From Prevotella sp. (GTDB lineage: Bacteria > Bacteroidota > Bacteroidia > Bacteroidales > Bacteroidaceae), in the NCBI GenBank assembly GCA_017483185.1, contig JAFULM010000045.1, forward strand, positions 1 to 38,753: a stretch of DNA of 38,753 nt, given 5' to 3'. Positions within the stretch are counted from its first letter, which is position 1, and the number at the start of each line of letters is the position of its first letter. This document shows, piece after piece, positions 1-38,753 of the stretch. Below the pieces are notes generated by a model that saw nothing but the letters and a program-made list of their open reading frames with translations, was not told the DNA's origin and did not search any database. Position numbers and translations under genes: made by a program.

Positions 1-108
1 CGCGACCGCCTCCGTGCCACAAAACCACCCATACACACAATTCCTCCGTGCAAGTCAAAACCACGAGACACGGAGGCGGTCGCGACGGGTCGCGACCCTA
101 CTTGGGGA
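1..108. repeat. Family A palindromic repeat, copy 1 (cut by window edge)
   Basis: This stretch is nearly identical to positions 5115-5222, a complete copy of the same element. The left arm is cut by the window edge, so only its inner part (CGCGACCGCCTCCGTG) is present. The right arm, ending GTCGCGACCCTACTTGGGGA, is complete. The central spacer is also shared almost base for base with the 5091-5222 copy, so these two copies are recent duplicates. No coding function is apparent. Confidence 0.9.
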
Positions 109-244
109 TGTGTCTTACACCTCCCCTTGGGGAGTGCCGGTGTGGGGCCATTAACGTTTCTTAATCCCATATATCGTCCGAACCCTTGCATATCTCGCTT
201 TTTTTGGCGAATATTGCACGATGTAACGATTTTAAAAACCCCAA

Positions 245-664
245 ATGACCATGATACGTCAGATACAGTTCACACTTCCCGCCCATCGTCGCGGGTATCA
301 TCTCGTGACCCGCGAGATCCTCTCGCAGCTGCCCGAGCCGCTTCCGGAGACGGGCCTTCTAAACCTCTTCGTCCGTCACACCTCCTGTGCGCTGACCATC
401 AACGAGAACGCCGATCCCGACGTCAGGAGCGACATGGAGAAGATCATGAACCGCGTCGTGCCGGCCGACCAGCCCTACTACGACCATGTCATGGAGGGCT
501 CCGACGACATGCCGGCCCACGCCAAGAGTTCGCTCCTCGGGGTCAGCCTGACCATCCCCATCGCCGGCGGCCGTCTCGCCCTCGGCACGTGGCAGGGCAT
601 CTACCTCTGTGAGTTCCGTGACTTCGGCGGTCCGCGCACCATTGTGGCCACCATCTACCAATAG
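245..664 (+). CDS. yjbQ: YjbQ/UPF0047 family protein (secondary thiamine-phosphate synthase-like)
   Basis: The 139-residue product spans the whole small single-domain YjbQ (UPF0047, COG0432) family. The conserved blocks are visible in order: HTSCALTINENADPDVRSDM near residues 45-65, a DDMPAHAKSSLLG block near 88-100, and GTWQGIYLCEFRDFGG near 114-130. Some family members show weak thiamine-phosphate synthase activity, but the physiological role is unsettled, so the enzymatic name is provisional. The protein should be cytoplasmic, with no signal peptide or membrane segment. ATG codons at 245 and 251 are both possible starts. The gene is followed 10 nt later by the fusion remnant at 675. No clear promoter was found upstream, where a CTCCCCTTGGGGAG hairpin at 121-134 lies between the family A repeat and the gene. 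Confidence 0.9.
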   Translation: MTMIRQIQFTLPAHRRGYHLVTREILSQLPEPLPETGLLNLFVRHTSCALTINENADPDVRSDMEKIMNRVVPADQPYYDHVMEGSDDMPAHAKSSLLGVSLTIPIAGGRLALGTWQGIYLCEFRDFGGPRTIVATIYQ

Positions 665-674
665 CCTCCGGCCG

Positions 675-1283
675 ATGAACAAGTCCTCCGGTTTCTGGGG
701 CATACCCCTGAAAGTCGCTTTCGGCTATGTGGTGCTGCTCGCCGTGTCGGCCTTCGCCGTCGTGACCGCCGGCACTTTCCGTGAGGACCTCTATCACCGT
801 ATCAACGAATTTACGATACAGATGCCGGCCTTGAGGGACCGCGGCGCCGACCTCTATCTCTTTGCCGATCTTTTCCTCCGGCAAGCCGGCCGTGAGCTTG
901 ACCTTTCCCTTTCGGGTTTTGCCCCCGACGCTTCGGCACTGCTGGCCCGCCATCCGTGGCCCGGCAATCTGCGCGAACTGAAGAATGTCGTCAGGCGTGC
1001 CGCCCTTCTGACACAGTCGGGTGTCGTCGACCGGCAACATCTCGAACAGGCCATGAACGCCATGACCGTACCCCCGCAGGACATCTCCGCGACCGTCGCT
1101 GCGCCATCGGTCGCTCCGGCCACAACGCCGATAGCCCCGCTTCATGACGCCGGAACGGAGGCAGAGCAGATCCGCCACGCCCTGCAAGCCACAAACGGCA
1201 ACAAGAGTCTCGCCGCACGGATGCTCGGAATAGACCGCAAGACGCTCTATAACAAGCTGGAAAGGTATGGCATAAGCGTCTGA
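675..1283 (+). CDS. Fusion remnant of a two-component system: sensor-kinase N-terminus joined to the end of an NtrC-type regulator
   Basis: The open frame encodes 202 residues from two different kinds of protein. Residues 1-31 look like the start of a membrane sensor kinase: a short basic N-terminus and one hydrophobic helix at about 12-31. From about residue 33 (TFREDLYHRINEF) the sequence is the late part of a sigma-54-type AAA+ domain, with the sensor II motif HPWPGNLREL at 93-102, followed by a Fis-type helix-turn-helix at about 166-202. The receiver domain, Walker A, GAFTGA loop and Walker B are absent, so it cannot hydrolyse ATP or activate sigma-54 polymerase in the usual way. The simplest origin is one in-frame deletion across adjacent kinase and regulator genes, with the join near 765-776. 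It may be a pseudogene or a membrane-tethered DNA-binding protein. The ATG at 675 is preferred over 609, which overlaps yjbQ. Confidence 0.75.
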   Translation: MNKSSGFWGIPLKVAFGYVVLLAVSAFAVVTAGTFREDLYHRINEFTIQMPALRDRGADLYLFADLFLRQAGRELDLSLSGFAPDASALLARHPWPGNLRELKNVVRRAALLTQSGVVDRQHLEQAMNAMTVPPQDISATVAAPSVAPATTPIAPLHDAGTEAEQIRHALQATNGNKSLAARMLGIDRKTLYNKLERYGISV

Positions 1284-1339
1284 TAAGCGTCTGATAAACG
1301 TTTGGTAGGCGTCTGATAAACGTCTGATAAACGCACGAT
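1274..1339. repeat. Tandem array, six units of 11 bp
   Basis: Six consecutive 11-bp units related to AAACGTCTGAT start at 1274, 1285, 1296, 1307, 1318 and 1329. The first unit contains the stop codon of the preceding gene. Units 1 and 2 are identical and the others differ by one to four bases. It is the first of four arrays in this window with the same 11-bp period. Confidence 0.85.
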
Positions 1340-1403
1340 AGACCTCGCATTACCGGTTTTCAAGATGCGAAAATCATTGTCGGTAGTGTGTGTCACCACA
1401 CCA

Positions 1404-1481
1404 TTCCACACGTCCGGTGTGGAAAAACTCCACATTATTCCACACCTTTCCACACTCTTTTTCACACCTTTTTGACACCCG
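1404..1481. repeat. Stem-loop followed by five 11-bp units with DnaA-box-like motifs
   Basis: A perfect 8-bp stem (TTCCACAC at 1404-1411, GTGTGGAA at 1417-1424) is followed by five 11-bp units at 1427-1481, each carrying a CCACA, CACACC or GACACC core. TTTTCCACA on the minus strand (1418-1426) and TTTTTCACA on the plus strand (1458-1466) fit the DnaA-box consensus TTWTNCACA, and neighbouring units are near matches. The DNA from 1540 to 1598 is markedly A+T-rich. The rest of the gap 1284-1598 holds no gene that I can support. Confidence 0.6.
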
Positions 1482-1598
1482 CTTCTTCTTTATCTTCCTT
1501 TAAATCAAGTGTTTCCGCTGCTCCTTGTGTTTCTGGCACGGCTATTGACATTATATCATTAGAAACAATTGATTTATTAATTTAAAATAGAAGAAAGT

Positions 1599-1805
1599 AT
1601 GAAAAAGTTAGTGATTATGGCAATTCTTGCCGTTGTGATGGTTTCAGTAAGCAGTGCATATACATCCAACAGCCGTTCTACGGTGGCCGACGAGCCGGTG
1701 AAGACCGACACGGTCAAGACGGAGTGCAAGAAGGATTGTCCCGAGAAGGCTGCTGCCGACACGGTCAAGGCGGCTCCCCAGGACATGGTCAAGGCTGCAG
1801 AATAG
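1599..1805 (+). CDS. Small secreted or membrane-anchored protein, unknown function
   Basis: The gene encodes 68 residues. A basic start and hydrophobic stretch (MKKLVIMAILAVVMVSVSSA) form a likely signal peptide or membrane anchor. The mature part is charged and Ala/Lys/Thr-rich, carries one close cysteine pair (CKKDC), and repeats a short motif: TDTVKTE, ADTVKAA and DMVKAAE. A purine-rich stretch (AGAAGAAAGT) lies just before the ATG, and a long stem-loop follows at 1872-1905, so it looks like a single-gene transcription unit. I do not recognise a family. The signal-peptide-like start and consistent codon use argue that it is a real gene. It might be an envelope peptide, but no function is claimed. 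Confidence 0.65.
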   Translation: MKKLVIMAILAVVMVSVSSAYTSNSRSTVADEPVKTDTVKTECKKDCPEKAAADTVKAAPQDMVKAAE

Positions 1806-1871
1806 GTGTCGCATGACGGCATAATTGTATAGAGAGAATTAGAATAGAATTCAACATGTCTGAGATTCACC

Positions 1872-1905
1872 GCCGCGGGTGTGCCAGTGATGGTACGTCC
1901 GCGGC
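1872..1905. terminator. Long stem-loop after the small secreted protein gene
   Basis: GCCGCGG at 1872-1878 pairs with CCGCGGC at 1899-1905, and the inner bases TGTGCC and GGTACG extend the stem with G-U pairs around one mismatch. It lies 66 nt after the stop codon and is followed by an A/T-rich stretch without a clean T-run. A terminator or mRNA-stabilising hairpin is the likely role. Confidence 0.5.
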
Positions 1906-1920
1906 AAACTTATTATTTAA

Positions 1921-2079
1921 GTGAAGAGTGAAAAACGAAGAGTGAAGACGTGTTGATGAGCGTAGCGAGTAATTTGCTGCCGCCAAGTACATGGGACAGA
2001 TATAGGGTGAAGGGAATTGAACGGCGGCAGCAAATTCTTCTTCATTCTTCATTTAAAAACTCTTCGTTCTTCACTTTTT
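1921..2079. repeat. Family E inverted repeat upstream of a promoter
   Basis: Outer arms rich in GAAGAGTGAA (1921-1947) and its complement (about 2034-2079) enclose a perfect 14-bp inner stem: AATTTGCTGCCGCC at 1971-1984 and GGCGGCAGCAAATT at 2023-2036. The right arm ends a few bases before the -7 box at 2085, so the element supplies the upstream promoter region of the gene at 2119. The same word, GAAGAACGAAGAGT, recurs inside the gene at 6893-8677 and, as GAAGAACGAAGAGT-like variants, around 22836-22980. Confidence 0.7.
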
Positions 2080-2084
2080 ATGAT

Positions 2085-2092
2085 TATCTTTG
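2085..2092 (+). promoter_or_regulatory. Bacteroidota -7 promoter box
   Basis: TATCTTTG followed by C matches the Bacteroidota -7 consensus TAnnTTTG. A transcript starting about 7 nt later would have a leader of roughly 20 nt before the ATG at 2119. No convincing -33 TTTG lies upstream, where the family E repeat ends. Confidence 0.6.
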
Positions 2093-2118
2093 CCGCAGAA
2101 ACATCCAAACGCAATGGA

Positions 2119-3243
2119 ATGAAGGCTAAACGGTATGGGACAATATCCATTTGCATGGCGGCCGGACTGCTTTCGGTCTTGCTGACGGCCCTTGTGCCCT
2201 GTCATGCACAGGAGAAGAAAATGGCGGCAAACATCGGAGTGGGTGTCAACCGGCGTGCCGCCGACGGCTCGCTCTGCAGCAACGCCAACATCGGCTTGTT
2301 CGCTAATGTCGACACCTTGCGTGGCGCGCAGTTGTCCGTGCTCACCGGTGTTGTCCGACGGGAGATGCGCGGTGTCAATGCCGCACTGTTTTCGGCTGTC
2401 AGCCACGGGGCTTCCTGTGGCGTTCAGGTGGCCGGAGCGGTCAACGCCTCCAGTGGCGCGATGCGCGGCGTACAGCTGGCAGGCATCGCCAACGTAGCCC
2501 GCAAGTTCAACGGTGTCCAGTTGGCGGGACTTACCAACGCCTGCACGACCCCCATGCGCGGTGTCCAGCTCAGCGCGGTGACGAACATAGCGATGGGCGT
2601 AAGGCGCGGACTGCAAATCTCCGGCGTCGCCAACATCTGTTCGTCATACATGCGCGGCATCCAGACGGCCATATACAACTATGCCGATACGCTCAACGGT
2701 TCGCAGATCGGACTGTTCAACGTCTGCGTCAGCCATCCCCGCGGCGTGCAAGTGGGCGTCATCAACTACAGTCGTGACACGCTGGCGAGAAAAATCGGAC
2801 TGGTCAACATCAGTCCCGCGACGCGCATCGACTTTCTTGCGTACGGCGGTTCGTCGACGAAGACAAACCTTGCCATACGCTTCCGTAACCGCAGCACGTA
2901 CAGTATGATCGGTTTCGGAACCCATTATATGGGCTTCGATGAAGATTTCTCCGGGGCCGTATTCTATCGTCTCGGACAGTATTTCCAACTCTCGCCGCGC
3001 CTCTCCATGAGCGGCGATGTGGGTTTTTATCACGTGGAGACTTTTGCCAAAAACTCATCAGAAAAGCCCGAACGGCTCTACTCACTGCAAGCCCGAATCA
3101 ATCTCGACTGGCAACTGGGCCGCACGCTCGGTGCCTTTGTCTCGGCCGGATATGGCGACACGCGCTACTACCATCACTCACGGCGCTACCGCTCCCGTCC
3201 TATCATCGAGGCGGGGCTGTCGCTGAAGTATAACAGGAAATGA
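2119..3243 (+). CDS. Secreted surface-repeat protein with C-terminal beta-barrel-like region
   Basis: The protein has 374 residues. It begins with a signal peptide (basic MKAKR, hydrophobic core, cleavage probably after CHAQ at residue 31). Residues of about 80-240 are tandem units of roughly 20-25 residues built on G-V-Q-L-A-G-L-x-N, for example GVQLAGIANVARKFNGVQ, as in LA_2272-like surface repeat proteins. The last 130 residues alternate polar and aromatic positions like outer-membrane strands. The ATG at 2119 is preferred to the upstream in-frame TTG at 2017 because it fits the -7 box at 2085 and gives a proper signal peptide. Its stop overlaps the next start (ATGA at 3240-3243), so the two products are probably co-translated and may work together in the outer membrane. 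Function unknown. Confidence 0.8.
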   Translation: MKAKRYGTISICMAAGLLSVLLTALVPCHAQEKKMAANIGVGVNRRAADGSLCSNANIGLFANVDTLRGAQLSVLTGVVRREMRGVNAALFSAVSHGASCGVQVAGAVNASSGAMRGVQLAGIANVARKFNGVQLAGLTNACTTPMRGVQLSAVTNIAMGVRRGLQISGVANICSSYMRGIQTAIYNYADTLNGSQIGLFNVCVSHPRGVQVGVINYSRDTLARKIGLVNISPATRIDFLAYGGSSTKTNLAIRFRNRSTYSMIGFGTHYMGFDEDFSGAVFYRLGQYFQLSPRLSMSGDVGFYHVETFAKNSSEKPERLYSLQARINLDWQLGRTLGAFVSAGYGDTRYYHHSRRYRSRPIIEAGLSLKYNRK

Positions 3244-5066
3244 ACATTATGATGAAACAATATACAGAGAAACACGGTCGGAGGATGTGTCATAATACGT
3301 TTCATGGAAGTTGTAGGGATATATTCTTGTATTTGTCCGTTCATGGGATGTTTGTAGCCGATGACCGTCTTGCGGACAGATACAAGAATATGTCCCTACG
3401 GTGTGCATCATGTGTGCTTCTGATGCTGACTATCTGTTCTGCCTTCCCCATGACAGCCGTCGCTGCGGAGACCTCCGACACGCTCTCGGCGGCTTCAGCA
3501 ACACTTGCTCCGGAGGCCGTGGACAGCATGGCGAGCCATTATCTGAGGCTTGTGACTTCTGAGAGTGATGAGATTTTTATGAGGAGTGGGGAACGAGAAT
3601 TGTGGAGCAGAAACAGCGACAATGCTCCAAGACTATCCACATCTTTCTCTTTGGGAGAAGAGACTGTGGCAAAGGCTGTCAATCCCAAATCCCCCTTTGG
3701 AGAAACGAAAAGGGACTATTGGCTCGCTGCGGCCGAAGTGATAGGCATCAACGCCTTCGTGCAGTGCTTCGACCGCTTCGTTCTTGACGCCGAATATGCC
3801 CAGATAAACCTCCACACCATCCACCACAACCTGAAGACGGGCTTCGTCTGGGACAACGACCAGTTCTCCACCAACCTCTTTGCACATCCATATCACGGCG
3901 GCCTCTACTTCAACGCCGCCCGCAGCAACGGACTCAACTTCTGGCAGTCGGTCCCGTATGCTTTCGGCGGCAGTCTGATGTGGGAGACGATGTGTGAGAT
4001 CGAGCCGCCCGCCATCAATGACCTCATGGCCACCACGCTCGGCGGAATAGCCATCGGAGAGGTCACCTACCGCGTCAGCGACCTCATCTACGACGACAGC
4101 AAGCGCGGCATGGCCCGCTTCTGGCGCGAGTTTCTCGGTACGGTGGTCTGTCCTATCCGCGGACTCAACCGCATCATCCGCGGCGAAGCGTGGCGTGTCC
4201 GCCGTGACGGCGGCGGCCGCTATCACGACTACGACCGTCTGCCGGTCACTCTGTCGCTGTCCGCCGGCATGCGTTATCTTGCCGACGACAACGCCATGTT
4301 CCGCGGAGAGACCAACCCCTACGTCAATGTGGGACTTGTCTACGGCGATCCATACGATGAGACGACCAACCGTCCGTATGACTATTTCACGGCCGACGTG
4401 ACCTTCGGACTCAGTTCCAACCAACCCCTCATCAGCGGCATCCACCTGCTCGGACAACTCTGGAGCGCACCGGTCTATTCCGACAATGGCATGCAGGCGG
4501 AGTTCGGACTCTTCCAACACTTCAACTACTACGACTCCCAGCCCGTCAAGGACGGCACCAATCTCGTCCCCTTCCGTATCTCCGAAGCCGCCTCCGTCGG
4601 TCCGGGACTCATCTACCGCTTCCCCGCGGTGGGCAATCTGGCACGCCTCGAGCAGCGCATCTTCCTCAGCGGAATACTCCTCGGCGGTTCGCTGAGCGAC
4701 TACTACAGCTTCATCGACCGCGACTACAACATGGGAAGCGGCTATAGTGTCAAAGTCCACACGATGATGGACTTCGGCCGTTTCGGCCGTTTCATGCTCG
4801 GCGCCGACTACTACAACATCTTCACGTGGAAGGGATATGAGTCCCACGACCCTGCGACCATCGACCCGCTCTACCTCAACGCGCAGGGCGACAAGGGCAG
4901 TGCGCTGCTCTTTGTGCTCACGCCGCGCCTCCAGCTGACTCTGACGGACAACCTCAGCGTCGACTTATCGACGTCCTACTATCTCCGCGAGACCCACTAT
5001 TCTTATCACGACGACGTCCGTGCCCACACATTCACGGCGCAGCTCGGGCTGGCGTGGAGGTTGTAG
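3240..5066 (+). CDS. DUF3943-family outer-membrane protein carrying an in-frame palindromic insert
   Basis: From 3240 the product has 608 residues. Residues of about 157-300 match the DUF3943 pattern, with RDYWLAAAEVIGIN, a region of NLHTIHHNLKTGFVWDNDQF, and HPYHGGLYFNAARSNG. The remainder is rich in aromatic alternating strands typical of an outer-membrane barrel and ends in LAWRL. The ATG at 3240 overlaps the previous stop by 4 nt, suggesting translational coupling. Residues of about 25-53 are encoded by an 87-bp family B repeat (3313-3399), an exact 29 codons. The repeat supplies an in-frame ATG at 3390, from which the product would be a 558-residue protein starting directly with a signal peptide (MSLRCASCVLLMLTICSAF). 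Either start is possible, and the signal peptide works best from 3390. A family D-like patch at about 3685-3705 encodes NPKSPFGE. Function unknown. Confidence 0.8.
   Translation: MNIMMKQYTEKHGRRMCHNTFHGSCRDIFLYLSVHGMFVADDRLADRYKNMSLRCASCVLLMLTICSAFPMTAVAAETSDTLSAASATLAPEAVDSMASHYLRLVTSESDEIFMRSGERELWSRNSDNAPRLSTSFSLGEETVAKAVNPKSPFGETKRDYWLAAAEVIGINAFVQCFDRFVLDAEYAQINLHTIHHNLKTGFVWDNDQFSTNLFAHPYHGGLYFNAARSNGLNFWQSVPYAFGGSLMWETMCEIEPPAINDLMATTLGGIAIGEVTYRVSDLIYDDSKRGMARFWREFLGTVVCPIRGLNRIIRGEAWRVRRDGGGRYHDYDRLPVTLSLSAGMRYLADDNAMFRGETNPYVNVGLVYGDPYDETTNRPYDYFTADVTFGLSSNQPLISGIHLLGQLWSAPVYSDNGMQAEFGLFQHFNYYDSQPVKDGTNLVPFRISEAASVGPGLIYRFPAVGNLARLEQRIFLSGILLGGSLSDYYSFIDRDYNMGSGYSVKVHTMMDFGRFGRFMLGADYYNIFTWKGYESHDPATIDPLYLNAQGDKGSALLFVLTPRLQLTLTDNLSVDLSTSYYLRETHYSYHDDVRAHTFTAQLGLAWRL
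3313..3399. repeat. Family B palindromic repeat, copy 1, inside a coding region
   Basis: Two 27-bp arms (3313-3339 and 3373-3399) are reverse complements with two mismatches and enclose a 33-bp spacer. Each arm starts GTAGGG (reading inwards) and can itself fold, with GGACA pairing to TGTCC. The total of 87 bp equals the second copy at 25753-25839 although the spacers differ. In the gene frame the arms read RDIFLYLS and RYKNMSL without a stop. Confidence 0.9.
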
Positions 5067-5090
5067 TCTCTCTGACACATGCTTACATCA

Positions 5091-5222
5091 TCCCCAAGTA
5101 GGGTCGCGACCCGTCGCGACCGCCTCCGTGTCACAAAACCACCCATACACACAATTCCTCCGTGCAAGTCAAAACCACGAGGCACGGAGGCGGTCGCGAC
5201 GGGTCGCGACCCTACTTGGGGA
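5091..5222. repeat. Family A palindromic repeat, copy 2 (complete)
   Basis: Perfect 40-bp inverted arms (5091-5130 and 5183-5222) enclose a 52-bp spacer. Each arm contains GTAGGGTCGCGACC, with the 12-bp palindrome GGGTCGCGACCC, and a second TCGCGACC. The element begins 24 nt after the DUF3943 stop codon and could end its transcript. The full gap 5067-6132 has no supportable gene. It holds this element, the composite at 5448-5716 and the arrays at 5827-6044. Confidence 0.95.
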
Positions 5223-5447
5223 TGTTGCGTAACGCATGACGTTAGTCATGCCTTTGCGTTTAAATCAGAATCCCCTCTTTGTTAAATTAATTCTGAATTT
5301 AACCGCAAAATCCGGGGGCACTTTCCAAAATTTTCCCGCCTCGCTCCCAAATTTTCAAATCTCACGAAGGTCAAAATCACGCGGTTTTTACGGTCAGAAA
5401 ATCGCTGCTTTTGCAACTAATTGTTATACAATCACTTACAAACAGAA

Positions 5448-5716
5448 AGCCCCCTCTGACTCCCCCAAAGGGGGAGCTTGGGCTTCCCGTAAGGGCCGCG
5501 CGGGGTTGCAACGGGGCTGCTATTGCATTGCAACGGCGGCCCCGTTGCAACATGACGGCGTGCCCGTTGCAACCTCGCGGGGGCCCCGTTACTCGACAAA
5601 ACCCTCTTTTTGACCTCAAAACAGCAATCAAAAACTCGCCGACTTTTGCAAAATTTGAAAGCCATAAGGGCCTCCCGGCATCCCAAGCTCCCCCTTTGGG
5701 GGAGTCAGAGGGGGCT
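5448..5716. repeat. Composite repeat: family C core nested in family D arms
   Basis: Perfect 35-bp inverted arms at 5448-5482 and 5682-5716 are built on CTCCCCCTTTGGGGGAG and its complement. Just inside the left arm, 5485-5593 is a 109-bp family C element with GTAAGGGCC near its left end, GGGGCCCCGTTAC near its right end, and repeated GTTGCAAC words. Between it and the right arm is A+T-rich DNA with TTTTGCAAAATTTG, a word also found near the family C copy at 29237. Frames that stay open here are repeat artefacts. Confidence 0.85.
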
Positions 5717-5826
5717 GTCTTAGGGGGTCGTCGGGTCCTCTAAGGCCCTTATTGGTCATGAAAACGCAAATCTTTGAGCATTTTCCCGAACACGATTTTG
5801 TAAACATATATCATACAAACATACAC

Positions 5827-6044
5827 CTGATACCCATCTGACACCCACCTGACACCCACCTGACACCCATCTAACACCCACCCCAACACCCACCCCCAAC
5901 CCTCCCGAAGGGAGGGAGCTGGATATGCTTTAAGGTATTCAAACTCCCTCCCTTTGGGAGGGTTGGGGTGGTTGTTAGCTGGTTGTTGAGTGGTTGTTAG
6001 CTGGTTGTTGAGTGGTTATTAGCTGGTTGTTATGTGGGTTGTGG
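5827..6044. repeat. Two inverted 11-bp-period arrays flanking a stem-loop
   Basis: The left array (5827-5892) has six 11-bp units like CTGACACCCAC. The right array (5968-6044) has seven units like TGGTTGTTAGC and TGGTTGTTGAG. The complement of the right units, CTAACAACCA, resembles the left units, so the two arrays face each other. Between them, CCAACCCTCCCGAAGGGAGG (about 5897-5916) and CTCCCTCCCTTTGGGAGGGT (about 5943-5962) form further G+C-rich hairpins. The whole unit lies just upstream of the promoter of the XRE-cupin gene. Confidence 0.85.
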
Positions 6045-6096
6045 GCTTAATGTGACTTTTTATTACTTCCCATGCTCGTTTTACGTCATTTCTTTG

Positions 6097-6104
6097 TAAT
6101 TTTG
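6097..6104 (+). promoter_or_regulatory. Bacteroidota -7 box for the XRE-cupin gene
   Basis: TAATTTTG followed by CAG fits the -7 consensus and lies 28 nt before the ATG at 6133. No clear -33 element was found at the expected spacing. Confidence 0.55.
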
Positions 6105-6132
6105 CAGAATTAAATAACAAAACGAAATTATT

Positions 6133-6687
6133 ATGGACGAACAGATAAGACAAATCGGTGAGCGGCTGCGCGGACTGCGTGAGGTGCTCGACATCCCGGC
6201 CGAGGAGGTGGCCGAACTGTGCGGCATCACTCTCGAACACTATCAGAAAATTGAAGCAGGTGAGGCCGACCCGTCGGTCTATCGGTTGTCGAAGATAGCC
6301 AAGCGCTATGGCATCGCCCTCGACGTGCTGATGTTCGGCGAAGAACCGCGCATGAGCAGCTATTTCCTCACGCGCGCCGGGCAGGGCATGGCCGTGGAGC
6401 GTCGCAAGAGTTATAAGTATCAGAGCTTGGCGAGTGGATTTCGCGGTCGCAAGTTCGACACATATCTGACGCAGGTCGACCCGCTGCCCGACGACGCCCG
6501 GTTCAATAAGAACGCCCATGACGGACAGGAATTCGACTATATCGTCGAGGGACGGATGGAGATAACCATCGGCAACAAGGTGATGGAGCTCGGTCCCGGC
6601 GACAGCATCTTCTTCGACGCCTCACAACCGCACTGCATGCGTGCGCTCGACGGGCAACCGGTGAAGTTTCTCGTGGTGGTGGAGTAG
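6133..6687 (+). CDS. XRE-family transcriptional regulator with C-terminal cupin domain
   Basis: The 184-residue protein has an XRE helix-turn-helix at about residues 6-65 (recognition region PAEEVAELCGITLEHYQKIE) and a cupin_2 barrel at about 115-183 (DYIVEGRMEITIGNKVMELG, then GDSIFFDASQPHCMRA). In this architecture the cupin senses a small ligand and the N-terminal domain binds DNA. The next gene downstream encodes an acyl-CoA synthetase, which suggests it controls that gene or senses a related carboxylate or acyl-CoA. This is inference from context. The two genes are separated by a family A repeat that begins 6 nt after this stop codon, which could attenuate read-through. The ATG at 6133 fits the -7 box at 6097. 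Confidence 0.85.
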   Translation: MDEQIRQIGERLRGLREVLDIPAEEVAELCGITLEHYQKIEAGEADPSVYRLSKIAKRYGIALDVLMFGEEPRMSSYFLTRAGQGMAVERRKSYKYQSLASGFRGRKFDTYLTQVDPLPDDARFNKNAHDGQEFDYIVEGRMEITIGNKVMELGPGDSIFFDASQPHCMRALDGQPVKFLVVVE

Positions 6688-6693
6688 GCGCAT

Positions 6694-6803
6694 GTAGGGT
6701 CGCGACCCGTTGCGACCGCCACGGTAACCACATAAATTATTAAGTAGACCGGATAAATTGAACCGGTTGGTATGGAGGCGGTCGCGACGGGTCGCGACCC
6801 TAC
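6694..6803. repeat. Family A palindromic repeat, copy 3
   Basis: The left arm at 6694-6720 begins GTAGGGTCGCGACC. The right arm at about 6775-6803 ends GGTCGCGACCCTAC. The spacer differs from other copies and includes ACCGGATAAATTGAACCGGT. The element starts 6 nt after the stop of the XRE-cupin gene and ends 89 nt before the ATG of the acyl-CoA synthetase gene. Confidence 0.9.
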
Positions 6804-6892
6804 AAAAGAGCAGTATTATAGGATTTCGGCAACACTCTCATGGAGTTAAAAGGGCCGATTGTATTGATAATAGAATTATTTAGGTGAAAGAT

Positions 6893-8677
6893 ATGAAACA
6901 GAATAACAGCAAGCACACTTCTGATTGTGATGAGGAATTGAATAATCAAGGACAGTCCTCCGCTCAGTGTCCCCCTTTGGGGGACCATAGGGGGCTCCTT
7001 TCCCGTTTTCTGACCCAGACTCATTTCGAGTCGCAGGAAGACTTCATCCGCAACCTGCACTTCAAGATACCCGAGCGGTTCAATTTCGCCTACGACGTCA
7101 TGGACGTGTGGGCCGAGCAGGAGCCCGACAAACTGGCCCTGCTCTGGACGAACGATGAGGGCGAGTGCCGCCGGTTCACGTTCGGCGAACTGAAGACACT
7201 CACGGACCGCACTGCCGCGTGGTTCATGCAACTGGGCATCGGCTGCGGCGACAAGGTCATGCTCATCCTCAAGCGCCGCTATGAGTTCTGGCTGTCGATG
7301 CTGGCGCTCCATAAGATAGGCGCCATAGCCATCCCCGCCACCCACATGCTCACCCGCCACGACATCGTCTACCGCAACACCCGTGCCGGCATCAAGGCCA
7401 TCGTCTGTGTCGGCGAGGAGTATGTCATGCGCCAGGTGAGCGACGCCATGACCGACAGTCCGACGGTCGAGACACTCATCAGCGTAGGTCCGCTCCGGTC
7501 CGAGGGCTTCCACGACTGGCAAAGCGAGTGGGAGCAGGCACCGGCGTTCGTGCGCCCCGACCACGTGAACGACAACGACGACACGATGCTGATGTACTTC
7601 ACCAGCGGCACGAGCGGCGAGCCGAAGATGGTGGCCCACGACTTCCTCTATGCCCTCGGCCATCTGACGACGGGCGTCTTCTGGCACAATCTGTCCGAGG
7701 ACAGCATCCACCTCACCGTGGCCGACACGGGGTGGGGCAAGGCCGTATGGGGCAAACTCTACGGTCAGTGGTTTGCCGGAGCCGTAGTGTTTGTCTTCGA
7801 CCATGAGAAGTTCACGGCCGACAAACTGCTCCGTCAGATAGAGCGATACCGCATCACGTCGTTCTGTGCCCCGCCGACGGTCTACCGCTTCATGATACAC
7901 GAGGACTTCTCGAAGTATGACCTCTCCTCGCTGCGCTACTGCTGCACGGCCGGTGAGGCGCTCAATCCCGCCGTCTACGATCGTTTCTTCGAACTGACGG
8001 GCATCCGCCTCATGGAAGGCTTCGGTCAGACGGAGACGACGATGACACTCGGCACGATGCCGTGGACCACACCGAAGCCCGGTTCGATGGGGCTGCCTAA
8101 CCCGCAGTATGACATCGCCCTCGTCAAGCCCGACGGAACGCCGTGTGAAGACGGAGAGAAAGGAGAGATAGTCATACGTACGAATGAAGAACGAAGAGTG
8201 GATACATTAAAAAAGCCTCTCGGCCTTTTCAAGGAGTACTACCGCGACGAGGAGCTGACGCGCCGCGTATGGCACGACGGCATGTACCACACGGGCGATG
8301 TGGCGTGGCGTGACGAGGACGGCTACTACTGGTTCGTGGGCCGCATCGACGACGTCATCAAGAGCAGCGGCTACCGCATCGGCCCGTTTGAGGTAGAGAG
8401 TGCGCTGATGACCCACCCGGCAGTCGTGGAATGTGCCATCACCGGCGTGCCCGACGACATACGCGGCATGGTGGTCAAGGCCACCGTCGTGCTCCATGCC
8501 GACTGGAAAGATCGTGTCGGCGACGACCTCGTCAAGGAACTGCAACAGCACGTCAAGCGCGAGACGGCACCGTATAAGTATCCGCGCATCATCGAGTTCG
8601 TCGACGAACTGCCGAAGACCATCAGCGGAAAGATACGCCGCGTAGAGATAAGAGAGAAGGACAAGAAATGCGAATAG
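6893..8677 (+). CDS. AMP-forming acyl-CoA synthetase (acetyl-/medium-chain type)
   Basis: The 594-residue enzyme of the ANL superfamily would activate a carboxylic acid to its acyl-CoA through an acyl-adenylate. Visible motifs are the phosphate-binding loop TSGTSGEPK near residue 237, GFGQTETT near 375, the hinge-region TGDVAWRDEDGYYWFVGR near 465, and the C-terminal catalytic lysine in SGKIRR near 578. Overall layout and length resemble the medium-chain acyl-CoA synthetase group, but the substrate cannot be read from sequence. The ATG at 6893 is preferred over a GTG 9 nt earlier. Two stretches look repeat-derived: residues of about 26-35 (family D word at 6968-6997) and about nine extra residues after GEIVIRT (family E word at 8182-8200). 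The stop overlaps proB by 10 nt, so the two genes are probably co-transcribed. Confidence 0.9.
   Translation: MKQNNSKHTSDCDEELNNQGQSSAQCPPLGDHRGLLSRFLTQTHFESQEDFIRNLHFKIPERFNFAYDVMDVWAEQEPDKLALLWTNDEGECRRFTFGELKTLTDRTAAWFMQLGIGCGDKVMLILKRRYEFWLSMLALHKIGAIAIPATHMLTRHDIVYRNTRAGIKAIVCVGEEYVMRQVSDAMTDSPTVETLISVGPLRSEGFHDWQSEWEQAPAFVRPDHVNDNDDTMLMYFTSGTSGEPKMVAHDFLYALGHLTTGVFWHNLSEDSIHLTVADTGWGKAVWGKLYGQWFAGAVVFVFDHEKFTADKLLRQIERYRITSFCAPPTVYRFMIHEDFSKYDLSSLRYCCTAGEALNPAVYDRFFELTGIRLMEGFGQTETTMTLGTMPWTTPKPGSMGLPNPQYDIALVKPDGTPCEDGEKGEIVIRTNEERRVDTLKKPLGLFKEYYRDEELTRRVWHDGMYHTGDVAWRDEDGYYWFVGRIDDVIKSSGYRIGPFEVESALMTHPAVVECAITGVPDDIRGMVVKATVVLHADWKDRVGDDLVKELQQHVKRETAPYKYPRIIEFVDELPKTISGKIRRVEIREKDKKCE
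6968..6997. repeat. Family D fragment inside the acyl-CoA synthetase gene
   Basis: TCCCCCTTTGGGGGA followed after a few bases by AGGGGGCT reproduces the order of words in the family D arm at 5682-5716. It encodes CPPLGDHRGL in the poorly conserved N-terminal tail, in frame and without a stop. Confidence 0.6.
8182..8200. repeat. Family E fragment inside the acyl-CoA synthetase gene
   Basis: GAATGAAGAACGAAGAGTG shares a 15-base run with the right arm of the family E element at 1921-2079 (minus-strand reading). It encodes NEERRV between GEIVIRT and KPLGLFKEYYRD, blocks that I expect to be almost adjacent in related enzymes. Confidence 0.5.
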
Positions 8678-9738
8678 TTATAAAAGTGGGCAGCAACGTG
8701 CTGACCCGTGACAACGGAAAGCTCGACATAACGCGCATGTCGGCCATAGTGGATCAGGTGGCGTGGCTGCGCGGCGAGGGCCACGAGGTCATACTCGTGT
8801 CGAGCGGAGCCGTGGCCAGCGGCCGCGGAGAACTGAAGACTGACGGCCGGCGCCTCGACAGCGTGGCCCAGCGGCAGCTGTTCTCAGCGCTGGGACAGGC
8901 CAAGCTGATAAACCTCTACTACGACCTGTTCCGCGAATACCGCATACACGTCGGTCAGGTGCTCACGATGAAGGAGAGCTTTGCCACGCGCCGCGAATAT
9001 CTCAACCAGCGCGCCTGCATGACGGTGATGCTCGACAACGGCGTCATACCCATCGTCAACGAGAATGACACCGTCAGCGTAACCGAACTGATGTTCACCG
9101 ACAACGACGAACTGTCCGGGTTGATTGCCTCGATGATGGACGCCGACGTGCTCGTCATCCTGAGCAACATCGACGGCATATTCAACGGCTCGCCCGCAGA
9201 TCCCGCGTCGCGCGTCATACCGCGGGTGGAGCCGGACCGCGACCTCAGCGAATACATACAGCAGGAGAAGAGCGGATTCGGACGTGGCGGAATGACGTCG
9301 AAGTGTGCCGTGGCGCGCCGCGTGGCTGACGAGGGAATACGCGTCGTGATAGCCAACGGCAAGCGTGACAACATGCTCGTAGACCTCGTGAAGTCGCCCG
9401 ACACGACGCTGCACACCGAGTTTGTGCCCCGTCCCGCCGGGACGTCGCCCGTGAAGAAGTGGATTGCCCACAGCGGCAGCTTCGCCAAGGGCATGGTCCG
9501 CATCAATGCCCGCGCCGCCGAAGCCCTGCGCTCCGACCGTGCCGTGAGCCTGCTGATGGTCGGTGTGACGGCCGTCGAAGGTGACTTTGAGGAGGGCGAC
9601 ATCGTCTCGATAACGGATGAGGACGGCAGTAGCATCGGTGTCGGACGCAGCAACTACGCCGCCGCAGAGGCCCGCACGCTCATCGGCCGCCACGACGTGC
9701 GCCCCATCGTCCATTACGACTATCTCTATATGGAGTAG
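8668..9738 (+). CDS. proB: Glutamate 5-kinase
   Basis: ProB phosphorylates L-glutamate to glutamyl-5-phosphate, the first step of proline synthesis. The 356-residue product has the amino-acid kinase domain at about residues 1-255: KVGSNVLTRDNGKLD at the start, ILVSSGAVASGR-type loop, NENDTVS, and the IDGIF and FGRGGMTSK segments. A PUA domain follows at about 270-356, the standard two-domain form. The start overlaps the synthetase gene by 10 nt. Unusually, the next genes on this strand are a toxin-antitoxin pair rather than proA, which follows at 10482. Transcripts could read through, but the pair has its own promoter. Confidence 0.96.
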   Translation: MRIVIKVGSNVLTRDNGKLDITRMSAIVDQVAWLRGEGHEVILVSSGAVASGRGELKTDGRRLDSVAQRQLFSALGQAKLINLYYDLFREYRIHVGQVLTMKESFATRREYLNQRACMTVMLDNGVIPIVNENDTVSVTELMFTDNDELSGLIASMMDADVLVILSNIDGIFNGSPADPASRVIPRVEPDRDLSEYIQQEKSGFGRGGMTSKCAVARRVADEGIRVVIANGKRDNMLVDLVKSPDTTLHTEFVPRPAGTSPVKKWIAHSGSFAKGMVRINARAAEALRSDRAVSLLMVGVTAVEGDFEEGDIVSITDEDGSSIGVGRSNYAAAEARTLIGRHDVRPIVHYDYLYME

Positions 9739-9767
9739 GTGATTTATCTTAATTTGGCCGCAAACGC

Positions 9768-9798
9768 TTGGCTGGAAGGAAATAAAGCGCTATTTTTG
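9768..9798 (+). promoter_or_regulatory. Promoter of the proB-proA intervening toxin-antitoxin pair
   Basis: TTG at 9768-9770 and TATTTTTG at 9791-9798 are 20 nt apart, the Bacteroidota spacing. The expected start near 9805 leaves a short leader to the ATG at 9823, which supports that start over the GTG at 9739. Confidence 0.65.
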
Positions 9799-9822
9799 CA
9801 GAAATATAAATATCAGAATGTC

Positions 9823-10038
9823 ATGGAACCGGTTTTTACGTCATATCAGATAGAGATGCTCAATCTTGTATCACAAGTGAGAGACGACAGGACTATGCAG
9901 GAAATAAACCAGATGTTGTCCGATTACTTCGCCCGGAAAGCTCAGACGGAGATAGACCGGCTGTGGGATTGCGGAGAACTGAACGACCGCCTGATGGAGG
10001 AATGGAAGGGCGAACACATGAGAACTCCATACAAATAG
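9823..10038 (+). CDS. Putative antitoxin of a PIN-type toxin-antitoxin pair
   Basis: The gene encodes 71 residues (MEPVFTSYQIEMLNLVSQVR...), mostly predicted helix and highly charged, with repeated Asp/Glu and Arg. It contains no recognisable DNA-binding domain, but its size, charge and position 7 nt before a PIN-domain gene make it the likely antitoxin. The segment MLNLVSQVRDDRTMQEINQM is typical of small antitoxins that wrap their toxin. An upstream in-frame GTG at 9739 directly abuts the proB stop, but the promoter at 9768-9798 favours 9823. The pair is visibly more A+T-rich than proB and proA, which suggests acquisition by transfer. Confidence 0.75.
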   Translation: MEPVFTSYQIEMLNLVSQVRDDRTMQEINQMLSDYFARKAQTEIDRLWDCGELNDRLMEEWKGEHMRTPYK

Positions 10039-10045
10039 GCGGGTG

Positions 10046-10465
10046 ATGGAACGGATTGTGCTTGATACGAACTGTCTGCTGATATCACTTGCCAGCAAGA
10101 GTGCATATCATCGGGTGTGGACTGATTTCATCGGAAGGAAGTATATATTGTGTGTCACTAACGACATAATAACGGAATACGAGGAGATTCTGACGCAGAA
10201 GGTCGGCAAGGATATTGCCGGAAATATAATACGGACAATACTGTCAAGGGACAACACGGCCAAAATAGATATATGTTATCGTTTTAATATGATAACGGCA
10301 GACGCCGACGATAATAAGTTTGTTGATTGTGCCGTTGCCGCCAATGCGCGGTTCGTTGTTACTCAGGACCGCCATTTCGCCATTCTGAAGCAGATAAAGT
10401 TTCCGCATGTGGACGTGACGGACATTGACAGTTTTATATTATGGCTTGGTCATAACAGGAACTAA
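10046..10465 (+). CDS. PIN-domain toxin (putative ribonuclease)
   Basis: The product has 139 residues and forms a single PIN domain of the COG1569 type. The expected acidic residues for metal-dependent RNA cleavage are visible: D7 in [10 protein letters not shown]44 in ITEYEEI, D94 in [15 protein letters not shown], and D108 in TQDRHF. Such toxins cleave RNA and are held inactive by the co-encoded small protein. A GTG three bases earlier is an alternative start. The gene stands 7 nt after the antitoxin and 16 nt before proA, so proA may depend on transcripts that pass through it. Lower G+C than its neighbours supports horizontal origin. The substrate is unknown. Confidence 0.85.
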
Positions 10466-10481
10466 ACATATAACAACAATC

Positions 10482-11723
10482 ATGACAGAGATATTCAAGA
10501 AGGCAAAGGAGGCCGGGCGCAGGCTCGCGCTGATGACGGACGACGAACGCGGCGAAGTGCTGCGGAGCGTGGCCGACGCGATAGTGGATAACAAGGAAAG
10601 GCTGCTCCGGGCCAACGCCGAAGATTTGGCGAAGATGGACCGCAGCAATCCGCTCTATGACCGGCTGATGCTCACGGACGACCGTCTGGAGGCCATTGCG
10701 GCCGACATGAGGGCTGTGGCGGGGCTGCCGTCGCCGCTCGGGCGGACGCTCACGGAGCGCACGCTGGAGAACGGGTTGAGGCTGAAGAAGGTCAGTGTGC
10801 CGTTTGGCGTGATTGGTATGATATATGAGGCGCGGCCTAATGTCACGTTCGATGTCTTCGCGTTGTGCTTCAAGAGCGGCAACGCCTGTGTACTGAAAGG
10901 AGGCCGTGATGCCGACGAGTCAAATCGTGCGGGTGTCGAGGTGATACACGAAGTGCTGCGGCGATATGGTGTGGACACTGCGGCCGTGACGTTGCTGCCC
11001 GCCACACATGAGGCCACGGCGGCGCTGCTGTCGGCCGTCGGCTATATCGACCTGTGCATCCCGCGCGGCGGCCGCCGGCTGATTGATTTCGTGAGAGATA
11101 CGGCCCGCGTGCCGGTGATAGAGACCGGTGCCGGTGTGGTGAGCACATACTTCGATGAGGCCGGCGATACGGCGAAGGGAAGCCGCATCATCTGCAACGC
11201 CAAGACGCGGCGTGTGAGCGTCTGCAACGCCCTCGACTGCCTCGTCATCCACCGCAACCGACTGGCCGATCTGCCCTCGCTCTGCCAGCCTTTGGCCGTG
11301 AAGAACGTCACGATATATGCCGATGAGGCCGCACGCGAGGCTCTATGTGGTGCATATCCCGCGGAACTGCTGCTGCCGGCCACGGAAGAGAGCTACGGCA
11401 CGGAGTTCATGGACTATAAGATGGCCATCCGCACGGTCGATTCGTTGGATGCTGCCATCGCCCACATCAACCGCTACGGCTCCGGTCACAGTGAGAGCAT
11501 CGTGACCGAGGACGCCGCCGCTGCCCGCTGTTTTCAGGCTCAGGTGGACGCCGCCTGCGTCTATGTGAACGCTCCGACGAGCTTCACCGACGGTGCACAG
11601 TTCGGACTGGGCGCCGAAATAGGCATCAGCACGCAGAAGCTCGGCCCGCGCGGCCCGATGGGACTCGAAGAGATAACGACATACAAGTGGCTTATCGAGG
11701 GCGACGGACAGGTGAGAGCGTAG
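10482..11723 (+). CDS. proA: Glutamate-5-semialdehyde dehydrogenase (gamma-glutamyl phosphate reductase)
   Basis: ProA reduces glutamyl-5-phosphate to glutamate-5-semialdehyde with NADPH, the second step of proline synthesis after ProB. The 413-residue protein has the aldehyde-dehydrogenase-like fold. It shows [19 protein letters not shown] near residue 107, [13 protein letters not shown] near 130, the catalytic cysteine in [15 protein letters not shown] near 250, and [18 protein letters not shown] near 370. The ATG at 10482 gives the normal family length, whereas the extended frame from 10425 would overlap the toxin gene. A strong two-way terminator follows at 11751-11816. Confidence 0.96.
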
Positions 11724-11750
11724 GCTCTGAAGATGCAACAATAAGACATA

Positions 11751-11816
11751 AAAAGCCGCAAAGGCGCAAGGAACATAACCTATAAGTATTGTTCTTTGCG
11801 CCTTTGCGGCCTTTTT
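11751..11816. terminator. Bidirectional terminator between proA and a toxin gene
   Basis: AAAAGCCGCAAAGGCGCAAG (from 11751) pairs with CTTTGCGCCTTTGCGGCCTT (to about 11813) with one mismatch and one bulge. A-runs lie on the left and T-runs on the right, as expected for an intrinsic terminator used in both directions by converging genes. Confidence 0.9.
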
Positions 11817-11835
11817 CTTTGTTATTTCCGGAGTT

Positions 11836-12177
11836 TTATTCGCCGTCTATCTCGTTGAGCAGCATGGCTATCTCGCGTGCGGTGATGGTCTCGCGGTCTT
11901 CCTTGTCATAGATGGTGAGCAGCGTCACTGTCCCGTTTGTTTCGTCGATGGTCACGGTGTATGTGATTACGCGTGCACCGTGGCTTTTGCCCTTCGCCTT
12001 GTCGCTGATGGCCATGCGTATTTTTCTCACTCCTCCGCCGAGGTCTGCTCCGGTGTAGGGGTTGACGCTCAAGTCTTCTACAAACTCGATAATGTCTTTT
12101 TTCAGTGATTTATATCTCTTTGAGAGCTTTTTGAGTTTGCGGTCGAAATGCGGTATGGTGCGTACGTCAAAGCTCAT
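11836..12177 (-). CDS. RelE/ParE-superfamily toxin
   Basis: The 113-residue product starts FDVRTIPHFDRKLKKLSKRY and continues through GGGVRKIRMAISDKAKGKSHGARVI to LLTIYDKEDRETITAREI. This is the compact basic fold of RelE/HigB-type toxins, which usually cleave mRNA at the ribosome or, in ParE relatives, inhibit gyrase. Which of these applies cannot be read from sequence. It overlaps the upstream antitoxin gene by 11 nt, so the two are translationally coupled. The order antitoxin then toxin is the usual one for type II systems. It converges on proA, with a shared terminator at 11751-11816. Confidence 0.85.
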   Translation of the reverse strand: MSFDVRTIPHFDRKLKKLSKRYKSLKKDIIEFVEDLSVNPYTGADLGGGVRKIRMAISDKAKGKSHGARVITYTVTIDETNGTVTLLTIYDKEDRETITAREIAMLLNEIDGE

Positions 12178-12415
12178 TGAAAAGTTCTGCTATGGGACGG
12201 CTTTTCAACTTTCCCTGTTTAACCAGTTTCATCTCCCTCAGCCCCTCACGTATATCGTTGAGGACTTCCTGCCGCTCCTTCTCCGTCATGACGTCGCTGT
12301 CGCGGCCTTTCAGGTCGTCGAGAAACTTGCGGAGGCTCTTCATGGCGTTGTTGTCCCCCATCATTTCAACCACGTCGGCCAGCACAGACTGTTGCAATGT
12401 AATAGAGTTGCTCAT
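12167..12415 (-). CDS. Antitoxin partner of the RelE-like toxin
   Basis: The gene encodes 82 residues, mostly charged helix (EKERQEVLNDIREGLREMKL) with a C-terminal KLKSRPIAELFNEL tail that could bind the toxin. No classical DNA-binding motif is evident. It precedes and overlaps the toxin gene and has a well-formed promoter at 12441-12472, so the pair is an autonomous unit. The assignment rests on gene arrangement and size rather than on a family I can name. Confidence 0.75.
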   Translation of the reverse strand: MSNSITLQQSVLADVVEMMGDNNAMKSLRKFLDDLKGRDSDVMTEKERQEVLNDIREGLREMKLVKQGKLKSRPIAELFNEL

Positions 12416-12440
12416 ACTTATGTCCTTTTTTTTATACCTG

Positions 12441-12472
12441 CAAATATACGTAATGTTCTGTTTATCTGCAAA
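12441..12472 (-). promoter_or_regulatory. Promoter of the RelE-like toxin-antitoxin pair
   Basis: On the minus strand, TTTG (12472-12469) and TATATTTG (12448-12441) are separated by 20 nt, a full match to the Bacteroidota consensus. It lies about 25 nt before the antitoxin ATG. Confidence 0.75.
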
Positions 12473-12541
12473 TTTCGACGGCTAAAAATCCGTTATCGCA
12501 ATGTTTTGAGCCGGTTTTGAGGCTGTTGTGGCGTGAAATGT

Positions 12542-12572
12542 TTTGATAATCGGGAATAAATATCTAACTTTG
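12542..12572 (+). promoter_or_regulatory. Promoter of ung
   Basis: TTTG at 12542-12545 and TAACTTTG at 12565-12572 are 19 nt apart, an excellent Bacteroidota promoter. The start codon lies 39 nt after the -7 box. Confidence 0.75.
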
Positions 12573-12610
12573 CGTCACTTAGCGACAATCATCAGAAACC
12601 CTGAGAATAT

Positions 12611-13276
12611 ATGAACGTAAAAATAGAAGAATCGTGGCGGCAGCATATCGGCGGCGAGTTTGAGAAGCCATATTTCAAGGAACTCACTGATTTTGTGCGC
12701 GACGAATACAGGCGCGGTACGTGTTATCCGCCGGCTGCGCTGGTTTTCAACGCCTTCAATCTGTGTCCTTTCGACCGTGTCAAGGTTGTCATCATTGGTC
12801 AGGACCCATATCATGAGCCCGGCCAGGCCCACGGTCTGTGCTTCTCCGTCTGTGACGGCGTTCAGCCGCCGCCCTCGCTGGTCAATATCTTCCGCGAAAT
12901 AAAAGACGACATCGGCACGCCCGTGCCCGTGTCGGGCAATCTGACCCGCTGGGCCGAGCAGGGCGTGCTTCTGCTCAACGCCACACTGACCGTCAGGGCG
13001 CATCAGGCCGCAAGCCATCAGCGCCGCGGATGGGAGGAGTTCACCGACGCCGCCATACGTGCCCTGTCGGCCGACCGAGACCATCTGGTGTTTATTCTCT
13101 GGGGCGGATATGCCCGCAGCAAGGCGGCGCTGATTGACTCCAGCCGCCATCTCGTGCTCCAGTCCGTCCATCCCTCGCCGTTGTCGGCAAACCGCGGAGG
13201 GTGGTTCGGAAACCACCATTTCTCGCAGACAAACATGTATCTCCGCAATAATGGCATGGAGCCGATAGCGTGGTAG
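12611..13276 (+). CDS. ung: Uracil-DNA glycosylase
   Basis: Ung removes uracil from DNA at the start of base excision repair. The 221-residue product is full length for family 1. The water-activating motif GQDPYH is at residues 63-68 (catalytic Asp65), and the minor-groove leucine loop HPSPLSANRGG begins at His187. The FSQTN segment that follows fits the C-terminal end of the family. It has its own promoter at 12542-12572 and is followed 56 nt later by the DUF3109 gene, probably as a two-gene unit. Confidence 0.97.
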   Translation: MNVKIEESWRQHIGGEFEKPYFKELTDFVRDEYRRGTCYPPAALVFNAFNLCPFDRVKVVIIGQDPYHEPGQAHGLCFSVCDGVQPPPSLVNIFREIKDDIGTPVPVSGNLTRWAEQGVLLLNATLTVRAHQAASHQRRGWEEFTDAAIRALSADRDHLVFILWGGYARSKAALIDSSRHLVLQSVHPSPLSANRGGWFGNHHFSQTNMYLRNNGMEPIAW

Positions 13277-13332
13277 GGCTTTTAAGGAGTTATCGCTCCC
13301 CGTGGTCGTTTCAACCCCTTAAATTAAACAAT

Positions 13333-13923
13333 ATGCTTTCAATAATAGAAGTGGGCGGAGTTCTTGTTTCCGCCGACATACTGACAGAATGTTTTTGCTG
13401 TGACCTTGACGCCTGTCACGGCGAATGTTGCGTTGAGGGCGATGCCGGCGCGCCTGTCACTCTCGACGAGGTGGCCGCCATAGAGGATGCCCTTGACACC
13501 GTATGGCCCGATCTGACGGCTCAGGCTCAGACCGTAATCGACCGTCAGGGTGTGGCCTATACCGACGTGGAGGGCGCGCTGGTGACCTCAATCGTGAACG
13601 GCCGCGACTGCGTCTTCACGTGCCACGAAGGGGGTTGCTGTCTCTGCGCCTTGGAGAGGGCGTGGCGCGATGGCCGCACACGCTTTCAGAAACCTATCAG
13701 CTGCGCGCTCTATCCGATTCGTGAAGTGGCGATGAGCAACGGAACTGTCGGTCTCAACTACCACCGTTGGAACGTCTGCCGCGCCGCCGTGGCCCGTGGC
13801 CGCGAGCTCTCATTACCCGTCTACCGCTTTCTGGAAGGCCCGCTCGTGCGCCGCTTCGGACAGGAGTGGTACGACGAGCTGACGAATGTTGCCGACGAAT
13901 TGAAGCGGCAGGGGTATATTTAA
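13333..13923 (+). CDS. DUF3109-family cysteine-rich protein
   Basis: The 196-residue protein matches the DUF3109 family common in Bacteroidota. It begins MLSIIEVGGVLVSADILTE and contains an unusually dense cysteine set: CFCCDLDACHGECC near residue 22, FTCHEGGCCLC near 98, ISCALYP near 122 and WNVCRAAV near 145. These resemble the metal- or Fe-S-binding clusters of YkgJ-type proteins, so metal binding is likely but unproven. It is cytoplasmic, with no signal peptide. The ATG at 13333 is chosen because the upstream in-frame region lacks family features. A family A repeat starts 26 nt after the stop codon. Confidence 0.85.
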   Translation: MLSIIEVGGVLVSADILTECFCCDLDACHGECCVEGDAGAPVTLDEVAAIEDALDTVWPDLTAQAQTVIDRQGVAYTDVEGALVTSIVNGRDCVFTCHEGGCCLCALERAWRDGRTRFQKPISCALYPIREVAMSNGTVGLNYHRWNVCRAAVARGRELSLPVYRFLEGPLVRRFGQEWYDELTNVADELKRQGYI

Positions 13924-13949
13924 AGGTCCTCGTTTTTGCTGCTATGATG

Positions 13950-14080
13950 CACAAGTAGGGTCGCGACCCGTCGCGACCGCCTCCTTGCCAATATGTTTTT
14001 CAAATCATCGGTTTTGCTTATATGCATGGTCTGTGGTGTGGGCAACGAGGCGGTCGCGACGGGTCGCGACCCTACTTGTG
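13950..14080. repeat. Family A palindromic repeat, copy 4
   Basis: Perfect 34-bp inverted arms (13950-13983 and 14047-14080) enclose a spacer unrelated to the other copies. The arms contain GTAGGGTCGCGACC and a second TCGCGACC. The element begins 26 nt after the DUF3109 stop. The gap 13924-14268 contains this element and the short tandem repeats at 14152-14238, and no gene. Confidence 0.93.
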
Positions 14081-14151
14081 TGTTCACTCGTGTGGTTGTT
14101 TGTTCATCACTTTAGAGGGGCTGCAACACCTTCATAACGGTCATATCGCAA

Positions 14152-14238
14152 AGTAAAACAACTTATATTACCGAGTAAAATAACTTATTTTACCGACCAA
14201 TATAGCCTGTTTTGGTCGGTAATATAGCCTGTTTTGGT
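14152..14238. repeat. Paired tandem repeats with stem-loop downstream of polA
   Basis: Two 22-bp units beginning AGTAAAACAACTTATATT and AGTAAAATAACTTATTTT (14152-14173, 14174-14195) are followed by two AATATAGCCTGTTTTGGT units (about 14199 and 14221). TTACCGACC (14190-14198) and GGTCGGTAA (14214-14222) form a 9-bp stem. It lies between converging DUF3109 and polA genes and may act in polA mRNA 3'-end formation. Confidence 0.65.
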
Positions 14239-14268
14239 TTATGGCGGCAGCCTTCCGAACGCGTAATG

Positions 14269-17037
14269 TCAGTGCGCTTCGAGCCAGTTGGTACCCCATC
14301 CGCAGTCCGCCGTGAGCGGCACTTGCATGGGGAAGGCACCTTCCATCTCCTCCATCACGATGCGCTCGACGCGCTCCTTCTCTTCCGGAAGGACGGAGAA
14401 GTTGAGCTCGTCGTGCACCTGGAGAATCATCTTGCTCTTTATGTTTTCCTCGCGGAAGCGGCGGGCGATGCGTATCATGGCCACCTTGATGATGTCGGCG
14501 GCCGTGCCTTGTATCGGTGCATTGATGGCGTTGCGCTCGGCAAAGCCGCGCACGGTGGCGTTGCGGGAGTTGATGTCCGGCAGGTAGCGGCGTCGGCCGA
14601 AGAGCGTTTCCACGTAGCCGTGGTCGCGGGCTGTCTCCTTAGCCTGTTCCATATACTGATGGACGGCGGGGAACGACTCGAAATAGCCGTCGATGAGCCG
14701 TCGCGCCTCGTCGCGGCTGATGTCCAGACGCTCGGCCAGTCCGAAGACCGTTATGCCGTAGATGATGCCGAAGTTGGCGCGTTTGGCCTTTGTGCGCTGG
14801 TCGCGGGTGACGCTGTCGAGCGTCTCCTTATATATCTTTGCGGCCGTGGCGGCATGGATGTCGTGACCCTCGCGGAAGGCCTCAATCATGTTTTTGTCTC
14901 CCGAGAGATGGGCCATGACGCGCAACTCGATTTGACTGTAGTCCGCTGAGAAGAACAGACAACCGGGTTCCGGGACGAACGCCTTGCGTATCTCCTTGCC
15001 TTCTTCGCCGCGCACGGGGATGTTCTGCAGGTTCGGGTCGCTCGACGAGAGGCGTCCCGTGGCTGTCACGGTCTGGTTGAACGACGTGTGGATGCGTCCC
15101 GTACGCGGGTTGATGAGCTTCGGAAGCGCGTCGACGTAGGTGCCGAGGAGTTTCTTCAACCCTCTGTGTTCCAGTATGTCGGCGACAATCGGATGCTTAC
15201 TTTTGAGCGTCTGGAGCACCTCCTCGCTCGTCACAAACTGGCCGGTCTTGGTCTTCTTCGGCTTCTCCACAATCTTCATCTTGCTGAACAGCACGTCGCC
15301 CACCTGACGCGGCGAGGCTATGTTGAATGTCTCGCCGGCCTGTTTGTATATCCGTTGCTCGATCTCTTCCATGCGGGCTGTCAGTACACCGGACGTTTCG
15401 GCAAGCGCGTCGGTGTCTATCCTCATGCCTTGCATCTCCATTTCGGCCAGCACCGGCATGAGCGGCATCTCTATCTCGTGGAACAACCGGTCGGCGCCGA
15501 GCCGTTTCAACTCCGGTTCGAGTACGTTCTTCAGACGCAGTGTGATGTCGGCGTCCTCGGCGGCATACTCATAGACTTCAGCCGGGGTGAGGTCGCGCAT
15601 GGACCGCTGGCCCTTGCCCTTCGGGCCGATGAGCTCGTCGATGTGGATGGTTCGGTAGTTGAGATAGGTCTCCGCCATGTAGTCCATGTTGTGACGGAGT
15701 TCGGGTTGGATGAGATAGTGGGCGATCATGGTGTCGAACATCGGCCCGGCCAACACGACACCATAACGCCGCAACACCTTCAGGTCGTACTTGATGTTTT
15801 GTCCGACTTTGAGGATTGCGGTGTTTTCGTATAGAGGTTTGAATATGTTGACGATTTCTTGGGCTTTTTCTTGTTCGGCCGGAACGGGCACGTAAAATGC
15901 CTTTTTTTCTTCGACGGCGAAGCTCAAACCGACGAGTTCTGCCTCATTTGTGTCCGTCGAGGTTGTTTCGGTGTCAAAACTGAGAATTTCGTTTGTCATG
16001 AAAAAGTCACAAATTTTGCGCATTTCCACCTCATTATCAATGAGTTGATAGTCATGAGGGGTCGTTTTAAGTGCTTCAAAACTTGAAAATTCAGAAACGC
16101 CTGCCCTGTCGGGCGCAAATTCTTCAAAAAAATCGAGCTGTCCGTTGATGGGTTTTGACTTATTTTTAGGTTTTTTAAGAACCTTGTTTGCGAGGTTCTT
16201 AAATTCCAGTTCTTCGAAGATTTGGGTCAGCCGAGACTCGTCCGGCTCAGCGATGCGGAGCGAGTCGAGGTCGAGTCGGATGGGGACGTCGGTCTTGATG
16301 GTGGCGAGGAACTTTGAGAACTCGATCTGCTGTCGGTTGTCCTCGACCTTCTTCTTGATGGCACCCTTGAGTCGGTCGGTCGCGGCGAGCAGCCCGTCGA
16401 TGCTTCCGAACTCGGTGATGAGTTTGACGGCGGTCTTCTCTCCGACGCCCGGACATCCCGGGATGTTGTCCGACGAGTCACCCATCAGTCCGAGCAAGTC
16501 GATCACGCGGAGTGGGGTGGGGATGCCATACTTCTCGCAGACCTCCTTTTCGCCGAGAGTCTCATATCCCGCGTCGCCGTATCTCGGCCGATACATGAAA
16601 ACGTTCGGACCGACGAGTTGGCCGTAGTCCTTGTCGGGTGTGAGCATATAGGTCGTCACTCCCGCCTCGCCGGCCTTGGTGGCGAGCGTTCCGATGACGT
16701 CGTCGGCCTCGTAGCCATCGACTTCGAGGATGGGTATGCGGAAGGCGCGGAGTATGTCTTTGATGATAGGTACAGACTTCTTGATGTCCTCCGGGCATGC
16801 TTCGCGCTGTGCTTTATACTCCGGATAGGCTTCGTGACGGAAGGTCGGGCCGGCAGGGTCGAAGGCTACGCCGATGTGGGTGGGCTTCTCTTTCGTTATG
16901 ACTTCGTTGAGGGTGTTGACAAATCCCATCACGGCCGAAGTGTTGAGACCTTTCGAGTTTATCCTCGGATTTTTGATGAAAGCATAGTACGAGCGGTATA
17001 TCAGCGCGTAGGCATCTAAGAGGAACAGTTTATCCAT
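14269..17037 (-). CDS. polA: DNA polymerase I
   Basis: The 922-residue protein carries all three PolA parts. The 5' nuclease domain spans about residues 1-280 (LFLLDAYALIYRSYYAF, then DGYEADDVIGT and GLMGDSSDNIPG). The 3'-5' exonuclease-like domain lies at about 365-560 and retains the acidic DTET motif in LSFDTETTSTDTNEAE, so proofreading is likely. The polymerase domain shows motif A (FFSADYSQIELR) near 710, the finger helix RTKAKRANFGIIYG near 760, and motif C (LQVHDELNFSV, VHDE at 874-877). The ATG at 17037 is chosen because MDKLFLLDAYALIY is the family N-terminus, whereas the longer frame adds an unrelated 34 residues. The linker near 330 is Lys/Pro-rich and contains a 10-bp inverted repeat. 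It diverges from the prenyl synthase gene. Confidence 0.97.
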   Translation of the reverse strand: MDKLFLLDAYALIYRSYYAFIKNPRINSKGLNTSAVMGFVNTLNEVITKEKPTHIGVAFDPAGPTFRHEAYPEYKAQREACPEDIKKSVPIIKDILRAFRIPILEVDGYEADDVIGTLATKAGEAGVTTYMLTPDKDYGQLVGPNVFMYRPRYGDAGYETLGEKEVCEKYGIPTPLRVIDLLGLMGDSSDNIPGCPGVGEKTAVKLITEFGSIDGLLAATDRLKGAIKKKVEDNRQQIEFSKFLATIKTDVPIRLDLDSLRIAEPDESRLTQIFEELEFKNLANKVLKKPKNKSKPINGQLDFFEEFAPDRAGVSEFSSFEALKTTPHDYQLIDNEVEMRKICDFFMTNEILSFDTETTSTDTNEAELVGLSFAVEEKKAFYVPVPAEQEKAQEIVNIFKPLYENTAILKVGQNIKYDLKVLRRYGVVLAGPMFDTMIAHYLIQPELRHNMDYMAETYLNYRTIHIDELIGPKGKGQRSMRDLTPAEVYEYAAEDADITLRLKNVLEPELKRLGADRLFHEIEMPLMPVLAEMEMQGMRIDTDALAETSGVLTARMEEIEQRIYKQAGETFNIASPRQVGDVLFSKMKIVEKPKKTKTGQFVTSEEVLQTLKSKHPIVADILEHRGLKKLLGTYVDALPKLINPRTGRIHTSFNQTVTATGRLSSSDPNLQNIPVRGEEGKEIRKAFVPEPGCLFFSADYSQIELRVMAHLSGDKNMIEAFREGHDIHAATAAKIYKETLDSVTRDQRTKAKRANFGIIYGITVFGLAERLDISRDEARRLIDGYFESFPAVHQYMEQAKETARDHGYVETLFGRRRYLPDINSRNATVRGFAERNAINAPIQGTAADIIKVAMIRIARRFREENIKSKMILQVHDELNFSVLPEEKERVERIVMEEMEGAFPMQVPLTADCGWGTNWLEAH

Positions 17038-17123
17038 AATTCTATTTAATTTTAAGCGTAAAATTACGAAAAAGTAATCATTATCCCAATAAAAATAAGT
17101 ATTTTTGTAACAAATTTGATTCG

Positions 17124-18101
17124 ATGGACTATTTATCACGGATTAAGAAACCGATAGAAAGCGATTTGGACGATTTCAACGGACTGTTTGGCGAAGCGAT
17201 GTCCCACAGCGACGGTTTGCTGTCGCAAGCGTTGGAACACATCCGCCGCCGCACGGGCAAGCGTATGCGCCCGATGCTCATCCTGCTCATGGCGCGCAAC
17301 TACGGTCGAGTGACCCCGGTCACGCAGAATGCGGCTCTCGGTCTGGAGCTCCTTCACACGGCGAGTCTGGTCCATGACGACGTGGTGGACGAGAGCGGCG
17401 AGCGCAGGGGACAGGCATCGCTCAACGCGACATACAACAATCAGGTGGCGGTGCTCGTCGGCGACTATCTGCTGTCGACGGCCTTGCTCCGCGTGGCGCG
17501 CACGCAGAACCTGACCATAGTGGAATATCTCTCCGAGCTGGGGCGCATTTTGGCCGGTGGCGAGATACTGCAATTGTCCAACATACAGAATCAAGAGATT
17601 TCGGAAGACATTTATTATCAGGTCATCAGACAGAAGACGGCGGCCTTGTTTGAGGCTTGCTGCGCAATGGGTGCGCTTTCGGCAGGCGCTTCCGAGGCAG
17701 AGATTGAGGCGGCAAAGACCTTCGGCCGCAATCTCGGCATCATCTTCCAGATACGCGATGACATCTTCGACTATTATGATTCGGCCGAGATCGGCAAGCC
17801 GACAGGCAACGACATGGCAGAAGGCAAGCTGACCCTGCCCGTCATTTATGCTGTCAACAACTCTCCCCATCAGTCCATCCGCGTGTTGGCCGGAAAGGTC
17901 AAAAACCATACGATAACGCCCGATGAAATCGCCGTTTTGGTGGATTACACCAAGGCCCACGGTGGTATCGAATACGCCGAGCGCCGCATGGACGACTTCC
18001 GTCGCGAGGCCCGGGCTTTCATCGACGGGCATGTGGCGGATGGAGACGTGCGCGATGCGCTCAGCGCATATCTGGAGTATGTGATAGAGAGGAGGAAATG
18101 A
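17124..18101 (+). CDS. Polyprenyl diphosphate synthase (octaprenyl-type)
   Basis: This is a trans-isoprenyl diphosphate synthase, which condenses isopentenyl diphosphate onto an allylic primer to make the long tail of menaquinone. The 325-residue product has the first Asp-rich motif in LVHDDVVDESGERRG near residue 88 and the second in QIRDDIFDYYDS near 213, with GNDMAEGKLTLPVIYA following. Chain length depends on residues before the first motif and is not certain here. Menaquinone is needed by the sdhCAB complex elsewhere in this window. A -7-like box TATTTTTG lies at 17100-17107. The gene converges on deoC, with a stem-loop rich region between. Confidence 0.93.
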   Translation: MDYLSRIKKPIESDLDDFNGLFGEAMSHSDGLLSQALEHIRRRTGKRMRPMLILLMARNYGRVTPVTQNAALGLELLHTASLVHDDVVDESGERRGQASLNATYNNQVAVLVGDYLLSTALLRVARTQNLTIVEYLSELGRILAGGEILQLSNIQNQEISEDIYYQVIRQKTAALFEACCAMGALSAGASEAEIEAAKTFGRNLGIIFQIRDDIFDYYDSAEIGKPTGNDMAEGKLTLPVIYAVNNSPHQSIRVLAGKVKNHTITPDEIAVLVDYTKAHGGIEYAERRMDDFRREARAFIDGHVADGDVRDALSAYLEYVIERRK

Positions 18102-18107
18102 GGGCGT

Positions 18108-18366
18108 GGCCCCCTCCCGCCTCCCCAAGGGGGAGGTGAGTGGATGAGAAGGGGGATATGAAAAGACAATTAGTTTATACTTTGAACACAGAGACACGGA
18201 GACACAGAGGATAATATTGCTCTGTGTCTCCGTGTCTCTGTGTTTAAGAAACTTATTATAAAGTAATCGTGAATACTTACTTATTATGTATTCCTGCGTT
18301 TCCCGGTACTTTATTTTGTTCCCTTCATCCACTTCCCCTCCCCCTTGGGGGAGGTTGGGAGGGGGC
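18108..18366. repeat. Composite inverted repeat filling the gap between converging genes
   Basis: Family D-like outer arms, GGCCCCCTCCCGCCTCCCCA from about 18108 and CTTGGGGGAGGTTGGGAGGG ending near 18364, pair imperfectly over about 40 bp. They enclose A+T-rich DNA and the perfect hairpin at 18185-18244. The region occupies almost all of the space between the polyprenyl synthase stop and the deoC stop. Confidence 0.75.
18185..18244. terminator. Perfect 25-bp stem-loop, probable two-way terminator
   Basis: AACACAGAGACACGGAGACA and onward (18185-18209) is the exact complement of 18220-18244, with a 10-nt loop GATAATATTG. It sits between convergent genes. The repetitive CACAGAGACACGGAG wording suggests that it is itself an interspersed repeat used as a terminator. 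Confidence 0.7.
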
Positions 18367-18371
18367 CTTTC

Positions 18372-19313
18372 TCAGAAGAACTTCGTCTCCTCGCCGGTTA
18401 TCTCGCTGAGCAGCATGTTGGCGAGGCGGCTTGTGCCGAGTCGGAGCCACTGGTTGGTGAGCCATTTCTCGCCCAGCACCTCCTTGACGATGGTGTAGTA
18501 GATGAGGGCGTCCATGACGGAATTGATGCCTCCGGCGGGCTTGAAGCCTATCTGTATGCCGGTCTCGTTGTAGTATTCCTTGATGGCCTGGCACATCACG
18601 TATGCGGCTTCGGGTGTAGCGGCGGGTTCGAGCTTGCCAGTGCTCGTCTTGATATAGTCGGCGCCGGCATACATGGCGATGATGGAGGCGCGCTTGATGT
18701 TTGCGGCCGTCTTCAGACATCCCGTCTCCAGAATGACCTTTAGTTTGTGGTCGCCGCAGACCTGTTTGAGCTCGCTGATTTCGTCAGCCACGCTCTCATA
18801 GTCGCCGCTGAGGAACTTGCCGACGGACATGACCATGTCGATCTCCGTCGCACCGTCCTTCAGGGCCAGCGCCGTCTCGGCCACCTTGACCTCGAGGAGT
18901 GCCTGAGAGGAGGGGAAACTGCCTGACACACAGGCCACTTCCACTCCGTCGACCTCGAGCGTCTGGCTCACGGTGTTGGCGAAACACGGATAGACGCAGA
19001 TGGTCGCCACGTGGGGCAGGTCGGGGTAGGCGTCGTCGAAGGCGTTGACGCGCTCGGTGAAGGCCATCACGCTCTCATCGGAGTCGGTGGTCTTCAGTGT
19101 GGTCAGCTCGATGCTGCCCATGAGGAACTTCTTCACCTCGGGCGTGTCGTTCTCGTGAACCCGTTCGGCGATGATTTTCTTTACCGCCTCGCGCACTTCC
19201 TCGTCGGAGACGTTGAGGTCGTACTTGCTCAGTGCATCCTCATAGATGCTACGTTTCGGGTTGTGGTCATGCTGATGTCCGCAGCCGCAATGTTCTGAAT
19301 GATTGTCGCTCAT
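18372..19313 (-). CDS. deoC: Deoxyribose-phosphate aldolase
   Basis: DeoC cleaves 2-deoxyribose-5-phosphate to glyceraldehyde-3-phosphate and acetaldehyde in deoxynucleoside catabolism. The 313-residue product has the aldolase barrel with the Schiff-base lysine in ADYIKTSTGK near residue 220 and supporting motifs TEIDMVMSVGKFLSGDYE and KVILETGCL. It is longer than the compact enterobacterial enzyme because of an N-terminal extension of roughly 80 residues. The first 20 residues are an unusual His/Cys-rich tail, HSEHCGCGHQHDHN, resembling metal-binding tails. It is the last gene of the minus-strand run and lies 27 nt after the MazG-like gene, so the two are likely co-transcribed. Confidence 0.95.
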   Translation of the reverse strand: MSDNHSEHCGCGHQHDHNPKRSIYEDALSKYDLNVSDEEVREAVKKIIAERVHENDTPEVKKFLMGSIELTTLKTTDSDESVMAFTERVNAFDDAYPDLPHVATICVYPCFANTVSQTLEVDGVEVACVSGSFPSSQALLEVKVAETALALKDGATEIDMVMSVGKFLSGDYESVADEISELKQVCGDHKLKVILETGCLKTAANIKRASIIAMYAGADYIKTSTGKLEPAATPEAAYVMCQAIKEYYNETGIQIGFKPAGGINSVMDALIYYTIVKEVLGEKWLTNQWLRLGTSRLANMLLSEITGEETKFF

Positions 19314-19340
19314 AATGTCTTTCTTTTTTATAAAGGTTAT

Positions 19341-19676
19341 TTACTTCAGTTTCTCGTTGTTTCTATGCCTGTCCTTGTCGCGGAGCGTCTTCTTCTCGAT
19401 GTTCCTGCGGAAAGCCTCGGTGAGGTCCGTGCCGGTCTGGTTGGCTATGCAGAGGAGCACCCACAGGACGTCGGCCATCTCGTCTCCGAGGTCATGCTTC
19501 TCGCCCTCCTTGAAGCTCTGGTCGCCATACGTGCGGGCCATGACTCGCGCCATTTCGCCCACTTCTTCGGTCAGTACGGCCATGTTTGTGAGTTCGGAGA
19601 AGTAGCGCACGCCATAGGTTTTTATCCATTCGTCAACGATGCGCTGGGCGTCTTGTATGCTTATGTTCTTTTCCAT
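19341..19676 (-). CDS. MazG-like nucleotide pyrophosphohydrolase
   Basis: The 111-residue protein is a single MazG-like domain that would hydrolyse nucleoside triphosphates to monophosphates and pyrophosphate, probably cleaning damaged or excess nucleotides. The metal-binding pattern is visible: two adjacent glutamates in LTEEVGEMARVMA followed by DLGDEMADVLWVLLCIAN. ATG at 19676 is preferred over a TTG six bases upstream. It sits between dtd and deoC on the same strand, an order seen in other Bacteroidota. The 138-nt gap to dtd contains a strong hairpin that overlaps the dtd stop codon. Confidence 0.9.
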   Translation of the reverse strand: MEKNISIQDAQRIVDEWIKTYGVRYFSELTNMAVLTEEVGEMARVMARTYGDQSFKEGEKHDLGDEMADVLWVLLCIANQTGTDLTEAFRRNIEKKTLRDKDRHRNNEKLK

Positions 19677-19785
19677 CTTCAATTCGTGTTATGTTCAGGA
19701 GTCGCCTGTCGGTTGGTTTCGTCCATCGGGTCGTCTTTCCCGGCCCTTCCGCCGGTCGTGATTCATAATTTATACTTTATAATTT

Positions 19786-19827
19786 GAACAAGGAATAATC
19801 CTGTCAGAGCAGGATTATTCCTTGTTC
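19786..19827. terminator. Perfect 18-bp stem-loop overlapping the dtd stop codon
   Basis: GAACAAGGAATAATCCTG (19786-19803) and CAGGATTATTCCTTGTTC (19810-19827) are exact complements with a 6-nt loop. The dtd stop codon (19815-19817) lies within the stem, so the last four codons of dtd form one arm. There is no T-run downstream, so it may stabilise mRNA ends or attenuate rather than terminate fully. Confidence 0.7.
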
Positions 19828-20267
19828 TTCGTGTCCATGCAGATTGTGACCGGGCCGTCGTTGAGCAGTTCGACCTTCATGTCAGCCCCGAATTCGCCCG
19901 TCCCGACGGGCCGTCCGATGGCTGCGGACAGTTGTCTGCAGAAGCTCTCATAGAGTGGGATGGCCGTCTCGTGGCGTGCCGCACGGAGCCACGACGGGCG
20001 GTTGCCTTTCTTGTAGGACGCCATCAGCGTGAACTGGCTGACTACCAGTGCCTCGCCGCCGATGTCTGTGATGGGCAGGTTCATCACGCCGTCGGCATCG
20101 TCGAAGACTCTCAGCCCGGCCACCTTGCGGACCAGCCAGTCGACGTCCTCGGCGGTGTCCTCCTCGCAGATGCCGAGCAGTATCAGGAAGCCGCGTCCGA
20201 TGGCCGATTTCACGGTGCCGCCGATTGTTACTGAAGCGTGTGCTACGCGCTGTATGACTATTCTCAT
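19815..20267 (-). CDS. dtd: D-aminoacyl-tRNA deacylase
   Basis: Dtd releases D-amino acids (and glycine mischarged on tRNA-Ala) from tRNA. The 150-residue product matches the usual length and starts MRIVIQRVAHASVTIGG. The active-site motifs SQFTLMASYKKGNRPSW near residue 78 and LNDGPVTICMDT near 134 (Gly-cisPro) are intact. It is in the minus-strand run with the MazG-like gene and deoC. The 640 nt upstream contain repeats and a hairpin with a T-run, so it probably has its own promoter, not clearly identified. Confidence 0.95.
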   Translation of the reverse strand: MRIVIQRVAHASVTIGGTVKSAIGRGFLILLGICEEDTAEDVDWLVRKVAGLRVFDDADGVMNLPITDIGGEALVVSQFTLMASYKKGNRPSWLRAARHETAIPLYESFCRQLSAAIGRPVGTGEFGADMKVELLNDGPVTICMDTKNKE

Positions 20268-20430
20268 GTCGATATGTTTTTAGCTCAATACAAATGTACA
20301 ATAAAAACGTGAGATTAGGCAGCGGCAGAATGAAAAAATGACTTAAAGCGGCATAAAACGTGTCGTTTGGCATGCTTTTTAGGAACTGCGTGTGTCGTCG
20401 GACGCGATAAAGCAGGTGAATCTTTTTCCG

Positions 20431-20456
20431 AAAAAATGACAGTTGCCGACTGTCAT
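20431..20456 (-). terminator. Hairpin with T-run, minus-strand terminator-like
   Basis: On the minus strand, ATGACAGT, CGGCA and ACTGTCAT are followed by TTTTTT, an intrinsic terminator shape with an 8-bp stem. It lies about 450 nt downstream of uvrC and 165 nt upstream of dtd, so it would insulate dtd from uvrC transcripts. Confidence 0.55.
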
Positions 20457-20602
20457 ATATGTGGACAAACGGTTGAAAAAATTCTGTGATTCGTAAATAT
20501 CCGACTTTCGGGCCGAAAATCGCCGATTTTTGACGCTTTTTGTAAACGCCTGATATATTGTGGGTTACGTCGGTTGGCGATGATGTGCCGATTTTTCGGT
20601 CT

Positions 20603-20711
20603 TGCCGTAAGGGCCTCCCGGGGTCGCCGCGGGGCCGCCGTTGCATCGCGACGGGGCGCTCGTTGCACGATGACGGGGCTGCCGCGGCGACCCCGGGAGG
20701 GCCTTACGGCA
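20603..20711. repeat. Family C palindromic repeat, copy 2
   Basis: Perfect 30-bp inverted arms (20603-20632 and 20682-20711) begin TGCCGTAAGGGCCTCCCGGG and end with the complement, enclosing a 49-bp core with GTTGCAnnnnGACGGGGC words. The total of 109 bp equals the copy at 29237-29345. The gap 20268-20909 contains this element and the hairpin at 20431-20456. I see no gene in it. Confidence 0.92.
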
Positions 20712-20909
20712 GGATGACGTCGGTATGTTAGTGATGACGGTACATGAATATTGCATGTTTATACGGTTTTCGCCGAAGTTTTGCGAAGGCCGTATGTGTC
20801 GATTTTGGTATGGAATGTTTACAAACGGAGGGCCGTTTGTAAGTTATTGTGACATATTGGGGCGGGGTGGAGATATGTGCCGTGGTGTTGTGCGGCGGCT
20901 GCGGATGTG

Positions 20910-22748
20910 TCATGGGTTGCTGTCGGGGGCGTGGAAGTGGTCGTAAATCAGCCTTGCTTTTGCCTCTCCCGTGATTTCGGCGAGCGTCCGGATGTCTGCT
21001 TCGCGAATCTGTTTTACGCTCTTCAGACGCTTTAAAAGTGCCTCTTTGGTCTTCGGACCTATGCCGCGGATGTCGTCCAACTCGCTGTGGAGGGCGTGCT
21101 TGGAGCGTTTGTCGCGGTGGAAGGTGATGGCGAAGCGGTGGACTTCGTCCTGTATTTGGGTCAGCAGACGGAAGAGTTCGCTGTCGGTCTTCATGCCGAC
21201 CACCACGGGCGGAAAACCGTAGAGCAGTTCGTTGGTGCGGTGGCGGTCGTCCTTGGCCAGTCCGGCGATGGGGATCTGCAGTCCGAGTTCGTCTTCGACG
21301 ACCTCGCGGACGACCTCCATCTGGCCGCGGCCGCCGTCGGTGATGATGAGGTCGGGCAGGGGTTGCTGTTCTTCCATAAGGCGCGTGTAGCGGCGGCGGA
21401 CGACTTCTTTCATCGAGGCATAGTCGTCGGGGCCGGTGACGGTCTTGATGTTGTATTTGCGGTAGTCTTTCTTGCTCGGTCGCATCTTCTTGAAGACGAC
21501 GCAGGCCGCGACGGCGTCGGTTCCGGAGATGTTGGAGTTGTCGAAGCACTCGATCTGATATGGCATCTTCGGGAGCCGTAGCATGTCTTGTATTTCTTTC
21601 ATCAGACGCACTGATTTCTGCTCGGGATTGAGCTTTTCGGCCTGTTTCAGACGGTCAAAACGATACTGGCGGCCGTTCATGACGGACAGATCGAGCAGTG
21701 TCTTGCGGTCGCCGCGCTGGGGAACGGTGAGCGTGACGCCTTCCAATGGCAGGTCCATCTCGAAGGGGACAATGATTTCCCGGGACGTGCTGTGGAAACG
21801 CTCGCGCATCTCGATGATGCCAAGCGAGAGCAGTTCCTCGTCGGTCTCGTCGAGACGTTTGCGGTATTCGAATGTGAAGGATTGATTGATGCTGCCGGCG
21901 GCCACGTGGATGTAGTTGATAAATGCCGTCTTTTCGTCGCTGGCAATTGAAAAGACGTCGACATTGTTGATGATGTGGCTGACCACTTCGCTCTTTGAAC
22001 AGAAACTGTCGATGAGCATATACTTCTGTTTGACAGCCTCCGCTTCTTCAAAGCGTAATTCGCCGGCCAACCGTTCCATCTCGGCACGCATGTCGCGGAG
22101 GATGCCGCGGGTGTTGCCGCGGAGTATTTCGCGGGCCTGGGCCATGTTCTTCTGGTATTCCTCGTAACTCTGGCGGCCGATGCAGGGGCCTCCGCAGTTT
22201 TTTATGTGATACTCCAAGCAGACGTTGTAGCGGCCCTCTCGGATGCCTTCTACGGTCATCGGCTGACGGCACGAACGCGGACGGCAGAGCTTCTTGATGA
22301 GCTCCAGAACGGCATACATCGAACCGAGGTGGGAGTAGGGGCCGTAGTATGTGCCCCAACGGCGGTTGATCGTGCGGGTCTTGAAGATGCGGGGGAACGG
22401 TTCGTTGGTTACGCAGATGCTGGGATATGTCTTTCCGTCCTTCAAAAGGACGTTGTAGCGGGGATTATATTTCTTTATGAGACTGTTCTCCAACAACAGC
22501 GCGTCCTCCTCCGTGTTGACCACGGTGTAGGATATGTCGTGTATCTTGCTGACGAGAACCTTCGTCTTAAAGCGGTCCACCTCCGTGTGGAAGTAGGACG
22601 ATACGCGGCTCTTGAGATTCTTGGCCTTGCCTACATATATAATAGTGCCCTGCTCGTCATAGTACTGATAGCTGCCAGGCTTCTCCGGCATGCTGCTCAC
22701 GATTGCCTTGAGGCGTGCCAATCGTTTCTCGTTTTCTTCTTTAGTCAT
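20910..22748 (-). CDS. uvrC: UvrABC system protein C (excinuclease subunit C)
   Basis: UvrC makes both incisions around bulky lesions in nucleotide excision repair. The 612-residue protein is full length. The GIY-YIG nuclease is at about residues 15-95 (KPGSYQYYDEQGTIIYVGKA). A UVR-like helical segment is near 205-240, the RNase H-like C-terminal nuclease with IECFDNSNISGTDAVA is near 400, and the helix-hairpin-helix domain DDIRGIGPKTKEALLKRLKS is near 560-580. The ATG at 22748 gives the normal family start. It is separated from apt by 247 nt that hold a parS-like palindrome and a very long inverted repeat. Confidence 0.97.
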   Translation of the reverse strand: MTKEENEKRLARLKAIVSSMPEKPGSYQYYDEQGTIIYVGKAKNLKSRVSSYFHTEVDRFKTKVLVSKIHDISYTVVNTEEDALLLENSLIKKYNPRYNVLLKDGKTYPSICVTNEPFPRIFKTRTINRRWGTYYGPYSHLGSMYAVLELIKKLCRPRSCRQPMTVEGIREGRYNVCLEYHIKNCGGPCIGRQSYEEYQKNMAQAREILRGNTRGILRDMRAEMERLAGELRFEEAEAVKQKYMLIDSFCSKSEVVSHIINNVDVFSIASDEKTAFINYIHVAAGSINQSFTFEYRKRLDETDEELLSLGIIEMRERFHSTSREIIVPFEMDLPLEGVTLTVPQRGDRKTLLDLSVMNGRQYRFDRLKQAEKLNPEQKSVRLMKEIQDMLRLPKMPYQIECFDNSNISGTDAVAACVVFKKMRPSKKDYRKYNIKTVTGPDDYASMKEVVRRRYTRLMEEQQPLPDLIITDGGRGQMEVVREVVEDELGLQIPIAGLAKDDRHRTNELLYGFPPVVVGMKTDSELFRLLTQIQDEVHRFAITFHRDKRSKHALHSELDDIRGIGPKTKEALLKRLKSVKQIREADIRTLAEITGEAKARLIYDHFHAPDSNP

Positions 22749-22788
22749 CGTCCGTAACTGCCTTATTTATTGATGTTTTGATTATTAA

Positions 22789-22804
22789 AGTTTCACGTGA
22801 AACT
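22789..22804. promoter_or_regulatory. parS-like centromere site 1
   Basis: AGTTTCACGTGAAACT is a perfect 16-bp palindrome that matches the ParB-binding parS consensus TGTTTCACGTGAAACA at 14 of 16 positions, with only the outermost base pair changed. It lies between uvrC and apt. Confidence 0.75.
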
Positions 22805-22835
22805 TGGTTAATAAAGAGTGGGGAATGAAAAACTA

Positions 22836-22980
22836 AGAGCGAATGGAATAAAGAATGAAGGATAAAGAACGAAGAATGGGCTGGCGTCGTTCCCTTGTTA
22901 CTTTAATATCGTAACAAATGCAGGAACGGCGCCAGCCCATTCTTCGTTCTTTATCCTTCATTCTTTATTCCCCTCGCTCT
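22836..22980. repeat. Long family E-type inverted repeat between uvrC and apt
   Basis: The arms at 22836-22893 and 22923-22980 are 58 bp long and complementary with only three mismatches, separated by a 29-nt loop. The inner end reads CTGGCGTCGTTCC, and the outer part is rich in GAACGAAGAATG and GAATGAAGGA words, like the family E element at 1921. The transcript would form a very stable hairpin upstream of uvrC and after apt. Confidence 0.9.
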
Positions 22981-22995
22981 TCATTCTTCGTTTCC

Positions 22996-23526
22996 TTACA
23001 CCGTTATTAGTGTGCTTACTTCGGTCACGTCCTTGAATAAATCGCGTCCGTGGAGGCCTTCGTCGGTGATTTCGATAATGAAATTGACGTATGTTTGTTT
23101 CGGTGAGAACTTCTGGACAAGATTATATGCCGCTTTCATTGTGCCGCCGGTTGCCAACAAATCGTCGTGCAGAAGCACCACGTCGTCTGATGTAATGGCG
23201 TCTTTGTGGATTTCGATGGTGTCGCTTCCGTATTCTTTAGTATAGCTTTCCTGTACCGTCTCGGCCGGTAGTTTGCCCGGTTTACGGCAAAGCACGACGC
23301 CGGCGTTCAACCGTATGGCGAGTGCAGAGGCCAAAACGAAGCCTCGGCTTTCGATTCCAACGATCTTGGTGATACCCTTGTCTTTGTAAATTTCGTAGAG
23401 TTCGTCCACCATTATGCGGAGACATTCAGGGTTTTTAAACAGTGTCGTAACGTCGCGGAAGTTGATTCCTTTCTGCGGAAAGTCGGGAATACACCGCAGG
23501 TTCTCGATTAATGTTTTGTTGTTCAT
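22996..23526 (-). CDS. apt: Adenine phosphoribosyltransferase
   Basis: Apt converts adenine and PRPP to AMP in purine salvage. The 176-residue protein is the normal length. It has FPQKGINFRDVTTLFKNPE near residue 18, GIESRGFVLASALA near 60, and the PRPP-binding loop VVLLHDDLLATGGTMKAA near 117-134. ATG at 23526 is used; the frame extends to a TTG six bases upstream. It sits between mnmG and uvrC, flanked on each side by a parS-like palindrome, and followed by the 58-bp inverted repeat. Confidence 0.96.
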   Translation of the reverse strand: MNNKTLIENLRCIPDFPQKGINFRDVTTLFKNPECLRIMVDELYEIYKDKGITKIVGIESRGFVLASALAIRLNAGVVLCRKPGKLPAETVQESYTKEYGSDTIEIHKDAITSDDVVLLHDDLLATGGTMKAAYNLVQKFSPKQTYVNFIIEITDEGLHGRDLFKDVTEVSTLITV

Positions 23527-23561
23527 ATACAATGGATTGTTAATTAATACTCTATTAGAGC

Positions 23562-23577
23562 TGTTTCACGTGAAACT
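23562..23577. promoter_or_regulatory. parS-like centromere site 2
   Basis: TGTTTCACGTGAAACT matches the parS consensus TGTTTCACGTGAAACA at 15 of 16 positions. It lies between apt and mnmG, 773 bp from site 1, and on the upstream side of the apt start. Confidence 0.82.
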
Positions 23578-23642
23578 TAAAGCGCGGTTGCATTGGTTTG
23601 GGGAGTTAAAGACAGCTTTGTTTTATTACAATGGCTTTTGTT

Positions 23643-25514
23643 TTATCTTCCCATCAGTACCAACATGACGTTTATGTCGCTTGGCGAGATGCCGGGGATG
23701 CGGCTCGCTTGTGCTAATGTTTCGGGGTTAATGCGGGCTAACTTCTGCCGCGCTTCGGTTGACAGCTGCTGCATTGTGACGTAATCGAAGCGCCCTTTGA
23801 TCTTTATATTCTCCAAACGGTGCATCTTTTCGGCCACCATTTGCTCGCGTTCGATGTATCCTTTGTATTTGATACGTATCTCCGTGGCTTCGGCTATTTC
23901 CTCCTTGCGGTTTGCCGGGCGATTGAGTGCATCCTTGAGAGACGGTACCAATGTTGCCAGCGTGTCCATATTGAGCTGCGGGCGGCTGATGAGGTCAATC
24001 AGACGGCAGCCTTCGCGGAGTGGGGTGGTGCCCAAATTCTCCAACGCTCCGTTGATGTCGCGCGGCTTGATGGACGTGTTTTTGCAGAATTCGACGATTT
24101 CTTCGATGTTTTGTTTCTTTTCCATCCACCAGTCGTAGCGGTCGCGTCGGGCCAGTCCGAGAGCGTAAGCACGTTCCGTCAGCCGGGCGTCGGCATCATC
24201 CTGACGTAGCAGTATGCGATATTCGGCACGTGAAGTGAACATTCGGTACGGTTCGTCGACTCCCTTGGTGACGAGGTCGTCGATGAGCACACCTATGTAA
24301 CTCTCATCCCGGTGCATGACAAACGGTGCGCTGCCGGCACACTTCAGTGCCGCATTGACGCCCGCCACGAGGCCTTGGCCTGCCGCTTCCTCATAGCCGG
24401 TGGTGCCGTTGACCTGTCCGGCGAAGAACAAGCCGTCGACAAGTTTTGACTCGAGAGAATGTTTCAGCTGAGTGGGATCAAAGAAGTCATATTCTATCGC
24501 GTAGCCCGGACGGTAAACTTTGACGTCCCGCAGCGCCGGTATTTTGCGCAGGGCAGCTATCTGTGTGTCCATCGGGAGAGACGAAGAGAAGCCGTTGAGG
24601 TACATCTCGTTGGTCTCCTGACCTTCCGGTTCGAGGAACAGCGGGTGCTGGTCTTTGTCAGGAAAGGTCATCAGTTTGGTCTCGATGGACGGGCAATAGC
24701 GTGGTCCTATGCTTTGTATCTGTCCGTTGTAGAGTGGGGAGTCAGCCAGTCCGCTGCGTAGAGTCTCGTGAACTTCGCGGTTGGTGTTGCACGTCCAGCA
24801 AGGCAGCTGGCGCAGAGCGCGCTGCGGAGACATAAAACTAAACTGATGGAAGTCCGCTTCGCCCTCTTGTATCTCCATATCTTCGAAGTGCACCGAGCGA
24901 CGGTCGATGCGTACCGGCGTTCCCGTTTTCATGCGGGCCGAGGTTATTCCGTGGCGTGTGATGCTTTCGGTGAAATGCGGCACGGCCGGTTCGGCTATGC
25001 GTCCGCCCGCCACCATGCGCCGTCCGATGTGCATGAGACCGTTCAGGAATGTTCCCGCGGTGACCACGACACACCGTGCCCGCAGTTCCGCGCCCCATAT
25101 CGTGCGCACTCCGGCGGCGTGGCCATGCTCTACGATGAGTTCGTCCGCCTGGTCCTGCCAGATGTCGAGGCCGTCGATGGCGTCGAGTGTTGCGCGCCAT
25201 TGCCAGATGAACCGTTCCCTGTCACACTGTGCCCGCGGGCTCCACACGGCCGGTCCCTTGCTGCGGTTGAGCATGCGGAACTGTATGGCCGTTGCGTCCG
25301 TGACGCGGCCCATCCATCCGCCCAGGGCGTCGATTTCCCTGACTATCTGTCCTTTGGCTATGCCGCCCACGGCAGGATTGCAACTCATCTGTGCAATCTT
25401 GTTCATGTCCATTGTCACGAGACATGTGCGGGCACCCATGCCCGCTGCCGCTGCCGCCGCCTCACATCCCGCGTGGCCGCCGCCGATGACCAGTACATCG
25501 TAGTTGAGTGTCAT
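23643..25514 (-). CDS. mnmG: tRNA uridine-5-carboxymethylaminomethyl modification enzyme MnmG
   Basis: MnmG (GidA) works with MnmE to place carboxymethylaminomethyl groups on U34 of several tRNAs, using FAD and NADH. The 623-residue product has the N-terminal FAD-binding motif VIGGGHAGCEAAAAAAGMGA near residues 9-28. The family blocks GGIAKGQIVREIDALGG near 49 and GPRYCPSIETKLMTFPDK near 268 follow. A second flavin-contact block GTTGYEEAAGQGLVAGVNAA is near 367. The C-terminal domain continues to SDINVMLVLMGR. In many bacteria this gene lies close to the replication origin, and a near-perfect parS-like site is 66 nt beyond its stop codon. A promoter is at 25541-25572. Confidence 0.97.
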   Translation of the reverse strand: MTLNYDVLVIGGGHAGCEAAAAAAGMGARTCLVTMDMNKIAQMSCNPAVGGIAKGQIVREIDALGGWMGRVTDATAIQFRMLNRSKGPAVWSPRAQCDRERFIWQWRATLDAIDGLDIWQDQADELIVEHGHAAGVRTIWGAELRARCVVVTAGTFLNGLMHIGRRMVAGGRIAEPAVPHFTESITRHGITSARMKTGTPVRIDRRSVHFEDMEIQEGEADFHQFSFMSPQRALRQLPCWTCNTNREVHETLRSGLADSPLYNGQIQSIGPRYCPSIETKLMTFPDKDQHPLFLEPEGQETNEMYLNGFSSSLPMDTQIAALRKIPALRDVKVYRPGYAIEYDFFDPTQLKHSLESKLVDGLFFAGQVNGTTGYEEAAGQGLVAGVNAALKCAGSAPFVMHRDESYIGVLIDDLVTKGVDEPYRMFTSRAEYRILLRQDDADARLTERAYALGLARRDRYDWWMEKKQNIEEIVEFCKNTSIKPRDINGALENLGTTPLREGCRLIDLISRPQLNMDTLATLVPSLKDALNRPANRKEEIAEATEIRIKYKGYIEREQMVAEKMHRLENIKIKGRFDYVTMQQLSTEARQKLARINPETLAQASRIPGISPSDINVMLVLMGR

Positions 25515-25540
25515 AATTGTCGATATGATAATATCCCGTG

Positions 25541-25572
25541 CAAAGTTACAAAAAGTTTTGTATTCCCATCAA
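25541..25572 (-). promoter_or_regulatory. Promoter of mnmG
   Basis: On the minus strand, TTG (25572-25570) and TAACTTTG (25548-25541) are 21 nt apart. The -7 box lies 27 nt before the ATG at 25514, fitting a short leader. Confidence 0.6.
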
Positions 25573-25711
25573 CTTTTGCACTGATAACGTTTCGACATTC
25601 CGTTTTGCCCGTTGTTGTTGGAGTGCGGCCCAATCGTGCAAAGCCAGAAGACACATTGGCGCGTGGAGGAAAGGACGTAACGTGAGATTGGCCGTCCTGC
25701 CGTGATAAAAA

Positions 25712-25881
25712 CGAGACAGCGATGGTGTGTCAAAATGGCTACATGGTGTTTGGTAGGGACATATTCTTGTATTTGTCCGCAAAACAAGAACTGAATCTCA
25801 ATACGTTACGAGCGGACAAATACAAGAATATGTCCCTACAATGTGCTTCCCCCTGCATTTTGATACACCATCGCTGTCTCG
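25712..25881. repeat. Family B palindromic repeat, copy 2, inside a second inverted repeat
   Basis: The inner element (25753-25839) is 87 bp with perfect 27-bp arms and a 33-bp spacer. It is surrounded by a 26-bp outer inverted repeat (CGAGACAGCGATGGTGTGTC from 25712; complement ending 25881) with one mismatch. The gap 25515-25923 holds this element and the mnmG promoter. The frame of MVCQNG... that stays open here is read from the repeat and is not a supported gene. Confidence 0.9.
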
Positions 25882-25923
25882 CTTGTTGTAGAAGTTGTCG
25901 GGGTCAATCCCCGTCTTATATTC

Positions 25924-28900
25924 CTATCTGTATATGTTTTTCACCACCTTTATGCTGCCGTCCGAATAGACATTGCGCTCGATGACGATGCCCTTCGGCG
26001 TGTTCACTCGTCGTCCGTAGACGTCATATAGAGTCGTGGAAACCACCTCCGCTCCGCTTGTCGACCGTTTCGGCGAGATGATGCCGTCGGCATCCGCTTT
26101 CTCGGCGGCACGGCGCAGCTGCGCGTGTATGTTGTAGTAGGCAGCTTTCGGCTTCAGTCCTGCGTCGAAGAGCAGCGGGTTGTTCTGTCGCCACGAGTGG
26201 TTGTCGGAGATGCCCCAGACGAGCATCGACGGACAGTTGTCGTTGCGCAGGAATACGCGGGTTATTGCGCCATATTCCTTTGCCTGCGTGTCGAGAGCGT
26301 CGGCAGCGTAGGGATTGGCCAGCGCGATGTCCAGTTCGGTGATGATGCAGTCCATGCCCAGCTCCGCATAGCGGCGTATGTTCTTCTCCAATTTCAGCGT
26401 GTCGAGCTGTCCCGTGGTCAGGTGGCACTGCAGTCCGCAGCCGTCGATGGGACGGTTGTCCGCCTTCAACCGCTTTATCAGGTTGTAGTAAGCCTCCGTC
26501 TTCGTGTTGCCCATGAACTCCGCACCGTATTCGTTGATGAACAGGCGGGCCTCCGGGTCGGCCTGATGCGCCCAGACGAACGCCGAGTCGATGAACTCCT
26601 CACCGATATATGTCGACCATATCGACGGCCGCAGCTTGTAGGAGTCAGGATTTGTGCGCACGATGCTCTGGTCGTCGTCGAGCACCTCGTTGCACACGTC
26701 CCATTCGCGGATGCGTCCCTTATACTGTCCGACGACGTTGAAGATGTGGTTTTTCAGGATGTCGAGCAGTTCGCGGCGTGTGAAGTTGTTGTTGTTCTTC
26801 TTGCCGTCCTGACTCACCCACGAGGGCACCTGCGAGTGCCAAGCCAGCGTGTGGCCGCGCACGTCCTGCTTGTTTCGGTCGGCCACCCACATCACGGCGT
26901 CCGCGCCGCCATAGTTGAACACGCCCTGTGACGGTTCGGTAGCGTCAAACTTCATCTCGTTTTCGCCCACCAGGAGGTCAAACTCTCGTCCCACGAGTCC
27001 TGCCTCACCGTCGTCGCGGCTGCAGTCGTAACGGTAGCTTGCCACGGCCATGCCGATGTTCTTGTTCAGACGGGCCGTATATGTGCGCAGCGGCGTGTCG
27101 TCCGTCATGTCCTCCGTCCAGTCGTCGTCGGGATATTCGCCCGTGCCTCCCGTGTCTTCATTGTCGTCTTCCACGTCACCCTGGCCGCCGTAGTCGAGCG
27201 ACGTCACCTTGGCCACGATGTTGTAGCTGCCGTCCGCGCCCTCGCGCTGCTCCACAACCCATGTGTAAGCCTTGGGATAGCGCATGCGGAAGGCCCAGTC
27301 CGTGCCCTCCTTCTTTGTTGCCGTGAGCAGCGTCACCTCGTCGTTCACCTGCAGCTCAGCGTCGTCGGCGAGGGCTATGGTCAGCCGCGGAGTCTTCTCC
27401 GAGTCCTCAAAGTCCTGCGTCTTGGCGTTGTAAGCCATCGTGCCGCGCACGTCGATCGAGCCGCTCTGTGTCGCGTCCTTCACGACGCAGACGATGTTGG
27501 CCTCCGGGTGGAGCGTCAGACTGCCGCCGTCTGTTTTCGTCATGTCCGCGAACGTCAGCCGTCCCGTGCCGTCCGTGCCCGGGCTGATTGTGCCGTAAGC
27601 CTCCGTCTTTGCCGCGATGCTGCCGTTGCCGCCCAGTGTCGTGCCCTTGAAGGCGAACAGAGTGCCGCTGTTGCCCGTCGCACCGCTCTTTCGTCCCGCC
27701 TCGGCCGCAGCCATGTCGTTGTCGATGAGCAGCGTTCCGCCGAGCAGACGGATGCCGGCGCCGATCTCGTTGTCATTGCCGGTGATGGTGTATGTGCCCG
27801 TGCCCTCCTTGATGAGACCCACGGTGTTGCCCGAGGCTGAGGCATAGATGCGTCCGGCCAGCGTGGCGTCGGTGTTGTCACAGCCCATGACATAATATGA
27901 CTTGGCCGTGCTCTTCTTGTAGTATCCGTCGAGCGTCGATCCCGCTTCCGTGCTCAGCCGTCCGAAGCGGATGCCGCGCGTGCCCGACTCCACGGCCATC
28001 GTCGCGCCCTGGCGAACCGTCACCCGGCTGCCGGCGAAGACCTCGTTGCAGCGCGAGGCGTCGAGATTGTCGGGCTGGAACGTGCCGCTGCTCATCAGCA
28101 GTCCGTAGAATCCGCAGCCCGCAGCCACCTCCTTGTAGGGGTAGACATTGATGTCTCCCCTCATGGCCGACCAGTCCGGCCATGTCGCGCCCTTGCTCGA
28201 CTGCGTTCCGATGTACGACCGTTCGCCTCCGGCATGGATGTTGAGCGTACCGCTGCCGGCCACCTTGCCCGTCCATTCCGAATAGCGCGACGTCCTGACG
28301 TTGACCGTCTTACCCTCCGGAACGTAGATGTTGTCGCCGATGGTGCGGTAGGAACTCGACGTGTTGGCCGAACAGTAGTCGAGCGTGCCGCCGTCGTCCG
28401 TCGTCAGATAGTCGTCATATTCGCCCGCCAGGCGGATGTTGTCGATGTAGTAGTCGGTGTTGTTGTGGTGCAGTCCGAGTCTTATCGTGCCCTCGGTGTT
28501 GTCGTCAGCCACCGGCAGCAGATTGTATCGGCGGCTCTGCCACACACCCTTGTCGCCCTGATAGGGATAGCCCTCGTCGCGATAGACCTCCTGCGCGCCG
28601 ACGAAGACGGCAAACTGCTTCCAGTCGTCGGCGTCGGACGGGCTGCGGTATATGTCGCACGTCACCATCGGATAGCGGGCGGTCAGCGCCTGTCCGCGCA
28701 GTTCCGTCGGCAGGACAAACTCGGGGTGGCATCCCCACTCCTTGAGCACGACGTGCAACACCTTGTTGGAGGCGTTGGCGGGGTCGGTCTCTACTGTCGC
28801 CGTCGATGCGATTTCGCCGGTTCCGTTGTGCCAGAGCGTCCATGTCGTGCCCACCGGATAACTCTCGAAGTCACACACCGTGAGAGGCACGGCGTATGTC

Positions 28901-28953
28901 GCTGCAGCCGTCAGTACGGCCGCAACAGAGCATAAGATTTTCTTTCTCATCAT
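25924..28953 (-). CDS. Secreted GH10 endo-beta-1,4-xylanase with autotransporter-like repeat region
   Basis: The 1009-residue protein starts with a signal peptide (MMRKKILCSVAAVLTAAATY). Residues of about 22-180 look like a carbohydrate-binding beta-sandwich (CDFESYPVGTTWTLWHNGTG). Residues of about 185-585 are Gly/Thr-rich repeats with GGTLLIDND, GTTLGGNGSIAAK and YGTISPGTDGTGRL, like the beta-helical passenger repeats of autotransporters. After an acidic linker, the GH10 domain begins near 623, with acid/base Glu756 in WDVCNEVLDD and nucleophile Glu873 in IITELDIAL. It would cleave xylan internally. The C-terminal LYDVYGRRVNTPKGIVIE segment resembles a type IX secretion sorting tail. ATG at 28953 is preferred; TTG codons lie just upstream. 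A promoter-like box is at 29045-29052. Confidence 0.93.
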   Translation of the reverse strand: MMRKKILCSVAAVLTAAATYAVPLTVCDFESYPVGTTWTLWHNGTGEIASTATVETDPANASNKVLHVVLKEWGCHPEFVLPTELRGQALTARYPMVTCDIYRSPSDADDWKQFAVFVGAQEVYRDEGYPYQGDKGVWQSRRYNLLPVADDNTEGTIRLGLHHNNTDYYIDNIRLAGEYDDYLTTDDGGTLDYCSANTSSSYRTIGDNIYVPEGKTVNVRTSRYSEWTGKVAGSGTLNIHAGGERSYIGTQSSKGATWPDWSAMRGDINVYPYKEVAAGCGFYGLLMSSGTFQPDNLDASRCNEVFAGSRVTVRQGATMAVESGTRGIRFGRLSTEAGSTLDGYYKKSTAKSYYVMGCDNTDATLAGRIYASASGNTVGLIKEGTGTYTITGNDNEIGAGIRLLGGTLLIDNDMAAAEAGRKSGATGNSGTLFAFKGTTLGGNGSIAAKTEAYGTISPGTDGTGRLTFADMTKTDGGSLTLHPEANIVCVVKDATQSGSIDVRGTMAYNAKTQDFEDSEKTPRLTIALADDAELQVNDEVTLLTATKKEGTDWAFRMRYPKAYTWVVEQREGADGSYNIVAKVTSLDYGGQGDVEDDNEDTGGTGEYPDDDWTEDMTDDTPLRTYTARLNKNIGMAVASYRYDCSRDDGEAGLVGREFDLLVGENEMKFDATEPSQGVFNYGGADAVMWVADRNKQDVRGHTLAWHSQVPSWVSQDGKKNNNNFTRRELLDILKNHIFNVVGQYKGRIREWDVCNEVLDDDQSIVRTNPDSYKLRPSIWSTYIGEEFIDSAFVWAHQADPEARLFINEYGAEFMGNTKTEAYYNLIKRLKADNRPIDGCGLQCHLTTGQLDTLKLEKNIRRYAELGMDCIITELDIALANPYAADALDTQAKEYGAITRVFLRNDNCPSMLVWGISDNHSWRQNNPLLFDAGLKPKAAYYNIHAQLRRAAEKADADGIISPKRSTSGAEVVSTTLYDVYGRRVNTPKGIVIERNVYSDGSIKVVKNIYR

Positions 28954-29044
28954 TTTCAACAATGTCTGATTCTTTTCTTGGTTTTGTTAGTATGCGTTAT
29001 TATCTCGTTATTGTCAGTATGTTCTTACGCAGTTTGTTTTGCTG

Positions 29045-29100
29045 CAAAGATAGTTGTTTTTATCATTATATATGATTCAGACCACGTGGTTAACGTCTAT
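29045..29100 (-). promoter_or_regulatory. Promoter and possible operator of the xylanase gene
   Basis: On the minus strand TATCTTTG (29052-29045) is a good -7 box, giving a leader of roughly 85 nt. No clear -33 TTTG is present. The 10-bp palindrome ACCACGTGGT (29091-29100) lies just upstream of where the -33 box would be, a sensible place for an activator or repressor. Confidence 0.5.
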
Positions 29101-29236
29101 TAACACCGCATTAAGTAAATTCGTGTCATAATAATGTCACAAATTTAACACAAGAAAATCGCTCCGAAAAAACGGCGGAGACGCTCCGGTTTTGACATTC
29201 GTGCGTCATTTTCCGACCGAAAATTTTCCGCGGTCC

Positions 29237-29345
29237 TGCCGTAAGGGCCCCGTTGGTCCGCAATGAGCACGCCGTTGTCCTGCAACGAGCATGCCGCTGT
29301 CATGCAACGGCGGCCCCGTTGCAACGCCGCGGGGCCCTTACGGCA
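29237..29345. repeat. Family C palindromic repeat, copy 3
   Basis: The ends TGCCGTAAGGGCCCCG (from 29237) and CGGGGCCCTTACGGCA (to 29345) are exact complements. The core contains CGTTGTCCTGCAACGAGC and GTCATGCAACGGCGGCCCCG words shared with the other copies. The length is 109 bp, as in copy 2. The gap 28954-29828 holds the xylanase promoter, this element, the family A copy at 29537 and the sdhC promoter, and no gene. Confidence 0.9.
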
Positions 29346-29536
29346 CGGGAAAAACCGCGAAAAAGTTGCACACTTGCGCCACTTTCTGTTGTAACCCACT
29401 GTCACTCAGCGAGAAAAAGATGCACGCGCTATTTTGCAAAATTTGCGACCGAAGGACGACCTGGCGCAGAATTTATGTTAAAATCGAGGTGTTTTGTCAT
29501 GATTATTCCGAGTTTTTAACAATTGGAGGAGTATCC

Positions 29537-29632
29537 ACAAGTAGGGTCGCGACCTGTCGCGACCGCCTCCATGCCTCAACACCCATCTGCGACCAACCAC
29601 ATAATCGGTTGTTACGGAGGCGACCCTACTTG
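29537..29632. repeat. Family A palindromic repeat, copy 5, internally deleted
   Basis: The left arm (29537-29570) is nearly intact, beginning ACAAGTAGGGTCGCGACC. The right arm (about 29615-29632) reads GGAGGCGACCCTACTTGT and lacks about 16 bp containing the GTCGCGACGGG part. The deletion ends lie between repeated GTCGC words, so it probably arose by slippage. Confidence 0.85.
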
Positions 29633-29667
29633 TATAAGGGCGATTTCAAACATTTTGGCTTAAAAAC

Positions 29668-29698
29668 TTTGGCATATCATTAATTTATAGTAAATTTG
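29668..29698 (+). promoter_or_regulatory. Promoter of sdhCAB
   Basis: TTTG at 29668-29671 and TAAATTTG at 29691-29698 are 19 nt apart, a full match to the Bacteroidota consensus. Transcription would start near 29705, leaving a leader of about 124 nt. Confidence 0.75.
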
Positions 29699-29730
29699 CG
29701 TCCTAAAATATTGATATAATACTTATTATC

Positions 29731-29773
29731 GAGTAGCGATACTCATCGCTTGCGGAGGTCTTGATGTCTCCGC
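29731..29773 (+). promoter_or_regulatory. Structured 5' leader of sdhCAB
   Basis: Two stem-loops lie in the predicted leader: GAGTA (29731-29735) with TACTC (29740-29744), and GCGGAG (29752-29757) with CTCCGC (29768-29773). They are followed by A+T-rich sequence up to the ATG at 29829. I recognise no known riboswitch class. Confidence 0.4.
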
Positions 29774-29828
29774 CATGACTGTGACATAATTTAAGTTTAA
29801 CAGTTAAATAATTTAATTTCAATCATTT

Positions 29829-30521
29829 ATGTGGTTATTTAATTCATCTATTGGTCGAAAGGTTGTGATGTCCGTTACCGGCGTTGCGCTGATCCTCTTC
29901 CTGACATTCCACATGTCTATGAACGTGGTAGCGCTGTTCTCTGGTGACGCTTACAACATGATCTGTGAGTTTCTCGGTGCCAACTGGTATGCCGTGGCGG
30001 CAACCCTCGGTCTTGCCGCTTTGGCTGTGATACACATCGTCTACGCTTTCCTGCTCACGGCGCAGAACCGCCGTGCCCGCGGAACAGCACGCTATGAGGT
30101 GACGACACGTCCCGGAAAGGTCGAGTGGGCTTCTCAGAACATGCTCGTCCTGGGTATCATCGTTGTGCTCGGACTCGGACTCCACCTGTTCAACTTCTGG
30201 TACAACATGATGTTCGCCGAACTGTTCCACATCGCCGACCCGCTCGGAGACCCGGCTGATGGCTACGGCTATATCCGCGAGACATTCTCCTGCCCCTTCT
30301 TCACCGTGCTCTACATCGTGTGGCTCGTGGCCCTGTGGTTCCACCTCACCCACGGATTCTGGAGCGCCATGCAGACTCTGGGTTGGAACGGCAAGACCTG
30401 GTTCTGCCGCTGGAAGGTCATCGGCACGGTCTACGCAACCCTGCTCGTGCTCGGCTTCCTCGTTGTCGTGTTGTTCTTCGCCGGCCAGTCGCTCTTCTGC
30501 TGCGGCAGCTGCGCTGCATGA
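29829..30521 (+). CDS. sdhC: Succinate dehydrogenase/fumarate reductase cytochrome b subunit
   Basis: This is the b558-type membrane anchor of complex II. It carries electrons between the menaquinone pool and the SdhAB head. The 230-residue protein has five membrane helices at about residues 13-35, 55-78, 103-125, 155-175 and 195-225. Candidate heme-ligand histidines are FLTFHMSMNV, LAVIHIVYAF, GLGLHLFNFW and LWFHLTHGFW. In anaerobic Bacteroidota this enzyme mainly reduces fumarate to succinate, so frdC is an equally fitting name. It begins a three-gene operon with a strong promoter and a structured leader. The C-terminus (FCCGSCAA) is cysteine-rich. Confidence 0.93.
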   Translation: MWLFNSSIGRKVVMSVTGVALILFLTFHMSMNVVALFSGDAYNMICEFLGANWYAVAATLGLAALAVIHIVYAFLLTAQNRRARGTARYEVTTRPGKVEWASQNMLVLGIIVVLGLGLHLFNFWYNMMFAELFHIADPLGDPADGYGYIRETFSCPFFTVLYIVWLVALWFHLTHGFWSAMQTLGWNGKTWFCRWKVIGTVYATLLVLGFLVVVLFFAGQSLFCCGSCAA

Positions 30522-30570
30522 TGCGGAGGTTTCATAATCCTATATACAATATTTAAGAAGATAGAATATT

Positions 30571-32553
30571 ATGGCTAAGACATTAAATTCCAGAATACCC
30601 GAAGGCCCCGTGGCCGAGAAATGGACCAACTATAAAGCTCACCAGCGTCTGGTGAACCCCAAGAACAAACTCAAGCTCGACGTCATCGTCGTAGGTACGG
30701 GTCTGGCCGGCGCCTCTGCCGCAGCCTCGCTCGGCGAGATGGGCTTCAACGTGCTCAACTTCTGCATACAGGACTCTCCCCGTCGCGCACACTCCATCGC
30801 CGCACAGGGAGGTATCAACGCCGCCAAGAACTATCAGAACGACGGCGACTCCGTCTACCGTCTGTTCTACGATACAGTGAAGGGCGGTGACTATCGTGCC
30901 CGCGAGGCCAACGTCTATCGTCTGGCCGAGGTGTCCAACGACATCATCGACCAGTGCGTGGCTCAGGGCGTGCCTTTCGCACGTGAGTACGGCGGCATGC
31001 TCGCCAACCGCTCTTTCGGCGGCGCACAGGTGTCACGTACGTTCTACGCTAAGGGACAGACCGGCCAGCAGCTGCTGCTCGGCGCCTACTCTTCGCTGAG
31101 CTGCCAGATCAAGGCCGGCAAGGTGAAGCTCTACGCCCGCTACGAGATGGAGGACGTGGTTATTGTTGACGGCCGCGCACGCGGTATCATCGCCAAGAAC
31201 CTCGTCACCGGCAAGCTGGAGCGTTTCAGCGCCAATGCCGTCGTAATCGCAACCGGCGGATACGGCAACACATACTTCCTCTCAACCAACGCTATGGGCT
31301 GCAACTGCTCTGCCGCTATGGCTTGCTACCGTAAGGGAGCCTACTTCGCCAATCCTTCTTACGTCCAGATACACCCGACGTGTATCCCCGTTCACGGTGA
31401 CAAGCAGTCGAAGCTGACCCTGATGTCCGAGTCGCTGCGTAACGACGGCCGTATCTGGGTGCCCAAGAAGCTGGAGGACGCCAAGAAGCTGCAGGCCGGC
31501 GAAATCAAGGGAAGCGACATCCCCGAGGAAGACCGCGACTACTATCTGGAGCGCCGCTATCCGGCCTTCGGTAACCTCGTGCCCCGCGACGTTGCCTCGC
31601 GTGCCGCCAAGGAGCGTTGCGACCACGGATACGGTGTCAACAACACCGGTCTGGCCGTGTTCCTCGACTTCTCCGAGTCCATCAACCGCCTCGGCATCGA
31701 CCAGATCATGCAGCGCTACGGCAACCTCTTCGACATGTATGAGGAGATTACGGACGTCAATCCCGGTGAGCTGGCCAACGAAATCAACGGCGTGAAGTAC
31801 TACAACCCGATGATGATATTCCCCGCCATCCACTACACGATGGGCGGTATCTGGGTTGACTACGAGCTTCAGACGACCATCCCCGGACTCTTCGCCATCG
31901 GCGAGTGCAACTTCTCCGACCACGGTGCAAACCGTCTCGGTGCATCCGCTCTGATGCAGGGTCTGGCCGACGGCTACTTCGTTCTGCCTTATACAATCCA
32001 GAACTATCTCGCAGACCAGTCCATCTGGCCCCGTCTCTCCACCGACCTGCCCGAATTTGCCGAGGCAGAGAAGAAGGTCGACGCCGAGATTGACCGTCTG
32101 ATGAACATCAAGGGCAAGCGCTCCGTCGACTCCATCCACAAGGAGCTCGGCCACATCATGTGGGAACACGTGGGCATGGGTCGCACCAAGGAAGGTCTTG
32201 AGGAAGGCTTGAAGCTGATGAAGGAGCTCCGCAAGGAGTTTGAGACCAACCTCTTCATCCCCGGAACCAAGGAAGGACTCAACGTGGAACTCGACAAGGC
32301 TATCCACCTGCGTGACTTCATCACTATGGGCGAGCTCGTCGCTTACGACGCCCTGCACCGTGAGGAGAGCTGCGGCGGCCACTTCCGCGAGGAGCACCAG
32401 ACCGAGGAAGGCGAGGCCAAGCGCAACGACGAGGAGTTCTTCTACGTAGGCTGCTGGGAGTATCAGGGCAGCGACGAGAAGGCACCCGAACTCATCAAGG
32501 AGCCGCTTGAGTATGAGGCAATAAAGGTACAGACCCGTAACTATAAGAACTAA
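30571..32553 (+). CDS. sdhA: Succinate dehydrogenase/fumarate reductase flavoprotein subunit
   Basis: This is the catalytic subunit, which interconverts succinate and fumarate at a covalently bound FAD. The 660-residue protein has the dinucleotide-binding motif [19 protein letters not shown] near residue 36. The FAD-linking histidine lies in [14 protein letters not shown] near 73. Substrate-site blocks include [20 protein letters not shown] near 143, [12 protein letters not shown] near 417 and [20 protein letters not shown] near 443. The form is that of the Bacillus/Wolinella-type enzymes with a b558 anchor. Spacing to sdhC is 49 nt and to sdhB 19 nt, so it is the middle gene of the operon. 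Direction in vivo is probably fumarate reduction. Confidence 0.96.
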
Positions 32554-32572
32554 TAAGAAAGGATAGACTACA

Positions 32573-33328
32573 ATGGCTAAGAATATTTCATTCACATTAA
32601 AATATTGGAAGCAGAATGGCCCGAAGGACGAAGGCCACTTTGACACACGTGAGATGAAGAACATCCCCGACGACACCTCGTTCCTCGAGATGCTCGACAT
32701 CCTTAACGAAGAGCTTATCAGCGAGGGTAGCGAGCCGTTTGTGTTTGACCACGATTGCCGCGAGGGTATCTGCGGTATGTGCTCGCTCTACATCAACGGC
32801 CATCCCCACGGACCGGCAACGGGCGCAACGACCTGCCAGCTCTACATGCGCCGCTTCAACGACGGCGATGTCATCACGGTTGAGCCGTGGCGTTCGGCCG
32901 CATTCCCTGTTATCAAGGACTGCATGGTGGACCGCTCGGCGTTCGACAAGATCATCCAGGCCGGCGGCTACACGACCGTACGCACGGGCCAGGCTCAGGA
33001 CGCCAACGCCATCCTCATCCCCAAAGAGGATGCCGACGAGGCTATGGACGCTGCCACATGTATCGGTTGCGGTTGCTGTGTCGCAGCCTGCAAGAACGGC
33101 TCGGCCATGCTTTTCGTAAGTTCTAAGGTCAGCCAGCTTGCTCTGCTGCCGCAGGGCCGTCCCGAAGCTGCCAAGCGCGCCAAGGCCATGATTGCCAAGA
33201 TGGACGAACTGGGCTTCGGTAACTGCACCAACACCCGTGCCTGTGAGGCCGAGTGCCCGAAGAACGAGTCGATAGCCAATATCGCCCGTCTGAACCGCGA
33301 ATTTATCAAGGCCAAGTTAGCTGACTAA
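32573..33328 (+). CDS. sdhB: Succinate dehydrogenase/fumarate reductase iron-sulfur subunit
   Basis: SdhB passes electrons between the flavin and the cytochrome b anchor through three Fe-S clusters. The 251-residue protein has the [2Fe-2S] ligands in [17 protein letters not shown] near residues 61-78, with a further Cys in the TTCQLYM block. The [4Fe-4S] ligands are in [14 protein letters not shown] near 164-177, and the remaining ligands in [16 protein letters not shown] near 219. All expected cysteines are present. It is the last gene of the operon and is followed 24 nt later by an intrinsic terminator. Confidence 0.96.
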
Positions 33329-33352
33329 CCATCGGCCGATAACGTCTCAGAG

Positions 33353-33382
33353 GCCCCGCAAATGCCGTTTGCGGGGCTTTTT
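33353..33382 (+). terminator. Intrinsic terminator of sdhCAB
   Basis: GCCCCGCAAA (33353-33362), loop TGCCG and TTTGCGGGGC (33368-33377) are followed by TTTTT. The 10-bp G+C-rich stem and T-run are a textbook rho-independent terminator. Confidence 0.93.
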
Positions 33383-33509
33383 CTATGTTTGACAGTGGAC
33401 TCTCCTGTTGTTGGAAGAGCCTTATTGGTACAGGCCTTTGGTCTTGTTTTTTTGGTTGATATGGAGTCGATATGAAGTTGCTGATGATTGTTTTTTATAG
33501 TTAAAGTCA

Positions 33510-33538
33510 TTGTATTCAAGTTCATTTTCGTATATTTG
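33510..33538 (+). promoter_or_regulatory. Promoter of the prolyl oligopeptidase gene
   Basis: TATATTTG (33531-33538) followed by CC is a good -7 box, with TTG at 33510-33512 at a spacing of 18 nt. It lies 45 nt before the ATG at 33584. Confidence 0.6.
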
Positions 33539-33583
33539 CCGTGCGTAACACATCGAAAAGGCGTAACGAAAAGATTTTATTAT

Positions 33584-35692
33584 ATGAAAACAAAGACAAT
33601 CATGACGTTGGCATTTGCCGCGTCGTTATCACAGACAGTCATGGCGCAAATAGAATATCCGAAGGCGGCGAAAGACAACACCGTGGACGAGTATTTCGGA
33701 ACCCGTGTGGCCGACCCATACCGTTGGCTGGAGAATGACACCAGTGAGGCCACTGCCCGTTGGGTGGAGGCAGAGAACAAGGTTACAAACGCCTATCTCG
33801 CGAAGATACCCTTCCGCGACAAGCTCCTGAAGCGACTGAAGCAAGTGGCCGACTACGAGAAGATAGGTGCGCCATTCAAGCGTCACGGCCGTTACTACAT
33901 CTACCGCAACGACGGTCTGCAGAACCAGTCGGTGCTCTACACGATGGACCGTCTCGACGGCGAGCAGCGCGTCTTCCTCGACCCCAATAAGCTCTCCGAC
34001 GACGGCACGGTGGCTCTCAAAGGCGTCTATTTCTCCCATAACGGCAAGTACGCCGCCTACGCCATCTCGCGCAGCGGCAGCGACTGGGAAGAATTCTTCG
34101 TCATCGACGTTGCCACCGGCCGCCTGCTTGACGACCACATCGAGTGGGCCAAGTTCTCCGGTGCGGCATGGCATGGCGACGGTTTCTATTATAGCGCCTA
34201 CGACGCCCCGCTGGCAAAGGGCACGGAGTTCTCCGGCGTGAACGAGGGTCACAAGATATACTATCACAAGATCGGCACACCCCAGAGTGCCGACATTCTC
34301 TTCTATCAGAACCCCGCCTATCCCAAGCGCTTCTACGGCGTCTCCGTCAACGAGGAAGAGACGATGGCCTTCCTGACCGAGAGCGGCGAGGGAGCCGGCA
34401 ACAACCTCTACGTCCGCAACCTGCGCCAGCCCGACTCGCAGTTCATCCAGATGACTTCCGACATGAATTACTATTATTATCCGATAGAGAACATCGGCAA
34501 TCAGATACTGATAATGACCAACGCCGGCGCACCCCGCAGCCGCCTCATGTCCGCCTCGCTGGCCGCTCCCGGCATCAACAGCTGGATAGAGATGGTGCCG
34601 GAGAGCGAGAGCGTCTTGGAGAGCGCCGACGTCATCGGCGACCGTCTGCTGCTCACCTATTCCAAGGACGCCTCGTCCCACGCTTACGTACACGACCTTT
34701 ACGGCCGCCGTCTCCATGAGGTAACGCTGCCGATGATAGGTTCCGTCGGTTTCAGCGGCAGGAAAGGCGACAAGGAATGTTTCTACGGCTTCGGCTCCTA
34801 CACCGTGCCGACGACCATCTACAACTACGACATCGAGACCGACAAGAGCACCCTTTTCGCCGCGCCCAAAGTCTCGTTCCGGCTCTCCGACTACGTCAGC
34901 GAACAGATATTCTACACCAGCAAGGACGGCACCCGCGTACCGATGAGCATCACCTATAAGAAAGGCATGAAGCGCAACGGCCGCAATCCCGTCTTCCTTT
35001 ACGGCTATGGCGGTTTCAACATAAGCCTCACACCTTACTTCTCTTCCTCCCGCATACCGTTCCTTGAGCGCGGCGGCATCTATGCCGTGGCCAATCTGCG
35101 CGGCGGCAGCGAATACGGCGAGGAATGGCATCTGGCCGGCACGAAGCTTCAGAAGCAGAACGTCTTTGACGACTTCATCGCCGCCGCCGAATACCTCATC
35201 GCCAACCGCTACACCTCCTCCGACCGTCTGGCCATCGTCGGCGGCAGCAACGGCGGACTGCTCGTCGGTGCCTGCATGACCCAGCGTCCCGACCTCTTCC
35301 GTGTCGCCGTCCCCGAGGTGGGCGTCATGGACATGCTCCGCTACCATAAGTTCACCATCGGCTGGAACTGGGCCAGCGACTACGGCACGAGCGAGGACAG
35401 CAAGGAGATGTTTGAGTATCTCTATAAGTACTCGCCCCTCCACAATCTACGTCCCGGCACCGCCTATCCCGCCACGCTCGTCACTACGGCCGACCACGAC
35501 GACCGTGTCGTTCCCGCCCATTCGTTCAAGTTTGCCGCCACACTCCAGGAGTGTCACGCCGGAGAGGCGCCCGTGCTCATCCGCATCGACACCAAGGCCG
35601 GCCACGGCGGTGGAAAGCCGTTGACAAAAGTGCTCGAGGAGCAGGCCGACATCTATAGCTTCATACTCTACAACATGGGATTGAAGTATTGA
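33584..35692 (+). CDS. Secreted prolyl oligopeptidase family serine peptidase (S9A)
   Basis: The 702-residue enzyme cleaves short peptides after proline. It has a signal peptide (MKTKTIMTLAFAASLSQTVMA, cut before QIEYP), so it acts in the periplasm or outside. A seven-bladed beta-propeller spans about residues 90-430 and gates access, and the alpha/beta-hydrolase domain follows. The catalytic triad is Ser555 in GGSNGGLLVGA, the Asp in ADHDDRVVP (residues 637-640) and His674 in AGHGGGK. The family N-terminus YPKAAKDNTVDEYFGTRVAD is present. The ATG at 33584 is chosen because it gives a proper signal peptide and fits the promoter; the longer frame from 33488 would begin upstream of it. It is a single-gene unit with a strong two-way terminator. 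Confidence 0.96.
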   Translation: MKTKTIMTLAFAASLSQTVMAQIEYPKAAKDNTVDEYFGTRVADPYRWLENDTSEATARWVEAENKVTNAYLAKIPFRDKLLKRLKQVADYEKIGAPFKRHGRYYIYRNDGLQNQSVLYTMDRLDGEQRVFLDPNKLSDDGTVALKGVYFSHNGKYAAYAISRSGSDWEEFFVIDVATGRLLDDHIEWAKFSGAAWHGDGFYYSAYDAPLAKGTEFSGVNEGHKIYYHKIGTPQSADILFYQNPAYPKRFYGVSVNEEETMAFLTESGEGAGNNLYVRNLRQPDSQFIQMTSDMNYYYYPIENIGNQILIMTNAGAPRSRLMSASLAAPGINSWIEMVPESESVLESADVIGDRLLLTYSKDASSHAYVHDLYGRRLHEVTLPMIGSVGFSGRKGDKECFYGFGSYTVPTTIYNYDIETDKSTLFAAPKVSFRLSDYVSEQIFYTSKDGTRVPMSITYKKGMKRNGRNPVFLYGYGGFNISLTPYFSSSRIPFLERGGIYAVANLRGGSEYGEEWHLAGTKLQKQNVFDDFIAAAEYLIANRYTSSDRLAIVGGSNGGLLVGACMTQRPDLFRVAVPEVGVMDMLRYHKFTIGWNWASDYGTSEDSKEMFEYLYKYSPLHNLRPGTAYPATLVTTADHDDRVVPAHSFKFAATLQECHAGEAPVLIRIDTKAGHGGGKPLTKVLEEQADIYSFILYNMGLKY

Positions 35693-35710
35693 CCCGAAGC
35701 AATACAATGT

Positions 35711-35777
35711 AACAAAAACAAGCCGTCCGGACAGCATGGATAATGTTCTTCCAGCTGTCCGGACGGCTTGTTTTGTT
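35711..35777. terminator. Bidirectional terminator between converging genes
   Basis: AACAAAAACAAGCCGTCCGG and onward (35711-35735) pairs with GCTGTCCGGACGGCTTGTTT and onward (35754-35777) with one bulged base. A-runs on the left and T-runs on the right serve the peptidase gene and the BspA-like gene, which converge here. Confidence 0.93.
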
Positions 35778-35806
35778 ATCGTGCGTGCCGTTACGGCCGC
35801 GGTCCG

Positions 35807-38683
35807 TTATTTGATGACGACCTTCTTGCCGTTGCGGATGTAGAGTCCCTTGCCGGGCTTGGTGACGCGCTGTCCGCCGATTGTGTAGAAGACGCCGTCG
35901 TCGGTCCGGTTGTTGCCGTCGACATTCACTTCCTTGACGCCGGCGAGAATGTCGTCGATTTCCTCATCGGAGAGACCTTTGATATATAGTCTATTCCAGC
36001 CGATTGCATGTTGGTATGTCTCCAACAGACTCTCAGGCACATATAGAATGAAACGGTTGGAAGGAATGCCCGAGAAACTTGAAGGACTGCATACCGGAGG
36101 AGTCTGTGAGAGAGAATAGAACTTCTGCAACTTCAGGTTTATTTTGTAGCCATTGCCTTCAAAACCATTCATCAGATAGTCCCCTATGGCCGTGACACTT
36201 TCCGGCAGGAGATATGCTTCACGTTCTGCCCCGAGCGGATAATACTGGAGTGTGTCCATCGCCTTGCTGTATAGGACACCTTCCTTAGTCGTATGGTAGA
36301 TATTGTTTTCACCTGCCGTTATTTCCTGCATCTTGTTGCAACCGAGGAAATTGGGCCATTTGACTCTTGCGCTCCCGATGTTTGCCGATGTCATATTGCC
36401 GCACAAGCGGAAACATTCGTCTCCGATGCTGTCCACCGTCTCCGGTACGTTCACCGTGTTGATATTGTAAGCTCTGTTCAGGGCTTTCTCTCCGAGTGCC
36501 GTCAGGCTACGCTGTTTGCCGTCGATGGTCACCGTCTGCGGTATGTCAAATGTTCCGCCGGGCATCTTCACATAACCTGCAAGTTCCGCCTCTGACTGGC
36601 CGTTGGCCACATATATCAGACCGTCCTGTTCAGAAAAATCGCCAAGCACCCGGCACTTGCCCCATGCCTCATGGTTTTTGTAAGCGTCCACGGCTTCCGG
36701 CTTGACGCATATCGTACCGTCAAACGGATTGCCACTGTAAGCACACGACGGCGGTTGGATGGCGTCTATGTATATTGTGTTCACTCCGAACGCCCAATCC
36801 CCCACGTAGGTGACCGACTCCGGTATCCTTACCGTGATAAGTCTGTCGAAATGGAACGCATGAGTTCCTATGCTTGTGAGGTTCTTCGGGAGATTGATGT
36901 CCGTGAGGCTATGGTTGAAGGCGAAAGCATAACTGTCGATATGCACAATGCTTTCCGGCAGAATGACCCGCTTGAGCGGTGTGGGGTCGTAGTCTGTTTC
37001 TCCTCCATTCCTTCCGAAGGCCCATTCCAGTATGCCGACAGTCCCATCGGGGACGGTGTATTCCGCTGCCCCACGGTTGCTCGGATAGCACATAAGTTCC
37101 TTGCGGTCCGTTCCCTCAACCTTTCTGAAGAGCACACCGTCCAAATCAAAATATTTATCGTTGCTTCCGCCGGTGATGAAGATATTCTTCAGACTGTCCG
37201 GCATATAACTGTAAGAGTAAGAGCCCGACAGAAATATGTCACGAACGGTGTGCGGTATCCGCAATTCTGCTACTGCTGTCTTACCCAAGGCGCTTATTCT
37301 TATGGTCTCCAGTCCGGCGGGCAAAGCCAGTTCTGCAAGCTCGGAACAACCATAGAACGCGCCATCGGTAATCGTTTTTATGTTGTCATGCAGTGTTACA
37401 TTCTTAAGTGAGCTGCAATTTACAAACATATAATTACCAATCTCTGTCAGCTTTGACGGAGCGGTGAATGTCTCGATGCCGCTATATGCAAAAGCATATT
37501 GGCCGATATATTCCACGTTGTCCGGGATGTCGATGCTCTTCAGTTGTGTGCAATACTGGAATGTCTCGTCTTCTATGCGTTGCAGACTTTCGGGCAACTC
37601 GATATGTTTCAGGCAGGATTCCGGTTCCCTCAGACCCATTATACCGAAGTTTTGTCTGCCGATGGAACTTACCGAGGCTTTTATGTATATCTCTTCAGCG
37701 GCATTGTGGTGATAGCGATCTCCATAATCCAGAGCACCGTCCCTTATCGAAGTCACGGCCAGCTGCAACTCTCCGTATTTGATGGACGCCGGTATGGTGA
37801 TGGTTTTTTGGTCGTATGGGATGCCAATGAGCTCAGCCTCGCTGGTGGACTTGACTTTATACGTCAGACCGTCGACAACGATTTCCGGCCCTTCCACATA
37901 GTTTTTCCAGCCATCGGCATTGAGATAGGCCATCATCAGTGACGGATCATCGATGACTACCGTCACTCCTGTGTCGAAAGCGCCTGATTCGAGTGTCGGC
38001 GGAACGGAGCCGGTGGGGTGAAGCTCGGCGTAACTGAAGGCACTGCTACCGATGCTGGTGAGGCTTGCCGGCAGGACGATGACTCTTTGCATGCTGCGCG
38101 AGCTATAAAAGGCGCGGTTCTCAATGACCGTCAGCTTCGCCGGCAGCTTGATGTCTGTAAGTTGGGTACAATCATAGAAGGTATTTTCCTTTATTGTCGT
38201 GATATTATCGGGGATGTTGATAGCGGTCAGACTGCGACATCCGTAGAAGGCACCTGTCTCGATTGTCTCTACGCTCTCCGGTAGCGAAATCGTTTCAATC
38301 CCGCTTGAATAGAACGCTCTTTTTTCTATTGTTTTCAGCTGTGAGCCTTCTGCAAAGAGGACGGACGTCACTCTGGAGCCTTGAAGGTTTACGATGTCCT
38401 CTACGGTCTTAGGTACTGTCACCGTGGTAATTCCGGCACCTTGGTTCGGGTTCCAACTGGATATCTTCAGATTGACGGATGTCACGGTATATGTGACACC
38501 CTCATATTCCACCGTCTCGGGAATATTCAGTTCTTCACTCTGAAAACTTACTTTTGTCAGCTGCACCGTGTGCGCTGCTTCATCGAGAGTGGTGTAAGTG
38601 AAGTTGTCCACTGTGAAATCTGCGCAGTGCGCCGTTATCGCCATAAAGAAAGCGATGAATGATAATAGTAATTTTTTGTTCAT
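35807..38683 (-). CDS. BspA-like leucine-rich-repeat surface protein
   Basis: The 958-residue protein begins with a signal peptide (MNKKLLLSFIAFFMAITAHC). Most of the chain is LRR_5-type (BspA/TpLRR) repeats of about 23 residues, seen as I-x-x-x-A-F-Y-x-C-x-x-L-x-x-I-x-I-P, for example TIETGAFYGCRSLTAINIP and TITDGAFYGCSELAELALP. Repeats occur in blocks of about residues 90-230, 300-480 and 560-680, with other domains between them. The end, FYTIGGQRVTKPGKGLYIRN, resembles a type IX secretion sorting tail, so surface attachment or export is likely. BspA proteins are known adhesins in oral Bacteroidota, but no ligand can be assigned. The start at 38683 gives the signal peptide. No clear promoter was seen in the remaining 70 nt of the window. 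Confidence 0.92.
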   Translation of the reverse strand: MNKKLLLSFIAFFMAITAHCADFTVDNFTYTTLDEAAHTVQLTKVSFQSEELNIPETVEYEGVTYTVTSVNLKISSWNPNQGAGITTVTVPKTVEDIVNLQGSRVTSVLFAEGSQLKTIEKRAFYSSGIETISLPESVETIETGAFYGCRSLTAINIPDNITTIKENTFYDCTQLTDIKLPAKLTVIENRAFYSSRSMQRVIVLPASLTSIGSSAFSYAELHPTGSVPPTLESGAFDTGVTVVIDDPSLMMAYLNADGWKNYVEGPEIVVDGLTYKVKSTSEAELIGIPYDQKTITIPASIKYGELQLAVTSIRDGALDYGDRYHHNAAEEIYIKASVSSIGRQNFGIMGLREPESCLKHIELPESLQRIEDETFQYCTQLKSIDIPDNVEYIGQYAFAYSGIETFTAPSKLTEIGNYMFVNCSSLKNVTLHDNIKTITDGAFYGCSELAELALPAGLETIRISALGKTAVAELRIPHTVRDIFLSGSYSYSYMPDSLKNIFITGGSNDKYFDLDGVLFRKVEGTDRKELMCYPSNRGAAEYTVPDGTVGILEWAFGRNGGETDYDPTPLKRVILPESIVHIDSYAFAFNHSLTDINLPKNLTSIGTHAFHFDRLITVRIPESVTYVGDWAFGVNTIYIDAIQPPSCAYSGNPFDGTICVKPEAVDAYKNHEAWGKCRVLGDFSEQDGLIYVANGQSEAELAGYVKMPGGTFDIPQTVTIDGKQRSLTALGEKALNRAYNINTVNVPETVDSIGDECFRLCGNMTSANIGSARVKWPNFLGCNKMQEITAGENNIYHTTKEGVLYSKAMDTLQYYPLGAEREAYLLPESVTAIGDYLMNGFEGNGYKINLKLQKFYSLSQTPPVCSPSSFSGIPSNRFILYVPESLLETYQHAIGWNRLYIKGLSDEEIDDILAGVKEVNVDGNNRTDDGVFYTIGGQRVTKPGKGLYIRNGKKVVIK

Positions 38684-38753
38684 AATATATTTATACTTTG
38701 TTTGGATGATTTCCTCGGTTAGCCGATAGTGTATCTTTTTCCTGATTGCAAAA

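Follow-up and report, generated by a model that had tools for sequence, protein, structure and literature searches.

REPIN-RAYT systems have, to our knowledge, been studied almost only in Proteobacteria, where several REPIN populations can share one genome. Among the closest described repeats are the GTAG REP families and REPtrons compiled by Di Nocera et al. (2013, PMC3733652), which combine a GTAG foot with a stem of 6-13 bp and form head-to-head dimers. Some of these dimers lie within longer palindromes; in the sections of the paper available here, target palindromes unlinked to REPs were not found in two hosts. Its survey assigns GTAG repeats to Proteobacteria, Cyanobacteria, Chloroflexi and the PVC group and, in the same sections, only CGTC repeats to Bacteroidetes. 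As far as the accessible text of Quentin et al. (2018, PMC6006769) goes, RAYT subclasses 2.4 and 2.6 with REP-like structures are known from Bacteroidetes, TnpAY1 subclass 2.4 corresponds to RAYT group 4, and single hairpins with a "double foot" are explained as the central deletion of a dimer. For the TnpAREP-REP duos of E. coli and of S. maltophilia/Marinomonas, the portions of PMC8266576 at hand describe bulged versus perfect palindromes that co-evolved with the enzyme, as well as recognition and cutting of single-stranded DNA by TnpAREP.

Here we report two repeat families, A and B, from a Prevotella genome, which very probably represent independent REPIN populations, with a separate RAYT acting on each. 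With the REPINs of Pseudomonas and other Proteobacteria they have in common facing hairpins, GTAG outer feet, high copy number, intergenic placement and a RAYT bracketed by REPs. They differ from them in their host, in that the two RAYTs are only 30% identical, and in that the two REP types diverge, the stem being perfect in A but interrupted by an inner mismatch in B. The GTAG foot, stem and head-to-head dimers are those of the families described in the available part of PMC3733652, and the occurrence of GTAG repeats in Prevotella departs from the CGTC repeats to which its survey, in that part, restricts Bacteroidetes. The two recognition styles, bulged and perfect, match those in the consulted portion of PMC8266576; here both stem types, known from sequence, reside in one genome. 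No report of REPINs in Prevotella was found in the openly licensed PMC literature. Since PMC6006769, in its accessible text, gives subclasses 2.4 and 2.6 with REP-like structures, elements of this kind are already known in Bacteroidetes, and they are well known from other bacteria; the A and B systems are a good new example. What Prevotella adds is a single genome in which two unrelated RAYT types each have matching arms.

Families A and B in the window and in the genome

The window, i.e., the whole stretch of 38,753 nt of DNA that was analysed, is part of a Prevotella draft genome (G000; 2,472,748 bases, 61 contigs, 74.7% complete). It contains five copies of family A and two of family B, located where an earlier note on this DNA had placed them. 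The stretch originally singled out (5091-5222) consists of an A element of 118 nt (5098-5215), in which two facing arms surround a spacer, and a few bases of its flanks, CATCCCCAA and TTGGGGATG. Two further facing pairs, of 110 nt (6694-6803) and 121 nt (13955-14075), are both missing at the syntenic places in the nearest relative, G323; the former begins no more than 10 nt from the stop codon of ORF 6133-6687. The copy at 1-101 is truncated by the contig start, has its right arm on the minus strand (87-101) and is 98% identical to 5115-5215. The left arm of the copy at 29541-29629 is intact; its right arm has decayed, with three mismatches within the first 15 nt, and retains the GTAG head. 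Both B elements are 87 nt long. The one at 3313-3399 has arms of the form GTAG-GGACAtAT..AT.TGTCC, and the one at 25753-25839 has outer flanks starting with TGTGTCAAAATG on both sides and inner flank halves of two types. A 15-mer of family A, GTAGGGTCGCGACCC, has 17 matches in the window with up to three mismatches, internal matches of the palindrome included, versus 1.31 expected, and none of 100 shuffles reached 17.

Two further kinds of repeat were seen in the window. An imperfect palindromic repeat rich in GTTGCAACGGGG occurs at 5480-5585, 20598-20714 and 29232-29345, and hairpins resembling it are present in other sampled stretches. At 1262-1349, an 11-bp unit (TAAGCGTCTGA, with variants) is repeated in tandem, and nothing alike follows nearby.

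The arms begin with GTAG when read inward, as the earlier note had observed. This holds for all nine A arms of the window, the decayed arm counted, and in 61 sampled stretches including the window (200,399 bp) for 100 of 102 A arms, the other two reading GTAT, and for 51/51 B arms; 72 of the 102 A arms and 35 of the 51 B arms match the respective 27-nt reference exactly. The idea that the arms end sharply at GTAG has to be modified: a loose consensus extends about 8 nt further outward, with roughly ATCCACAA (A) or AGCACAYK (B) directly before GTAG. The A arm reads GTAG-GGTCGCGA-CCCG-TCGCGACC-GCC, such that a hairpin with an 8-bp stem and a 4-nt CCCG loop follows directly after the foot. The palindrome GGGTCGCGACCC, originally taken for the A hairpin, is shorter and was rejected, as the covarying stem GGTCGCGA/TCGCGACC sits in another register. 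In the B arm, GTAG-GGACATAT-TCTTGT-ATTTGTCC, the stem spans eight positions and includes a T-T mismatch.

The stems are backed by comparison across species. In nine A-type arms (without L096, L103, L348 and L349, which have a 5-nt loop or another register) 98.6% of cells are paired and two-sided changes affect five of eight pairs, a value reached by 2 of 500 shuffles; the covariation score was reached by none of the 500. For nine B-type arms, two of which are variants from G000 itself and which exclude arms of other length (L078, L080, L082, L086, L087, L090-L093), the corresponding figures are 93.1% and four of eight pairs (116 of 500 shuffles), and again no shuffle of 500 attained the covariation score.

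Copies confined to the locus of the window can be dismissed. The A core GTAGGGTCGCGACC, with up to one mismatch, is found at 206 places in G000 (107 on the plus and 99 on the minus strand) and the 27-nt B arm, with up to three mismatches, at 134 (70 plus, 64 minus), while the reversed patterns used as controls gave 0 for either family. These counts are lower bounds because several contigs break in or beside copies. Contigs C3, C4, C6, C8, C27, C32 and C42 start or end inside or beside A or B copies, and the repeats probably fragment the assembly.

Pairing was resolved in the window and 80 stretches around listed matches (81 stretches, 252,927 of 2,472,748 bp), and pairs dominate over singlets. 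For A, 47 facing pairs with GTAG outside were counted versus 20 unpaired arms, ten of which lie within 300 bp of a stretch end. For B, the numbers are 47 facing pairs and seven unpaired arms. The length of B pairs is nearly constant (exactly 87 nt in 29 of 47, range 68-100), and A pairs measure 99 to 183 nt, apart from one of the 47 which is a 28-nt "double foot" hairpin. Such single hairpins, as described in the available text of PMC6006769, occur in both families (A, C19:17823-17850; B, C33:3087). Eight A and five B midpoints, out of 47 elements in each family, fall within rough ORF calls, which cover 74% of the sampled DNA.

RAYT genes in the genome and in the genus

No more than a perhaps had been attached to the idea that each population is served by its own RAYT, and this idea is supported: G000 itself has two RAYT-type Y1/HuH genes, and A arms bracket one of them, B arms the other. 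RAYT-B (G000:C41:25966-26547, minus strand) is an ORF of 193 aa with a Pfam Y1_Tnp match at C41:26098-26382(-), and was the only gene picked up by the search with this profile. RAYT-A (G000:C42:21467-22027, plus strand; 186 aa) was found by a protein search with RAYT-B, to which it is 30% identical across 183 residues. A pairs lie on both sides of RAYT-A (L104:1297-1401 and L104:2212-2342). For RAYT-B, one B arm is inside the 3' end of the gene (L001:1379-1405, plus) and two are upstream (1967-1993 and 2034-2060, both minus). One of the B arms of RAYT-B (L001:1369-1405, on G000:C41) encodes the final residues of the protein, GQIQEYVPT, and the same applies to Xylanibacter rodentium (L186:3984-4010). 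Each RAYT gene is single in G000, so it is the arms that have multiplied and not the gene. A single RAYT serving both families was considered and rejected.

Both proteins score higher with NCBIfam REP_Tyr_transpos (RAYT-B 77.6 bits, E 8e-22; RAYT-A 51.8 bits, E 8e-14; both under the curated cut-off of 80 bits) than with transpos_IS200 (28.9 and 13.7 bits, respectively). With Pfam Y1_Tnp, RAYT-B scores 40.8 and RAYT-A, at 21.6, stays below the cut-off of 23. TnpArep 4er8 is the best PDB match of both (E 3.8e-5 for RAYT-B and a weak 0.029 for RAYT-A). The pattern of IS200/IS605, i.e., an autonomous insertion sequence in several identical copies with subterminal hairpins, was not found in G000, and no TnpB was recognised by eye among the ORFs of at least 100 aa adjoining RAYT-A (L104). 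The catalytic motifs are NHVH and YINNN in RAYT-A and NHLH and YIYLNP in RAYT-B. We do not claim a placement in subclass 2.4, because its Y motif YIxNNP, as given in the accessible text of PMC6006769, is matched neither by RAYT-A (YINNNI) nor by RAYT-B (YIYLNP); 11 A-type genes read YIxxN[VI] or YVLNNV. Another feature of that subclass in the same text, a REP in frame within tnpAREP, is present by motif in 4 of 11 A-type genes, and an in-frame REP in RAYT-A itself was seen by eye only (L104, about 1821-1845).

The families thus show facing pairs with GTAG outward, arms made of GTAG and a hairpin, many dispersed copies and a cognate RAYT flanked by the same arms. By analogy with the biochemistry of TnpAREP from E. 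coli and other organisms, the RAYT would bind single-stranded DNA at the hairpin and its GTAG foot and cut beside them, and the two arms would travel together to other intergenic sites, probably while the DNA is being replicated. We infer mobility, and mobilisation by RAYT, for both families; across genomes, arm number correlates with the A-type RAYT.

RAYT-B sits between two kor genes, which we take to encode 2-oxoacid:ferredoxin oxidoreductase, and these genes identified the nearest named relatives: an uncultured Prevotella MAG (G323, L185), whose kor proteins are 92.5 and 98.2% identical to those of G000, X. rodentium (G324, L186) and Prevotella sp. MGM1 (G325, L187). Among 80 kor loci, only that of X. 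rodentium holds a RAYT. This gene (L186:3439-4011) occupies the same place, is 81.7% identical to RAYT-B, has B arms on both sides and carries an in-frame stop codon; family B may be dying in this species. B arms occupy 28 places in X. rodentium, 10 in G323 and 2 in G325, versus 0 in 17 other genomes of the same search. The A core is found at 0 places in G323, G324 and G325. Across 20 genomes, three had two one-mismatch matches each, and reversed controls gave as many; the 27-nt A arm is absent from all 59 other relatives searched. Judged by these sequence comparisons, A, which was absent from each of the three closest genomes examined, has the look of a recent burst; B, which they share, seems to be an older population. 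Insertion sites were compared only against other species, where A is absent, and a letter-by-letter empty site was not found in G323-G325, whose intergenic stretches are too diverged. Terminators behind korB vary between species. In L191, L194, L211, L215, L219, L223 and L224 the korA-korB gap contains other small inserted ORFs or ORF fragments, presumably GxxExxY-like and DUF559-like, and the gap may be a frequent insertion point.

Relatives of RAYT-A were detected in 10 genomes besides G000 (398 searched, E up to 1e-15), and relatives of RAYT-B or weaker matches in 25 (299 searched, E up to 1e-10). Sorted by score, and counting RAYT-A, RAYT-B and the X. rodentium gene, there are 13 A-type and 20 B-type genes, and these often adjoin GTAG-headed arms of their own. 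When 24-nt arms with the same head and at most five mismatches were required to face each other across the gene, 10 of 13 A-type genes were bracketed; in L097 similar arms can be made out by eye to either side of the gene, and L348 and L349 count as partial cases. Only 10 of 20 B-type genes passed this strict test. Among those that failed, L088 and L089 have arms headed GTAA, in five a facing GTAG pair lies on only one side, L087 has arrays, and L079 and L095 are without arms.

The pattern GTAGRGACGN{8,11}CGTCY was counted in nine genomes with an A-type RAYT, giving 42, 86, 154, 327, 8, 13, 21, 4 and 170 matches, a few of which are built in since the pattern was drawn from arms beside the A-type RAYTs of the same genomes; G187 and G362 show little beyond these. 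Eleven other genomes, for several of which the absence of RAYT is deduced from a list of matches that does not name every matchless genome, gave 0, 0, 2, 0, 3, 1, 5, 0, 2, 2 and 0. The one-sided chance of this ordering, calculated by hand, is 2 in 167,960. G224, G393 and G431, three of the 12 other genomes with an A-type RAYT, were left out of the count. Arm number thus appears to follow the A-type RAYT: genomes with the gene have high counts, and those in which it was not seen have next to none. Given that family A has 206 places in G000 and no match in its three closest tested relatives, and that arm sequence and RAYT change together across the genus, the start, spread, loss and target choice of REPIN populations become testable outside Proteobacteria.

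Palindromic flanks and alternative readings

Many A and B elements of G000 sit centrally in longer palindromes. REP dimers nested in this way are already published, as the available part of PMC3733652 contains them. When the first 20 nt of the two flanks were compared as inverted repeats, A flanks of the same copy scored 9.71 and those of different copies 6.72 (sd 0.34; 42 sites), and B flanks 11.5 versus 7.24 (sd 0.42; 38 sites); in each family none of 5000 permutations reached the observed value. Sites with near-duplicate flanks were left out (five of 47 for A, six of 44 for B), as were three of 47 B pairs because a stretch end was too close. The symmetry reaches at least 40 nt at some sites (C5:26004, C19:49655), and about half of the sites in G000 exhibit little of it.

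Three families of outer flank were distinguished, C (GGGTGTGTCAAAATG), D (GAGGGTGTTGCAGAAC) and E (CATCCGACATTTGGAGT). Ten D pairs, forming the hairpin GTGTTGCAGAAC, enclose B in five cases, A in three and another palindrome of about 180 nt in two (L116:12-217 and L129:1950-2156). B is enclosed by all five close C pairs and by one of two E pairs, the second E pair being empty. At C48, C52 and C32:25753 (contigs of G000) the outer end of flank family C is present on both sides with unlike inner halves. A few candidate empty hairpins were noted (L130:1606-1662, L123:793-827, L175:1294-1328), those of L123 and L175, which are without A or B, with a looser C pattern. Apart from these two C-like cases, 57 short-loop hairpins outside the A and B cores of the sampled stretches are unlike the A and B flanks.

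The flanks may have arisen by insertion into existing hairpins, as a composite with another mobile repeat or by later perfection of palindromes. That the RAYTs insert REPINs in the loops of pre-existing hairpins, so that palindrome grows around palindrome, is a tentative possibility. It would account for the match between flanks of the same copy, far above that between different copies in A and B alike, for a D hairpin that encloses A, B or a different palindrome, and for the candidate empty hairpins. However, a search of the whole G000 genome for an empty D hairpin revealed none, the sole site found holding a B-like remnant, and the low symmetry at about half of the sites speaks against it, as does the possibility that later template switching perfected imperfect palindromes. 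Flank symmetry is also lacking in G126, which has an A-type RAYT (5.5 versus 6.85; 4926 of 5000 permutations equalled or exceeded the observed value; 18 clusters, mostly arrays, after exclusion of 4 of 22 whose outer arms do not face each other), and it is weak, and short of significance, among 13 B elements from G323-G325 (7.0 versus 6.08; 628 of 5000 permutations). Palindromic flanks are therefore not a general product of RAYT action. We consider it rather improbable that the REPINs of the two RAYTs enter preferentially at the tips of pre-existing intergenic hairpins, nesting palindromes and leaving the outer hairpin intact. If true, such a target choice would make REPINs nearly harmless.

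The flanks also bear on the view that ordinary MITEs are at work, with the arms as their ends and with mobility provided by the DDE transposase of an insertion sequence that has terminal inverted repeats, and that the RAYTs merely adjoin copies. The outer sequence GGGTGTGTCAAAATG, which resembles a terminal inverted repeat and surrounds many B copies in G000 and a few in X. rodentium, fits this view, and so do the copies with two different inner ends. Yet many copies of both families lack this outer sequence, inspection of C-type copies by eye revealed no direct target duplication, and each of the two unrelated arm families brackets a RAYT of its own. Moreover, A-type and B-type RAYTs of other species have different GTAG arms, and arm number tracks RAYT-A. 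We therefore regard MITEs as a highly unlikely explanation. That the repeats are non-mobile structures, i.e., terminators or RNA hairpins maintained by selection and multiplied by recombination, is hardly credible, since their strong hairpins and mostly intergenic position, often downstream of gene ends, stand against exact GTAG feet at both ends, a cognate RAYT per family, species-specific sequences and the missing A copies at syntenic places in G323.

Two REPIN populations with a RAYT each thus stay the preferred reading. A different arrangement of REPs was seen in G126 (e.g., G126:C5:269393-269949), where they form long arrays with alternating or repeated arms; the two outer flanks of these arrays differ, often with GGCGTCAGCC on one side and a short run of A on the other.
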